Positions 1 through 64,000 of a DNA stretch of 64,000 nt are shown piece by piece. The notes under the pieces are model-generated. The model saw only the letters and a program-made list of their open reading frames with translations, did no database searches and was not told the DNA's origin. The translations under genes were made by a program, and so were the position numbers. The first letter of the stretch is position 1. The number at the start of each line of letters is the position of its first letter. Origin of the DNA: Thermoplasmata archaeon (GTDB lineage: Archaea > Thermoplasmatota > Thermoplasmata > RBG-16-68-12 > JAGMCJ01); assembly GCA_023136265.1 (NCBI GenBank), contig JAGLRN010000025.1, positions 1-64,000 of the forward strand, written 5' to 3'.

Positions 1-42
1 GAAGTGTACGAGGAGAACCTGAGGAGGATCACTGGCGAATAG
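1..42 (+). CDS. C-terminal end of a CDS truncated by the window edge (…EVYEENLRRITGE*)
   Basis: Open frame from base 1 to TAG at 40-42; family not determinable, the tail resembles metal-dependent hydrolase C-termini. Confidence 0.4.
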   Translation, partial: EVYEENLRRITGE

Positions 43-116
43 TCGTTTCAGGCCATCCAGAATTCGACTCGAAAGAGTTTTGTATGGCAATCATGATACG
101 CCTCTGAGGACTTCCC

Positions 117-560
117 ATGGATATTAACGCACTATTAGGGAACATCACACTGCAGATGGAGTTCCTCGCCGTTGTGTATGTCATCTGTGCCGTGATTTGG
201 TTTGTAATCTGGATCGCCATCGCCATTTGGGTGTACAGAGACGCAGAGGAGCGAGGGATGAGCGGAGTTATGTGGCTGATAGTAGTCATACTGCTTGGCC
301 TCATTGGATTGATAGTGTACTTGGTCGTCAGAACTGACAAACCTCAGTACGGCTACTATCCACAGCAAATGCCCTATCAGCAGTATCCACAGTACCCGCA
401 ACAGCCCCCACCAGCGCAGCCTCCACCGGGAGCTGCACCTCCGCCAGCCGCTGCACCTCCACCCGCGCAACCTCAGCCGGATGTGAGGTTCTGCTCCAAC
501 TGTGGTGCGAGCCTTCCCCCCGGAGCGGGCCACTGTCCGAACTGTGGGACAAAGATCTAG
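117..560 (+). CDS. Small membrane protein with Pro/Gln-rich linker and C-terminal zinc ribbon
   Basis: Two hydrophobic segments, PQ-rich linker, CSNCGASLPPGAGHCPNCG double CxxC. Confidence 0.75.
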   Translation: MDINALLGNITLQMEFLAVVYVICAVIWFVIWIAIAIWVYRDAEERGMSGVMWLIVVILLGLIGLIVYLVVRTDKPQYGYYPQQMPYQQYPQYPQQPPPAQPPPGAAPPPAAAPPPAQPQPDVRFCSNCGASLPPGAGHCPNCGTKI

Positions 561-632
561 TTGGCGGTTCCCGAAGCTTCGGTTCCATAAACTATTTCAG
601 CTTAGTCTATCTTCTCTCGATCGGTTGAGCGA

Positions 633-1907
633 ATGAAGGACTCCAGGCTCGAAGGATTCTACAAGAAGACCCCCGAGGAACGGCTCAAGATCGTCAGGGA
701 CTTCGCGGATCTCACGGATGAGGAGGTCTCGATCATCTCCAACACCGGAGCCTTGTCCGTCGATCAAGCGGACAGGATGATAGAGAACGTTATCGGAACG
801 ATGCCCATGACGCTCGGGATCGCTGTGAACTTCCTCATCAACGGAACAGACTATCTCATTCCGATGGCCACAGAGGAGCCCTCTGTCGTGGCGGCGGCGT
901 CGAATGCCGCGAAGATCGCCCGCCAAAGGGGAGGGTTCACAACATCCAGCATGGATCCCGTAATGATCGGACAGATTCAGTTAACGGGGGTTTCGGACCC
1001 GGAAGCCGCGAGGTCGGCGATATTGAAGAAGAAGGACGAGATAATCGAGCTCTGCAATTCGGAGGATCCTATGCTCGTGAAGTACGGAGGAGGAGCGCGG
1101 GACGTTGAGGTGCGCGTGATATCGACGGACAGAGGTCCGATGGTCATCACCCACATCCTCGTCGATTGCCGGGATGCGATGGGAGCCAACGCGGTGAACA
1201 CTATGGCGGAGGCTATCGCCCCTCTCATCGAGAGGATAACTGGAGGAAAGGTCTACCTGAGGATTATCTCGAATCTCGCGAAGCACCGGCTCGCCCGCGC
1301 AGAAGCCGTATTCGATAGGGACTTGATTGGCGGGGAAGAGGTCGTCGAAGGCATCCTTGAAGCATACGAGTTCGCGAAGGCAGACCCGTTCAGGGCAGCG
1401 ACGCACAACAAGGGGGTGATGAACGGGATAAGTGCCGCAGTGATAGCCACTGGTAACGATTTCAGAGCAATCGAATCGGGATGCCACTCCTACGCGTCGA
1501 TGACCGGGCAGTACCGACCGCTGACGTCATACGAAAAGGACGCTGATGGCAACCTGATCGGAAGAATCGAGGTCCCCATGGCCGTCGGCCTCGTCGGGGG
1601 TGCGACCAAGGTCCACCCGACAGCACGCGTCAACGTGAGGATACTCGGAGTCAAGACCGCAAACGAATTGGGGGAGATCTTCGCGGCCCTCGGTCTCGCA
1701 CAGAACTTCGCCGCTCTCCGTGCTCTAGCGACCGAAGGGATACAACGAGGGCACATGTCCCTGCATGCGAGGAACATCGCGACAAGCGTCGGGGCGATAG
1801 GGGATGAGATCGACAAGGTCGTCGAGATCCTCGTTCGAGAGAGGAATGTTCGGATGGACCGGGCGGAGGAGATTCTTGGAGAGATCCGAGGCGACAAGCA
1901 GCTCTGA
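633..1907 (+). CDS. mvaA: Hydroxymethylglutaryl-CoA reductase (class II-like)
   Basis: MPMTLGIAVNFLINGTDYLIPMATEEPSVVAAASNAAKIAR and following HMGR motifs. Confidence 0.92.
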   Translation: MKDSRLEGFYKKTPEERLKIVRDFADLTDEEVSIISNTGALSVDQADRMIENVIGTMPMTLGIAVNFLINGTDYLIPMATEEPSVVAAASNAAKIARQRGGFTTSSMDPVMIGQIQLTGVSDPEAARSAILKKKDEIIELCNSEDPMLVKYGGGARDVEVRVISTDRGPMVITHILVDCRDAMGANAVNTMAEAIAPLIERITGGKVYLRIISNLAKHRLARAEAVFDRDLIGGEEVVEGILEAYEFAKADPFRAATHNKGVMNGISAAVIATGNDFRAIESGCHSYASMTGQYRPLTSYEKDADGNLIGRIEVPMAVGLVGGATKVHPTARVNVRILGVKTANELGEIFAALGLAQNFAALRALATEGIQRGHMSLHARNIATSVGAIGDEIDKVVEILVRERNVRMDRAEEILGEIRGDKQL

Positions 1908-2116
1908 AGCTCGCCGATGCATATGTATGGCTTCATGCTAAACAAGTGAAGCGAATAACGATATTTCGTGAAGGAATAAATGTCAAGCATATACCGGAGC
2001 GTTTCGAGGGTTCGGAGCGGCAGGACTAGCCGTCCTCCGATTCTATAGCGATGGGTCAATAATAATGTCTTCACGGAAGACCATTCCTACGTGGCGAAGG
2101 GGGGAGTGAGAGCAAC

Positions 2117-2146
2117 TATTCCCCGACTCAGTGAGACACTGAGGAA
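2117..2146. repeat. Inverted repeat / hairpin CTCAGTG-AGA-CACTGAG upstream of the serine recombinase
   Basis: Perfect 7-bp arms with 3-nt loop, flanked by ATTC/GAAT. Confidence 0.5.
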
Positions 2147-2226
2147 TCGGCGGTCATCTCCAGGCTCGAATGCAAGCTTATTATATCGCGAGGAGCATAA
2201 CTATTCGAACGCGGGATGGGGTGCAG

Positions 2227-3075
2227 ATGACTCGTGTTGCCGTTTACGTTCGGGTTTCCACAGAGGACCAGGCAAAGGAAGGCTTCTCATTAGATGCGCA
2301 AAAGGATAGGCTGCGGTCCTACTGCAAAGCTCGTGGATGGGACATCGCTAGTGAGTATATGGATGACGGTCAAAGCGGCAGAGACATCAAGAGGCCAGCC
2401 TATCAGAGAATGCTGGAGGAGAGGGATCAATGGGACACCATCCTGGTCGTGAAAATGGATCGCATACATAGGAACAGCAGGAACTTCATGGAGATGATGG
2501 ACAATCTCCGCATATGGGAGAAGGAGTTCAGTAGCGTTCAGGAATCGCTCGACACGAGTACGGCGATGGGAAGATTCGTTGTTGATATCATTCAGAGAAT
2601 TGCCCAACTTGAAAGCGAGCAAATCGGTGAGAGAGTCTACATGGGGATGAGGCAGAAGGCCTCAACTGTTGGCGGCATTCTCGGCTTCAACCATCCCTAT
2701 GGATACGATTATATCAGTGGTAAGCTCGTGAAGAATGAGAAGGAAGCCGAGATTGTTGAAGTTGTATTTGAGGATGTGATCTCCGGGAAGAGCACGGGTG
2801 TGATTGCAGATTCCCTTAACAACCGAGAAGTACCCACCAAGACGGGTAAGAGATGGCATAAGGAGACAGTTGCCAAGATCCTCAAGAATCCCCTGTATGC
2901 AGGCTATCAGAGGTGGGATGACATCATACGAAAGGAGGAACACCCGGTAATCATAGACGTTGACCTCTTCAATCGAGTTCAGAGGATCCTAGTCGACCGG
3001 ATTAGAATTCCACGGCAGAAATACGCACCGATTCAACTCGGAGAAGAGGATTTCAAGGAAGAGGCGAAGGCCTAG
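2227..3075 (+). CDS. Serine recombinase (resolvase catalytic domain + recombinase domain, no C-terminal zinc-ribbon region)
   Basis: VAVYVRVSTEDQ…GFSLDAQKDRL…MDRIHRNSRN…GFNHPYGYDY…VADSLNNREVPTKTGKRWHKETVAKILKNPLYAG. Confidence 0.9.
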   Translation: MTRVAVYVRVSTEDQAKEGFSLDAQKDRLRSYCKARGWDIASEYMDDGQSGRDIKRPAYQRMLEERDQWDTILVVKMDRIHRNSRNFMEMMDNLRIWEKEFSSVQESLDTSTAMGRFVVDIIQRIAQLESEQIGERVYMGMRQKASTVGGILGFNHPYGYDYISGKLVKNEKEAEIVEVVFEDVISGKSTGVIADSLNNREVPTKTGKRWHKETVAKILKNPLYAGYQRWDDIIRKEEHPVIIDVDLFNRVQRILVDRIRIPRQKYAPIQLGEEDFKEEAKA

Positions 3076-3170
3076 ATGCCTTCTGAAGTCAACGTCGGAC
3101 TACCGAAGTTAACTATAACCGCTATTACTAACCATAGGAGACATAAACATATGGTCCTTATTGATAGACA

Positions 3171-3220
3171 TGACATATATAATATGCTGTCATTCCATTG
3201 TGTCATACGTGCGTATGACA
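3171..3220. promoter_or_regulatory. Cluster of TGTCAT/ATGACA half-sites including palindrome TGTCATACG-TG-CGTATGACA
   Basis: ATGACA 3171-3176, TGTCAT 3188-3193, 9-bp arm inverted repeat 3201-3220. Confidence 0.6.
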
Positions 3221-3305
3221 TACATAGCACATATAGAGAACTTGAAGTAATGTGAACAATAGAAAACAATAATTACGTGTCTTCGTATAGGGCTATTGGA
3301 GATAT

Positions 3306-3443
3306 ATGAGAAAGAAGAAGCTGACGAGCATACAGGTTTCGACCGAGACTCGAGATCGGCTTTACAGGCTGAAGTTCCGCAAAACATATGATGAGTTCCT
3401 TTGGGAACTCTGCGAACTCTTTGAGAGGTCCCAAGAGGAGTGA
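3306..3443 (+). CDS. 45-aa putative ribbon-helix-helix-like DNA-binding protein (MRKKKLTSIQVSTETRDRLYRLKFRKTYDEFLWELCELFERSQEE)
   Basis: Short ORF absent from the supplied track; 'TSIQVSTETRDRLYRLK' resembles archaeal RHH/antitoxin-like small proteins. Confidence 0.6.
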   Translation: MRKKKLTSIQVSTETRDRLYRLKFRKTYDEFLWELCELFERSQEE

Positions 3444-3469
3444 GGCATTCAGCTAGATAGCTCTGACCA

Positions 3470-4303
3470 TCAGGATGAGAAACCAAGCCGTCTATCACAG
3501 CGGTCACTATCTAGACACTCCTCAAAAGGACAGACAGACTTGCGTGTAATCCTGAAAATCCCAATTCCTGTCTCTTCGAGCAGAATATCAGCGAATGTGT
3601 CTGAGGCGTATCTCGGGTCCGTGTTATCAGAGACGTGCTCGTAGAGGATTATCCGCTTATCTGGCTTTCGACCCCGCCTTACCATGAGGAATCTAGCACC
3701 TATCATCATTTCAGCGATCGCATCTGGAATCCCGGATGATGTCTTCTTGCACTCAAGCAATATCCAACCGTGCAGGCGGTGACGTGCGAAGTAGTCCGCC
3801 CCCATCTGCCTACACGCAAAGAACTCCTCAATCTGCCTGCAATTCCTTAGGAGAACGGACACCTTGGCCTCTGTTGAGTTCCTTGGCCGAACTGTCTTTG
3901 TTAGACCGCCGTGGAAGTGGTTGCTGCGATTCAGTATAGCTAACCTTCGTTGAACAGATCTCAGCCCCATTCCCGTTTGGCGAGCTATCTCCTTCGAAGA
4001 AAGACCCTCTCTGAAGAACTTGTCCCAAATCATGGCCATTGCCACATGCGTTCCTAGTCTGTTCCGTTCGCCGGATCCACGTCTGAGTCCTGGTATCATT
4101 TCCGCGATGCCGAGTTGCTCGAAGAGCTTCTTCTCTTCGCAATCTCTTTTTCTGAGATGTTGCCGAATCCTAATCCTCCCAATTCCAAACTGCGCAGATA
4201 TGCTTTCCAGAGTCCTCCCGCGTACAAACGCTTCTTCAATATCCTTCGCAACTCGAGGATCGATCAACCTCTCTTCTTTGGTCTGCTCAGAGTTCTTCTT
4301 CAC
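3470..4303 (-). CDS. HTH-containing protein with putative PD-(D/E)XK-like nuclease/holliday-junction-type C-terminal domain
   Basis: Two HTH-like segments (LESISAQFGIGRIRIRQHL; SSKEIARQTGMGLRSVQRRLAIL) then GADYFARHRLHGWILLECKKTSSGIPDAIAEMMIGARF (D…ExK). Confidence 0.55.
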   Translation of the reverse strand: MKKNSEQTKEERLIDPRVAKDIEEAFVRGRTLESISAQFGIGRIRIRQHLRKRDCEEKKLFEQLGIAEMIPGLRRGSGERNRLGTHVAMAMIWDKFFREGLSSKEIARQTGMGLRSVQRRLAILNRSNHFHGGLTKTVRPRNSTEAKVSVLLRNCRQIEEFFACRQMGADYFARHRLHGWILLECKKTSSGIPDAIAEMMIGARFLMVRRGRKPDKRIILYEHVSDNTDPRYASDTFADILLEETGIGIFRITRKSVCPFEECLDSDRCDRRLGFSS

Positions 4304-4413
4304 TCATGGACCCCACTGGACGAAACTAGATACGCGTTTCCCAATAAGATATGACAAATGACCTTACGAGTCACTCGCAACTGCTGTATCGTCCTATACT
4401 AAACTTGATTATG

Positions 4414-4427
4414 TAGTATCGATACTA
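4414..4427. promoter_or_regulatory. Perfect 14-bp palindrome TAGTATCGATACTA between divergent genes
   Basis: Direct reading; intergenic between 4303(-) and 4506(+). Confidence 0.5.
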
Positions 4428-4505
4428 GATTGACTATTTTTGTCTGCAGATATATTGAAGGAGAGGAATGTGAAGGATTAAGTTGTCTTGACTTATCTGC
4501 AATCG

Positions 4506-5891
4506 ATGATCGAGTGGACGGAGAAGTATCGTCCTGCGACCCTCGACAAGGTCGTCGGGAACAAGGCCGCCGTTGCCGACTTGAGAAAGTGGGCGGAGAC
4601 CTGGGAGGTCGGCCGCGGAAAGAAGGCGGTCATACTCGCGGGAGGCCCTGGCATTGGCAAGACAAGCGCGGCCCTGGCCCTGGCAAACGACCTCGGCTGG
4701 GGCGTCGTGGAGATGAATGCATCCGACACTCGCAATGCAACCTCAGTGAGGAAGGTCGCCTTTCTCGGGGCGCTCGGTGAGACCTTCACGAGCGAAGGCG
4801 AATATGCGTCCTCGAAAGAGGGCAGGAGAAAGCTCATCGTCTTGGACGAGGCGGACAATCTCTTCGGCAGAGAGGACGCGGGGGGCATCGGAGCCATCAC
4901 CGAGACGATTAGGGCATCCAAACAGCCGATAGTCCTGATAGTCAATGACTACTATGCCCTGACAAGAAGGTCCTCGGCGATCAAGTCGCTCTGCAAGACC
5001 ATCAGGTTCGAACCGCTCAAGTCCTCCGAGATCAAGACCGCCCTGAGAGAAATCGCGAAGAAGGAGGGGTTCAAGATCGACGAGGAGGCCTTGGACCACA
5101 TAACGGAGAGAGTCGGCGGGGACATGAGGGCCGCGGTCAACGACCTCCAATCTCTGGCGGAGGGGAAGACAGAGGTGACGCACGACGACGTGGTCGCCCT
5201 TGGGTACAGGGATGTGAGGAAGACCATCTTCGAGAGCGTGAGGGACATTCTCAGCTCGGGAAGCTGCAGGAAGTCGAGGGAGAGCTGCATGGCCCTGGAC
5301 GAGGCGCCGGACACTCTGATCCTGTGGATCGACGAGAACCTGCCGCTCGAATACAGAGAGCCCAGTGACCTCTGTGCAGGCTTGGACTCGCTGTCAAAGG
5401 CTGACGTGTACCTGGGGCGAGTGAGAAGGAAGCGACACTACAGGCTTTGGGCGTACGCGTCGGACCTGATGACCTGCGGCGTTTCCGTGGCTCGAAAGGG
5501 CTCCGCTTACGGGCAAGGAAGGTACAGGTTCCCGCTTTGGCTGTCGAAGATGTCCAGATCGAGGTCGGTGAGAAGGACGCTCCGCTCTGTGTCGGAGAAG
5601 ATCGGAGGGGAGACGCACACGTCCTCCAATCTGGCAAGGACTGACATCCTTCCTGGCTTCACGTACATATTCCTCAACGATTTCGAGTTCAGGGTCTCCA
5701 TGACCGCAAGCCTAGAACTCACTGAGAGGGAGGTTTCCTTCCTTCTCGGAGAGAAGGAGGACTCTACCGCGGTGAAGCAGACCGTGGAGCAGGCGAAGAG
5801 AATCAAAGAGGGAGGCTCCGTCGAGATCAAGGAGATCGAGGACTTCGAGCTGGACAAGGAACCGGGTCAGAGGGACCTGAGTCAGTTCTAG
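4506..5891 (+). CDS. rfcL: Replication factor C large subunit
   Basis: MIEWTEKYRPATLDKVVGN…AGGPGIGKTSAALALAND…VLDEADNLFGRED. Confidence 0.95.
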   Translation: MIEWTEKYRPATLDKVVGNKAAVADLRKWAETWEVGRGKKAVILAGGPGIGKTSAALALANDLGWGVVEMNASDTRNATSVRKVAFLGALGETFTSEGEYASSKEGRRKLIVLDEADNLFGREDAGGIGAITETIRASKQPIVLIVNDYYALTRRSSAIKSLCKTIRFEPLKSSEIKTALREIAKKEGFKIDEEALDHITERVGGDMRAAVNDLQSLAEGKTEVTHDDVVALGYRDVRKTIFESVRDILSSGSCRKSRESCMALDEAPDTLILWIDENLPLEYREPSDLCAGLDSLSKADVYLGRVRRKRHYRLWAYASDLMTCGVSVARKGSAYGQGRYRFPLWLSKMSRSRSVRRTLRSVSEKIGGETHTSSNLARTDILPGFTYIFLNDFEFRVSMTASLELTEREVSFLLGEKEDSTAVKQTVEQAKRIKEGGSVEIKEIEDFELDKEPGQRDLSQF

Positions 5892-5930
5892 GTGGAAAAG
5901 TGTTTATTGGTCCGCAGCGATGATGCGTAA

Positions 5931-6872
5931 GTGGACCCCGAGAAGCGTCGTCTGCTCGAAAGACAGGGCTACAGGATTGTTGGCAGCCATTCCGCCGTGA
6001 AGCTGTGCCACTGGCTGAGAGAAAAGCTGATCAGAAAAAGACCGTGCTACAAAGAGGCGTTCTATGGAATCGACTGCCATCGATGTCTTCAGATGACGCC
6101 CACGGCGGACCAGTGTAACATGAACTGCCTGTTCTGCTGGAGAGCCCAGAACTTCTCAAAGCCGAAGTTCGACCACGTGGACGATCCGGCTTTCATCCTG
6201 GAGGAGAGCCTGAACGCACAGAATGAACTGGTTTCGGGCTTCAAGGGTGACAGCCGCTGCAGCATTGAGGAATGGACGGAGGCTTCTGAGCCGCGGCACG
6301 TGGCCATATCGCTCACGGGGGAGCCCACGTTCTATCCGAAACTCGGACAGCTCATCCAGAAATGTCACGAAAAGGGCATGAGCACCTTCCTCGTCAGCAA
6401 CGGCACGCTGCCGTCAGTGCTGGCCCGGTTGGACCCCCTGCCTACACAGTTGTACATCACGGTCGCGGCACCCACGCCTGACATCTACAACAGGCTCTGT
6501 TCCCCCATATCTGAGGATTCATGGTCAAGACTTCTGGAATCCTTGGCGGTCATGAGAGGCCTGAACACGAGAAGGGTCGTCAGGCTCACGCTCGTCGATG
6601 GCTGGAACATGACGCACATGGACGCCTACTCGGAGCTGATCTCCCGCGCTGAGCCAGACTTCGTGGAGGCAAAGGGATATGTCTTCGTGGGAGGGTCAAG
6701 AAACCGGATGAAATGGGACAACATGCCGAGCCACGATGGGGTTCGGGAGTTCTCGAGAAGGCTGTCAGACCAGCTCGGGTATCCCATCCTGGATGAGAGG
6801 GAGGAAAGTCGGGTCGTGCTCCTCGGGTCCGGCAGCAAGGACAAGAGAATGCCCGCCCCCGTTCGGTATTAA
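5931..6872 (+). CDS. taw1: tRNA 4-demethylwyosine synthase, radical SAM (GTG start)
   Basis: CHRCLQMTPTADQCNMNCLFCWRAQNF radical SAM cluster; SLTGEPTFYPKL. Confidence 0.9.
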   Translation: MDPEKRRLLERQGYRIVGSHSAVKLCHWLREKLIRKRPCYKEAFYGIDCHRCLQMTPTADQCNMNCLFCWRAQNFSKPKFDHVDDPAFILEESLNAQNELVSGFKGDSRCSIEEWTEASEPRHVAISLTGEPTFYPKLGQLIQKCHEKGMSTFLVSNGTLPSVLARLDPLPTQLYITVAAPTPDIYNRLCSPISEDSWSRLLESLAVMRGLNTRRVVRLTLVDGWNMTHMDAYSELISRAEPDFVEAKGYVFVGGSRNRMKWDNMPSHDGVREFSRRLSDQLGYPILDEREESRVVLLGSGSKDKRMPAPVRY

Positions 6873-6902
6873 TATCTATAAGAGTGTTAAGGTGCGAGTT
6901 CG

Positions 6903-7418
6903 ATGGTCGACCTGATTGCCTTTCTCGAAGAGGTCCTCTGGAACCCGGTCCTCTTCTTCCCGCTGCTATTCCTATACAGCGTCTTGGTGGCAGTCATACT
7001 ACCGATACCCATCGAGTTCGCGTTGATATGGCCCCTTCTGAGCGGGGACTTCATGCTCTTCGCGGCCGCGACCCTGGTGATAGCGGCAGGGAAGACTGTA
7101 GGAGCCTGGGCGATCTTCTTCCTGGGAATAAGGGTCGAGGACAACATCAGGAGATGGTCCGAGAAGTACAGATTCTGGAGGAAGTTCGTCGAGCTGATGA
7201 TCAGGTTCGTGCAAAGGACGCGCCATCTTGGCCTTCTCATACTCTTGAGCATTCCCTTGATGACGGACACGGTCCCCATATACATCTACTCCCTCTTCAA
7301 CACAGAGGGAGAAACGCTAAGCATGAGCGGCTTCCTGGGTGTCAATTTCCTCGCCGCAGTGATTCGGTCGGCAATAATCGCGGTGCTGTTTCTGGCGTTT
7401 GGCTTCGAAGCGGCCTAA
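6903..7418 (+). CDS. Small polytopic membrane protein (VTT/DedA-like)
   Basis: Multiple hydrophobic segments; VILPIPIEFALIWPLLSGDF. Confidence 0.55.
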   Translation: MVDLIAFLEEVLWNPVLFFPLLFLYSVLVAVILPIPIEFALIWPLLSGDFMLFAAATLVIAAGKTVGAWAIFFLGIRVEDNIRRWSEKYRFWRKFVELMIRFVQRTRHLGLLILLSIPLMTDTVPIYIYSLFNTEGETLSMSGFLGVNFLAAVIRSAIIAVLFLAFGFEAA

Positions 7419-7446
7419 CGACGCAACTATTTTGTCCTCGAAGGAG

Positions 7447-8445
7447 ATGACCACCTGGATGTTCAGGCTACCGTCAGTAATGACCTCTGATGAGCTTTTG
7501 GACAAAGCGTTCAAGAGAGTCTCGAAGGTTTCCGTGAGAGGAAGGGACAAGAAGGAGACCGCCAAGAGGTCGTCCATCAAGAAGATCGAGGTTCTGAAGA
7601 GCGTCATCGCGTCCGATTTGACGCGGTACCAGAAGAAATCCCCTTCGGTGGACAATCTTCACCCCTTCTATTTCGAGATAGTTGACATACTCGTCGGCAG
7701 AGACGATCTGAAGAGGTCCTTGGGCGCACTGAAGTGGTGTGCGGAGAAATCCAGCGAGATCGGGAGGACCTATATCAAGAGCGTGAGAAGGGCGAGGAGC
7801 CATGCGGAGATTGAGACCCTCAGAAAGGAGGCTTTCGGCCGGATATCGTCGTTGGTGAAGCAGACGTCCAGTAACCTGGATTTCCTGATTGAGGCAAAGA
7901 AGAGACTGCGAAGGATGCCTTCCATCGACCCAGAAGTGCCCACGATAGTCATCGCTGGGTATCCCAACGTGGGCAAGTCCCTGATCGTGAGAGCGATGTC
8001 GTCCGGGAAACCGAGAGTGGAGAACTACCCATTCACGACGAAAAAGGTGTCGTTGGGGCACTTTGACAAGGACCGCACGCGTTTCCAGGTCATCGACACG
8101 CCGGGTCTTCTCGACAGGGAGATGGCCGAAAGAAACGAGATCGAGAGACAGGCCATTGCGGCTCTGAGGTTCCTGGCTCACGCGATCGTCTTCGTCCTCG
8201 ACATGACCGAAACATGCGGATATGAGGTCGCGAAACAGGAGAACCTCTTGAGGGACGTCTCCGAGCAGTTCCAGGACATTCCCCTTCTTGCCGTCGAGAA
8301 CAAATCTGACCTGATGAAACGGGACTCTCCTCGCCTGCAGATGTCGGCACTCACTGGTGATGGAGTTGAGGAGGTCAGACGGGTTGCGGCGGAAGCGGCT
8401 ATGTCCCGCGCTCTTGAAGTCGCTCGTGCTCAGGAATCTCGTTGA
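7447..8445 (+). CDS. NOG1-family GTPase
   Basis: [33 protein letters not shown]…[11 protein letters not shown]-terminal helical NOG1 region. Confidence 0.9.
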
Positions 8446-9418
8446 TATCCAGACCTCTCATTGGATCCCCGAGGGATTTCGAGACCTCCGCGATAACTGA
8501 GGGGTCATCGAAGTTCGTCACGGCCTCAACGATCGCTCTTGCCATTACGGGTGGATCCCCGGACTTGAATATTCCAGAGCCGACGAAGACACCATCACAG
8601 CCGAGCTGCATCATGATGGCCGCATCGGCCGGAGTGGCTATGCCGCCTGCCGCGAAATTCACGACGGGAAGCCTCTTCATCTCCGCAATCTCCTTCAGCA
8701 CATCGTGAATCTCCTCGACCATCGTGGAATACGTCTTCCCGCCAAAAATCGTCATCGTCGAGAAGTCTGCTTTCTCATCTGCCATGTGTGACTTCACGAA
8801 CCCAGCCAGCGTAAGGTACTTCTCAGCGAACTTCCCGGCGGTTCTGTGCATCTCGGATTCGGACAGGTCGCAAAGTCTGTAGATGGAGGAATTCATTATC
8901 CTCATATGGCGGACCGCTTCTACAACGTTTCCCGTTCCCGCCTCACCCTTTGTCCGCATCATCGCGGCGCCTTCGAATAGTCGCCTGGCCGCTTCGCCCA
9001 GGTTTCTGGTCCCGCACACAAAGGGTATCTTGAACTGCTTCTTGTCTATGTGGAAGAAAGGATCCGCGGGGGTCAGGACTTCGGACTCATCGACCATATC
9101 GACCCCGAGGGTCTCCAGGGCTTGGGCCTCCGCGAAATGACCGATCCTGGCCTTGGCCATGACAGGTATCGTGACCGATTCGATTATCTCCTCAATCTTC
9201 TTGGGGTCGGCCATCCTGGCGACGCCCCCCGCAGTTCTAATGTCGGCAGGAACTCTCTCGAGGGCCATCACGGCAACGGCACCTGCTTCTTCGGAGATCA
9301 CGGCCTGCTCGGCGTTTGTGACGTCCATTATGACGCCGCCCTTCTGCATTTTCGCAAATCCCCTCTTGAGCAGTTCGGTGCCGAACCGCAGTTTACTCAG
9401 ATCAAGATCCAAAGGCAT
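8399..9418 (-). CDS. pdxS: Pyridoxal 5'-phosphate synthase lyase subunit
   Basis: [53 protein letters not shown]. Confidence 0.97.
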
Positions 9419-9478
9419 TTCTCATCACCCACTGGGAGATTTCTCTAGCCCGTGTAGTTATTTCTAGTTTTCGATTCT

Positions 9479-10087
9479 GTGAAAGCGGGCCAAGACAGTT
9501 CAATAGGTTCTTATAGGATTCGATTGAATGACAACTGGGTGGGTAGAATCTTGCCGGTGATATGCGTCACAGGTATGCCCGGTTGTGGGAAGGAGGAGTT
9601 CATCAAAGTCTGCTCGAACCATGGATATCAGATCACTAGAATGGGCGATGTTGTGAGGGTAGAGGCGCAGAGAAGGGGGTTGCCCTTCAGCGATGCGAGC
9701 GTTGGCGGCATGGCCGACAAGGAGAGGAATATCCACGGTCCAAACGTATGGGCTCGGAGGACGCTTCCGTTCGTTCGATCGTCGAAGTGTGTGATAGACG
9801 GGTTGAGGAGCGATGCCGAGCTCAAAGTCTTCCAAGATAGCTTTGGCGGTTCCCTGAGACTGGTTGCTATCCAATCGTCACCCGAGACAAGGTTTCAAAG
9901 ACTCGTCGCCCGAGGAAGAGAGGACGACATTCTGTCACGAGACGAGTTTGACAGGAGAGAAAGGAGAGAAACTGCTTGGGGTTTGGGTGCGTTGATCGAA
10001 TCCGCGGATATCAGAGTGGAGAACGAAGGGACCTTGGAGGACTTCAGGAAATCCATAGAGGACTTCCTCAGCGGGCTGGGCGAATGA
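9479..10087 (+). CDS. Archaeal dephospho-CoA kinase-like P-loop kinase (UPF0200 type)
   Basis: VICVTGMPGCGKEEFIKVCSNHGYQITRMGDVVR…DGLRSDAELKVF. Confidence 0.85.
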   Translation: MKAGQDSSIGSYRIRLNDNWVGRILPVICVTGMPGCGKEEFIKVCSNHGYQITRMGDVVRVEAQRRGLPFSDASVGGMADKERNIHGPNVWARRTLPFVRSSKCVIDGLRSDAELKVFQDSFGGSLRLVAIQSSPETRFQRLVARGREDDILSRDEFDRRERRETAWGLGALIESADIRVENEGTLEDFRKSIEDFLSGLGE

Positions 10088-10509
10088 ACATTCTGCATAA
10101 TGTCAGGTTGAGGACGTACTCCCACGCGACTGAAGATCAGTCAAGAGTGGAATCGGCCATGAGGTTCGTTTCAGGAGCTCAGAATGTGGAGACCGAGACA
10201 CTCAAGGGACATCACGGCAACCCGGTGGTGAAGATCACGGTCTTCCTGAACAAGAGAAAGGACCTGGAAGCTTTCCTTGAGAAGCTCAGAGATGTGGGTG
10301 TCTTTTCGAGAATCCTTGCCTCGCTGGACAGAAGATTGGACGAGGAAGGGAGTCTCCACATGAGATTCTCAAAGCAGGCTGCATACAAGGGCACGATCGA
10401 GATGACCGAGAAAGATGATGCGGTATCAGTTGTTGCCAAAGTGAGAGCTTACCCAGCCAATCGGGACGTGGCAATGGGAGTGCTGATGGAAACGCTGCGA
10501 GAGGAGTGA
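10084..10509 (+). CDS. UPF0201-type (putative RNA-binding/exosome-associated) protein
   Basis: MNILHNVRLRTYSHATEDQSRVESAMRFVSG…LKGHHGNPVVKI; ATG at 10084 overlaps the previous stop. Confidence 0.8.
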   Translation: MNILHNVRLRTYSHATEDQSRVESAMRFVSGAQNVETETLKGHHGNPVVKITVFLNKRKDLEAFLEKLRDVGVFSRILASLDRRLDEEGSLHMRFSKQAAYKGTIEMTEKDDAVSVVAKVRAYPANRDVAMGVLMETLREE

Positions 10510-10513
10510 TTCG

Positions 10514-11674
10514 TTGCACTTGACGGATGATCAGGAGGAGCTGTTGGAGAACGGCCGTTTCGGGGAAAGGAAGGCGATGGAGATACTCTGCGCTCTCGGC
10601 GACGTCTTCGGCGCTGACCGTCTCGTTCCGATAAGCTCAGCGCACGTCAGTGGTGTCTCGTACAAGACGATAGGGGACGCTGGAATCGAGTTCCTCACAG
10701 ACATGGCGCAGGGGACGAGAGTGAGGGCCAGAACAACTGCCAACCCGACAGCGATGGACAGGCAGAGATGGAAGGAGATGGGAATATCTGATGATTTCGC
10801 CCAGAAGCAGCTGGAAATCGTGGGGCTGTATGAGAAGATGGGTGTGGAGGAGTCCTGGACGTGCACACCGTATCTTGCTGGCAACCGACCGTCCCGAGGG
10901 GATATCATTGCCTGGGCGGAATCTTCCGCGGTGGCATTCGCCAATTCGGTCATTGGGGCCCGCACGAATAGGGAGGGCGGTCCATCCGCGTTGGCCTCGG
11001 CATTGACGGGTCTCACGCCACGATACGGCCTTCACATCGACGACAACAGAAAGGCAACGGTGATGGTGGATGTCTCGAGCCCACTGAAGGGAAAGGACTT
11101 CGCCAGTCTGGGATGCATAGTGGGGGAATTCGCGAAGGACGGGGTCCCGTATTTCCGAGGCCTGTCCGCCAGCGAGAGTGAAATGAAGTCCCTGGGAGCC
11201 GCTCTGGCATCGACGGGCTCGATCCCCCTCTTCCACATTGAGGGCGTGACTCCCGAGGACAAGAACGCGGTTACCGACAACTTGGAGAGAATCGATATTG
11301 GCCGAGAGGAGCTGGATGAGAAGGCAGAAGAGCTGGGTGCGGATGAGGAGCCGGACATAGTTGCCATCGGGTGCCCTCATCTTTCGATAGAGGATCTCAA
11401 AGACCTAGCTGGCCGTCGAGAGACAAGAAGGAAAGGGACCGAGATCTGGCTGTGCACGAGCCGTCACGTATACGGCCAGGCCAGAGACCTTCTCGACCGA
11501 CTAGAAGGCATCGGGAAGGTGCTCTGCGACACGTGCATGGTAGTCTGCCCCATAGAGGACAGAAGCAAAGTGGTGGCAACGGATTCCGGAAAGGCTGCAT
11601 TCTACCTCCCGAAGTTCTGCTCACAGAAGGTCGTGTTTGACGATGTTGGAAGTCTGATGAGGAGATTCCTGTGA
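10514..11674 (+). CDS. Aconitase X catalytic subunit / phosphomevalonate dehydratase large subunit (TTG start)
   Basis: LTDDQEELLENGRFGERKAMEILCALGDVFGADRLVPISSAHVSGVSYKTIGDAGIEFL…; AcnX (DUF521) family. Confidence 0.9.
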   Translation: MHLTDDQEELLENGRFGERKAMEILCALGDVFGADRLVPISSAHVSGVSYKTIGDAGIEFLTDMAQGTRVRARTTANPTAMDRQRWKEMGISDDFAQKQLEIVGLYEKMGVEESWTCTPYLAGNRPSRGDIIAWAESSAVAFANSVIGARTNREGGPSALASALTGLTPRYGLHIDDNRKATVMVDVSSPLKGKDFASLGCIVGEFAKDGVPYFRGLSASESEMKSLGAALASTGSIPLFHIEGVTPEDKNAVTDNLERIDIGREELDEKAEELGADEEPDIVAIGCPHLSIEDLKDLAGRRETRRKGTEIWLCTSRHVYGQARDLLDRLEGIGKVLCDTCMVVCPIEDRSKVVATDSGKAAFYLPKFCSQKVVFDDVGSLMRRFL

Positions 11675-12477
11675 AGCTCTCAGGTAGAAGGATATCGAGA
11701 GGCAGGGCGGAGGGTGTGGGGTTGGTCTCGACTTCCCCAATCTCGTTTCTGGGCGACGTCGATCCTGAGAGCGGTCTGATAGCAGATCACAAGAGCGATA
11801 TCTTTGGCGAGTCCATCCAGGGGAGGGTACTTGCATTCCCTTTCGGAAGGGGTAGCACGGTCGGATCCTACGTCATGTACAGCACGAGGAGGAACAAGCG
11901 AGCCCCTTTGGCGATTGTCAACGAAAGGGCAGAAGCGGTAGTGGCAACTGGCGCGGTGATATCCGGAATCCCCATGATGGATGGAATCGACGTTGGCCTT
12001 CTGAGAACAGGGGACAAGATGGTTGTGGATGCCGAGGGCTCCTTCGTTGAGCTGCCCGACGTGCGACGGAGAAGGGCGGTCACGTCCTTCCTGTTCAACA
12101 GGGGAAGAGTCCTGCTGTTGAAGAGAAGCGAAGAGGTCGGCACGCAGAGGGGAAAGTGGGCCGGTGTTTCTGGGTACTTGGAGGACGATGAGGAACCGGT
12201 GGACAGGGCCAGGCAGGAGATACTTGAGGAAACCGCCATTGGGAATCCACAGCTCAAGAAGGTGGGAGAGCCCACCCTAGCACGAGGGAATGACACCATC
12301 TGGGAGGTCCATCCTTTCTTGTACAAGGTCGATACAAGAGAGATCACGATTGACTGGGAGCACGTGGAGTACCGGTGGATTCGCCCGGAGGAGATCTCAG
12401 GTTATGACCGCGTGAGCAGATTGAAGAGAGCGCTCGACAGCCTCATGTGGCCGGAAGGATCTCCACGGTCCAGTTAG
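11671..12477 (+). CDS. Fusion: aconitase X swivel domain (phosphomevalonate dehydratase small subunit) + NUDIX hydrolase (GTG start)
   Basis: N-term GRRISRGRAEGVGLVSTSPISFLGDVDPESG…GRVLAFPFGRGSTVGSYVMY; C-term GYLEDDEEPVDRARQEILEETAI Nudix box. Confidence 0.88.
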   Translation: MKLSGRRISRGRAEGVGLVSTSPISFLGDVDPESGLIADHKSDIFGESIQGRVLAFPFGRGSTVGSYVMYSTRRNKRAPLAIVNERAEAVVATGAVISGIPMMDGIDVGLLRTGDKMVVDAEGSFVELPDVRRRRAVTSFLFNRGRVLLLKRSEEVGTQRGKWAGVSGYLEDDEEPVDRARQEILEETAIGNPQLKKVGEPTLARGNDTIWEVHPFLYKVDTREITIDWEHVEYRWIRPEEISGYDRVSRLKRALDSLMWPEGSPRSS

Positions 12478-12510
12478 GGCCGTCACAGGCAACGGACCTA
12501 AGGGCGGCTG

Positions 12511-15500
12511 TCACGGAAAGGGACCCAGAACAGTATCCACTTCGCGTTCCAGCAGATTGAGCTGGTGTTCATCGAGTGTCGAAGGATTGACAGATATCAG
12601 GAGAATGGACCTGTTGATGGCGACCTGGTCGCGAAGGGATTGGATGAGTCGCAGGACGGTTATGAAGTTGTTGTTCGTAATCAGGTATTCGATGCCGTCG
12701 AGGAGCACGACGCCGGATTTCTTCGTGATGAACTGCTCGAGGGAAAGGCTCAGTTTCTCCAAGTCCTTGGGGCGGACCGAGTCCTCTTTCCCAACATTGC
12801 TTAGCCAGAGTATGGGAACATCTTCAAGGCCGTATGCCTCCCTCACTTTGTCAGGGAAAACGCGAGTGACGCAGAAGCCAGGTTTCCCTTTCTGGATGCT
12901 CTTCAGGAGCATTCTGAATGTGTACTCTGACCTCTCTTCCTTGACGAGATATGTGAAGGCGTCACTTAGATCGGGGACCTCGGCCTCTGCGACTGTGGGT
13001 TCAGGTTCCTCAACCTTGACTTCTGGTTTCCCTGTCACAGGTTCGGGTTCTTCGGCGGTCTCCTCGACCGGTTCCTCGACTGCCCCCTCAACCTCCTCGG
13101 GAGCCTCGGGAGCAAGCTCTTCGGGGACTTCAGCCTCAACCGGGGGAGCTTTCTCCGGCTCCTCCTCGGCGGGGACCAGCGATGTTCCGCACCGTCGGCA
13201 CACGGTCGCCTCAGCCTCGACCTTCGTCCCGCAGAGCGGACAAACATGCTCGACTTTGCCGAAGTGGTCAGCGAGAAGGAATGCAAGGCTCTCGCGTATG
13301 CCCTCGACCTGCCGTATCTCTTCGAGGTCGGCACCAGCGAGTCTGTCATAGTCGTATCCTTTCGAGAGCAGCCACTCCGCATTCTCCGCAGAGACTCCCC
13401 CGATGCGCGTGAGGGTGTCGATCTTGTCCTTAATTACTGTTGCTGCCGCAGCCTCCATGAGCTGGGCCCCACAGTGCTCGCATATGATGGCTTCCGCCGA
13501 AACCTCGTTCTTACACTCCGGGCAGATGTGCTTATCTTCTTCGACAGACTCCCCGCACCGCGGGCAGACCGTCGTTCCCGTGGACAGGTCTATGTCGCAG
13601 AAGGGACAGACGAAAGCGCGGTAGGCCCTTTCCTCGGGAGAGAGAGATAGGAAGTTTTCAATCCTCCTAACATCGAGCTCATCTATTCCCTCGATCTCCC
13701 CGAGTTCTCCACTCGTGGCCTGTTCCAGAGAGGCGAGGCTATTGTACCCTGCATCATACATGAGCACCGCTTTCTTTTCATTGATACCTGGAATCTGTGT
13801 GAATGTGATTAACGCCTCCTTCATGTAGAGAGGCGTGATACCGATGGTGACCACCTCTCCCTCGATGTTCCATTCGACGACGTACTCTTCGTCGACATCT
13901 ACCTTCGAGAGATGCATATCTCTTGACCTTGTCTCAGTTGCTATGAATTCCTTCCATTTGGCTATCAGTCTCAGCAGTTCCTCTCTTCCCTTTATTTTGG
14001 TGCTCACGAAATCCTCGACATCGAGGTCAATCTCTTTCCTCATCTCCTGGATTCTCCGGATGGTCTCGCGGGCGAACCCTTCGCCCTTGATTTCCGGAGT
14101 GATTTCCATATCAACAAATATCTCACCCTTGTCGTGGACCACGCTCATGACGTTCTTGGGCAGCTTCATTCCGATCTCGACCATGCTCGGGTCAATCCGG
14201 ATCACATGGCCTTCTATTCCAAGCACGTATTGACCTTTCTTTATCTCTTTGGCGACGGTCTCGGCAGGTCGGCTCTCAATGAGGGTCGCAATCTTGCTGG
14301 ACCACTGCTTGTAGGCCTTTCCGATCGCGGCTTCCTTCGGTCGGATCTGGAGAACGTAGTCATCGAAGTCTTGACCTGGCTGCAGAATGTCCAACTCCTT
14401 GCAGTTGGTCTGATTCGCGAATACGTCACGAAGGACGTCGAAAGCCTTGTATGCGGAAGCGTCAGCTGGCTTCACCGTGATCTTTCTCACCGGCCAGCGG
14501 AGTTTGAGTCCCTGTTTCTGCCTGACCTTCAGCACGACCTCAACGATTCTCTGGATTACCTCCATCTGATCCTCAAGCTCGGAATCGATTCGCGACTCGT
14601 CAGCCTCTGGCCAGTCGCACATGTGAACCGTCAGTTTCGTTCCATCCAAGTTCTGGTAAATGGCCTCCGCGATGTGCGGGGTAATCGGCGCCAATATCCT
14701 CGCGGTTGTAGTGAGGCATTCGTGAAGGACCTTGTAGGCAGAAAGCTTGCTTTTATCCTCTTCTTCAAGCCATGTCCGGCTCCTGATCAGTCTGACGTAC
14801 CATCTGGACAGGCTGTTCAATATGAAGTCCTCGACCTCACGGCAAGCCTTGTGGATGTTGTAGTTCTCGAGTTCCTCCTCTGTGAGGATCTTGACCTTCT
14901 CCAGTCTCGAGAGTATCCATCGATCCTCGGGTCTCATGTGATCGGAGAGCTCGTCCAGGGACCACTTTCCAGGGTCGAAATCATCTATGGCCATGTAGGT
15001 GGATGCGAACCTCTGAACATTCCAAAGTATGTTCAGCGTCCTCTTGGCGTTCTTCACCTCATCCATCTGGAAGCTTATATCCTCCCAAGGGGCGCTGGTT
15101 CTGAGAAGATAGAATCTCAGAGCATCGGCGCCGAACTCATTGACTATTCCGGAAGGTTCTATCGTATTCCCCCGACTCTTGGACATGGGCAGGCCTTCGG
15201 AATCGTTCAACCAACCGTGCACAAGGACAGACTCGTAAGGCGCCCTGTCGAACGCTATCACTCCAGCCCCCAGCTGTGAATAGAACCAGCCTCTCGTCTG
15301 GTCGGGCGCCTCCGTAATCCATCTCGCCGGCCACCATCTCTTGAATCCGTCTCTTCTCCCAGGATATCCTAGCTGTGCCCATGAGCAGACTCCCGAGTCG
15401 AACCAGACATCGAGAATGTCGGTAATCCTGTGCATTTTCTTCTTGCAGGCTGGGCAAGTGAACACAACCACATCAATGGAAGGTCTGTGAAGGTCCATTC

Positions 15501-16983
15501 CCTCGACATAGTTCTCCCCTTCCCTCAGTTCCGAGGAGGATCCGACGACGGTCATCTCCCCGCACTCGCACTCCCAAATCGGAAGAGGGATGCCCCAATA
15601 TCTCTGTCTCGAGATGCACCAGTCCCTTGCGTTCTGCACCCAGTCGTATTGTCTCGAAGCTCCCGCCCATTCGGGCGTCCAGTGGATCTTGTCCACCTCC
15701 TTGAGCATCTTGTCTTTGAGCCCCTTCACCTTCAGGAACCACTGTTCCGTGACGCGGTATATGATCGGTGTCTGGCATCTCCAACAGTGCCCGTATCTGT
15801 GTGTGATCTCCTCTTCGTTGAAAAGGGCCCCTGAGGCCTTCAGATCATCGATTATCTTTCGATTGGCTTCCCTGACATGCATAGTCCTGTAGTCCCCGGC
15901 GTCCGTTGTGAAGTATCCCCTCTCATCCACTGGACAGAACGCCGGAAGGTCATGCTGCACGCCGATGTCGAAATCCTCAGGACCGTGGCCGGGGGCCATG
16001 TGGACAATTCCGGTGAACTCCTCCGCAACTATGTCGGATGCCAGAACCTTGTGGACCCAGTTTCCCCGTATCTCATCCAGATAAGGCACATTGCTGGACA
16101 ACGGATGCTTGTATTCAAGGCCGACGAGTTCCTTGCCAGGCACAGTCTCCTTCACGTCGTAGTTCAGGACCTCCGGTGTGTCCATCACCTGCTCGACGCT
16201 TCCCTCGTAGAGCCATACGTATCGGCGGCTGCCTTCCTGGGTGACCAGCACCTTCACGTAGTTCAGATTAGGATGAACGGCCGCGGCCAGATTGGCGGGA
16301 AGCGTCCACGGCGTCGTCGTCCAGACGAGGATGTACTCGTCCTCGCGATCGACCAGCGGGAACATCACGTAGAGCGAAGGGTCGGTCTCGTCGAAGTACT
16401 CGATCTCGGCCTCCGCAAGGGCCGTCTCGCACCTCGGGCACCATTGAAGAACCCTCTGGGCCTGGTCAAGCAGTCCCTTCTCGTGGGCTTTCTTTATCGT
16501 CCACCACGCGCCTTCCATGTAGGAATTCTCGATCGTTCTATAGGGATTGTCCCAGTCCATCCAGACACCCAGTTCCTCGAACTGCTGGGTCATCTTCTCC
16601 TGGAACTGAAGAGCGAAATCCTTGCAGGTCTCCACGAACTTCTTGATTCCCAGCTCCTCAATCTGCTTCTTGTTCATGATGCCAAGAGAACGCTCGACCT
16701 GGACCTCGATCGGCAGGCCGTGCATGTCAAAGCCAGGCTGGTCCCTGACATTGTATCCATGCATGCGCCTGAAGCGGATGAATAGGTCCTTTATTATCTT
16801 GTTCCAGGCGGTTCCAAGGTGCGCGGACTCCGTTGTGTAAGGAGGTCCGTCCAAGAAGAAGTAGTCCTCGCCTTCCCTTCTGCTCTGTATGGTCTTTTCA
16901 TACGCCTTGGATCTCTTCCAAAAGTCCCTTACCCTCTTCTCAATCTCATATGGGCTATATTCTTTTTCGGCTTGCTTTATCAT
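12511..16983 (-). CDS. ileS: Isoleucyl-tRNA synthetase with C-terminal HhH / zinc-ribbon / DUF835-like extension
   Basis: GPPYTTESAHLGTAWNKIIKD (HIGH-type), MSKSRGNTIEP (KMSKS); C-term CPFC…CPRCGES…CPECKNE…CEHCGAQ and DUF835-like tail. Confidence 0.96.
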   Translation of the reverse strand: MIKQAEKEYSPYEIEKRVRDFWKRSKAYEKTIQSRREGEDYFFLDGPPYTTESAHLGTAWNKIIKDLFIRFRRMHGYNVRDQPGFDMHGLPIEVQVERSLGIMNKKQIEELGIKKFVETCKDFALQFQEKMTQQFEELGVWMDWDNPYRTIENSYMEGAWWTIKKAHEKGLLDQAQRVLQWCPRCETALAEAEIEYFDETDPSLYVMFPLVDREDEYILVWTTTPWTLPANLAAAVHPNLNYVKVLVTQEGSRRYVWLYEGSVEQVMDTPEVLNYDVKETVPGKELVGLEYKHPLSSNVPYLDEIRGNWVHKVLASDIVAEEFTGIVHMAPGHGPEDFDIGVQHDLPAFCPVDERGYFTTDAGDYRTMHVREANRKIIDDLKASGALFNEEEITHRYGHCWRCQTPIIYRVTEQWFLKVKGLKDKMLKEVDKIHWTPEWAGASRQYDWVQNARDWCISRQRYWGIPLPIWECECGEMTVVGSSSELREGENYVEGMDLHRPSIDVVVFTCPACKKKMHRITDILDVWFDSGVCSWAQLGYPGRRDGFKRWWPARWITEAPDQTRGWFYSQLGAGVIAFDRAPYESVLVHGWLNDSEGLPMSKSRGNTIEPSGIVNEFGADALRFYLLRTSAPWEDISFQMDEVKNAKRTLNILWNVQRFASTYMAIDDFDPGKWSLDELSDHMRPEDRWILSRLEKVKILTEEELENYNIHKACREVEDFILNSLSRWYVRLIRSRTWLEEEDKSKLSAYKVLHECLTTTARILAPITPHIAEAIYQNLDGTKLTVHMCDWPEADESRIDSELEDQMEVIQRIVEVVLKVRQKQGLKLRWPVRKITVKPADASAYKAFDVLRDVFANQTNCKELDILQPGQDFDDYVLQIRPKEAAIGKAYKQWSSKIATLIESRPAETVAKEIKKGQYVLGIEGHVIRIDPSMVEIGMKLPKNVMSVVHDKGEIFVDMEITPEIKGEGFARETIRRIQEMRKEIDLDVEDFVSTKIKGREELLRLIAKWKEFIATETRSRDMHLSKVDVDEEYVVEWNIEGEVVTIGITPLYMKEALITFTQIPGINEKKAVLMYDAGYNSLASLEQATSGELGEIEGIDELDVRRIENFLSLSPEERAYRAFVCPFCDIDLSTGTTVCPRCGESVEEDKHICPECKNEVSAEAIICEHCGAQLMEAAAATVIKDKIDTLTRIGGVSAENAEWLLSKGYDYDRLAGADLEEIRQVEGIRESLAFLLADHFGKVEHVCPLCGTKVEAEATVCRRCGTSLVPAEEEPEKAPPVEAEVPEELAPEAPEEVEGAVEEPVEETAEEPEPVTGKPEVKVEEPEPTVAEAEVPDLSDAFTYLVKEERSEYTFRMLLKSIQKGKPGFCVTRVFPDKVREAYGLEDVPILWLSNVGKEDSVRPKDLEKLSLSLEQFITKKSGVVLLDGIEYLITNNNFITVLRLIQSLRDQVAINRSILLISVNPSTLDEHQLNLLEREVDTVLGPFP

Positions 16984-17094
16984 CGCAATCCTCCTGTGAG
17001 GTATTCCGACGCAGCTGCACTTTTTTCATCGGTGCAACCGCAACTGGTCCATACCCAAGACCGCGTATTTAACTGTATGCCAGATAGTTGGGAG

Positions 17095-17199
17095 GGCCGG
17101 GACCGAGAATTCCAGAGCCTCAGCCATCTCTGAGGTTCGTTTGAACTCGGGACAAGGGATCCACAGTCCCTGAGGATAACCAGGCTACCCCACCCCGGC
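17095..17199 (-). tRNA. tRNA-His (anticodon GTG) with a 31-nt intron in the T-loop (17109-17139)
   Basis: GCCGGGG/TCCCGGC acceptor, C73 with genomic G at -1 (17200), AGGGA-CTGTGGA-TCCCT anticodon arm, CCGAG/CTCGG T-stem interrupted in its loop by a BHB-forming insert. Confidence 0.88.
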
Positions 17200-17239
17200 C
17201 ACTCAGCGTTTGATATATCACCTCAGATAAAGACTTTCC

Positions 17240-20200
17240 TCAGGCGGGACTTCCCGCTTCTTGCGATTGCCTCAAGGAAATCATGAATGTCTCGTCAGCG
17301 ACCTGCCATTCTATTGTGTATCCATCCTCGCCTTCTATGTTCTCTTTGGTCACGAAATCGAGGCTCTTCGAATTCGTCTCTCGAGCGATTCTATCTTTCT
17401 GAGACTCAAGCTCCGCAAGGAGATCCTCATTCGCGGATATCTTCACTTCGACACGCTGCTCGTCTTCGAGATTCATGTCGCTCCTCATTTCCAGTATTCT
17501 TCCCACTATCTCGGTTGTGATGGACAGCTCATCCGCTCCGTCGGCCTCGGCTCCTTCTGCCAACCCGGAGGATGGTGTAGAATCGTCTGCTTCTGCGGTT
17601 TGGGGGAAACTGACGTACAGGGATCCGCCACTGAACTTCCGTCTCACGACGTTGTCTGGCAACAGAATCTCGAAGGAAACCATGCTTGGGCTGATCTCCA
17701 CGCTCTGCCCCTCGATTCCCAGGAAGTACGCGCCCTTGTCAAGCCCTCTCTTGATCTTCCAGGCCGACTGGGATTTGAGCAGCGTCTCAATCTTCCTGGC
17801 CCAGAACCTGTATTTCCCCAGGATCATGTCCAAGTGGGGGATGGCCTCAATCTTGAGCCCGTCCCATTCATCGCCCACGGGGACTGTTTCCAATCCCCTT
17901 ATGTTGGCTTCGCCCTTGATCACTCTCTCAAAAGTCTCCACCGTTTCCCTGATTTCTTGAGTGTCTGGAAGCACGGCAACGAGAACGGGAACGTCCGAAT
18001 CCACTACCTTCTCAGACCGAGCCGTCTCGACCGCACTAGTGATCCCGTTTATAAGGGCCAGGTAGTCCCTGAGCTTCTCCTCGTCATCCAGCTCTCCGAC
18101 TTCGGATTTGAGGATTTCCACGCTGAGCGCAGAGAAGGCTTCGTCCCGGGTCATGCCGGGAGGCATCTCTCCCTCCTCCCCCTCTGCCGTTGGTATTGAC
18201 TCAGCCACCTTCTTCCAGATGTCCTCGTAACCCATTTCCTCTATTTCCTTCGTTATGTCGGAGATGAGCTTTTCGGCTTCGTCCCTGGCGAGAGCGGGCT
18301 CGGGGGTTCTTCCAAGACCGAAAGCTCTGGATATCACACTGTCATCGAGAGCGCCGAGCTCTGCACCCGGGAACTCACTCATGAAGAGTAGCCTCCTTAC
18401 GATCTCTCGGATTCCCTCCAGTCCTTCCATGCTCCCGTTCCAATCGAGGAGGACCCCACCGTAGGTCCCCTCTATCTCCTTCAGAATCTCGATTATGTAG
18501 AGCGACAGCAACCTGGGTTCATCTCCCATGACGACGGCGGCAAGGTGGACGGACTTCCCTCTCTCTACTAGGACCTTGCTCTCTCCGAAGTCGAGTTTGG
18601 AAAGACCGGTGCTTCCCTGCTGTGAGAAGGAGTCCTTCACGAAGCTCTGAACCGCCCCGATCATGGTGCTGAACTTCTTCTCGTTCAGGTCTTCCCTGTA
18701 CTTCCTGGATTCGCGTACGACCAGGTTGCCCTGATTGTGTATCAGGAAGACATCCTCAACGAGATATGTTCCGGCATTCTCGACATTCAAGTTCTCTTGG
18801 GCATATGTCTCGTAGTTCTTGTCGTCAAAGGGACGCCTGTAGGATATGCTTGCATCGATCGGTATTTCACCCGACTTTTTGGGCTTTATGCCCACATCGA
18901 GGTGCTTCTTCTCGTTGACATCCATTTCGGATATGGGTTCAAGACCCTTCACTTCGAAGTCACCGTCGAGCCTGACCTCAACATCCTTTGCTCCCAGGTT
19001 TCCTCTGTTCTCAACTTCGACACGATACCGGTTCCACGCATCCTCCTGGAACCCTTTCTTCGGCAGACGGACATGGAGCCTGGGCCTCTTGTCCTTCAGG
19101 AACTCATCGATCTTCTCTCCGGCAGAGCTCTCGACTGCCATGATGATGCGCTCCAGCTCGTCCAGATTCCCTTCATCTAGAATGGACCGAGCGTCGGACG
19201 TCAGTTGCGTTTCTTCTTCAACGCCCAGACCTGCTTCCTTCGCCCTGTTCACCAGAGTAACGATTTCACTGAGGCGTTTTTCGGCCTCGGCGAGGAGAAG
19301 CTTCTTCTTGATTTCCTCAACAGGGGATTCGAGCCGCTCGAGGTAAGCCTCCATCTTGTCAATGTCGTCCGATTCGAGTACTTTCCTTGCATCCACCATG
19401 AGGCCATTGGCCTCGGTAACGTCGAAGCCGACCTCACGGGCTTTGGCCACAATGGAGGTCAGTGAATCTACTCTCCTTTCGATCTCGCCCTTCCAGCGCT
19501 TGTTCCTCGACTTCTCAACAACTCCTCCTACGGAGGCGAGTAGGCTTGAGACCTCATCGACATCGGAAGACTGGTAGGACGATTCAGCAGACCTGAGAAG
19601 ACGCTCGGCCTCGAAGACATCGAGACCTTCCTGCTTAGCTGCCTCCACAAGGAGTCTTGCTTCGCGCATATTCTTCTCGGATTCGAGTCTCTCGATTTCC
19701 AAGCCGCCCCTGCTTATGATGTCCTTTATCCTGTCGATAATAGACGTGATTGTCGCAAACTGCCCGGTGTTAATCGCCTGCGTGGCTATCTCAAACAGCT
19801 CCTCTGCTTCATTCATCCTTATTCCAAGCTCATTGGCCTTGTCGACTATTTCCTTGGCAGCTGCAAGCTGGTCCTCCACCATTGCTATGTATTGGACTCT
19901 CGCCGAATTGGCGCTGTCCTCCGCCTCTCGAACGAGATCCCAGGCATTCTTCCAGTCTTGCTTGTCCATGTTTTCCATAGCGTCCTGAATCAGTATCTCG
20001 GCCTCTGTGATGTCGGCTCCCGCTTTCTTCGCCTCCTCAATGGCGCCAATAGTCTGGACAACCCTGCTCTTTTCCAGTCCGACGAGGTCGGCGCCAGCGG
20101 CGTCGGAGACGTACATCAGTCTCCTGATAATTTCATCTACCCCCTCGAGCTCCGTGAGCAGGCCACTCCAGTTCTCCAGGACATCACTGTAATGCCCTTC

Positions 20201-22936
20201 AATCTCGCCTATTATCTCGACCATGTGAAGCGGCAGGAAGACGGGTTCGTCTCCCGCCACAACGCAGGCGAGGTACACGTGAGACCCTCTCTCGATGACG
20301 ATCATACTGTTCCCGAAATCGAGCCTTTTAAGCCCTCCTTCACTTCTCGTCCTGAAGGAATCCTTGACGAATTCCTGCACAATGGTAAGCATGCCGGAGA
20401 AGATGTCCTCATCGATGTCCTCGCGGTACTTCCTAGTTTCATGTCCTATGAGCCTCCCATCGAGGTGGACTAGGAAGACATCCTCCACCACATACGTCCC
20501 GTAGGACTTGATGGAGAGCTGTTTCGTCTCGTCGTGGCCGAAGACCTGATTATCGAAGGGCCTCTGGTACGAGACAGACATGTCGACAGGGAGATCTCCT
20601 TCTTTCTTGGGTTTGACTCCCACCTCTATAGTCTTCGTCTCATTGGGATCTATCTCCGAGATTGTCTCTAGACCCCTGACTTCGAAATCACCTTCGAGTT
20701 TGATGTCGATGTTCTCGGACCTGAGGTTACCCTCGTTGATTATCTCCAGAATCAGGCGGTTCCATACGTCCGCCTCGAATCCCTTCGTAGGCATGTTGAC
20801 AAATACCTTTGGATATTTGTCTTTGATGAAATCCTGAATCTTCTTTCCGGCTGACACCTCCGCTCTCCGAATAAGGTCCTTCGCCTGTACGATTTCCTGC
20901 TTCCCCAAGTACTCGTCTGCCATGCCAAGGAGCGCCTGCGCGTGTTCGATGTCGATGCCCATCGCCTTGGCTCCTGCAATCATCGTGGCTATACCCTGGC
21001 TCTTGGCTCCGAACCGCTCAATGATCTTCTCCTTCTCGGCCTCCCCCACTATGTCCCGAATCCTTCTGGAAAGCTCCATGACGGCGTCGTAATTCTCTTC
21101 GAAGAGGGCATCTCTTGCATCTTTCAGGAGGTCATTCGCATCTGAGACATCGGCCCCCATTCTCTCAATATCATCGATTGCGAACGATGCGCCCTCCAGT
21201 TCGTCCTGAGCCTTCGTGATGATATACAACCTCTTTGCCTTCTTGGCGGAGAGTTCAACTTTTGGAACGTAGGCCTCGATCTTCTGGAATTCCCCCCTCT
21301 CGAAGTCGGCGGACGCCTTGCGGTAGAAGGTTTCCGCTTCATCTACCTCCAGACCCAGCTTCTTCGAGTCGGTGATCATCACTTCCATTCTGAGAAGGCC
21401 GCCCTTTGCCAGGTCAACGACTCTCTCCTTCTTCGCCCTGTCAACGAGATTCCGCGCAATCTCAGCGTACTGGAGTGCTTCGTCGATATGGCCCTCCTCA
21501 AGAGCTCTGAGTCCGTTCCTAACCGTTTCTCCTGCGGCTCCGATGTTGAGGTTCTCTTTTCTGGCCTCTTCTGCCTCCTTCTTGGCCTTTTGCAGGAGGT
21601 CCCTTGCAGCGACCGTGAGGGACTCCTTCAGACTCAGCGCCATCTCTTCGATTTCCGAGAGTATCTTCTCGGCCTTGGCCAGGTCTCTTACCTGGAAGGC
21701 CTGTTTCACTTCCTCGAATAAGTCCTCGACATAGGAGATGTCGACTCCGACCTTTCGAATCTCGTCAACGATCTCCTTGATGTCCCCCAGTCTTTTCGAC
21801 GCACCGAGCATTTGGATGGGAATGTCCTCATCCGTGGCTCCGAGTTTCCTCTTCTCCTTCGTGAGCCAGATTCTAAGTTGAGACAGGTATCTGCGAGCGC
21901 GCCTATTGTCGCCCTTCTCCAGAGCTTCGCGCGCTTTCTCGGCTATGCCATCGGCCCGCGTTATGTCAACCTCGATTGACTTGATGTACTCGATCTCCTG
22001 GCACATCGATTTGAGAGCGCTCTCGATTTCATTCCGGCGCGTCGCGCGATCCGCCTGTTTCCGAGCCTCCTTCGTCAGAGCCTTCACGTCATCGAATTCC
22101 CGCTTATGGAGAGCGGTCTCGGCCTGGCGGAGAGTCTCCTCGATTTCGCCAGTGTCCGCCCCTGTAGCCCTGGACGAATGCAGGGATTCCTCCGCTTTTT
22201 CGATGAGGTCGGAGGCTCTTTTGAACCGCTTGACCTCGTTGACCTCGGTGCGGGCTAGCTTCAGATATTCCTGGACTTCCCCATAGACAGCCCTTTCAAA
22301 GGACTCCTCGGCGCTCCTGAAGTATTCTCTGGCGACATCGATGTCTGCCCCGATTTCGTAGGCATAGTCGAGTTTTGGCTTGAAGTTCTGAATCATCACG
22401 CGGGCTCTTCTATTCCTCTTCGCCTCTGTGGCTTGCTTCTTTGCCTTCCTCACGAACTCGACGACATCACCGTAGATGCCGCTTTCGAGAGCGATGTACG
22501 CCTTCTTGATGAGGTCGTGAGCTGTCGTGATGTCGGCACCGAGCTCTCGAGCCTTGTCGACGATGAGCTCGGCATTGAGAATCATGAGCTCTTTTTTCCT
22601 TTTCTCATTGGCCTCTCTTGACTTCCGAAGAAGGATCTTCGCCTTCCCCTCCGCCTCCTCGAAGTTCTCCTCTGACGCTATCCTTCTCACGTGGTCCAGA
22701 GCCACCTGTATGCTGGCGATCTCTGCACCGCTCTTCTTGGCGGACCTCAATGCTTTTTCCACGCTGGAGATGAGCACCAGGACTCGCTTTTTCGCTGTGA
22801 CGGCTCCAGTTTCTCTTCGAGGAACCTTCTCCTTCCCCGTCTCTGTGAGGGAATGACCGCAGTAGTTGCAGAATCTGCTACCCGCTTCCAGCTTCGCCTC
22901 GCAACGGGGACATCCTATCCTCTTCTCGTCTCCCAT
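17240..22936 (-). CDS. 1898-aa helical/coiled-coil repeat protein: N-term zinc ribbon, repeated helical modules, two CARDB-like + longin/roadblock-like modules, C-terminal IleRS-tail-like domain
   Basis: CPRCEAKLEAGSRFCNYCG; repeated 'AKELGADI…A…LL..A' units; duplicated WNR…EGDFEVRGLETISEIDPNETK…VEDVFLVH blocks; C-term KGAYFLGIEGQSVEISPSM. Confidence 0.85.
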   Translation of the reverse strand: MGDEKRIGCPRCEAKLEAGSRFCNYCGHSLTETGKEKVPRRETGAVTAKKRVLVLISSVEKALRSAKKSGAEIASIQVALDHVRRIASEENFEEAEGKAKILLRKSREANEKRKKELMILNAELIVDKARELGADITTAHDLIKKAYIALESGIYGDVVEFVRKAKKQATEAKRNRRARVMIQNFKPKLDYAYEIGADIDVAREYFRSAEESFERAVYGEVQEYLKLARTEVNEVKRFKRASDLIEKAEESLHSSRATGADTGEIEETLRQAETALHKREFDDVKALTKEARKQADRATRRNEIESALKSMCQEIEYIKSIEVDITRADGIAEKAREALEKGDNRRARRYLSQLRIWLTKEKRKLGATDEDIPIQMLGASKRLGDIKEIVDEIRKVGVDISYVEDLFEEVKQAFQVRDLAKAEKILSEIEEMALSLKESLTVAARDLLQKAKKEAEEARKENLNIGAAGETVRNGLRALEEGHIDEALQYAEIARNLVDRAKKERVVDLAKGGLLRMEVMITDSKKLGLEVDEAETFYRKASADFERGEFQKIEAYVPKVELSAKKAKRLYIITKAQDELEGASFAIDDIERMGADVSDANDLLKDARDALFEENYDAVMELSRRIRDIVGEAEKEKIIERFGAKSQGIATMIAGAKAMGIDIEHAQALLGMADEYLGKQEIVQAKDLIRRAEVSAGKKIQDFIKDKYPKVFVNMPTKGFEADVWNRLILEIINEGNLRSENIDIKLEGDFEVRGLETISEIDPNETKTIEVGVKPKKEGDLPVDMSVSYQRPFDNQVFGHDETKQLSIKSYGTYVVEDVFLVHLDGRLIGHETRKYREDIDEDIFSGMLTIVQEFVKDSFRTRSEGGLKRLDFGNSMIVIERGSHVYLACVVAGDEPVFLPLHMVEIIGEIEGHYSDVLENWSGLLTELEGVDEIIRRLMYVSDAAGADLVGLEKSRVVQTIGAIEEAKKAGADITEAEILIQDAMENMDKQDWKNAWDLVREAEDSANSARVQYIAMVEDQLAAAKEIVDKANELGIRMNEAEELFEIATQAINTGQFATITSIIDRIKDIISRGGLEIERLESEKNMREARLLVEAAKQEGLDVFEAERLLRSAESSYQSSDVDEVSSLLASVGGVVEKSRNKRWKGEIERRVDSLTSIVAKAREVGFDVTEANGLMVDARKVLESDDIDKMEAYLERLESPVEEIKKKLLLAEAEKRLSEIVTLVNRAKEAGLGVEEETQLTSDARSILDEGNLDELERIIMAVESSAGEKIDEFLKDKRPRLHVRLPKKGFQEDAWNRYRVEVENRGNLGAKDVEVRLDGDFEVKGLEPISEMDVNEKKHLDVGIKPKKSGEIPIDASISYRRPFDDKNYETYAQENLNVENAGTYLVEDVFLIHNQGNLVVRESRKYREDLNEKKFSTMIGAVQSFVKDSFSQQGSTGLSKLDFGESKVLVERGKSVHLAAVVMGDEPRLLSLYIIEILKEIEGTYGGVLLDWNGSMEGLEGIREIVRRLLFMSEFPGAELGALDDSVISRAFGLGRTPEPALARDEAEKLISDITKEIEEMGYEDIWKKVAESIPTAEGEEGEMPPGMTRDEAFSALSVEILKSEVGELDDEEKLRDYLALINGITSAVETARSEKVVDSDVPVLVAVLPDTQEIRETVETFERVIKGEANIRGLETVPVGDEWDGLKIEAIPHLDMILGKYRFWARKIETLLKSQSAWKIKRGLDKGAYFLGIEGQSVEISPSMVSFEILLPDNVVRRKFSGGSLYVSFPQTAEADDSTPSSGLAEGAEADGADELSITTEIVGRILEMRSDMNLEDEQRVEVKISANEDLLAELESQKDRIARETNSKSLDFVTKENIEGEDGYTIEWQVADETFMISLRQSQEAGSPA

Positions 22937-23101
22937 CGAATCGCACAGCCTCTTCCTCCATAAGTTGTTGGAAGCCGTGTATAAATGTGACTGCCTTGTT
23001 ATCAGACTTGATACTTCCAGGTGTTCCGAATGAAATCACTTTTTGGCAGGAGAAATGAGATCGCAGGAATGCATCTCTCGGGGCTACCGACGATTGGCAG
23101 A

Positions 23102-23123
23102 GTTAACCTTAAACAAGGTTAAC
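23102..23123. promoter_or_regulatory. Inverted repeat GTTAACCTT-AAAC-AAGGTTAAC upstream of the L3 operon
   Basis: Perfect 9-bp arms, about 45 bp upstream of TATA-like gttatata. Confidence 0.5.
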
Positions 23124-23325
23124 CTGAATTCACTAGCTTGCGAGTGACTACTGGCCACAGTGCACAAGTGTTATATAGGGCTGCTATCATCTGACTGACG
23201 CTCTGCCTTGGCCAGACGCTATGGGAGAACAAAGAACCCAGCGATATGTCCCACTCCTTTTGGGGCGTACCTGAGGCGCCACGGTCAAGGACCCAACTCG
23301 GAGCGTCGGAATCGGAGAAGCAAGA

Positions 23326-24324
23326 ATGCCGAAAAGACACAGGCCCAGACATGGCTCCATGGGGTATTCTCCCCGCAAGCGTGCCGCGAGTGAGGTCCCG
23401 AGATTCTCATCTTGGCCCGATATTAGCGATGGCCCTAGAATCCAGGGGTTCGCAGGATACAAGGCCGGAATGACTCATGCGCTTGTCGTGGACTACAGAA
23501 AAACGAGCACGACCAGTGGCCAGGAGGTTCAGATCCCTGTCACGGTAATCGAGGTCCCTCCGATGAAGGTCGCTGCTGTACGACTATACAAGGAAACGCC
23601 TTACGGCCTCAAGACTATCACCGAGATCTGGTCCCAGAAGCTTGACAAGCAGCTCAGAAGGAGGCTCCCAGTACCGAAGAAGTATGATACTGACAAGGCG
23701 TGGAAGGAGGTTGACCCGGTCAAGGTGGACGAGGTCAGAGTGCTCGTGTACACACAGCCATATCTGGTCACAGGCGTTCCCAAGAAATCGCCTGATATCA
23801 TGGAGAACAGAATCGGTGGAGGGACGATTGAGGAGAGGCTTGAGTACGCGAGGAAGATCATCGGCAAGGACATCAAGATCGAGGATTTCACCAGAGAAGG
23901 GGACGTCATTGACGTCGCAGCGGTGACAAAGGGCAAGGGCTTCGGCGGCCACCACAAGAGATGGGGAACGAAGCTCCTCTCGCACAAGGACAGCAAGAAG
24001 CGAAGAGGCGTCGGAACGACCGGGACATTCAGACCGGGATACACGAGGCCGACTGTTCCGCAAGCTGGCCAGATTGGATACCACCAGAGGACGGAGTACA
24101 ACAAGAGGGTCCTCAAGATGGGAGAGAACGGAGAGAGAATCACACCGGAAGGAGGATTCCTCTCGTACGGCGCCGTGAGGAATGGCTACATCCTCCTTCA
24201 CGGTTCGGTCCCAGGTCCGACAAAGAGACTCGTGAGACTGAGGAATGCGATAAGACCAACCGTTGCACCCGTTGACAAGATTGATCTTGAATACATATCA
24301 ACAACATCGAAGCAGGGAGCTTGA
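23326..24324 (+). CDS. rpl3: 50S ribosomal protein L3
   Basis: MPKRHRPRHGSMGYSPRKRA…GFAGYKAGMTH; archaeal uL3. Confidence 0.97.
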   Translation: MPKRHRPRHGSMGYSPRKRAASEVPRFSSWPDISDGPRIQGFAGYKAGMTHALVVDYRKTSTTSGQEVQIPVTVIEVPPMKVAAVRLYKETPYGLKTITEIWSQKLDKQLRRRLPVPKKYDTDKAWKEVDPVKVDEVRVLVYTQPYLVTGVPKKSPDIMENRIGGGTIEERLEYARKIIGKDIKIEDFTREGDVIDVAAVTKGKGFGGHHKRWGTKLLSHKDSKKRRGVGTTGTFRPGYTRPTVPQAGQIGYHQRTEYNKRVLKMGENGERITPEGGFLSYGAVRNGYILLHGSVPGPTKRLVRLRNAIRPTVAPVDKIDLEYISTTSKQGA

Positions 24325-25103
24325 TGGCGAAGAAGAAGATGAAGGACAACGAAGTGAATGTCTACTCGGTCGAGGGCAAGGTAGTCAAAACCATCGAGCT
24401 TCCAGAAGTGTTCATGACCAGCATCAGGACTGACCTCATACGGAGGGCGGTGGTCTCGGCTCAGGCCAACAGACGGCAGTCATACGGTCCGAACCCCAGG
24501 TCAGGCATGAGACATGCGGTCTCCACGTGGGGAAAGGGTCGAGGAGTCTCCCGTGTCCAGAGGATGACAGGGCAGCGCACGGCGGCGGAATCTCCGGGTA
24601 CCGTTGGCGGCAGAAAAGCGCATCCGCCAAGACCCGACCATGACTGGTCGAAGAAGATAAACAAGAAGGAGAGGATGATGGCAAGGGCATCGGCTCTCGC
24701 CGCGACAAGGGACACCGGGCTCGTGACAGGGCGCGGACACATCTTCGAGGCTGATCTGACGCTTCCAGTGGTTGTCGAGGACGACATCGAGGTCCTGAAG
24801 ACGACGCAGGAAGCGACTGAGCTTCTCAGATCCGTCAAGGTCTATGATGACGTGCTCCGTGCGAGTAAGAAGAAGATCCGGGCGGGCCGCGGAAAGATGA
24901 GGGACAGGAAGTACAGACGGCCCAGGAGTGTTCTCGTTGCCCTCTCATCCAGCTCAGAATCGAGCCGCGCATTCACCAACATACCGGGCGTGGATGTCTC
25001 CTCTTCGAAGCAGTTGAACACGGAGATTCTTGCTCCTGGAGGAGAGCCGGGAAGGCTCGTTCTCTTCAGTGAGAGCGCTCTGGAGGAGTTGAGAGCATGG
25101 TAG
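24324..25103 (+). CDS. rpl4: 50S ribosomal protein L4
   Basis: VNVYSVEGKVVKTIELPEVF…RRQSYGPNPRSGMRHAVSTWGKGRGVSRV. Confidence 0.96.
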   Translation: MAKKKMKDNEVNVYSVEGKVVKTIELPEVFMTSIRTDLIRRAVVSAQANRRQSYGPNPRSGMRHAVSTWGKGRGVSRVQRMTGQRTAAESPGTVGGRKAHPPRPDHDWSKKINKKERMMARASALAATRDTGLVTGRGHIFEADLTLPVVVEDDIEVLKTTQEATELLRSVKVYDDVLRASKKKIRAGRGKMRDRKYRRPRSVLVALSSSSESSRAFTNIPGVDVSSSKQLNTEILAPGGEPGRLVLFSESALEELRAW

Positions 25104-25387
25104 ATGGTCGCGAGTTCGAGGTTCTCCTGCATCCCTACGTCACGGAGAAGACGATGACTGGCATCGATGGCTCGGCGAAGCAGGACCTCAAGGATGGGAA
25201 CAGGCTGGAGTTCATAGTGAAGAGATCCGCGACCAAGGGGGAAATCAAGGAGGCCTTTGAGAGTCTCTTCGAGGTCAAGGTGGAGAAGGTCAACACGAAG
25301 ATAAGAAAGGATGGAAAGCACGCGATAATCAAGCTCAAAGAAGGCTATTCCGCAAAGGATGTTGGCGATAGGATCGGGGTGTTCTAA
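25097..25387 (+). CDS. rpl23: 50S ribosomal protein L23
   Basis: HPYVTEKTM…NRLEFIVKRSATKGEIKEAFESLFEVKVEKVNT. Confidence 0.96.
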   Translation: MVDGREFEVLLHPYVTEKTMTGIDGSAKQDLKDGNRLEFIVKRSATKGEIKEAFESLFEVKVEKVNTKIRKDGKHAIIKLKEGYSAKDVGDRIGVF

Positions 25388-26089
25388 ATGGGGAAGAGAC
25401 TAAGGTCGCAAAGAAGGGGCAAAGGCTCCCGCACGTACTCCTCACCCAGCCACAGGCATAGGGGACCGGTTAATCTGCCCAAGCTGGATGATCTTGATGG
25501 AGTGGTCGTGGACCTCGTCCATTCCCCGGGCCACACCGCCCCGCTCGCCAAGGTTAGGTTCGGTGAGAAGGAAGTGCTCATGCTTGCCTCTGATGGCCTG
25601 CAGGTCGGTGAGACCGTTAGCATCGGGAAGGTCTCGGTAGAGCGAGGTCATATCCTCCCACTGAGTAGGATCCCGGAGAGCACTCTCGTTTTCGATGTGG
25701 AGTCCAAACCAGGAGATGGAGGGAAGTTCGCCCGCTCGGCTGGGACTGCCGCCATGATTGTCAGCCACGGTGCGGAGACGGTCATAAGGCTCCCGTCGGG
25801 GAAGTACAGATCATTCGATCCTAAATGCAGAGCCATTGTCGGCGTCGTTGCCGGAAGTGGAAGAGGAGAGAAACCCTTCGCAAAGGCAGGTAAGAAGGTG
25901 AACGCCTACAGGAGCAAAGCGAAGGCTCCATTCAGGACGAGCGGGGTCGCGATGAATCCGGTGAACCACCCCCACGGAGGCGGCAGCCACCAGCATGTGG
26001 GCAAGCCGAGCACTGTCTCGGCCAACGCGCCACCAGGGAGAAAGGTCGGAAGGTTGTCCCAGAAGAAGAAGAAGAAGAGGAGGAATTGA
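25388..26089 (+). CDS. rpl2: 50S ribosomal protein L2
   Basis: MGKRLRSQRRGKGSRTYSSPSHRHRGPV…GVAMNPVNHPHGGGSHQHVGKPSTVS. Confidence 0.97.
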   Translation: MGKRLRSQRRGKGSRTYSSPSHRHRGPVNLPKLDDLDGVVVDLVHSPGHTAPLAKVRFGEKEVLMLASDGLQVGETVSIGKVSVERGHILPLSRIPESTLVFDVESKPGDGGKFARSAGTAAMIVSHGAETVIRLPSGKYRSFDPKCRAIVGVVAGSGRGEKPFAKAGKKVNAYRSKAKAPFRTSGVAMNPVNHPHGGGSHQHVGKPSTVSANAPPGRKVGRLSQKKKKKRRN

Positions 26090-26090
26090 G

Positions 26091-26555
26091 ATGGCAAAGA
26101 CAAAGACTTCAGGTTCCTCAAAAGCCGCCAGAAGGCGCTTGAGAAAGAAGAAAGGTGCTATTGAGGTTCGAAGGAAGAAGGAGTTCGCATACAGAGGATT
26201 CAGCCTTCCAGAACTGCAGGAAATGCCCTTCGACCAGTTCGTCGAGCTACTGCCAGCAAGAGCGAGAAGGACCATCACCAGAGGGCTCAACGACGAGCAG
26301 AAGACGCTCGTGGACAAGATCAGAGCAAGCGAAAAGGAAGTGCTGAGAACTCACAGAAGAGAGATAATCATCCTCCCTGACTTCGTCGGAAAGAGGGTAG
26401 ACGTCTATAACGGGAAAGAGTTCGTCAGGGTCGACATCAAACCAGAGATGATTGGCCACTATCTTGGCGAATTCGCCCTCACCCGGAAACCCGTGAAGCA
26501 TTCGGGCCCGGGCGTGGGAGCTACACGATCATCCAAGTACATGCCACTGAAGTAG
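26091..26555 (+). CDS. rps19: 30S ribosomal protein S19
   Basis: FAYRGFSLPELQEMPFDQFVELLPARARRTITRGL…THRREIIILPDFVG. Confidence 0.96.
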   Translation: MAKTKTSGSSKAARRRLRKKKGAIEVRRKKEFAYRGFSLPELQEMPFDQFVELLPARARRTITRGLNDEQKTLVDKIRASEKEVLRTHRREIIILPDFVGKRVDVYNGKEFVRVDIKPEMIGHYLGEFALTRKPVKHSGPGVGATRSSKYMPLK

Positions 26556-26562
26556 GAGGAGA

Positions 26563-27012
26563 ATGATGGGTTACACCGCAACACCGGAAGAAGAAGACAT
26601 CGCGAAGGCAATCGGGAAGGAGATTCCAATATCACCGAAGAAGTCCGTGGAAGTTTGCACAGCACTAAGGGGAATGAACGTCGAGGACGCGAAGGAGCTC
26701 CTCGAGGAGGTCATCGAGAAGAGGAGAATCATCCCCTACAGAAGATACAGAAAGACGATTTCCCACAAGAAGGGCGGAGTGGCGGGAGGCTACCCAGTTC
26801 GCGTTGCCAAGGCCATACTCAAGATTCTCGAGGATGCGCAGTCGAACGCGGAGGTGAACGAGCTCGACCCGGAGACAATGAGAATCGAGGTCATTGCTGC
26901 CCATCTCGGTCGGCGGACGGAGGGATTCAAGGCGAGAGCGCGGGGAAGGAGCACGAGTTGGAACAAGGAGACGGTCAACATCGAGGTCATACTCAGGAGC
27001 GAGGAGGATTAG
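26563..27012 (+). CDS. rpl22: 50S ribosomal protein L22
   Basis: PISPKKSVEVCTALRGMNVEDAKELLEEVIEKRRIIPYRRY…SHKKG. Confidence 0.96.
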   Translation: MMGYTATPEEEDIAKAIGKEIPISPKKSVEVCTALRGMNVEDAKELLEEVIEKRRIIPYRRYRKTISHKKGGVAGGYPVRVAKAILKILEDAQSNAEVNELDPETMRIEVIAAHLGRRTEGFKARARGRSTSWNKETVNIEVILRSEED

Positions 27013-27013
27013 C

Positions 27014-27847
27014 TTGGCGAACGAGAGGAAGATTGTGGAAGAAAAAATCCGCAGGATACTCCTGAAGGAGCACCTCATGGCGAGGACGCGGAGAGCAGGC
27101 TTCGGCGGTCTGGACATTCAGAGGACTCCGATGGGATACAGGGTTACACTCGTCACTGAGAGACCTGGATTGGTCATTGGACGGAAGGGAGCTACGATTA
27201 AGCAACTCACTCAGGCGGTCGAGGCGAAATTCGGGTTCGAGAATCCCCAGATCGAAGTCCAAGAGGTTGAGAATGCTAGCCTCAACTCGCAAATCATGGC
27301 CGAGAAACTGGCGAGTGCCCTCGAAAGAGGCTGGCACTTCAGGAGGGCGGGCCACTCAACGGTCAGGAGGATAATGGGATCCGGGGCCAAAGGATGCCTT
27401 GTGGTCATCTCGGGCAAGATAACAGGCCAGCGGCACAGGATGGAGAAGTTCAAGGCTGGGCACATCAAATTCTGTGGTGAACCCAAGCAGCTCTGGATGA
27501 GAGAGGGATTCGCCATCGCCAAGGTCAAACTCGGAGTCATTGGAGTGAAGGTACAGATCATGGACCCGAGAGCGAAACTTCCAGATGAAATCGAAATCGT
27601 CGACAGGGAACCGGAAGCCGAGGCCGAAGAACCTGCGGCAGAGGAGCCGACTGAGGTCGAGGATGCCCCTAGAGCCGAAACAGAACCCCCTCCAGACAAG
27701 GAAGTCTCGAACAAGAAGGCCCAACCAGAAGAAGTGAAGGACGAAGCGGAAACCAAGGAGGTTGAAGATGGCACTGCTGAGGACGAGCGAGATAAGGGAG
27801 ATGAACATAGAGGAGAGGCAGAAGAAGCTAAAAGAGCTCAGGAATGA
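27014..27847 (+). CDS. rps3: 30S ribosomal protein S3 with long acidic C-terminal extension (TTG start)
   Basis: RTRRAGFGGLDIQRTPMGYRVTLVTERPGLVIGRKGATIK (KH domain). Confidence 0.94.
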   Translation: MANERKIVEEKIRRILLKEHLMARTRRAGFGGLDIQRTPMGYRVTLVTERPGLVIGRKGATIKQLTQAVEAKFGFENPQIEVQEVENASLNSQIMAEKLASALERGWHFRRAGHSTVRRIMGSGAKGCLVVISGKITGQRHRMEKFKAGHIKFCGEPKQLWMREGFAIAKVKLGVIGVKVQIMDPRAKLPDEIEIVDREPEAEAEEPAAEEPTEVEDAPRAETEPPPDKEVSNKKAQPEEVKDEAETKEVEDGTAEDERDKGDEHRGEAEEAKRAQE

Positions 27848-28001
27848 CCTCATGCACGAAAGAGGAGTCGCAGCCATGGGCGGTGCCCCAGCAAGTCCAG
27901 GTAGGATTAGGGCGATTAGGTCCAACATATCACGATTACTCACGATAATCCGGGAAGAGGAGACGAAAGAGAAGGAGGCAGTCAAGGAGGATAAGAAATA
28001 A
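27768..28001 (+). CDS. rpl29: 50S ribosomal protein L29
   Basis: [33 protein letters not shown]. Confidence 0.93.
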
Positions 28002-28300
28002 TGGCTGGGATCTGCCCAGTTTGTGGGCTTCCACAAGAATTGTGCATGTGCGAAGAGATAGCAAGGGAACAGCAGCGCATAAGGATCTACAGTGACAGGA
28101 GGCGTTATGGAAAGGTGGTCACAATCGTCGAGGGAATCGATGCCGCCGACATCGACGTCGAGGACCTGGCAAAGAGGCTGAAGACGAAGTGCGCTGCAGG
28201 CGGCACAGTGAAGGGAGGACGAATCGAGCTCCAGGGAGAACACAAGAAGAAGGTCAAGCTTGCCCTGGAGAAAATAGGGTTCACAGTCGAGATCAGATGA
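28001..28300 (+). CDS. Translation initiation factor aIF1 (SUI1 family)
   Basis: [25 protein letters not shown]…[20 protein letters not shown]. Confidence 0.95.
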
Positions 28301-28301
28301 T

Positions 28302-28565
28302 GTGAAGAGGTCTACGATGCTCCACAAACATGAGCTGATAGGGCTGGAAGCAGAGATCATCAGCTCGACTTGCAGTACCCTTGTCGGGTTCAGGGGGACT
28401 GTGGTGGACGAGACCAAGAACACCATAGTGATTGAGGTGAAGGACGTGGAAAAGACGATACCGAAGCGGGGAACGCTGTTCAGGTTCCATATCGACGGAG
28501 GCATTGACATAGATGGAGCGAGACTCCTCCACCGTCCGGAAGACAGGACAAAACGAGCGAGGTGA
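28302..28565 (+). CDS. rnp1: Ribonuclease P protein component 1 (Rpp29/Pop4)
   Basis: HELIGLEAEIISSTCSTLVGFRGTVVDETKNTIVIE; location in spc operon. Confidence 0.92.
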   Translation: MKRSTMLHKHELIGLEAEIISSTCSTLVGFRGTVVDETKNTIVIEVKDVEKTIPKRGTLFRFHIDGGIDIDGARLLHRPEDRTKRAR

Positions 28566-28568
28566 AGC

Positions 28569-28907
28569 ATGCAGAAGAAGAAGGCGAGAGACATCGGAAT
28601 CGACGTTCCCACTCCAAAGAAGAGTTGCGACGACGCATACTGTCCTTTCCATGGGAATCTTCCGGTAAGGGGTCAGATCCTGGAGGGGAAAGTGAAGTCC
28701 GACCGGATGAAGAACACAATAGTCGTGGAAAGGGAGTACATCAGGCTGATACCGAAGTACGAGAGATACGAGAAGCGGACAAGGAAATACCTGGCTCACA
28801 GCCCCCCATGTCTGGAGGTCGAGCTCGGAGACAGGGTGGCGATAATGGAATGCCGCCCGCTCAGCAAGACGGTCACATACGTTGCGATCGAGAAGAGGGA
28901 GGATTAG
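28569..28907 (+). CDS. rps17: 30S ribosomal protein S17
   Basis: [35 protein letters not shown]. Confidence 0.95.
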
Positions 28908-28911
28908 CCGA

Positions 28912-29310
28912 ATGAAGGGGATAGCCGGAAGACAGACAAGAGGTCTTCCAAAAGGAGCGTATCTGAGTTGCATAGACAACACGGGAGCGAGGGTCGTCCA
29001 GATCGTGGATGTCCCCAAATACCACGGCACGTTGAGACGGTATCCGAGCGCAGGAATCGGCGATCTACTTGTTGTCAGCGTGAAGAAGGGGACGCCTGAG
29101 ATGAGGAAACAGCTTGTGTATGCTGTCATAGTCAGACAGAAAAGGCCGTTCAGAAGGTCGGACGGAGTGATGGTCCAGTTTGAGGACAATGCCGTGGTGA
29201 TTACGACGCCCACGGGCGAGACGAAGGGCACGGACATCAAAGGTCCCGTTGCGAGGGAAGCCGCCGAGAGATGGCCTCGCATCGCCGCGACGGCGTCGAT
29301 TATAGTATGA
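28912..29310 (+). CDS. rpl14: 50S ribosomal protein L14
   Basis: [32 protein letters not shown]. Confidence 0.96.
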
Positions 29311-29320
29311 GGGTGTGAAG

Positions 29321-29695
29321 ATGAAAAGCGGGAAGGCGAGAAAGCAAAGAAAGGATCTGTACACAGCCTCCTGGCATAAGAGGAGGAAGAGGATGTCTGC
29401 GCACCTGTCCGAGAAGTATCTCGGAGACGAGAAGAAGGCCTACCCGCGCGCGGTACCCATCCGCAAAGGGGACACCGTGCGCATCACCCGTGGGGCCGAC
29501 AAAGGTCACGAAGGCAAGGTTGCCACGACGGATACGAAGAGCATGACGATTACAATCGAGGGCCTGACGAGAAAGAAGGCGGACGGTACTCAGATCGGAA
29601 AGAAGATCCATCCGTCGAACTTGACAATAACGAAGCTGGATCTCTCCGACCCTATGAGGAGAGAGAAATTCGAAGCGTTGGGAGATAGAGAATGA
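29321..29695 (+). CDS. rpl24: 50S ribosomal protein L24
   Basis: VRITRGADKGHEGKVATTDTKSMTITIEGLT (KOW). Confidence 0.95.
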   Translation: MKSGKARKQRKDLYTASWHKRRKRMSAHLSEKYLGDEKKAYPRAVPIRKGDTVRITRGADKGHEGKVATTDTKSMTITIEGLTRKKADGTQIGKKIHPSNLTITKLDLSDPMRREKFEALGDRE

Positions 29696-30402
29696 AGAAA
29701 CATCTGAAGCGACTGGCATCACCAAGGAGCTGGATGATTCCGAGGAAGAAACACAAGTGGGTGACAAGACCTAGACCAGGACCCCACGGCATGGAAGAGT
29801 CGATTCCCCTGCAACTCATCCTGAGGGACATGCTCCACTACTGTGACAGTTCCAGGGAAGCTAGAATACTCCTTTCCTCGAGAGGCGTCCTGGTAGACGG
29901 GAAGCCCGTGAGGGATCTGAAGAGAGGCGTCGGTCTGATGGACGTTCTCTCGTTCGAGCAGAAGAAGGAGCACTTCAGGATGCTTATCGACACGAAAGGT
30001 AGGCTTCAACTAGTTGGAATAGACGCCAAGCAGGCAAAGTGGAAGCTCTCAAGAATCGAGGGGAAGACGACTGTGAGAGGCGGAAGGATTCAGCTCAATC
30101 TGTACGACGGCAGGAACATCCTCCTCGACAAGAATGCATACAAGCCCGGGGACGTCTTGAAGATCAGCGTTCCTGACCAAAAGATAAAGGATCACTACGA
30201 GTTGACGAAGGGAAACATCGCCCTCCTTGTCGGTGGAAAGCACGTTGGAGAGTTCGCCAAGCTTGAGGAGTATGGAAAAACCAGAAACCCGAGGGAGAAC
30301 GAGGTCATGTTCGAGGAGGGCTTCAGCACATCCCTCAGGAATGTCTTCGTCGTAGGGAAGAAGGCCCCTGAAATCAAGATACCAGAAACAAAGGTCGTCT
30401 AG
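29692..30402 (+). CDS. rps4e: 30S ribosomal protein S4e
   Basis: KKHLKRLASPRSWMIPRKKHKWVTRPRPGPHGMEESIPL. Confidence 0.96.
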   Translation: MKKHLKRLASPRSWMIPRKKHKWVTRPRPGPHGMEESIPLQLILRDMLHYCDSSREARILLSSRGVLVDGKPVRDLKRGVGLMDVLSFEQKKEHFRMLIDTKGRLQLVGIDAKQAKWKLSRIEGKTTVRGGRIQLNLYDGRNILLDKNAYKPGDVLKISVPDQKIKDHYELTKGNIALLVGGKHVGEFAKLEEYGKTRNPRENEVMFEEGFSTSLRNVFVVGKKAPEIKIPETKVV

Positions 30403-30410
30403 GCGAAGGT

Positions 30411-30920
30411 GTGAGTGACGTGAGAGACTTGAGAATCGAGAAAACCGTGGTCAACATCGGCGTGGGCGAGGCAGGAGAGAGACTCCTCAAGGCTCAGAAG
30501 GTCCTGGAGATGCTGACAGGCCAGAAGCCAGTGGAGACCATTTCGAAGACGACGAACAAGGATCTTGGCATAAGAGAGGGCATGCCGATAGGGTGCAAAG
30601 TGACGTTGAGAGGCGAGAGGGCTGAGGATTTCCTCAAGCGGGCCCTTTGGGTGAAGAACAACAAACTCGCAAAGTACAACTTCGACCCTGAGGGGAACTT
30701 CTCGTTTGGCGTTCCTGACTACACGGAGTTCGAGGGGATGAAGTACAATCCCGAGATCGGAATCTTCGGGATGGACGTCTCCGTGAGTCTCAAGCGGCCT
30801 GGTTACAGGGTGACCAAGAGAAGGAGAAGAGCGTCAAAGCTCCCAGTCAGGCACAGAGTGACCCGTGAAGAAGGGGTTCAATTCATACAGGACACGTTTG
30901 ACATTGAGGTAGTCGGATGA
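30411..30920 (+). CDS. rpl5: 50S ribosomal protein L5 (GTG start)
   Basis: [36 protein letters not shown]. Confidence 0.95.
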
Positions 30921-31063
30921 AACCGAAGAAGGAGTTCGGAAGAAAGAGAGGCTGCAAGCGATGCGGGCGCAAGCGAGGCATAATCAGAAGGAGCAGAATC
31001 TATCTCTGCCGCCAATGCTTTCGCGAAGTTGCCTTCGAGCTCGGCTTCCGGAAGTACTCATAG
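30917..31063 (+). CDS. rps14: 30S ribosomal protein S14 (zinc-binding type)
   Basis: [48 protein letters not shown]; missing from supplied ORF track. Confidence 0.95.
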
Positions 31064-31462
31064 GTGATAAGCGTGCAACATGACCCATTGAACGATGCCA
31101 TGATTCGCATAAAGAATGCGGAACTCTCTGGGAAGAGGAAGTGCATGATCAGGCCATCCTCCAAACTCATCGCCAGGGTACTCAAGGTGATGCAGGAGAA
31201 TAGGTTCATCAGGAAGTTCGAATATGTAGAGGATGGTAAATCTGGGATATTCGAAGTGGAACTCAACGGAAACATAAACAACTGCGGTGTCATAAAGCCC
31301 CGCTTCTCCGTGAGGAGGGTGAACCTTGAGAAGTACGAATCGAGGTTTCTGCCCGCCCAAGACTTCGGTGTCCTCATCTTGACGACGACGGAAGGTGTAC
31401 TATCTCACTCGAGAGCGAAGGAGCTGGGTGTCGGCGGAAAGCTGCTTGCGTTTGTGTATTAG
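31064..31462 (+). CDS. rps8: 30S ribosomal protein S8
   Basis: DPLNDAMIRIKNAELSGKRKCMIRPSSKLIARVLKVMQ. Confidence 0.95.
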   Translation: MISVQHDPLNDAMIRIKNAELSGKRKCMIRPSSKLIARVLKVMQENRFIRKFEYVEDGKSGIFEVELNGNINNCGVIKPRFSVRRVNLEKYESRFLPAQDFGVLILTTTEGVLSHSRAKELGVGGKLLAFVY

Positions 31463-31471
31463 GGGATATCA

Positions 31472-32032
31472 ATGCCAGTATCAGGAAAGGTTGAGGAAAG
31501 AATCGGAATCCCCGACGGTGTCGATGTAACGGTCGAAGAGGATGACGTCACTGTCTCCAGCCAAGGCTCCACCGTCGAGAGACGTTTCGCCCATCCCTTA
31601 GTCTCGGTTGTCAAGGATGGAGATGAAATCGTGGTGTTATGCGGGTACCCGAAGAAAAAGGAAGCGGCTTTGGTGGGGACGTTTGCATCTCATATAAGAA
31701 ACATGATACTGGGCATGGCGAAGGGATTCGAGTGCACAATGAGAATCGTCTACTCTCACTTCCCAATGAAGGTCTCCGTAAATGAGGAGCGGAAGATCGT
31801 GCTGATTGAGAACTTCCTGGGAGAAAGGCATCACAGGACGGCCAGGATAATGGGCGAGACCGAGGTTTCGATTAAGGGGGACACAGTGATACTGAAGGGG
31901 AACAACAAAGAGGACGTGGGTCAGTCGGCCGCGAATATCGAGCAGGCGACGAAGATTAGAGGATTCGATCCTCGAGTCTTTCAGGACGGTGTCTACGTGA
32001 CAGAGAAACCCAGGGTGCAGGAGAATGAGTGA
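31472..32032 (+). CDS. rpl6: 50S ribosomal protein L6
   Basis: RIGIPDGVDVTVEEDDVTVSSQGSTVERRF…HIRNMILGMAKGFECTMRIVYSHFPMKV. Confidence 0.95.
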   Translation: MPVSGKVEERIGIPDGVDVTVEEDDVTVSSQGSTVERRFAHPLVSVVKDGDEIVVLCGYPKKKEAALVGTFASHIRNMILGMAKGFECTMRIVYSHFPMKVSVNEERKIVLIENFLGERHHRTARIMGETEVSIKGDTVILKGNNKEDVGQSAANIEQATKIRGFDPRVFQDGVYVTEKPRVQENE

Positions 32033-32684
32033 GAAGAGGGCTAAGAAGGTCGAGAGAAAGGCAGAACTGCCAACGCTGACAGAGATAGGTAAGGCCAGAA
32101 AGGCTGAGCTCATCGAGATGTGCGAGTCTCAGGGCCTCGATACGGAAGGGACAGTCGCTGAACTCAGGAAGAGACTGAGGAGCCGTCTGAAAGAGGAAGA
32201 AGAGGAAATCGAAATCGTAGAGGAAGAGGCGGTACGACCAAAGATAAAACCCGTTCTGGATGACGAGACAAAGATGCTTCTCAAGCTCAGGGAAAGACAG
32301 AAGCGGAAGAGACCCGCGTTCAGGAGACAGGAGTGGTTTAGATACAAGAAGTTGGGCAAGAGCTGGAGGAAACCACGCGGCCTTCATTCAAAGATGAGAA
32401 AGGGGTTGAAGTACAGACCCAAGATGGTGTCGGTCGGATATCGATCACCGCGAAAGGTCAGAGGACTCCATCCTTCAGGCTTTAGGGATGCCCTCATCCA
32501 CAATGTGAAAGAACTAGAAGTGCTTGACCCGAAGACCCAAGCGGCCCGCATCGGGCACTCAGTAGGGACTAGGAAGCGTGTTGAGATTGAGGCAAGAGCG
32601 GACGAGATTGGAATCCGCATACTGAACAGGAGCATGGTTCATGAACCTGAAGAATCAGAGGAGAATGGCAGCCAGTCTTCTTAA
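32025..32684 (+). CDS. rpl32e: 50S ribosomal protein L32e with N-terminal SAP-like domain
   Basis: RPAFRRQEWFRYKKLGKSWRKPRGLHSKMRKGLKYRPKMVSVGYRSPRKVRGLHPSG; N-term KAELIEMCESQGLDTEGTVAELRKRLRSRL. Confidence 0.94.
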   Translation: MSEKRAKKVERKAELPTLTEIGKARKAELIEMCESQGLDTEGTVAELRKRLRSRLKEEEEEIEIVEEEAVRPKIKPVLDDETKMLLKLRERQKRKRPAFRRQEWFRYKKLGKSWRKPRGLHSKMRKGLKYRPKMVSVGYRSPRKVRGLHPSGFRDALIHNVKELEVLDPKTQAARIGHSVGTRKRVEIEARADEIGIRILNRSMVHEPEESEENGSQSS

Positions 32685-33096
32685 GTGCGGGGTCAATAGA
32701 GTGTGGATCGACCCGCTCCGAATGGAAGATGTAGCCGATGCCATAACAAGGACAGACATCCGAATCCAGATTGATGCAGGAGCGATAAAGGCAAAGCAGA
32801 AGAGAGGAATCTCAAGAGGCAGGACAAGATACTACAGGGACCAGAGAAAGAAGGGCAGAGGCAGAGGCCAAGGAAGCCGGAAGGGCACCAGCAAGGCCAG
32901 GAAGCCGAAGAAGGAGAGGTGGATTCAGACGATCCGACCGATAAGAGAGAGACTGCGTGAGCTCCGAGACGAGGGGAAGATAGAGGTATCGACGTACAGG
33001 AAATTCTATCTCCAGGCGAAGGGCGGGGTCTTCAAGAGCAAATCACATCTCGAGACCCACCTCAGGTCAGGCGGATATCTTAAGGAGGATGAGTGA
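32641..33096 (+). CDS. rpl19e: 50S ribosomal protein L19e
   Basis: MNLKNQRRMAASLLKCGVNRVWIDPLRMEDVADAITRTDIR. Confidence 0.95.
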   Translation: MNLKNQRRMAASLLKCGVNRVWIDPLRMEDVADAITRTDIRIQIDAGAIKAKQKRGISRGRTRYYRDQRKKGRGRGQGSRKGTSKARKPKKERWIQTIRPIRERLRELRDEGKIEVSTYRKFYLQAKGGVFKSKSHLETHLRSGGYLKEDE

Positions 33097-33599
33097 TGGT
33101 CAGGGGTCCGAGAAAGAGGGTGGCCTTCCGGAGGAGACGCAATGGAAGGACGGACTACAGGCTCAGGTCGAGATTGCTGAGGTCCGGTCTACCCAGAGCT
33201 GTCGTCAGAGCCTCCAACAGGAGCACGGTGGTCCAAATCATGAGTTTCGATCCGCGTGGTGACAGAGTGCTCAGCTCGGCGGTCTCGACCGAGCTCAGGA
33301 AGCTAGGTTGGGAGAAATCGACATCCAACATCCCGGCAGCCTATCTCACGGGATATCTGGCAGGGAAAAGGGCGCTTGAGAGTGGCATTGAGGAGGCGGT
33401 GCTCGATATGGGCTTGCACGTGCCTACGAAAGGATCCAGGATTTTCGCTTCTCTGAAGGGTATGTTGGACGCCGGCCTCCGGATACCCTGCGGCGAGGAG
33501 ATACTTCCAAGTGATGAGAGGACAAGGGGAGAACACATCGGTGAGGACACTGTCAAAGCGTTTGAGGCGGTGAAGTCCAAGATGGAGGATGACAAATGA
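33096..33599 (+). CDS. rpl18: 50S ribosomal protein L18
   Basis: [40 protein letters not shown]. Confidence 0.95.
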
Positions 33600-34369
33600 G
33601 ACGTGACAGGCCAGACTGGCAACCCAAGACAAGACTCGGGAAGATGGTTCTCCGCGGGGAGATATCGAATATGCGGGAAGCACTGGATACAGGCTTTCCG
33701 CTCAAGGAGCCGGAGATAGTGGACATACTGCTCCCTAATCTCGGAGATGAGGTTCTTGATGTTAACATGGTCCAGAGGATGACAGATAGTGGACGGAGAG
33801 TCAACTTCGTCATCGTGGCCGTCGTCGGCAATGAAGACGGTTACGTCGGGCTCGGAAGGACCAAGGGGAAAGAGGTCGGCCCGGCAATAAGAAAGACGAT
33901 AGATGCTGCGAAGCTCAACGTCGTCGAAGTGAAGAGGGGTTGCGGATCATGGGAATGCGGGTGTGGAAGAGCCCACTCCCTTCCGTTCCAGGTCAAGGGC
34001 AAGAGCGGGTCGGTCGAGGTCGTTCTGAAACCCGCACCGAGGGGCATCTCCCTCGCCGTGGGAGGTGTCGCAAAAAGCATACTCAGGCTGGCCGGCATAA
34101 GGGACGCCTGGGGATTCACCAAGGGACACTCAAGGACGACGGTGAACTACGCTTTCGCCGCGTTTGATGCACTGAAGCAGACGGGTGCCATGAAGATGTC
34201 CCAAGAGCAGTCCAAGAAGCTCTGCATAGTCTCTGGGCCAATTGAGATTCGGGCAGAAGATGACACGCTGGAACCACCCGTGGTGACCGAGGACGAACCG
34301 AAGGAAAAGGAGAAAACCTCGGAGGCACAGGGAAAGGAAGGAGAGAAAGCAAAGGAGAAGTCTGAATGA
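33596..34369 (+). CDS. rps5: 30S ribosomal protein S5 with charged C-terminal tail
   Basis: [63 protein letters not shown]. Confidence 0.95.
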
Positions 34370-34842
34370 CATATGCGGTCATCAGGGTCAGGGGCACTAT
34401 AGAAATCTCGAAGGACATCGCCGACACGATGAAATTCCTCAGGCTGAACAAGCCGAACCACTGTGTCGTTATCCCAGAGAATCCCCAATACAAGGGGATG
34501 CTTCAGAAGGCGAAGGACTACATCACATGGGGCGAGATTCAGCCAGAAACACTGGCTAGAATGCTTGTCACGAGAGGCGCGGTCGCTGGCCAGAAGGTAA
34601 CTGACTCATACGTCAAGAAGAACTCCAAGTACAAATCAGTAATCGCGTTTGCGAAGGCTGTCGCAAAAGGAGATGAGGCCATGGGTTCGCTGAGCGGGCT
34701 CAGTCCCGTCATGCGACTCCATCCGCCGCTGAAGGGTTTCGAGGGCATCAAGAAGCCATATACGCTTGGGGGCTCTCTCGGATACCGAGGGGAAAAGATA
34801 AATGACCTGTTGACCAGAATGCTGTTCGTTCACGAGGACTAG
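34366..34842 (+). CDS. rpl30: 50S ribosomal protein L30
   Basis: [44 protein letters not shown]. Confidence 0.95.
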
Positions 34843-34844
34843 GA

Positions 34845-35294
34845 ATGGGAAGAACATCAAAGCTCAGAGGGAAGAGGACTCACGGAAGAGGCAAGAAGGC
34901 CGGTAGGGGCGCAGGCAAGCGAGGGGGCAGAGGTAACGCTGGCCTTCACAAGCACAAGTACATGACTACAGTCAAGATGAAGGACCCCCACTTCGGTGAC
35001 TACGGCTTCAGGAGACATTTCAGTCTCCTGGTGAAGAAGAACACAATCAATCTCGCAGAAGTCGAGGAGAGGCTCGACGAGATCATACTGGAAGGGTTCG
35101 CAGAAAAGTCCAAGAACCTCGTCACTGTGGACCTGGGAAAGATGGGGGTAGACAAGCTGCTTGGGCGAGGGCATGTCAGGATGAAGATGAAGATAGTCGT
35201 TAACGAAGCGTCTGAATCTGCCATCCGAAAAGTCCAGAAGGCGGGAGGAGAAGTAGTCATACCAGAAACGGAGGAATCGGAGAGGAACGACTGA
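34845..35294 (+). CDS. rpl15: 50S ribosomal protein L15
   Basis: RTSKLRGKRTHGRGKKAGRGAGKRGGRGNAGLHKHK. Confidence 0.95.
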   Translation: MGRTSKLRGKRTHGRGKKAGRGAGKRGGRGNAGLHKHKYMTTVKMKDPHFGDYGFRRHFSLLVKKNTINLAEVEERLDEIILEGFAEKSKNLVTVDLGKMGVDKLLGRGHVRMKMKIVVNEASESAIRKVQKAGGEVVIPETEESERND

Positions 35295-36865
35295 TGGTCG
35301 AAGAGGGAAAGAGCAAGTTGTACGCCCTGAAACCCATCACGGACAGGCTCCCCGCGGTTGCGAAGCCTGTTGGACACGTCCACTTCAGGACCAAGATGCT
35401 CTGGGTCGTTCTCATCCTCGTTCTGTACTTCGCCCTGACCAACGTATTCATCTACGGCCTTGACCCCCAAGAAACCATAGACGTATTCGCGAGTCTCAGA
35501 GCCATCCTCGCTGGGGCACAGGGCTCGCTGATGCATCTGGGCATAGGTCCAATCGTGACCGGGTCCATCATAATGCAGCTCTTCGCGGGATCGAAGATCA
35601 TCAAGCTTGACCTGACCAACGACGAAGACAAGTCCGTGTACCAGGGCACACAGAAGCTCCTCGTCATCATCATGATAGTCGTGGAAGCCATACCGCAGGT
35701 CTTCGGCTTCCTTCACCCTTCGGGGGACTTCGTTTCGAGAATGGAGGGGTTCGCCCCAGGACAGGGAATGCTAATGGCGAACTCTCTGATAGTGGGCCAG
35801 CTGGTCATCGGCAGCTATCTGGTCTTCCTGATGGACGAGGTCGTCTCGAAATGGGGCATAGGAAGCGGCGTCAGCCTGTTCATTGCTGGCGGAGTCTCTC
35901 AGCAGATCTTCGTCGGTACGTTCAACTGGATCCCCACTGAGGCCGGTGGAGTACCCCCGGGTACCATACCAAAGACAATGTGGTACCTGAACAACATGAG
36001 CGTTTCTGGTGTTTCCCAGGGAGGTTTTGAGCAAATCCTTCTCCAGGATCCAAATCCTGTGATTGCCTTGGTCGGGACTATGGTTATCTTCCTCATCGTG
36101 GCATATGCGGAGTCCATGAGAATCGAGCTTCCCTTGGCGCACGGCGCTGCCCGTGGTGCTAGGGGGAGGTATCCGATACGTCTCATCTACGCATCCAACA
36201 TACCGGTCATACTGATGGCAGCCGTGCTGGCAAACGTGAGCATGTTTTCCCTCCTCTTCTGGAACAACCCGGACTGGCCCTTGGTCGGACAGAATTGGAT
36301 GATTGGTTCATACCCAACGTCGGCAGCGGACGCGGAAGCTTTAGGTATCTCGCGTACGACGCCCATGACGGGAGTAGCCTACTACCTCTCGACCGTGATG
36401 GGTGTGAGTGATTGGCTCCTCCCGCTTTTAGGTCCAGACAGGTACGAGCACCTCCTTAGAGGCCACACGTACCTGCAAGTGATCGCTCACCTTCTAATCT
36501 ACGTGACGGTGATGATCGTAGGCTCGATAATCTTCGCCAAGTTTTGGATCGAGACTACGAACATGGGACCGGAGGCGGTCGCCAAGCAAATCGAGGGTAG
36601 CGGAATGCAGATTCCAGGGTTCAGGCGGGACCCGCGGGTTCTCAGGAGAGTGCTGGAGAGGTATATCCCTGTGGTGACTGTCATTAGCGGAGCGGCTGTC
36701 GGCTCCTTGGCCGCGGGTGCAGACCTGCTGGGGACGGTCGGAAATGCCAGCGGAACGGGGGTCCTGCTAGCTGTGGGCATATTAATCCAGTTCTACGAGG
36801 CGATGGGCAGAGAACAGATGATGGAGATGCACCCGGTCTTAAGAGGGTTCTTCGGCTCGGAATGA
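35294..36865 (+). CDS. secY: Preprotein translocase subunit SecY
   Basis: Downstream of L15; multi-TM; GIGPIVTGSIIMQLFAGSKIIKLDLTN…RGARGRYPIRLIYASNIPVIL. Confidence 0.96.
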   Translation: MVEEGKSKLYALKPITDRLPAVAKPVGHVHFRTKMLWVVLILVLYFALTNVFIYGLDPQETIDVFASLRAILAGAQGSLMHLGIGPIVTGSIIMQLFAGSKIIKLDLTNDEDKSVYQGTQKLLVIIMIVVEAIPQVFGFLHPSGDFVSRMEGFAPGQGMLMANSLIVGQLVIGSYLVFLMDEVVSKWGIGSGVSLFIAGGVSQQIFVGTFNWIPTEAGGVPPGTIPKTMWYLNNMSVSGVSQGGFEQILLQDPNPVIALVGTMVIFLIVAYAESMRIELPLAHGAARGARGRYPIRLIYASNIPVILMAAVLANVSMFSLLFWNNPDWPLVGQNWMIGSYPTSAADAEALGISRTTPMTGVAYYLSTVMGVSDWLLPLLGPDRYEHLLRGHTYLQVIAHLLIYVTVMIVGSIIFAKFWIETTNMGPEAVAKQIEGSGMQIPGFRRDPRVLRRVLERYIPVVTVISGAAVGSLAAGADLLGTVGNASGTGVLLAVGILIQFYEAMGREQMMEMHPVLRGFFGSE

Positions 36866-36867
36866 TC

Positions 36868-37785
36868 TCATCTGAGTAGAGCGAGGAGCAATGCCTTCTG
36901 CGCGTGGAGGCGGTTCTCGGCCTGGTCGAACACGATTGATTGGGGGCCATCGATCACTTCACCGGTTATCTCCTGTCCGCGGTGCGCGGGAAGGCAGTGC
37001 ATTATGAGGCAGTCGGGTGAGGCCAGCGCAACCAACTCCGAGTTCACTTGGTAGTCGCTGAGGGCCTCGAGCCTCTTCTTGACCTCCCCCTCGTCGCCCA
37101 TTGAGACCCATACATCCGTATAAATCACGTCGGACTCGTGGACTGCTTCCTTCGGGTCCCTCAGAATATCGCACGTGGACCCTGCTCGCGAAGCCAGCCT
37201 TTTAGAATCTTCGACGATGCCCTGATCCGGCTCGTATCCCTCAGGACAGGCAACCGAGATATCGATGCCGATGAGTGAGCACGCGAGTAGAAGAGAGTTG
37301 CATACGTTGTTTCCATCACCGACATAGGTCAGCTTCAGTCCCCTGGGTGTCCTCCTCTCAGTGATCGTCACGATATCCGCCAGGGCCTGGCAAGGGTGCT
37401 CCAGATCGTCGAGTGCATTGATCACCGGGATGGATGAATTGCTCGCCAGATCGAGAACCATCTCGTGGTCAGAGGCCCTGTAGGCGATGCAATCAACGTA
37501 CCTGCTCAGTGTTCTCGCCGTGTCTGGAATCGTCTCCCCCCTCCCAAGCTGCATATCCTGCGGATTGAGGAACAGCGATTTCCCGCCCAGCTGGTTCATT
37601 GCGACCTCAAAAGAGACGCGTGTCCGGGTGCTGCTTTTCTCGAATATCAGTGCTAGCGTCTTACCTTTCAGAACCTCGTCAGTCTCACCTGACCGGCATC
37701 CCTTCTTCAGGTCGAGCGCCGACTGAACCAGTTCTGCGAACTCGTCCTCCGCGTCGAGCACCGAGACGTAATCCTTTTGCATCAT
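36868..37785 (-). CDS. argF: Ornithine carbamoyltransferase
   Basis: FEKSSTRTRVSFEVAMNQLGG…DALDDLEHPCQALAD…MHCLPAHRGQEI. Confidence 0.95.
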   Translation of the reverse strand: MMQKDYVSVLDAEDEFAELVQSALDLKKGCRSGETDEVLKGKTLALIFEKSSTRTRVSFEVAMNQLGGKSLFLNPQDMQLGRGETIPDTARTLSRYVDCIAYRASDHEMVLDLASNSSIPVINALDDLEHPCQALADIVTITERRTPRGLKLTYVGDGNNVCNSLLLACSLIGIDISVACPEGYEPDQGIVEDSKRLASRAGSTCDILRDPKEAVHESDVIYTDVWVSMGDEGEVKKRLEALSDYQVNSELVALASPDCLIMHCLPAHRGQEITGEVIDGPQSIVFDQAENRLHAQKALLLALLR

Positions 37786-37878
37786 CGGGTCCTAGATGTC
37801 ACAGGCTAACAATAAGTTTTCGACACGACAGAGAATATCGGCATTGATAACACAATACAAATCCTTATATGATTTCAA

Positions 37879-38472
37879 GTGTTCGGAAAGACCCGAGGAA
37901 TGAGCATTGGGGGAATCCCTTTGAAAAAGAAGATGAAGATGAAGATATGCATGGTCGGCGAAGGTGCAGTTGGAAAGACCAGCCTGATTCGAAGGTTCGT
38001 TCTCGATGAGTTCGACGACAAGTATCTCCAGACCCTGGGGACCAAGGTCTCCAAGAAGGAAATCGTTGTGGACGTCAAGGAAAAGGATGTGGAGCTTCAG
38101 ATCGACATGACGATATGGGACATAATGGGTCAGAAAGGATTCCGAGAACTCCTGAAGGAAGCGTATTTCTACGGAGCCAAAGGCGTAATCGCGGTCTGTG
38201 ATATGACCCGTAAGGACACGCTTTCCGAGCTGGACGACTGGATCGAGGGAGTCTACAGCGTGACCGGGAGGGTTCCGATAGAGTTCCTCGCGAACAAGGT
38301 TGATCTGAAAGATGATGTGGCCATCGACGAGAATGACCTAGAACAGGCAAGCCGGGCCTACGACTCAAGGTTCTTCTACACGAGCGCCAAGACCGGTGAG
38401 AACGTAGAGGACGCGTTCAAGGAGCTGGCCGAAAAGATATCCCGCACGAAGCTGGGAGAGCTCGAGGACTAG
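37879..38472 (+). CDS. Ras-like small GTPase 1 (GTG start, or ATG at 37900)
   Basis: GEGAVGKTSLIRR; TIWDIMGQKGFRELLKEAYFYGAKG; NKVDLKD; TSAKTGENVEDAF. Confidence 0.92.
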   Translation: MFGKTRGMSIGGIPLKKKMKMKICMVGEGAVGKTSLIRRFVLDEFDDKYLQTLGTKVSKKEIVVDVKEKDVELQIDMTIWDIMGQKGFRELLKEAYFYGAKGVIAVCDMTRKDTLSELDDWIEGVYSVTGRVPIEFLANKVDLKDDVAIDENDLEQASRAYDSRFFYTSAKTGENVEDAFKELAEKISRTKLGELED

Positions 38473-38553
38473 TATCAACGCTGATAATCTCGTAGAAACC
38501 TATATCTGAGAACTTCCGTCTTTTTCAACCGCATCCATAGGGGATGGTGACAG

Positions 38554-39102
38554 ATGTTCGAAAGTAGCGACACCATGAAAATGAAGATATGCTTGGTGGG
38601 CGAGGGAGCGGTCGGCAAGACGAGCCTCATCAGGAAATATGTGCTCGATGAGTTTGATGACAGGTACATATCCACTCTGGGAGCGAAGATCACGAAGAAG
38701 GAACTGATGTTTGAATACCCAGACAATGGCGGCGAGCTTCGAATTGACATGACGATATGGGACATCATGGGAGAGAAGGGCTTCCGCGAACTGCTCAAAG
38801 AAGCGTATTTCCACGGTGCACAGGGGGTCCTCGCGGTCTGCGATGTTACAAGGAAGAACACTCTACCTGAACTAGAAAGCTGGATAGCCGCTATCGAGAC
38901 TGTCACCGGAAAGATACCTATCCGGTTCCTGGCCAACAAGGCGGACCTAAAGGACCAACTCACATTCACTGAGAGTGAATTACGCGAAATGAGTGCCAAG
39001 TATCAGTCTGCCTACCTTTTCACAAGCGCCAAGACGGGCGACAATGTGGACAAGGCCTTCATCGAGATTGCCGACGCAATCGCGAAGAGAAAGGTCGCCT
39101 AG
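38554..39102 (+). CDS. Ras-like small GTPase 2
   Basis: GEGAVGKTSLIRKYVLDEFDDRYISTLGAKITKKEL; WDIMGEKGFRELLKEAYFHGAQG; NKADLKD; TSAKTGDNVD. Confidence 0.92.
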   Translation: MFESSDTMKMKICLVGEGAVGKTSLIRKYVLDEFDDRYISTLGAKITKKELMFEYPDNGGELRIDMTIWDIMGEKGFRELLKEAYFHGAQGVLAVCDVTRKNTLPELESWIAAIETVTGKIPIRFLANKADLKDQLTFTESELREMSAKYQSAYLFTSAKTGDNVDKAFIEIADAIAKRKVA

Positions 39103-39195
39103 TCTGAGAATACAGACTGATAATCAACATTGATAGCCGTACAAGAAGTGCTATTTATCGTGCGGATTATTCGTAGAGGCGAAGGAGGCACCAAA

Positions 39196-39744
39196 ATGAG
39201 TGACGTCAGAAACATCAAGATGAAGGTCTGTCTCATTGGAGAGTTTGCCGTCGGCAAGACGAGTCTGATACAGAGATATGTCTACGACACTTTCAGTGAT
39301 AGGTACATACAGACGATTGGTGCGAAGATCACGAAAAAGGCCCTATTGCTCCAATATCCTGAGCGGAACACGAATCTTGATGTCGACCTAACGCTTTGGG
39401 ACATCATGGGGGAGAAGGGGTTCCGAGAGCTCCTCAAAGAGGCGTACTTCTACGGCGCCCAGGGTCTCTTGGCGGTTTGCGATATGACAAGGGAAGACAC
39501 GTACTACGAACTCCCCACGTGGATCAGCGCTGTAGAGAGAATAGCAGGATCCGTTCCCATTGTCTTCTTGGGAAACAAGGTGGATCTCACGGAGTCCAAG
39601 ACCGTAGAGGAAAACGACATGAAGATGATCGGAGATTCCTACGACTCGTCATATCTTCTGACAAGCGCGAGAACGGGAAGGAACGTGGAGACCGCATTCA
39701 TGAGAATCGCAGACAAAATCGCGGGAAAGGATGTCCTTGCATAG
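39196..39744 (+). CDS. Ras-like small GTPase 3
   Basis: GEFAVGKTSLIQRYVYDTFSDRYIQTIGAKITKKALL; WDIMGEKGFRELLKEAYFYGAQG; NKVDLT; TSARTGRNVE. Confidence 0.92.
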   Translation: MSDVRNIKMKVCLIGEFAVGKTSLIQRYVYDTFSDRYIQTIGAKITKKALLLQYPERNTNLDVDLTLWDIMGEKGFRELLKEAYFYGAQGLLAVCDMTREDTYYELPTWISAVERIAGSVPIVFLGNKVDLTESKTVEENDMKMIGDSYDSSYLLTSARTGRNVETAFMRIADKIAGKDVLA

Positions 39745-39785
39745 GCTTCATTCTCAATCTCGATAATTGCGGGGTAGGGTTCTTA

Positions 39786-40370
39786 ATGGCGTCTTCAGAT
39801 GTGTTTCCTGCAATGTCTCTGGAATCGAAGGACCTCGAGATAGTGAAGACGAAGATCTGCCTTGTCGGAGAGGCGGCAGTAGGCAAGACCAGCCTGATTC
39901 GGAGGTATGTCCTTGACATGTTCGAGGATCTCTACATAGCTACGCTGGGAGCCAAGGTAACGAAGAAAGGCTTGCTGCTCCCGAAGCTCGATGGCGGCAA
40001 CGACATTAAGGTCAACCTGATGATCTGGGACATCATGGGAGAGAAGGGGTTCCGAGAACTCCTCAAGGAAGCTTACTTCCATGGAGCTCAGGGCATACTG
40101 GCAGTCTGTGATGTCACCCGAAAGGACACGCTCCTGGAACTGAAGAACTGGATCGACTCGGTCACCAAGGTCACCGGCGAAGTCCCCGTAAGGTTCGTTG
40201 CCAACAAGATCGACTTGAAGGATGAGGCGCAGTTCGGAGAGGACGATGTGAGGGAGCTGAGCGAGGAAATAGGTTCATCCTACCTCATGACCAGTGCAAT
40301 GACTGGAGACGGAGTGGAGCAAGTTTTCGAGGAGATCGCGAGACTCATCGTGAAGAACATTGAGAGATAA
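39786..40370 (+). CDS. Ras-like small GTPase 4
   Basis: GEAAVGKTSLIRRYVLDMFEDLYIATLGAKVTKKGLL; WDIMGEKGFRELLKEAYFHGAQG; NKIDLKD; TSAMTGDGVE. Confidence 0.92.
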   Translation: MASSDVFPAMSLESKDLEIVKTKICLVGEAAVGKTSLIRRYVLDMFEDLYIATLGAKVTKKGLLLPKLDGGNDIKVNLMIWDIMGEKGFRELLKEAYFHGAQGILAVCDVTRKDTLLELKNWIDSVTKVTGEVPVRFVANKIDLKDEAQFGEDDVRELSEEIGSSYLMTSAMTGDGVEQVFEEIARLIVKNIER

Positions 40371-40510
40371 TCCTCCAGAGTCTCTTTTCTTCGTTCTGTG
40401 GTTCGAGAAATCATCTTGCCAGAGTCCGCCGTTCATATACAAACATTTAAGAGGGTGCAGAATTTATATCAGAATTGCCTAGGTATGAGTGCATCCAGAT
40501 TGGTGAATCG

Positions 40511-42496
40511 ATGAGTGGGGAGCCTACGAACTCTTCAGATGATGAGGACTTGCCTCCGATAGATGAGTGGATGGTGGGTCAGGACATCGGGTCCACTGCG
40601 GAGATTGAGATACCTTCAAGCCTCGTGGAACAGGTGATAGGTCAGGACGAGTCCGTTGTGGTCATCAAGAAAGCCGCAGAGCAGAAAAGGCATGTGATGC
40701 TCATAGGCGATCCAGGGACTGGAAAGTCGATGCTCGCCAACTCCATGGTAGAGCTGCTCTCAAAGGAGGAACTCCAGGACATTCTCGTCTATCACAATCC
40801 GGAGGACCCCAACGAGCCTAGGATAAGGGTAGTGCCCGCTGGCAAGGGAAAGGAGATAGTGAGTGCCCAGAAAGCGGAGGCCATGCAGAGAAGGGAGCAA
40901 AAAGCCTCTCTAATGATGACCATCATGTTCATAATCGTGGGGCTGGCCGTGATGCTCTCCATAAGGTACGATTCTGCCACTGGAGCTATCTCCATCGACC
41001 CCACACCCCTGATGATAGGCATCTTGATAGCATTCCTGATTTTTATGTTCTCCAGATACACTGGACATAGGCAGGAAGCTCAGATGATACCCAAACTGCT
41101 GGTGTCCCACGATCCTGATGATCTTCCGCCTTTCATCGATGCCACAGGATCTCATGCCGGCGCTCTTCTTGGAGATGTTAAGCACGATCCCTTCCAGTCG
41201 GGCGGTCTGGAGACGCCGTCTCACGACAGAGTGGACGCAGGTGCAATCCACCGCGCCCACAAGGGCGTTCTCTTCCTCGATGAGATCAACATGCTAAGGT
41301 TGGAGAGCCAGCAGAGCCTGCTTACCGCCTTGCAGGAGAAGAAGTTCAGCATAGTCGGTCAGAGCGAGAGAAGCTCTGGAGCCATGGTGAAGACGGAAGC
41401 GGTGCCTTGCGATTTCATACTCGTGGCGGCTGGGAATCTGGATGCGGTCTCTGGCATGCATCCCGCCCTGAGGTCCAGAATAAGAGGCTACGGCTACGAG
41501 GTCTATATGAAGAGCATCATGAACGACACGCATAGCAACAGAGTGAAGCTCATCAGATTCGTAGCGCAAGAAGTGTCCAAAGACAAGAAGATCCCTCACT
41601 TCGATAAGGGTGCCGTCACCGAGATCCTCCGAGAGGCGAGAAGGCGGAGCGGGAGGAAGGGAAGGCTGACCTTGCGCTTGAGAGAGCTGGGCGGCCTCAT
41701 CCGAGTCGCTGGGGACATCGCCACAGAGGATAAGGCTCCGCTCGTCACAGCCGATCACGTTTACAGAGGAAAGAAGATTGCCAGGTCGCTCGAGCAGCAG
41801 ATCGCAGACAGGATAATAGAAGACAGGAAGATGTACGCCACATCCATGGTCGAGGGAGAGGCTGTCGGAGTTGTCAACGGTCTGGCGGTCCTGCACGGTG
41901 CAAGCGGCATGGTGGAATTCTCCGGCATCCTTCTTCCGATTGTGGCTGAGGTGACTCCAGCCCAGACGAAGGACGGCGGGAAGATAATCGCAACGGGGAA
42001 GCTGGGAGAGATAGCCAGAGAATCCGTGCAGAACGTGTCCGCCCTAATCAAGAAGTTCACGGGCCAGGACATAAGTAATCACGATATTCACGTTCAGTTC
42101 GTCGGAAGCAGTGAAGGAACAGAAGGGGATTCCGCTTCCATATCGGTTGCCACGGCTGTGATATCCGCACTTGAGGATGTGGAGGTCGACCAGAGCGTCG
42201 GAATGACAGGGTCGCTGAGCGTCAGAGGGCAGGTCCTTCCGGTTGGTGCCGTGACGGCCAAGATAGAGGCGGCTGCAGAGATGGGTCTCAAGAAGGTAAT
42301 CATTCCCAAGTCCAATATGAAGGATGTCCTGCTGGAGGACAAGTACATAGGGGAGATCGAAGTGATCCCAGTCGAGACGCTCAAGGATGTTCTAGTGCAC
42401 GCGCTCGTCGGAAAGAGGAAGGAGGGTCTTCTGGAGAAACTGGCTGCGTTGGTCTCGAAATCGACGACACCGATCGATAGAGCCATTCCCCAATAA
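40511..42496 (+). CDS. lonB: Archaeal LonB membrane-anchored ATP-dependent protease
   Basis: [14 protein letters not shown]; two TM segments after Walker [60 protein letters not shown]. Confidence 0.96.
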
Positions 42497-42508
42497 GAAG
42501 GGGTTCAT

Positions 42509-42661
42509 TTGAGCCAGACGGAAAGCTGCGACGAATATGCCTTTCACAAGGAATTGGACAGCGATCTCGACGACGAATCTTGCGAGCATTGCTCGAAGTA
42601 CCTGACAGTCTACTGCCCCCACATAGATGAGTTCTTTGAGGAGGGTTTCGATGAGGACTGA
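42509..42661 (+). CDS. 50-aa Cys/acid-rich protein (TTG start) between lonB and nadM
   Basis: LSQTESCDEYAFHKELDSDLDDESCEHCSKYLTVYCPHIDEFFEEGFDED; overlaps start of nadM. Confidence 0.45.
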   Translation: MSQTESCDEYAFHKELDSDLDDESCEHCSKYLTVYCPHIDEFFEEGFDED

Positions 42662-43205
42662 CTCATGGCCACTCTTCATTGGCAGATTTCAACCTTTCCA
42701 CAGAGGACACCTGGCCATGGTGAAACTGATACTAGAAGAACACGGCGGTATCAGGTTCGGAATAGGGAGTTCCCAGTACAAGGATACTGAGAAGAACCCC
42801 TTCTCATTTGAGGAGAGGGCCGTGATGATAAGGTCAACGATGGAGAAGGAGGGGTTCGAGGATTACGGGATCGTGGCAATTGAGGACTTGCACAACGACA
42901 AACTGTGGGTCGACCAATTTGCGGATCTCGTCCCTGACCTGCAGGTTGTCTACTCGAATGACCCACTGACAATCAGACTCCTCCAGGAAAGGGGCTTTGA
43001 CGCGAGGGTCATGCCCCTGGTGGAGAGGGACGCGCTCTCAGGAACCGAGGTCAGAAAGCGCATGCTGGAGGACAGAGACTGGGAGGCACTGGTTCCTCCC
43101 ACTGTTCGAGACGTCCTCGTCGAAGTGGATGGACCCGAGAGAATCCGAAGAACAGCCGGGGAGACCTCAGATACAGACGAGGACCAGAAGCACGGAGACG
43201 GATAG
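42651..43205 (+). CDS. nadM: Nicotinamide-nucleotide adenylyltransferase (archaeal NadM type)
   Basis: LFIGRFQPFHRGHLAMVKLIL…IGSSQYKDTEKNPFSFEERAVMI; VERDALSGTEVRKRM. Confidence 0.95.
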   Translation: MRTDSWPLFIGRFQPFHRGHLAMVKLILEEHGGIRFGIGSSQYKDTEKNPFSFEERAVMIRSTMEKEGFEDYGIVAIEDLHNDKLWVDQFADLVPDLQVVYSNDPLTIRLLQERGFDARVMPLVERDALSGTEVRKRMLEDRDWEALVPPTVRDVLVEVDGPERIRRTAGETSDTDEDQKHGDG

Positions 43206-43619
43206 ACCCGCGAGTATCAGGTGAGATCTTCTCCTTCTCGATTGCCTGGGTCTTCTAGCTCTGCGGAACGGAGCGATCCTCTTGCTGTTCCGAGGCACGA
43301 CGTAGACCCCCTCGCCATCGGTCACGTCCAGGGAGATATGGCTCACGAATCCCACAACGATGGAGATGAGGAGGAGACCCGTCCACACGTCACCAGCCAC
43401 AACCGCGATTGCGACACAAATAGCGGAGAGCAGTGACGTCGTGAAGAAGGAATGAATCGCCGAAGACCTCTTCTCATCAGAGCGATGGTCCAAGTCGACA
43501 AGAATGGACACGATGGCCGCGTAGAAAGTGAACTCGTTGATGCCTTGGCCGACCAGTGGGAAGCTAACCAGTCCCTGAACCGCGGCCGCGAATAGAACAT
43601 GAATGAGGAGAGTGGGCAT
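43167..43619 (-). CDS. Membrane protein, YdjM/metal-dependent-hydrolase-like
   Basis: Hydrophobic; ILVDLDHRSDEKRSSAIHSFF…GFVSHISLDVTDGEGVYVVPRNSKRIAPF. Confidence 0.6.
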   Translation of the reverse strand: MPTLLIHVLFAAAVQGLVSFPLVGQGINEFTFYAAIVSILVDLDHRSDEKRSSAIHSFFTTSLLSAICVAIAVVAGDVWTGLLLISIVVGFVSHISLDVTDGEGVYVVPRNSKRIAPFRRARRPRQSRRRRSHLILAGLSVSVLLVLVCI

Positions 43620-43623
43620 GCGA

Positions 43624-45279
43624 TCACCCCACGAACAGGATTATGAGAGGGAAAATCAGACAACCCATCAAGTGGACTCTCTTGACGCCGACCAGAGGCG
43701 GAATCATCCCAAGACACGTGGCAAGGAAAGCGATCACCAGTCCGAGGATCCCGCTCAATAGGAAGACCATCCCGACCAGAAGGATCATGATCGTGTAGAC
43801 CAGCTTCCTGTAGTCCAGATCTGAGCAGGCAAGAGCGAACCTCCGCCCAATCTTCTTCGTGAGGATGAAGCCCACACACGCTGCAATGACTCCCGAAAGG
43901 AGAAGAGTCGCCATTGCCAGAGGAACGAGCTCGATCTCGGTCCACGGCACGAGAGCGTCACCCAACTCGCTTATCATTGCATTCATGACACCGCTCCTTG
44001 CCCTGAGCAACACAAAGAGCGCCAGAAGTGTGAAGAAGCAGCTGGATGTGTTCACCGCCGAGACCGCGACAATGAAATCCCTCTCCGAATCATCCTTCTT
44101 GTCCCGATCGTCCAGCATCTTGGCAATCACAGTCGCCGTTGCGTTGCTGATTCCAGGAAACCAGCCCGCGACGCATCCCGCCACTGCACCCTTCAGACCT
44201 GAGGAGAAACGACCGCGGAAGAGCTCTCCTTCGCTGATCTCCACGCATTGCTCAGGGATTCCGGTGTTCCTCGCAAGACTCAGAATCAGTGTGGAAAGCC
44301 CGAACAACCCAGTGAAGAGAGGGAAGAGGCCGACGGAGCTTTTGTCGATAACGAGTGAAGGGAAAGGGAACCAGTTGGTTCCAAAGAGGCCGGTCGAAAG
44401 AACGACGTATCCCAATAGCCCGGAGACCAGAAACACGCCGAGTGCCCAGATCTTAGTCAGAAGGGCCTGTCGATACGAGGGAGATGGCTCAACAATCCCC
44501 GCTACGTACGCCTTGTCGCCCTCCTTGAGTCTGCACGGTGACTCGAACTCCAATCTCACCGATCCATTCCCATTCGAAAGCAGGGCGAATCGAGACTTTC
44601 GCCTCAGAATCGTTCCCTCAACAACGACCGCCTTCCAGAAGTGATGCGAGGATGGGGTCCCTGTCCCCGCTCCTACGAGTTCATGCATCCGCCGGAATTC
44701 CCGCTCGTCTCTCAGTATGCCGCCAGAAGTGCAGCGGAGCATGGGCTTGCATCTTTCCATTCTCGTCCGCTCACTCACGATAAGCAGGGCGACGACCGTC
44801 ACGAGTATGAGCGGTATCGACCACGAGAGCTTCTCGTAGACGTGAAGCGGACTTCCCATCAGAAACCTGGCAGGGAACATCAGGCACAGGAAGAAGAACA
44901 GTGCAACCAAGCTCCCGAATGCGGACAGGAGGACCGCTTCGTATCCTCTGCCCTTCAGCAGCATTCTGTGACCTGGCAGGACGGAGAGTGCTGTGTCCGC
45001 ATCAGGCGCGCCAAGAAACACAGATGGTATGTAGTCGAGGAATGTGTGCGAAACCGCGTTGGCGATGATGACGCAGCATATCAGGATGAGGATGTCTGCG
45101 TATGTTGGTTCGGCCCAGCCAACGAGAAAGGTGACGAGGGTGGTCAGCTGAGTGTGGAGAGCCACGAAGGAGGCGGCAACGAGATTCACGTGGATGCCAG
45201 GAGTCAAGCCTGTGATCACTCCGAGCGCCGTGCCAACCATTGAGAGGAGGACAACGCACAGCACAAGCAAGACTGGTTC
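43624..45279 (-). CDS. TctA-like (COG1784-type) polytopic membrane protein with an inserted soluble OB-fold-like segment
   Basis: TALGVITGLTPGIHVNLVAAS; GWFPGISNATATVIAKML; mid-protein VVVEGTILRRKSRFALLSNGNGSVRLEFE…VAGIVEP. Confidence 0.7.
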   Translation of the reverse strand, partial: EPVLLVLCVVLLSMVGTALGVITGLTPGIHVNLVAASFVALHTQLTTLVTFLVGWAEPTYADILILICCVIIANAVSHTFLDYIPSVFLGAPDADTALSVLPGHRMLLKGRGYEAVLLSAFGSLVALFFFLCLMFPARFLMGSPLHVYEKLSWSIPLILVTVVALLIVSERTRMERCKPMLRCTSGGILRDEREFRRMHELVGAGTGTPSSHHFWKAVVVEGTILRRKSRFALLSNGNGSVRLEFESPCRLKEGDKAYVAGIVEPSPSYRQALLTKIWALGVFLVSGLLGYVVLSTGLFGTNWFPFPSLVIDKSSVGLFPLFTGLFGLSTLILSLARNTGIPEQCVEISEGELFRGRFSSGLKGAVAGCVAGWFPGISNATATVIAKMLDDRDKKDDSERDFIVAVSAVNTSSCFFTLLALFVLLRARSGVMNAMISELGDALVPWTEIELVPLAMATLLLSGVIAACVGFILTKKIGRRFALACSDLDYRKLVYTIMILLVGMVFLLSGILGLVIAFLATCLGMIPPLVGVKRVHLMGCLIFPLIILFVG

Positions 45280-45433
45280 CATCAGCTTAGTATCGAGGGA
45301 TTCCAGCTTAACCCTGATTGAAAACACACTTGTCCGATTGTCTCACATCGAACCTGTATTCCGGAACCGTTTGACAGCTGGACGTTTTGTTCAGGAAAGA
45401 CCTTTAATATCCATTGGCCAATCGTGTTTCAGG

Positions 45434-46849
45434 ATGCACTACCTCGCGAGGAAGCTGTCGGAAGAGATGCTGAAGAAGAGGGAAGTCCTTATTGTCACTC
45501 ACATAGACGCCGATGGAATCACCGCGGGCTCCATTGCCCACAGTTCCCTCACGCGAGCAGGAATCGACCACGACATTCTGTTCGTGAAGAGCCTTGACGA
45601 TGAGGCGGTCGGAAGAATCCTCGAACGAAGCCCTGAGTTCGTGTGGTTCACAGACATCGGTGCCGGCAGTTACGACCTGATCTCCGAGATTCCAGGAATC
45701 GTCACCGATCATCACGTCCCATCGGAATCGTTCGCTGGATGCAGCAGCGGTCGTCTGCTTCCCCCAATCCGGGCCGAAGGGCCCAATATGTTGAACCCAC
45801 ACTTGTACGGCCTGGATGGTGCTCTGGACTTGAGCGGAGCGGGAGTAACGTACATCCTCGCGAAGGAGATGAGCAGCGAGAATGTGCACCTTTCTGGTCT
45901 GGCGGTCGTGGGTGCAGTTGGAGATATGCAGGACCAGAACCACAGGCGGCTCATCGGTTCGAACAGGAGAATACTCAGAGACGCTGAGGAATACGGCTCT
46001 GTGAGAATCGATACGGACATCCGGTACTTCGGCAGAGAGACTCGCCCCGTGACCAGGCTCCTCAAGTACTCGACCGACCCGTTATTGCCTGGCCTCAACG
46101 GCAACCACAGTGCTTGCGTTAGGTTCCTTGAAGAGATCGGGATACCCGTCAAGGCAGGAGATGAGTGGAGATGCTGGTCCGATCTGAGCTCCTCTGAGAA
46201 GCAGAGCCTTGTCTCTGCTCTCGTGACACTGTTGCTGGAATCGGGTCTAGGCCGTGAGCACATCGAGAGAATCGTGGGGGAGTGCTACACGCTCGTTCGA
46301 GAAAAGGAGGGATCGGTCCTCCGCGACGCAAAGGAGTTCGCCACGCTGTTGAATTCTTGTGGCAGATATGACAAGGCAGAGGTCGGCATGGAAATCTGTC
46401 TCGGGAACAGAGAGGAGAGCCTCGATGAGGCACTCGGTCTGCTCCGGACGCACAGGAAGTATCTCGTCGAATCCCTCGAAGTGGCTGCCGACATGGGAAT
46501 CATCGTGTTGGACCATCTCCAGTATTTTCATGGAGGAACAAGAATAAAAGACACGGTCATCGGAATCACGGCGGGGATCATGATGTCCTCTCCCGAGGTT
46601 GACAAGTCGCGTCCTCTCTTCGCCTTCGCGCATTCAGACGAGGGAGTGAAGGTCTCTGCCAGAGCAACGAAGTCCCTCGTTTCGAGGGGTCTTGACCTTT
46701 CCGTTGTCATGAGGGAAGCCGCCGAAACTATGGGCGGGGCGGGAGGAGGTCACAATATCGCCGCCGGTGCGACCATCCCGTACAACAGAGAAGATGAGTT
46801 TCTCGAACTGGCGCAGAACATCATTATGAACCAAATGAGACCCGAGTGA
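45434..46849 (+). CDS. DHH/DHHA1 phosphoesterase (archaeal RecJ-like)
   Basis: VLIVTHIDADGITAGSIAHSSL…VTDHHVP…GGAGGGHNIAAGATI. Confidence 0.88.
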   Translation: MHYLARKLSEEMLKKREVLIVTHIDADGITAGSIAHSSLTRAGIDHDILFVKSLDDEAVGRILERSPEFVWFTDIGAGSYDLISEIPGIVTDHHVPSESFAGCSSGRLLPPIRAEGPNMLNPHLYGLDGALDLSGAGVTYILAKEMSSENVHLSGLAVVGAVGDMQDQNHRRLIGSNRRILRDAEEYGSVRIDTDIRYFGRETRPVTRLLKYSTDPLLPGLNGNHSACVRFLEEIGIPVKAGDEWRCWSDLSSSEKQSLVSALVTLLLESGLGREHIERIVGECYTLVREKEGSVLRDAKEFATLLNSCGRYDKAEVGMEICLGNREESLDEALGLLRTHRKYLVESLEVAADMGIIVLDHLQYFHGGTRIKDTVIGITAGIMMSSPEVDKSRPLFAFAHSDEGVKVSARATKSLVSRGLDLSVVMREAAETMGGAGGGHNIAAGATIPYNREDEFLELAQNIIMNQMRPE

Positions 46850-46855
46850 GGCTCC

Positions 46856-47968
46856 TCATTTCTTCAGTCTTCTTATCCCGCCCAGGATGACCGCAACCGA
46901 TAGAAACGCGACCAGAAGAAGTGCGGTATCGAAGCCAGGGACGGGCTCCTCGTTTTTCACCGTGATGGACAAGACGTCTGTCTGCGAGTAGGTTCCGGCA
47001 ATGTCGTAGACCTTTGCGTATATCGTATGGGACCCGTCGGAGAGCGTTGTCGTGTCGATATCGTGCTGCCATGTCGATGTTCCTTCCACCTCAACCCAGA
47101 GCCCGTCATCGATCTTCAGGAAGACCTCGGATAGTGTCCGGCCGCCTGTGCAGCTCCCCTCAACGGTCAAGTCGCCTGAAACGGTGCCATCCGAGGAATC
47201 GGCGATCGTGGTCACTGGAGGTTCCCCGAACATGACATTGACTGACTGATAGATCCCGCCATCTGAATCCACCTGAAGAAAGGCCGCGGCACCCATGTTC
47301 TCGACGATCCACGAGCCGTCCAGTGCGAAGGTCACCGACTGGGTCGTTGGGGAACTCACCAAATCCACCGAAGTCTCGTTGTAAGCCCTCATGGTGTAGT
47401 TGTAGATCTTACCACCAACCTCCAGGATGTTCTCGAACAAGACGACTCTGAGAAAGAGATTCTGGCCCGCCAGCGATTCGCTGCTATCCATTGACGCGTT
47501 GAGCGTTGCAGATCCGCTGCCCAGGTCGTATTTGAGTCCCATGCTCACCGGTGTATCAACCTGAAGGCTCTCCTGGACAAAGGTGAGATACCTGTCGAAG
47601 GCCTCTTCGTAAGATGTCGCTCTGTCACTTTTGAACTCACCATCGAGGAATAGAGAGGGGAGCCCGGAATCTCCATACGTGTGCCAACGAGCATCCGATT
47701 CATTGGTTCTCAACGGGTCCGTCAGGGTCACGTGATACTGAATGACGGACAGTCGTTCAGGACCGATGACTCTCAGCAGTCTGTCGGCAACCGCATCGGC
47801 GTATGGGCAGCCTGAGCACCAAGTTGCCGTGAGCAACTCGAGTGTGACGGTTCTATCGCCATTCGATCGCGTTCCTGGCGGGTCCGCCGATACGCTCTCA
47901 TGCGCCTGAGTGACTGTCAGCAACAAGCAAACAAGGCTCAGGACCGCAACTACTCTCAGGAGATTCAA
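46856..47968 (-). CDS. Secreted thioredoxin-fold/Ig-like protein with PGF-CTERM-like C-terminus
   Basis: Signal peptide; ELLTATWCSGCPYADAVADRLL; C-term VPGFDTALLLVAFLSVAVILGGIRRLKK. Confidence 0.7.
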   Translation of the reverse strand: MNLLRVVAVLSLVCLLLTVTQAHESVSADPPGTRSNGDRTVTLELLTATWCSGCPYADAVADRLLRVIGPERLSVIQYHVTLTDPLRTNESDARWHTYGDSGLPSLFLDGEFKSDRATSYEEAFDRYLTFVQESLQVDTPVSMGLKYDLGSGSATLNASMDSSESLAGQNLFLRVVLFENILEVGGKIYNYTMRAYNETSVDLVSSPTTQSVTFALDGSWIVENMGAAAFLQVDSDGGIYQSVNVMFGEPPVTTIADSSDGTVSGDLTVEGSCTGGRTLSEVFLKIDDGLWVEVEGTSTWQHDIDTTTLSDGSHTIYAKVYDIAGTYSQTDVLSITVKNEEPVPGFDTALLLVAFLSVAVILGGIRRLKK

Positions 47969-48298
47969 GTTCCCACCGTATCCTGGCGATAAACAGGCAA
48001 TCGGTTATTAATAGTCCACGTCTGTGATTGCTCTCCCTTGACCCGTGTCCCCTCTACTGGAGATATGACATGGGACGATCCAAATATCTGAAGGCAGTAG
48101 GGCGGTGCGGACTGATCGAAACCCTCAATCCGAGAGGCCCCTATCTCGGTCATCACGTCAGCGGCGGTATTCGTGTCATTGAACCCGGGGAATGCCGAAA
48201 TCATACCCACTCCTCCACCCTTTGACGCCAGTCTCAACCGAGGTATTCTGGAATCCTATGGATGCTATGCAATGTTTGTCGCGAAGTTGTCGCGCCCG

Positions 48299-51200
48299 CT
48301 AGTCGCCATCATCTACTTCGGGTGGTGGAAGCATCTCCGAGGGCACCTTGTAGCCCTTCTTCGACACGACTATGTCGACGGAAATCCCGACGATGAGAAT
48401 TACTAGGTTGACCACTAATCCCACCGTAATCCAGTTGCCTCCTTCAGGCACTCTCAGGATACCCGTCAGACTGGAAAGGATTGCGATGGCGATCTCAAGC
48501 AGTGATAGAGGAAGGGCAAGGATGGCGATCGTGAACATCCTGTCTCGAGAGAATTTCCTCAGAAGTGCATCCTGGTCGAGAGGACTCAGTTTCTCTCCTA
48601 TGGGTTGACTCCTCATCTGCCTTCTGTACACGTCAATCTCCTCATCCGGCATGTCTTCCGGTATCGGAACGAATCTGTCGAGAGGTCTCACGTATCCGAC
48701 GAGGATTCCGAGAAGAACAAGAATGATGGCAAGGATCAGGGCAAGGAGGGGTTTCCAGTTGTACTCTTCCTCCTCTTCAACGACCTCGATTATGTAGGAG
48801 AGCACGTTGTTGGTCTCGTTTGCCTCGGATATGGAGTCCATGTAGTCCACGTGGAAGACGACAACGTAAGTTCCAGCCTTCTCGGGAGCCCTCCAAGTGG
48901 CTTCGATCTCAGCTGTCATCCTGCCTACAATCAGCGTTCCCTCCACTTCCCTGGCAAACGGGAGACTGGACATCGTATCGTTGTAGAACGCGTTGTCGAA
49001 CGGGCCTCCGGTAGTGTAGTTCCCTATGTTGACTATGGAGGCTGAGAGAGTGAGGGTTTCACCTGCCTTGGCTGGATGGGGCCCGTCATAGGGAAGCCCG
49101 TTGATCTTAGGACCCACTGCCACGAGGTCAGGTGGGAGTGGGGTCACAATGAGGACGACCTCGAGCACATTGTTTGCTTCGTCTACCTCGAGAACGTCAT
49201 CGTAGAAATCGACCTCGAAGACAATGGTGACGTTCAGATAGTCCATGGGGGCGTGCCAGGTGGCGTTGTGCCATTGTGATAATCCTGGCGAGAGCTTTGG
49301 AGCGCCCGAGAGGAGGAGTGGATTATTCCTCTCAGTGGAGTTGTAGATGCCGACGTAGAAGCTAGAAGGCGTCACGTTGGTCCCAGCGTTGACCAAGACT
49401 CCGGTCAGGAGAATGGTCTCGCCCCCCGTGACCAAGACTGGATTGGTGTAGTGTACAGTGTTCACAAGGAAATCAAGAGCCACGAGGTCAGGACCCACCA
49501 AGCGGAACAGGATGTTGAACTCGTTGTTGTCCTCATCAGCTTCTGATACATTGTCCAGATGATCAACGGAAATGACAACAAGGTAGTCTCCCAAGGACTG
49601 CGGAGTCTGCCAAGCGACGTCAATCAGGGAAATGGACGCCGATGCATCCAATGGCCCCAAAGGGCCGCTCAAATCAAACAGCTGGCCATCTTCGATGTAT
49701 CCTACGGTAAACATATCGATGGAGAGAGCTCCCTGATTGTGAATGGTCACATCGATGAGAACCTCGTCGGAGATGTCTACAATAACGGGACCAACCGGGG
49801 AATCCGAGTATTCGTACTGGTTGCTGTTCCCGCTCACGTCTATTGTGACATACAGAGGTATCAAGTCAGGACCCTTGACTACGATGGTCAGTGTGAAAAC
49901 GTTGTTTGTCTCATTCAGCTCGACGATGTCGTTGGCGGAGTCAGCCACTATCGTGATTAGGTGGAGTCCTAGGACACCGGGATTCGTCCAGCTGGAGTTA
50001 GTCAGGATGCGCTCGCCGGGACCCAAGGACGGACAGAGGTTCGAGTAGAAACCAACGGAGTCAGCGAAGTACTCCGTTAGGAATGTCCCATTCGTTCCGA
50101 TGCCCCCATGATTCTCTATCGCTACTTCGATATGGACTATGGATGAGATGTTCACCTCTACGGTTGGCGTCTCTGGATAAATGTACTGCGTTGTCAGCCC
50201 GTCCACCGTCAGATTCACCTGCCACGGGATGATGTCGGGACCTTTGACGATGATTGTCAAGGTGAAGATGTTGTTTGACTCGTTCACCTCCACGATCTCG
50301 TCCGCAGAGTCTGCGACTATCGTAATAGTGTGCAGGCTCGGGACTCCGGGATTAGTCCAGCTGGAGTTTATCGGGCTCGTTGCACCGGGACCCAAGGCAT
50401 CGCTCAGGTTCGAGTGAAAGGCAATTGAGTTGTCCAAGAACTCCGTGAAGAACGTCCCATTCGTTCCGAAGTTGCCCCGGTTCGCGATCTCGGCTTCCAG
50501 GCTAACGACTGAGGTTATGTCCACTTCTATAGTCGGCGTCTGAGGATACGCGTACTGGGTTGTCACGCCATCAACGGTCAGATTGACCTGGCTCGGGATG
50601 AGATCGGGACCGCCGATGACAAGGTGTATCGTGAACGTATTGTTGATTTCGCTTTCCTCCTGGATCTGGCTTCTATTGTCGACGGTGATGTTGATGTACC
50701 GGTCCCCCATGTCAGAAGGGACACTGTACCCGAGAACCCCAAAGGGTCCGTCCGTAGAACCTGGAAGCAGTGGTGGAACGTTGCTCCATTCGGCAATGTG
50801 GTCCTGGATTGGATTCAAGGGACCGTCACCGACATAGTAAAACGAAAGCTGAGTGTCGATGCCCACTGGGGACTGGAAGACGCCGACATTGCGGACGCTG
50901 GCAGTCATGTTCATCAGATCCCCGGGAAAGACGTAGATCGGATCCGAGATGTAGCTCGCGGCCGATGCGTCAGGATAGGTGAGGCTTGATCCGTCCTGGA
51001 GCTCGACTACGATGTCAACTGGCGTCAGGTCGGGAACGTCCACGCCGAAGCAAACGACGAACGTATTGTTCGTCTCCGAAACCTCACTGATGTTTCCAGT
51101 CCCGTCAATCCCGTAATCGACCGTGAGATTCAGGCAGTGATAGCCCGTTTGGTTGGGGATTCGTAGGTTGGACACAAAGGGACCTGTCGAACTGCCCGCC

Positions 51201-52381
51201 ATGAGCGGACCCACCTGTCCGCTATTGAAGAGTATCGAAACTGGCGGTCCGCCAGATATGCTCCCCGTGCTTACGATCACGACGTTGAACTGCGCACCGG
51301 TCTCGTATCCACCGACGTTTGTCGCGTTCAGGCTGATGGTTATGTCGTCGCCGGGGTTCACGGGAATCACATCAGAATAGAAGGGCGGGATGGTTATTGA
51401 CGGGTCGGCGTAAGAGTAGTTCCCCGACGGCGTTTCGATCAGGATATCGCTTGGCGAGAGGTCGGGTCCCTCCACGTAGAAGAGAATCGTCGCGGAGTTG
51501 TTGCCCTCGTCGTATTCGGTCACGTTATCGTAGAAATCCACAGTGTAGTTGAGGAGGCATTCCCCGACGAAGGGCAGGGCTGGCGCGGTCCAGATCATGC
51601 TGAACCTCGTTCCGAGCGGCGCGGAGGATCCTGCATCTATCTCTTGTATCTCCCCGATATGCTCGAAGGCCCCGCAGGAGTCATCAAGCGTGGCTGTGTT
51701 CAAGATTCTTATGAGGGGTGTACCCGCGTTCGTCACGTTGGCCTCGACCAGGTGAGAAGTGCCCGCGAGAACGACTATCGGGCCTATCGGCACGGCCGGG
51801 TCATAGGGACCGGGATACTCGATTCCGTCGACGGCGATGGCGAAAGGCTGGAGGTCGGGTATCGGAACGACGACGTCCCACTGTTGAGTGTTGTCCGGAT
51901 CGTTCCACATTATGATGTTGTCGAGCTCGCCGTAAGGAGGGAACTCACCGGGATCGCCTGTCCCGTGGCTCGTGGCGTTCGTATCGAGCCCGCCAAAGGC
52001 AGTTGCATCCAATTGGACGCGGTATGTGTCACCGTTGCTCCAGTTGACGTCCCGCTCAGCCGCCTCAAGCGTGTACGCGTACCAGCCACCGCTGGTGAGG
52101 ACCCAACCGGCTTTCGGAAATCGATTCCAAGAACCGCTGTGGAGCACCCAGATGGCGAAGGGCGTGCTATCTTCCCACGGGAGGCCCTGGAGAGGTGTGT
52201 CGTCCCAGAGGAAGATCCTCCCCTCCAGATTCATCTCCTCAGGTTGGCCTGTTGTTGATTGTGCCAGCGTCACGATCGTAAGGAGCACGAGGAAGGACAC
52301 CGCAATCGACCGCAGCTTCATCATTGCCCTCCAAGAAGCGTTGTCGGCGCTTGGCTTCTCTCCAGCACAACGGAAGCTCAT
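48299..52381 (-). CDS. 1360-aa surface protein with about 8 CARDB-like repeats and C-terminal TM segments
   Basis: Repeated GPDLIP…V…LTVDG…NNTFTLTIIVKGPD units; signal sequence; TM near C-terminus. Confidence 0.8.
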   Translation of the reverse strand: MSFRCAGEKPSADNASWRAMMKLRSIAVSFLVLLTIVTLAQSTTGQPEEMNLEGRIFLWDDTPLQGLPWEDSTPFAIWVLHSGSWNRFPKAGWVLTSGGWYAYTLEAAERDVNWSNGDTYRVQLDATAFGGLDTNATSHGTGDPGEFPPYGELDNIIMWNDPDNTQQWDVVVPIPDLQPFAIAVDGIEYPGPYDPAVPIGPIVVLAGTSHLVEANVTNAGTPLIRILNTATLDDSCGAFEHIGEIQEIDAGSSAPLGTRFSMIWTAPALPFVGECLLNYTVDFYDNVTEYDEGNNSATILFYVEGPDLSPSDILIETPSGNYSYADPSITIPPFYSDVIPVNPGDDITISLNATNVGGYETGAQFNVVIVSTGSISGGPPVSILFNSGQVGPLMAGSSTGPFVSNLRIPNQTGYHCLNLTVDYGIDGTGNISEVSETNNTFVVCFGVDVPDLTPVDIVVELQDGSSLTYPDASAASYISDPIYVFPGDLMNMTASVRNVGVFQSPVGIDTQLSFYYVGDGPLNPIQDHIAEWSNVPPLLPGSTDGPFGVLGYSVPSDMGDRYINITVDNRSQIQEESEINNTFTIHLVIGGPDLIPSQVNLTVDGVTTQYAYPQTPTIEVDITSVVSLEAEIANRGNFGTNGTFFTEFLDNSIAFHSNLSDALGPGATSPINSSWTNPGVPSLHTITIVADSADEIVEVNESNNIFTLTIIVKGPDIIPWQVNLTVDGLTTQYIYPETPTVEVNISSIVHIEVAIENHGGIGTNGTFLTEYFADSVGFYSNLCPSLGPGERILTNSSWTNPGVLGLHLITIVADSANDIVELNETNNVFTLTIVVKGPDLIPLYVTIDVSGNSNQYEYSDSPVGPVIVDISDEVLIDVTIHNQGALSIDMFTVGYIEDGQLFDLSGPLGPLDASASISLIDVAWQTPQSLGDYLVVISVDHLDNVSEADEDNNEFNILFRLVGPDLVALDFLVNTVHYTNPVLVTGGETILLTGVLVNAGTNVTPSSFYVGIYNSTERNNPLLLSGAPKLSPGLSQWHNATWHAPMDYLNVTIVFEVDFYDDVLEVDEANNVLEVVLIVTPLPPDLVAVGPKINGLPYDGPHPAKAGETLTLSASIVNIGNYTTGGPFDNAFYNDTMSSLPFAREVEGTLIVGRMTAEIEATWRAPEKAGTYVVVFHVDYMDSISEANETNNVLSYIIEVVEEEEEYNWKPLLALILAIILVLLGILVGYVRPLDRFVPIPEDMPDEEIDVYRRQMRSQPIGEKLSPLDQDALLRKFSRDRMFTIAILALPLSLLEIAIAILSSLTGILRVPEGGNWITVGLVVNLVILIVGISVDIVVSKKGYKVPSEMLPPPEVDDGD
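49870..50590 (-). repeat. Tandem pair of closely related CARDB repeat units in the 1360-aa surface protein
   Basis: GPDLIPSQVNLTVDGVTTQYAYPQTPTIEV… vs GPDIIPWQVNLTVDGLTTQYIYPETPTVEV…. Confidence 0.65.
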
Positions 52382-52393
52382 ATCGATACAACC

Positions 52394-55300
52394 TCAGACT
52401 CCGGCAAACCCAAAGACCACATCTGATGAAACGTTGATCTTCAGGGTGACGAACATCGCGAATTCCCTGTCGTAGACTCCTGCCTCCATGGCCGGAATAT
52501 GGGGAACCCACCTCGACTCGGACTGCTTGAACCAAAGGACTACAAGCGCGTCCGTGATGTAGTCAGCGTAGTAAGAAACGTTATGATAGGCGTACTGCCC
52601 GTTCGAGAATGGTTTCAAGGGAAGCGAGATGGCTTGATAACCCTGCGTGAAGCGCCCAATCCATATGCCTGAGCTGTAGCTACCAGAACCCGTACCAAGC
52701 GAGGCGTTCAGCGGGAAAATCATGTAGTAGAACTCGTCATATGGCTCGAAGATGGCGTTCACGTGATCCACGCTGACCACGGGGCCCGCCGGAGGCACGT
52801 AGGAACTGTACAGCGACCAGTAATCCAACCCTGGCTCTCCATAGAACCCTACTCTGCTGTTCGAATAGTAAATGTCATACGCGTCAGAGCCAATGGGCTG
52901 TTGCCAGACGATCCTGATGTTATTGCCCACGATGCCGAGCTCCAGGTTCTTGGCGTTTCCCGTGTGGTCAAAGCCGCCGAAGAGGAGCTCATCGTACCTG
53001 ATCATGGTCCCAGGCAGACCCACGAATGTGAAGCGCACGTCGGACCCGAGTTCCACCACACAGCCTTCCCCCACCTCAATTGCCCGGGTAGGATCGCCAC
53101 TGCCAGGAACCCTCAGCCAACGCTCCGCCTCCATGTATTCGAGGTAGCCCGCGCCGAGCGCGGTCCTATATTCGTCCGTCGTGTCTATTCGAGCGGCCCC
53201 GTCGTACTCGACCCATGGGAAGTATTCCAGGGGAATCGAGAACGTGTTGAATCCTGCGGAGAAAGTGTTGGTCCATGCACCAGCTGTGTTACTGGTCTCA
53301 CTGACATCGCTCTCGTTCGCGTTCGCCGCTCTTATCAGGTAATAGTACTCACCGTCATGGCTGGCTGCTCCTCCCGCCTCTGGATCCACCCAATCGGTCG
53401 TCCCCGCTGGAACCTCGTCATACGCCGCGGCGGGAGACAGGTCGGGGAACCCGTTCTGTGTCTGTGACCTGAAGATGAGGTAATGGTCCAGTTCTGGCCA
53501 GGGAACCTCGACCCATCTGAGACCTACGTCGGCTCCACCGTCCCAGTATGTCTCCACGTGCTTGGGCGGGGCGGTGTAGTATGTCACCGTAATCAAGACG
53601 AGAGGGAAGGGGACCGTGGTCTGGTTGCCATCCCATTTCACATATGCAACGCGGGCATCAGGATAAACTCCCACGGGATTAGTGCCAATGAGGTCGGAGG
53701 TGACATCGTACTCAACCTCCCAAGTCTCATTAATCAACAGTCTACTGATATTCCACTGCATGAATGTGTACAAGCCTCTGCTGCCAATGAAGTGTGGCAG
53801 CTTGGGCAGGCCTGAGACAGGATCTCGGAAAGAGCCAGTCACGATGTGTATGTAGGACGGAAGGACGTCCTCGATCATCGGGAAGTCATCGGAGACATCC
53901 AAGTCCCGACCCGCCACCTGGTCGACTATCGTTCCGATCTGCTGGTAGATGCCTACCAGATCCTCGGGCGTCTCAGCATAGAAGTACTCACCCCCGGTTA
54001 TGGCGGCGATGTTCTGGAGCATGCCATGGTCGGCGTCTAAACCTAAGCCAATCGTATAGATGACCACGTTGTTGGCCGCAGCGTTCTGAGCCTCAGTGAC
54101 GGGATCGAGGCCTGAACCGCTCCGCCCGTCTGTTAGAAGAATACATACCCAGATATGGTTTGGGTCAGCGTCCGACACGAGGTCATTCCAGCATGCATTT
54201 ATTCCAGTTCCAACTGCGGTTCCTCCGCCAGCAACAAGAACACTGTCTATGTCCGCCTTGATCTGCGGGTAATTCGTGCTGAGCGGGTTCCTTCGCGTCA
54301 CAACCGTATCGAAGAATATCACCGCGCCTTGATCGGGAAACTTCATGTCGTCGACGTAGCTCTTTGCGCCTAGCTTGGCATAATCGAATTTCGTGGGTGG
54401 CTCGGGTGGATTGGTTTGCTGGTTCATGCTGCCAGACTTATCTATGAGGAAAATGACATCCTGGGGAACGGATTTGACTACCCCAGAGCCCTGGCCTGTG
54501 ACAGTTAGCCGGACAGTCGCGACGGTCGGATAGCCAGGACCCGCGCTTTCGTGGAAGATTGTGGACGGTGCCACGCTTTTCACTGGCTCGATGTGGGGGT
54601 ATACCCTCACGAGAAGGCTTGCGCTGTCCGACGCCAGTGTGGTTGACGAGGCTGTGCCAGTGACAATGACCGACTGATAGCTCCCGACTGGGGGACTTGA
54701 GGGGATGTTCACACCGATTTTGAACTGCAACGTTTGTTCCGGGCTGAGAAGTCCAGAGTCCGGGATGCCGTCACCGTCTCCAGGGGAATCCAATAGAGGG
54801 AAGATGCCATTGTCCTGAAGTATTTCAATCGTCCAATTGTTCGGTGTACTCGTCAACGTTATGTCGATGTAGTCCGAGACAAGTTGCTTATTAGTCACCG
54901 TCAGATTCAGGAGCAGTCGTTCTCCGACCTCCCCATGAGTCTCATAGTCGGGACCCAGCACCACAAGCGGGAGCGTCGGAGCCATATCGAATTTCCAACC
55001 TGCATTTGCGGAGCTGAGGTCATCGTAGCCATTCGACGTCCCATTCCCGTTGGGGACCCGGGTCATGGAGAAACCCTGTGTATGAGGAGAGCTCCATCCT
55101 GCCATGTCGAGCAGCTGTCCAGTTGAATCGTAAAGGTAGACGTTATCCGCCATAGAACTCAAGGAGTCGAAGAATCCCGAGTTCATTGGATACCTCAGCA
55201 CGTAATAGGGATTGGCCTCAGTAAGGACGATTCCACCCACAAGATAATCCTGATTGCAGACAATCGAATAACCCATGAGGTCGACAGACCCGGCGCCTCT

Positions 55301-57103
55301 GTAGTACGTCTCTACGAATGCTTCATCAGGAGCATTTGGATAGAACAGAACCTCATTGAGCACAACTTCTGGGTTCCCAACGACGCCTGGAACGCTGTTG
55401 TCTGCTCCGAATGTCGGAACCTCTTCCCGGACCCATTCATCCGTGTAGCCGTCGCCCACCCTGCGCCTCGAAACGGACTCCCCCCAAAGAGGGTCAGGTG
55501 CTGTTCCCATCTGACCATATCCGACTTCGTCTATGAAGGTCATGCTCACGGGGTCAAACAGGAAAAGTCTGGAGCCTTGGTCGTCCAGGTCGAGTGGAAT
55601 GACCAGGTCCGCAGAAGGGTCGTCGCCAAGCGTCCTGTACTCAAGCGAAGGTATAGTCCCTAGTGCCGTCAAGGAATAGAGCTGGGTATCATCGACTTGA
55701 AGTACATATCCGTTCAGGTCAACTGGTTTGAAGCCGAAGTTGTATATCTCCACGAGTTCCGCGTTGTTGGGTGCATCCCTCAGCTCGGTCATCAGGATCT
55801 GCCCCATATCGTAGGATGAGAAGTAAACCTCGTTGAAGATACCGCTTCTGAAATCGTCCCAGGAGATGAACACGCCAAATGTCCCAGTGGCAATCGACGG
55901 ATAGAATTGGGATGAGGAGTCGTCCGAGGGATCCACATTTTCGTCTGTGTCATCAACACGGATATCATTGTTGTTGAGGATCCCGTCTCCCCACGTGATA
56001 CCCCCATCCTCCGAATAAGAAGAGAAGATGTCCTGATCTCCGGCCCTGTTGTCGCTCCACGCGACGTACAGACCTCTGGGCCCCGAAACGATCGCCGGGG
56101 CTGTGTACGATGATGAAGACAGGTAGTCATCCACTCTGACTGGAGTGGACCAAGTCAGGCCGTCGTCGTTGGAGTTCGAATAGCTAATCTCTCTCTCGCC
56201 CATCGGGCTCTGATAGTCCCACACAGCGTGAAGAATCCCATTCATGTCGGTCGTCACGTGAGGGTATCTGGAAACGGAGTTGAGCGGTCCCGCGAAAACA
56301 ATCCGAGGGGCCCACGTGGAACCGTAATCATAGGAACCCGCTATCCAGAGTGTGACAAGCCCGCTCAGATCCTGCTTCCAGGACACGAAGACCACGTCAC
56401 CGACAGTAGTCAGGGAGGGGAATGAGTTCATCGCATCTTGGTCAGAGACCTGGACTTCAGAGTCGAAACTCAAACCGCCATCCACGGACTTCGATATGAA
56501 GATGTGGTTGTAGGAGGCATCGCGGTCATCAAACCAGGCAACATACACGTTGCCCGACGAATCGACGACCACATCAGGCTCGAGACAACGCACGTCCTGG
56601 ACTGCCGTGTCAATCCTTGTTGGCGCCGCCCAGGTCGATCCCGAATTGACGGAAAAAGTGGCGAAAATGTGAACACCACCGGCCGTAGACGACTCCTGCC
56701 AGACGACGTACACTCTGTCGTTAAAGGCGCCTCCGGTCCTGTCAATTGTCATTGAGGGTAAGCGGGCGTTTGCACCAAACACGCCCGAATCGATTCTCCT
56801 GGATGATGACCAGGACAATCCCTGGTCAGTCGACTTGGAGTAGTGGATGCCGTAGTAGTTAGTCCTGTCGTCAGACCAGACGACATGGAGGTCTTCGTTT
56901 CCATCAACCCCAATGTCAGAGCTCCGAGAGTTAGCGGAGCCGTCATCCACTTTCTGATTCGGGCGACTGAAGGAGATGCCTAATGTTGTCTCGGGATTAT
57001 CATCGCTCGCGACAACAACGAGACTCGTTACGAGCAGAGTAATGGTAAGGACTCCAAATAACCTGGAATAATCACGCCAAATGCTGGATGCCGCGTCCTT
57101 CAT
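52394..57103 (-). CDS. Large secreted protein: BNR/sialidase-like propeller, lamin-tail-like domains, VWA domain, FN3-like regions
   Basis: IHYSKSTDQGLSWSSSRRID repeats; ELVEIYNFGFKPVDLNGYVLQ and EAFVETYYRGAGSVDLMGYSI; VIFLIDKSGSMNQQ…ILLTDGRSGS; strong SD (GGAGGAGG) upstream of 57103. Confidence 0.8.
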   Translation of the reverse strand: MKDAASSIWRDYSRLFGVLTITLLVTSLVVVASDDNPETTLGISFSRPNQKVDDGSANSRSSDIGVDGNEDLHVVWSDDRTNYYGIHYSKSTDQGLSWSSSRRIDSGVFGANARLPSMTIDRTGGAFNDRVYVVWQESSTAGGVHIFATFSVNSGSTWAAPTRIDTAVQDVRCLEPDVVVDSSGNVYVAWFDDRDASYNHIFISKSVDGGLSFDSEVQVSDQDAMNSFPSLTTVGDVVFVSWKQDLSGLVTLWIAGSYDYGSTWAPRIVFAGPLNSVSRYPHVTTDMNGILHAVWDYQSPMGEREISYSNSNDDGLTWSTPVRVDDYLSSSSYTAPAIVSGPRGLYVAWSDNRAGDQDIFSSYSEDGGITWGDGILNNNDIRVDDTDENVDPSDDSSSQFYPSIATGTFGVFISWDDFRSGIFNEVYFSSYDMGQILMTELRDAPNNAELVEIYNFGFKPVDLNGYVLQVDDTQLYSLTALGTIPSLEYRTLGDDPSADLVIPLDLDDQGSRLFLFDPVSMTFIDEVGYGQMGTAPDPLWGESVSRRRVGDGYTDEWVREEVPTFGADNSVPGVVGNPEVVLNEVLFYPNAPDEAFVETYYRGAGSVDLMGYSIVCNQDYLVGGIVLTEANPYYVLRYPMNSGFFDSLSSMADNVYLYDSTGQLLDMAGWSSPHTQGFSMTRVPNGNGTSNGYDDLSSANAGWKFDMAPTLPLVVLGPDYETHGEVGERLLLNLTVTNKQLVSDYIDITLTSTPNNWTIEILQDNGIFPLLDSPGDGDGIPDSGLLSPEQTLQFKIGVNIPSSPPVGSYQSVIVTGTASSTTLASDSASLLVRVYPHIEPVKSVAPSTIFHESAGPGYPTVATVRLTVTGQGSGVVKSVPQDVIFLIDKSGSMNQQTNPPEPPTKFDYAKLGAKSYVDDMKFPDQGAVIFFDTVVTRRNPLSTNYPQIKADIDSVLVAGGGTAVGTGINACWNDLVSDADPNHIWVCILLTDGRSGSGLDPVTEAQNAAANNVVIYTIGLGLDADHGMLQNIAAITGGEYFYAETPEDLVGIYQQIGTIVDQVAGRDLDVSDDFPMIEDVLPSYIHIVTGSFRDPVSGLPKLPHFIGSRGLYTFMQWNISRLLINETWEVEYDVTSDLIGTNPVGVYPDARVAYVKWDGNQTTVPFPLVLITVTYYTAPPKHVETYWDGGADVGLRWVEVPWPELDHYLIFRSQTQNGFPDLSPAAAYDEVPAGTTDWVDPEAGGAASHDGEYYYLIRAANANESDVSETSNTAGAWTNTFSAGFNTFSIPLEYFPWVEYDGAARIDTTDEYRTALGAGYLEYMEAERWLRVPGSGDPTRAIEVGEGCVVELGSDVRFTFVGLPGTMIRYDELLFGGFDHTGNAKNLELGIVGNNIRIVWQQPIGSDAYDIYYSNSRVGFYGEPGLDYWSLYSSYVPPAGPVVSVDHVNAIFEPYDEFYYMIFPLNASLGTGSGSYSSGIWIGRFTQGYQAISLPLKPFSNGQYAYHNVSYYADYITDALVVLWFKQSESRWVPHIPAMEAGVYDREFAMFVTLKINVSSDVVFGFAGV

Positions 57104-57282
57104 AGGTCCTCCTCCAAGGAAGATCCGCAGAACAAACGGTAGGTTCGCGCCTCCGTCTCTGCCCACTATGCCAATTAATGGCATGGCGTGTATATATATT
57201 TTCCCTGCCAGCCCCCAGGTCACATCCGCCCTCGAAGTTGATAAATATCTTCTTGCCCATCGTTCCCCGAGGAGCTGGAAAC

Positions 57283-57717
57283 GTGACCAAGGAAATCCCG
57301 GCCTCGTCCGAAGATATCCAAGACATACTTCAGAAGTCGCAAACCATTGCCGTGGTGGGGATGTCTAACAAGCCGGAGAGAGCCAGCTATCAAGTGGCAA
57401 TGTATCTGAAGAATGCCGGATATGACATCGTCCCCGTCAATCCTGCTTACCCTGAGATCGAGGGAATGAAGAGCTATCCCGACGTCGAATCCGTACCAGG
57501 GAACGTGGATGTCGTCGACATCTTTCGAAGACCGGAGTTCGTTGAGCCTATCGTCGAATCAGCAATAAGGAAGGGTGCACGAGTCGTGTGGATGCAGGAG
57601 GGCGTTGTCAACCCGAAGGCTGCAGAGAGGGCGAAGGAGGCCGGACTCCGGGTCGTCATGGACAGGTGCATGATGAAGGAGCATCACAGGTTGATGGCCC
57701 ATGGGACAGGGCAATAG
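57283..57717 (+). CDS. CoA-binding (YccU-type Rossmann) protein, GTG start
   Basis: QTIAVVGMSNKPERASYQVAMYLKNAGYDIVPVNPAYPEIEGMKSYPDVESVPG. Confidence 0.85.
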   Translation: MTKEIPASSEDIQDILQKSQTIAVVGMSNKPERASYQVAMYLKNAGYDIVPVNPAYPEIEGMKSYPDVESVPGNVDVVDIFRRPEFVEPIVESAIRKGARVVWMQEGVVNPKAAERAKEAGLRVVMDRCMMKEHHRLMAHGTGQ

Positions 57718-57740
57718 TGCCTTCACACGCAAGAAGGAAG

Positions 57741-57842
57741 TGGGCCCGCCGAGAATTTCAGGCCCTCGCGAGAGCAAGAGCCTTTTGAACTCGAGTTACC
57801 AGCACCCCAAGCTGGAAGGATACCAAACTACCCCACGGGCCC
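57741..57842 (-). tRNA. tRNA-Pro (anticodon GGG) with a 29-nt intron in the T-loop (57755-57783)
   Basis: GGGCCCG/CGGGCCC acceptor, CCAGC-TTGGGGT-GCTGG anticodon arm, TCGAG/CTCGG T-stem with intron hairpin inside its loop. Confidence 0.9.
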
Positions 57843-57881
57843 TGACCGTGCATGGGACTGTAGAACAAAAAGGCTTCGCAT

Positions 57882-58073
57882 CTAACCGAATGGCAGGACA
57901 TCATCAATCGTGTCAGCATTCGAAAGCAGCATCCGGCGGCAACAATAGCGGGTCAGTCCAAGAGAATCGAGAACCTCCTGCGGATCCTCGCCCATCCCGA
58001 TTTTCTTCTGGTACTCTTCCCACTCAGAGGCAACGACCCTTCCGCAGCTGAAACATCTCACAGGTATTATCAC
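57882..58073 (-). CDS. rpoN: DNA-directed RNA polymerase subunit N (Rpb10), GTG start
   Basis: VIIPVRCFSCGRVVASEWEEYQ…RYCCRRMLLSNADTIDDVLPFG. Confidence 0.94.
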   Translation of the reverse strand: MIIPVRCFSCGRVVASEWEEYQKKIGMGEDPQEVLDSLGLTRYCCRRMLLSNADTIDDVLPFG

Positions 58074-58077
58074 AGAA

Positions 58078-58476
58078 TCACCTATAGGACTTCTGCCTTT
58101 TCTTCCTTGCGCCTCTGCCCATCGGCTTCTTGGGCATTTTCCTTCTTGGATCGCTTGCGAGCAGGGTCCTGTCCCGTTCCTTGTAGAGCGATTCCAGCTC
58201 CTTGCTCTCGAGATATGCCACGATGCCCCTAGCAATAGCGGTCCGTGTCGCATCCGCCTGACCCATGATGCCCCCGCCCTGCACGTTGACCTCGATGTCC
58301 AGTTTCTTGATCTTATCTCCGGCCATGACGATGGGTTCAAGGATCTTCTGGCGGGCCAGTTCCGGACTCAAGATCTGGACTGGCCTCTTGTTCACCCTGA
58401 CCAGGCCCTTCCCTGGCTTGATTGTGGCTCGCGCAATCGCCTTCTTCCTCTTTCCGCTTGTCTGGATGACTTTCAT
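58078..58476 (-). CDS. rps9: 30S ribosomal protein S9
   Basis: TSGKRKKAIARATIKPGKGLVRVNKRPVQ…RKMPKKPMGRGARKKRQKSYR. Confidence 0.95.
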   Translation of the reverse strand: MKVIQTSGKRKKAIARATIKPGKGLVRVNKRPVQILSPELARQKILEPIVMAGDKIKKLDIEVNVQGGGIMGQADATRTAIARGIVAYLESKELESLYKERDRTLLASDPRRKMPKKPMGRGARKKRQKSYR

Positions 58477-58484
58477 TGGACCAC

Positions 58485-58898
58485 CTAGAACTTGGCCCCG
58501 AGCTTCCTTGAGAGGTCGCCGACCTTCGTGTACTGGCACGTCAGTTTCCCGAGGGCCTCCTCGATCCTCTCCAAAGTGGACTCGGCATACGAGTCAGGAA
58601 CGCCTATGTATACTCTCAACCTCTTGAACGCTTCCCTTCCTCTGGGCTTCTGGTAGGGGATCATGCCTCTGATCGTTCTCGTTACAATCTTGTCCGGCAT
58701 TCTCGGGAAAAAGGGACCTGACGTCTGGCTACCTATGTCCCTAATCTCCTTGTATTCGTTGAGGACGGATACCCTGTCCCCCGAAATGACCGCGAGCTCG
58801 GCATTGACCACAACGATTTCCTCCCCTTCGAGAAGCCTCTTGGCTATAACGCTGGCAAGCCTGCCAAGCACGGAGCCAGTCGCATCGATCACTGCCAT
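58485..58898 (-). CDS. rpl13: 50S ribosomal protein L13
   Basis: MAVIDATGSVLGRLASVIAKRLLEGEEIVVVNAELAVISG. Confidence 0.95.
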   Translation of the reverse strand: MAVIDATGSVLGRLASVIAKRLLEGEEIVVVNAELAVISGDRVSVLNEYKEIRDIGSQTSGPFFPRMPDKIVTRTIRGMIPYQKPRGREAFKRLRVYIGVPDSYAESTLERIEEALGKLTCQYTKVGDLSRKLGAKF

Positions 58899-58901
58899 GG
58901 T

Positions 58902-59264
58902 TCACCTCATTATTCTAACGCCACTTCCCTTCGGGTTCTTGTTCATGAGCTCCTCAATCGTCAGAACGAGGCCCCCGGAGTCCGTGATCTTCCTCCTTGC
59001 CACTTCGGAAGCGTGAAAGGAGGCCACGGTCACAGGCCTGTCTATGTTGCCAGAACCGAGAAGCTTGCCGGGGACGAGAATGACTTCCCCCTTCTTGGCG
59101 TATCTGGATATCCTGCTGATGTTCACTTCGGCCCAATTCCTCCGAGGTTTGCTCAGCCTGCAAGCTGTGTCCTTCCAAATGGGTGCTTTGTTCTCATAAG
59201 AGTGTCTCTTCAGCTCCTCTATGAGTTCCAATAATCTGGGGTTGGACTTCCCACTGCCAGGCAT
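58902..59264 (-). CDS. rpl18e: 50S ribosomal protein L18e
   Basis: NPRLLELIEELKRHSYENKAPIWKDTACRLSKPRRNWAEVNISRI. Confidence 0.94.
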   Translation of the reverse strand: MPGSGKSNPRLLELIEELKRHSYENKAPIWKDTACRLSKPRRNWAEVNISRISRYAKKGEVILVPGKLLGSGNIDRPVTVASFHASEVARRKITDSGGLVLTIEELMNKNPKGSGVRIMR

Positions 59265-59354
59265 CGGATATCCTCTGAGGAGGGTCTAAAGAAGGGTCTT
59301 CATATAAACCTTTTGTCCATCCGGATTGGGAGAAATCGACATGCCAGACTAACG

Positions 59355-59465
59355 TTTTTTCGGGCTTCGAGCGGCCCATTGGAGATAGCTCCGGGACCTA
59401 AGTGTCCCGGGCAACGGGGTTCTCGGTGCGATCGGAGGTCGCAAACGAGCTTTTCTTGGGGACAT
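59355..59465. ncRNA. Candidate structured RNA in the intergenic region
   Basis: Successive hairpins GGAG-ATAG-CTCC, CCGGGAC-CTAAGT-GTCCCGG, CTCG-(TGCGA…TCGCA)-CGAG. Confidence 0.3.
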
Positions 59466-59474
59466 TATCAAAAA

Positions 59475-59490
59475 CTATAAATATAAATGC
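59475..59490 (+). promoter_or_regulatory. TATA box (actataaatataaat) for the endonuclease IV-like gene
   Basis: AT-rich TATA element about 45-55 bp upstream of ATG 59534. Confidence 0.5.
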
Positions 59491-59533
59491 GCGCCAAATA
59501 GTAAGACCTTCGAGTTAACAGTCTGGTGGAGTA

Positions 59534-60556
59534 ATGATACGTTTCGGTCCTGCGGGCATTCCCCTATCGTGCAAAGGGAGAACCTTGCGAGATGGAATCG
59601 AGGACGTCCATAACCTGGGTCTGACCGCGATGGAAGTTCAGCTGGTCAGAGTGGGGCTCCTTGAACGACATCCCACTGAGGAAGAGGTCGGTCTTATAGC
59701 GAGGGACTTGCCGAACGAGCTGGTAGTTGAGATCATCAGGACGGAGGGATCGAGGGAGAGAGTGATTGCCAACCTCGACGCCGAGGTCAAGAAGGGGGAC
59801 GTCCTTCGCATTCTGGCATCGGGCATAGCGAAGGATTATCACGAACTCGCCGAGCTGGGGAGGCTATCCAGGGACCTCGACATAGAGCTGAACCTTCACG
59901 CACCGTACTACATGGATCTCATCGGCGTAGAGGAGGTGCCAGAGAGGAGCGTGGACAGCGTAAAATGGGGCGGGCTCCTTGCCAATGAAATGGGAGCAAA
60001 GGTCGTGGTGACCCATCTCGGTCTCTACGGTGACCTGACGAACAGGCAAGCAAGCATAAGACTCCGGAAGAACCTAGATTCGATTCTCAAATGGTTCAGG
60101 TCAAGGAGAATCAAGACCAAGCTCGGGCTGGAGTCCAGCGGAAGACAGGAGGTGTTTGGGAGCGTGAAGGAGATCATCTCCCTCTGCGAGAAGTACAAAG
60201 GTGTCGTTCCCGTGCTCAACTTCTCACACATACACTCGCGGGAAGGTGGCTCGCTGAGGACCAGCGAAGACTTCCAGAAGCTCTTCAACAGGTTCAAGAA
60301 GTACACGAAAGGCCACTTCCACACGCATTTCTCTGGAGTGGAACATGCGGACGGGAACGAGCTGAGATACACGCCAATCAAGAAGGGTGATCTCAGGTTC
60401 GAACCTCTCGCTGAATGCATTCTGGACAACAACTATGACATCACACTGATCTCCGGTTCCCCACTCCTGGAACATGACGCGATGTACATGAAGGTCATGC
60501 TGGAGAGGGTCTTGGCCAGGAGAGTTGCGAAGTCCGCCAAGGGGGGAAAGAAATGA
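59534..60556 (+). CDS. Endonuclease IV-like (AP endonuclease 2 family TIM barrel) protein
   Basis: IRFGPAGIPLSCKG…LNLHAPYYMDL…VVTHLGLYG…GLESSGRQEVFGS…HFHTHFSGVE. Confidence 0.88.
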   Translation: MIRFGPAGIPLSCKGRTLRDGIEDVHNLGLTAMEVQLVRVGLLERHPTEEEVGLIARDLPNELVVEIIRTEGSRERVIANLDAEVKKGDVLRILASGIAKDYHELAELGRLSRDLDIELNLHAPYYMDLIGVEEVPERSVDSVKWGGLLANEMGAKVVVTHLGLYGDLTNRQASIRLRKNLDSILKWFRSRRIKTKLGLESSGRQEVFGSVKEIISLCEKYKGVVPVLNFSHIHSREGGSLRTSEDFQKLFNRFKKYTKGHFHTHFSGVEHADGNELRYTPIKKGDLRFEPLAECILDNNYDITLISGSPLLEHDAMYMKVMLERVLARRVAKSAKGGKK

Positions 60557-61104
60557 CCAACAGGGCAAACGAGTCATCGCAATACATAGCGAAGAAGATA
60601 ACCGAGATCCTCGCGAACGGGGATGAGAAGTCCATCGAGGAGGTCATCAGGCTCCTGCTGACCTCGGACAAGGTGTTCATCTACGGTGCTGGCAGGTCCG
60701 GTCTGATAGGAAAGGCCTTCGCCATACGCCTGGTTCAGCTCGGTCTCAAGGTCTTCTTCATCGGTGAGACAACGACCCCAATCGTTGACGACACTGATGT
60801 TGCGCTGATTATCTCGAACACAGGCGAGACTATGTCAGCGATCCAGACGGCGAACATCATCAGGCGCGTCGGGGCGAAGGTAGTAGTGATAACCAGCAAG
60901 AAGCTTTCCAAGCTCGCACACGCGGGTAACGTAGTCGTCACTCTGGATCCCGAGCCAGATGATGGCACCGCGGCTCTCGCCCCACTTGGCACCCTTTTCG
61001 AGGATTCAACACTCATATTCTTGGATGGGATCATTGCGCAAATCATGGAGAAAAGGAAGGAAACGGAGTCCAAGATGAGAGGCAGGCACGCTATCTGGGT
61101 TTGA
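60553..61104 (+). CDS. SIS-domain protein, 6-phospho-3-hexuloisomerase-like
   Basis: VFIYGAGRSGLIGKAFAIRLVQLGLKVFFIGETTTP…LISNTGETMS. Confidence 0.88.
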   Translation: MTNRANESSQYIAKKITEILANGDEKSIEEVIRLLLTSDKVFIYGAGRSGLIGKAFAIRLVQLGLKVFFIGETTTPIVDDTDVALIISNTGETMSAIQTANIIRRVGAKVVVITSKKLSKLAHAGNVVVTLDPEPDDGTAALAPLGTLFEDSTLIFLDGIIAQIMEKRKETESKMRGRHAIWV

Positions 61105-61109
61105 GCGGG

Positions 61110-61517
61110 AGCTTCTTTCTTCATCCTTCCGTATGGATCTTCATATTCCTCCCAGTAGACGGCGAAAGGTGCGACCACGCATTCCTCCCCAGAGAGCGTG
61201 AAGGCCTCGATTTGCAGCTCCAACGGGTCCAGGACGATTGCGAAGGGGAACTCCTCCCGGAACATCCGCCGCTGCGTCTCGATGTCCTTGGGCGACATGA
61301 AGCAGGTGTATCCAGGGTGGGAGTGGTACCAACCAACGATGACGTAGTCGAAATCTGCCTTGTCGAGGCGATCGAAGAGCGCTTCGAACCCGTTCCTGTC
61401 GAAACTCACGGAGATGCCCGTTGCCTGGAGTTACGTTGTAACTGCGTCCTTGACTATGGCGTAGGCTTTGCCCAAATGAGCGAAGACATCGCCCAGAAGC
61501 AGCCCCATGACATGCAC
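61110..61517 (-). pseudogene. Rpn11/JAMM-like metalloprotease gene, N-terminally truncated and interrupted by in-frame TAA (61431-61433)
   Basis: VHVMGLLLGDVFAHLGKAYAIVKDAVTT*LQATGISVSFDRNGFEALFDRLDKADFDYVIVGWYHSHPGYTCFMSPKDIETQRRMF; JAMM HxHPGYx4SxxD present; no stop before the antisense overlap with the SIS gene. Confidence 0.65.
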
Positions 61518-61763
61518 CTAGCCGCCCTCGGGGTCAGGTATCAGCTCGACCACGTCACCCTCGCGAATCTCCGCATCCACAATCGTGGATTGCCCGCGCA
61601 GTACCGTCTTGCCCCGCCAGAGAACATAGGCACCGGGAGAGACCTCCCAGTAGCTGGCCGCGCTCTCGATTATCTCTTCCACGGTATTCTCGGCCTCCAA
61701 CTCCATCTCGACCGAGGACCCTGTTTCCGCGTTCTTCACCGTGATTCTCGTTGTCACAACCAC
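61518..61763 (-). CDS. Ubiquitin-like (beta-grasp) protein ending in Gly-Gly
   Basis: ITVKNAETGSSVEMELEAENTVEEIIESAASYWEVSPGAYVLWRGKTVLRGQSTIVDAEIREGDVVELIPDPEGG*. Confidence 0.75.
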   Translation of the reverse strand: MVVTTRITVKNAETGSSVEMELEAENTVEEIIESAASYWEVSPGAYVLWRGKTVLRGQSTIVDAEIREGDVVELIPDPEGG

Positions 61764-61926
61764 TCCCCCGTGAGGTTATTGCCTGAGGCGGTCTTAAAGG
61801 TTTTCGGAACTGACACATCTAGCGTTCGACGTGATTGGGGCAATCTGGATTCTTTGCGATCTCGAGGGTTTCGGCAACGTTTCTGAACCCGTAGATGTGC
61901 GTACGACTATCGTTCGGACCGATGTT

Positions 61927-62625
61927 CTATTTGCGACCGCGCTCGATCATTCCCATAATCAACAGACATGCCAGCAAGACCCTGCGGTCGAAATCCGGAG
62001 GCACGCTCATGCAGTTCAAATCCCAGATGTCTCCTATGATCTTGAACCTCTGATCGATCGCCGCGACCGGAACGCCGTGCAACTTGAAGGTCATCTTCTC
62101 GGGGATCAACGCTCCACCGGGTACGTATTTCCTAGCTAGACCACGTCCTTTCTCTTCGTATATTCCACCGATGAGCTGGTCGTGGGCGTTGTAGACCTCC
62201 CACTCGTCCCTCACGAACATCGAAGCCAAGGCCTTCCTCTTGATGAAGCCCAGAGTGGTGTTCGTCTGAGAGTCGATGACCGCGAAGGTCGCCCAAACAT
62301 CCAGTATCTGCTGTTGCTTGATTCTGAAGAGCTCCTGCTTCATTTTCTCGTCAGTGTAGATCCTGATGTCCTCCTTCAGCCTGAACATTTTCTGCTTTGC
62401 GAACCCCAGGGTCCTTCCTCTTCGGTCCTCGATCCAGTACTTGTTCCACACGGTCAAGACCTTCTTCCTGATGCTGTAGGCATTCTGAAACCATATGGCT
62501 GCGGAAGATGGGGGCTGTTGCGGCGTAGGCTTGGCTTGGATGTATTTCTTGCACTGATAGCAATACCATTTACCATACTTCTTCACCCAGGTCAGTTGAC
62601 CTTTGCATGTTGGACACACGCTCAT
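61927..62625 (-). CDS. Zinc-ribbon + LURP-one/scramblase-like protein
   Basis: CPTCKGQLTWVKKYGKWYCYQCKKY; KKVLTVWNKYWIEDRRGRTLGFAKQKMFRLKEDIRIYTDE…. Confidence 0.65.
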   Translation of the reverse strand: MSVCPTCKGQLTWVKKYGKWYCYQCKKYIQAKPTPQQPPSSAAIWFQNAYSIRKKVLTVWNKYWIEDRRGRTLGFAKQKMFRLKEDIRIYTDEKMKQELFRIKQQQILDVWATFAVIDSQTNTTLGFIKRKALASMFVRDEWEVYNAHDQLIGGIYEEKGRGLARKYVPGGALIPEKMTFKLHGVPVAAIDQRFKIIGDIWDLNCMSVPPDFDRRVLLACLLIMGMIERGRK

Positions 62626-62763
62626 GTATCACCCTCCCTTATTCCCTTCTCAAGCTACGTTGACTCGGGCTTGTTCCCTCCAGCCCGAAGTCGTAGGAGA
62701 ATCCCCCACCTTACTTATATTCCTATCCCTCATTCGTCTGTGGGCCCGTGAATTCGCTCAGTG

Positions 62764-63936
62764 ATGGCCGAAAGGCGAAGGATTATTACTCGTGAGTTCA
62801 TTGGGAAGGCGAATCCGATGCCAGAAGATTTCATTGTCACGCCATGGGAGGTCAAGGGCGAGATCGACTACGACAAGCTAGTGGAAAGGTTCGGAACTCA
62901 GTTGATCTCCCAGGAGATTCTGGATAGACTGGAGAAGCATGCTTCACCTCTGCACCACCTCTTGAGAAGAGGGATCTTCTATTCGCATCGCGACTTCGAT
63001 CGAATCCTGGACGAGTACGAGAAGGGCAATGGCTTCTTCCTGTACACTGGTCGAGGTCCCTCGGGTCACATCCATCTGGGCCACTTGCTGCCTTGGATTC
63101 TCACGAAATGGCTTCAGGACAACTTCAAGATCAAGTTCTACTTCCAGCTGACAGACGATGAGAAGTTCATGTTCGATGATCGCCTCACGAGAGAGGACAC
63201 CAAGAAGTACGCTTACGAGAACATGCTGGATGTCATTGCCTTGGGATTCGATCCCAAACTGACGAGGATATTCCTGGACACTGAGCTGATTCACACGCTC
63301 TACCCGATAGCGATTGACGTCGCCAGGAGGATCAATTTCTCTAAGGTCCGCGCGGTCTTCGGCTTCGACAGCAGCCACAACATCGGAAGCATCTTTTACA
63401 CGAGCGTTCAGGCGGTTCCCTGTTTTCTCGAGTCGGTGCTCGAGGGCAGGAACATCGCTTGTCTGATTCCCTGCGGGATTGACCAGGACCCTCATTTCAG
63501 AATCGCCAGAGATGTCGCTCCCTTGCTCGGATACTACAAGCCAGCGCTCCTGCACAACAAGCTTCTCCCGAGCTTGGCGGGTGGAGACAAGATGTCCGCC
63601 TCGCTTCCCCACACGAGCGTGTTCACGACGGACCAACCTGATGACGTAAGGAAGAAGATCGTCAACGCCTTCACAGGCGGGCGGGTCTCCGTGGAGGAGC
63701 AGAAGAGACTGGGAGCCAGTCCGGACATCTGCACGGTCTATCACTATTACATGCACTTCTTCATGCCAGAGGATGATGAGCTGAGAGACATCTATCTCAA
63801 GTGCAAGGGCGGCGAGATCCTCTGCGGGGAATGCAAGCAGATCCTCACCGAAAAGATCAATGGGTTCTTGAAGGAGCACCAGCAGAAGCGTGAAGAAGCC
63901 AAGGACAGGATCGAGGATTTCATACTCCGGGACTGA
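62764..63936 (+). CDS. trpS: Tryptophanyl-tRNA synthetase (archaeal/eukaryotic type)
   Basis: FFLYTGRGPSGHIHLGHLLPWILTKWLQD; GGDKMSASLPHTSVFTTD. Confidence 0.95.
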   Translation: MAERRRIITREFIGKANPMPEDFIVTPWEVKGEIDYDKLVERFGTQLISQEILDRLEKHASPLHHLLRRGIFYSHRDFDRILDEYEKGNGFFLYTGRGPSGHIHLGHLLPWILTKWLQDNFKIKFYFQLTDDEKFMFDDRLTREDTKKYAYENMLDVIALGFDPKLTRIFLDTELIHTLYPIAIDVARRINFSKVRAVFGFDSSHNIGSIFYTSVQAVPCFLESVLEGRNIACLIPCGIDQDPHFRIARDVAPLLGYYKPALLHNKLLPSLAGGDKMSASLPHTSVFTTDQPDDVRKKIVNAFTGGRVSVEEQKRLGASPDICTVYHYYMHFFMPEDDELRDIYLKCKGGEILCGECKQILTEKINGFLKEHQQKREEAKDRIEDFILRD

Positions 63937-63971
63937 AAAGAATAAATCGCAAGTGACCATTCGTGATTGTG

Positions 63972-64000
63972 ATGGATGTCGACGACCTAATGGACGAACT
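63972..64000 (+). CDS. Start of a CDS truncated by the window edge (MDVDDLMDE…)
   Basis: ATG after TrpS with open frame to the edge. Confidence 0.35.

Follow-up and report, generated by a model that had tools for sequence, protein, structure and literature searches.

The last ~285 residues of a 1,898-residue protein encoded in the genome of a Thermoplasmata archaeon are homologous over their full length to the C-terminal domain of isoleucyl-tRNA synthetase (IleRS). The gene, defined by its open reading frame and its orthologues, lies on the minus strand at 17,240–22,936 of the window, the 64,000-nucleotide stretch of DNA analyzed here. The initial annotation had proposed that a synthetase domain was recruited here into a non-synthetase protein, and BLASTP, profile-profile, structure-profile and Foldseek comparisons bear this out. 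The domain was acquired in a single old capture from an IleRS of the same class; its fold has been kept under purifying selection, and residues invariant in IleRS have been exchanged for a new conserved set. We estimate a probability of about 0.6 that this giant is a GTPase-linked scaffold whose IleRS-derived tail has been adapted to a new partner, probably a protein.

The giant protein, its tail and its locus

All of the parts of the giant described here are encoded on the minus strand, in the order zinc ribbon, helical repeats, CARDB, longin-like, helical repeats, CARDB, longin-like, linker and IleRS C-terminal domain. The N-terminal zinc ribbon (CPRC...CNYC, residues 9–30, coordinates 22,847–22,912) scores 25.2 bits with Pfam Zn_Ribbon_1, for which the cut-off is 25. 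Helical repeats dominate the N-terminal part (~650 residues), forming an array at about residues 70–706 (20,819–22,729) with motifs spaced 60–66 residues apart (63, 63, 63, 61 ... 60, 66, 66). The second of two CARDB-like Ig domains (residues 1283–1384; 18,785–19,088) is matched by Pfam CARDB at residues 1292–1365 (E 8.7e-7), the first (residues 707–808; 20,513–20,818) is a sequence copy of it, and orthologues L109 and L111 have two CARDB matches each. The two longin/roadblock-like domains, the first of which was assigned from an AlphaFold2 model and Foldseek, occupy residues 811–945 (20,102–20,506) and 1386–1523 (18,368–18,781), the second being 53% identical to the first. The earlier description as a giant coiled-coil protein is incomplete, since the giant has, besides helical repeats of ~63 residues, the zinc ribbon and the two pairs of Ig-like and longin-like domains.

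The IleRS-like tail spans residues 1611–1896 (17,249–18,106), and its core is matched by Pfam DUF5915 (PF19302) with 28.4 bits within the giant's C-terminal 336 residues (cut-off 27), compared with 87 bits in the IleRS of the window. The homologous region had been placed at 17,240–17,940; the region is real, and its bounds are corrected to about 17,249–18,106, longer at the 5′ end. BLASTP aligns giant residues 1619–1888 with IleRS residues 800–1049 at 28% identity (E 7e-22). The initial annotation had staked the relationship on a profile-profile comparison, and hhalign with one profile built from 25 giant tails and another from 22 IleRS C-terminal domains is significant, with a probability of 100 and an E-value of 2.5e-75 over 258 columns. 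These columns begin with the last helix of the anticodon-binding bundle and extend to the final beta strands, and the tail shares its fold with the C-terminal tRNA-binding domain of type 2 (archaeal/eukaryotic) IleRS. Searching the PDB with the tail as a single sequence gives no match; a profile is needed, and the solved structures that it matches are isoleucine-tRNA ligases only. The tail was modeled with AlphaFold2 (pLDDT 82.1, pTM 0.53), and the six Foldseek matches of the model with E < 0.001 are exclusively IleRS (Priestia type 2 and yeast), at low TM-scores of 0.29–0.38 by query that probably reflect differing placement of subdomains. Neither Pfam tRNA-synt_1 nor NCBIfam ileS matches the giant, the class I catalytic domain with its HIGH and KMSKS motifs is absent, and there is no NCBIfam model matching the giant.

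The neighboring ileS gene (12,511–16,983, minus strand) encodes an IleRS of 1,490 residues that is identified by TIGR00392 (953 bits), Pfam and its motifs, with HLGT and MSKS intact. Its C-terminal domain occupies residues 792–1056 and is accompanied by HhH, zinc ribbons and DUF835. The two genes are, as first described, neighbors on one strand with a tRNA-His gene in the 256-bp gap between them. This tRNA (anticodon GTG; approximately 17,095–17,205, minus strand) carries a 31-nt T-loop intron; ARAGORN and Rfam report no tRNA in the window, this gap included, because the insert hides it. In families f1 and f2 (f-numbers are family labels in our genome set, f1 being the family of the window) the intron lies at the same site, has about the same length and contains a hairpin, as seen at the window and at loci L024–L027, L032, L035, L038 and L040, and these tRNA genes are missed or misnamed by standard tRNA finders. 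The orthologous tRNA-His genes 5′ of ileS in the sister families f3–f5 are intron-less.

The arrangement giant–tRNA-His–ileS is confined to f1 and f2, and the giant has no ileS gene alongside in f3–f6, f17 and f20. The wider arrangement is tRNA-His upstream of ileS, and the giant is not the widespread ileS neighbor. Elsewhere in the window, four consecutive Ras-family GTPase genes lie at 37,879–40,370 on the plus strand, just 5′ of a gene for a LonB-like protease.

Longin-like domains and small GTPases

The longin-like domain is ~135 residues long and is present twice in the giant of the window and three times in that of f20. Its AlphaFold2 model (pLDDT 87.6, pTM 0.84) has the predicted topology beta-beta-alpha-beta-beta-beta-alpha-alpha, and has 34 PDB matches in Foldseek with E ≤ 0.001, mostly proteins of the longin/roadblock fold, with AP sigma, zeta-COP, Ragulator, the VAMP7 longin domain and MglB among them. 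The assignment is made by fold, and its scores are modest (E 1e-4 to 1e-3). Neither copy in the window has a longin or roadblock Pfam match above cut-off or a sub-threshold match to Robl_LC7, which is seen in orthologue L109 only (19.6 bits, cut-off 23). The giant's domains resemble those of MglB, Ragulator, AP sigma and VAMP7 in predicted topology and by Foldseek, but their sequence similarity to the known longin/roadblock families is below Pfam cut-offs, and unlike those families they stand in tandem in a protein of ~1,900 residues with CARDB and helical repeats. Members of the longin/roadblock fold serve as platforms for small GTPases.

Genomes of the window's order have 7–20 Ras-family GTPase matches each, and those of f20 have 25–34; G000 has 16 Ras-family GTPases. 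Three single-contig genomes together hold 31 longin-like copies outside the giants, of which 9 are no more than 3 kb from a gene for a Ras-family GTPase, against 1.06 expected; the null model of random positions, which ignores general gene clustering, gave a maximum of 7 in 5,000 draws. This is the same kind of gene coupling as that described for prokaryotic GTPases and MglB (PMC4316618). The gene for the giant itself directly adjoins a Ras-family GTPase gene in both of the f17 genomes examined; in f1, f2, f20 and the other families it has no adjoining GTPase gene, and in the three single-contig genomes the nearest one is 23–175 kb away. A role with GTPases is thus suggested by the fold, the gene neighborhoods of the paralogues and the neighbor in f17. 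We propose that the giant would be a large scaffold, probably cytosolic, of a Thermoplasmata small-GTPase system, in which the pair of longin/roadblock-like domains would likely act as platforms for GTPase docking or dimerization, with the helical and Ig-like parts serving as spacers and docking surfaces. On this view the giant would scaffold one or several Ras-family GTPases, and the tail would be the module at its end where a new partner docks.

Residue exchange, conservation and probable role of the tail

Positions of the fold that are common to IleRS and the giant tails are K897, I898, Y919, G922, E924, G925, M934, P942 and G953 (IleRS numbering). Sites that are 93–100% conserved in 42 bona fide IleRS are for the most part lost in 32 giant tails, the IleRS residue being found at frequencies in the tails of 0% (L828, R829, G888), 3% (Q822, Q979), 6% (R976), 9% (R1019), 12% (R972), 16% (R977, W1038), 22% (P882) and 25% (N860); R829, N860, R972, R976, Q979, R1019 and W1038 are thus each present in 0–25% of tails versus 93–100% of IleRS. 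Alignments show R972 and Q979 in the yeast and Priestia IleRS also. The tails have instead acquired conserved residues of their own, with W1691, G1693 and K1727 (giant numbering) present in 100% and Q1723, W1726 and K1729 in 93–97%, and with a motif of their own, SQxxWKIK; an invariant signature was seen in 17 diverse tails. As a control, these sites have partly decayed in IleRS paralogues that lack KMSKS (R829 67%, Q979 50%, R1019 42%), as is expected if they serve aminoacylation. Comparison with many true IleRS and with decaying paralogues thus suggests which residues of the domain serve the enzyme.

Because the fold is kept and the IleRS-invariant residues are swapped for a new conserved set, a new partner is suggested: most likely the tail no longer reads the tRNA-Ile anticodon, and a different partner, probably a protein, has most likely taken its place. 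The leading alternative is that the tail still binds RNA, gripping tRNA (tRNA-Ile, or the tRNA-His encoded next door) or another RNA and so coupling a GTPase scaffold to translation or tRNA supply. The naming of the IleRS C-terminal domain (PMC10485003) speaks for this, as do the basic residues of the IleRS basic helix, of which R982 is retained by 91% of tails and K983 by 59%; their retention makes some nucleic-acid binding by the tail possible, and the invariant K1727 and K1729 bring further basic residues. However, nearly all other IleRS-invariant positions are gone, and this loss makes RNA or tRNA binding appear less likely; in addition, the tails are more acidic, with a mean net charge of −15.7 versus −8.5 for IleRS domains. 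We therefore regard an RNA-binding tail as unlikely.

At the C-terminus, most IleRS of the class carry HhH, zinc ribbons and DUF835, the last of which is listed as an inactive KaiC-type domain (PMC5847659). Families f9, f12, f15, f17, f19, f21, f26, f27 and f28 have a form of IleRS with the C-terminal domain and without KMSKS (loci L104, L105–L107, L110, L119, L120, L122, L124, L128 and L132), and HIGH is lost also in six. A separate canonical IleRS is encoded in the same genomes, in G067 as a partial copy only, which suggests that the extended form has a role besides tRNA charging; judging by their motifs these paralogues may constitute a pseudo-enzyme family. DUF835 was not detected in the copies of f9 and f27 and is kept in most others. 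The frame at L108 (501–9,287, minus strand), grouped with these paralogues, is IleRS-like and 2,929 residues long, with the IleRS C-terminal domain at 802–1065 and DUF835 at 2789–2925; its f17 relatives at L105 and L110 have lost KMSKS.

More doubtful than RNA binding is the idea that the tail dimerizes with or docks IleRS itself, placing IleRS with its DUF835 domain on the GTPase scaffold, so that the adjacency of giant, tRNA-His and ileS in f1 and f2 would reflect this contact. The presence of DUF835 and associated domains on most Thermoplasmata IleRS, and their retention in dead paralogues, hints at a second function in keeping with it. In f21 a gene for a 306-residue protein with a zinc ribbon and a longin-like domain (L106, 2,322–3,239, plus strand) lies directly 5′ of a gene for a DUF835-type IleRS, which favors docking likewise. 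Against it, the adjacency is missing in f3–f6, f17 and f20, and it is tRNA-His rather than the giant that widely neighbors ileS.

The tail is retained in at least four lineages and in all six families of the window's order. A search of 200 genomes of the class found giants with the tail in 22 of the 24 genomes of this order, the other two being 81–85% complete; giants with the tail are present in f13, f17 and f20 as well. Scanning 85,488 species genomes with tail-specific peptides, queries that distant tails may escape, gave 32 loci, titled Thermoplasmata, Thermoplasmatota, Methanomassiliicoccales or Euryarchaeota, and a phylum search of 199 genomes gave no further match scoring as high as the giant tails. 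Two longin-like domains (three in f20) followed by the IleRS tail at the C-terminal end are found in every member of the order examined with sufficient sequence and also in f17, f13 and f20. An assembly artefact in a single MAG was considered and rejected, the architecture recurring across studies, in over 25 genomes. In one f20 genome (G050) the search for a tail beyond the third longin-like domain came up empty; there at least the tail can be dispensed with, unless the assembly is broken. In another f20 genome (G060) a second longin-like protein (L112, 6,503–10,036, minus strand) combines SAP domains with a shortened IleRS tail.

Between the window genome and three congeners the tail has a dN/dS of 0.165–0.187, compared with 0.07–0.09 for the IleRS domain and 0.15–0.20 for the helical parts of the giant, and it is under purifying selection. 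This value, the retention across lineages and families and the tails' own invariant signature leave it highly improbable that the tail is a functionless fusion relic of a decayed second IleRS gene, for which the apparent loss in G050 and the decay of IleRS paralogues in the class might be cited.

Origin of the tail and comparison with known systems

Phylogenetic analysis of 86 C-terminal domains places the 32 giant tails, without exception, in a single clade (support 100/98), which does not fall beside the neighboring IleRS. The clade persists when long-branch IleRS rows are removed as a guard against attraction (99/97) and when outgroups from other classes are added (99/97), in which case the tails are nested inside the clade of Thermoplasmata DUF835-type IleRS (98/97). 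The tail had been presented as a paralogue of the domain in the neighboring gene, and adjacency on one strand might suggest so, but recent tandem duplication of the neighboring ileS tail can be dismissed, since every tail falls in one clade and AU tests reject local duplication both in f1 (tails and IleRS of f1 constrained together, 71 log-likelihood units worse, p-AU 5e-7) and in the ancestor of f1 and f2 (83 units worse, p-AU 5e-70). Constraining the tails and the IleRS of the window's order to one clade is disfavored yet not rejected (p-AU 0.061). Because the giant lacks an ileS neighbor in f3–f6, f17 and f20, its adjacency to ileS is no trace of copying.

These data fit a history in which one copy of an IleRS C-terminal domain, starting at the end of the anticodon-binding helical bundle and closing with DUF5915, would have been joined to the C-terminus of the giant early on, in an ancestor that several Thermoplasmata families share. 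The fold would then have been kept as W1691, G1693, Q1723, W1726, K1727 and K1729 became the new conserved set. Unlike the type 2 IleRS domain, the resulting tail has no synthetase attached, lacks the IleRS-invariant residues, has its own invariant set and is more acidic.

A scaffold of longin type bearing a synthetase domain in uncultured Thermoplasmata offers a small-GTPase system in archaea, possibly linked to translation, that can be tested. It is a long shot that such a scaffold senses or organizes translation through its IleRS tail and, together with the non-catalytic DUF835 IleRS, forms an IleRS-based signaling system; this would be loosely like the eukaryotic amino-acid signaling by Ragulator/Rag GTPases and synthetases. 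To our knowledge, no other giant protein with GTPase-platform domains has been described that contains just the C-terminal domain of IleRS. Nor did we find in the open-licence literature a description of this domain on a longin-type giant, or a paper on DUF5915.

The reuse of synthetase domains elsewhere is of a known kind, and it is the variant of an IleRS tail on a longin-type giant that appears new. Duplication of synthetases, whole or in part, has given rise to aminoacyl-tRNA synthetase-like proteins, among them HisZ, a truncated GluRS-like enzyme, SbzA and C-Ala (reviewed in PMC9437257); looked through for IleRS, the review gave SbzA, an IleRS homologue, and IleRS2, and no IleRS C-terminal domain in a non-synthetase. 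The giant tail is like these proteins in being a synthetase-derived module outside aminoacylation. Unlike them, the giant took the C-terminal domain alone, as the end piece of a scaffold.
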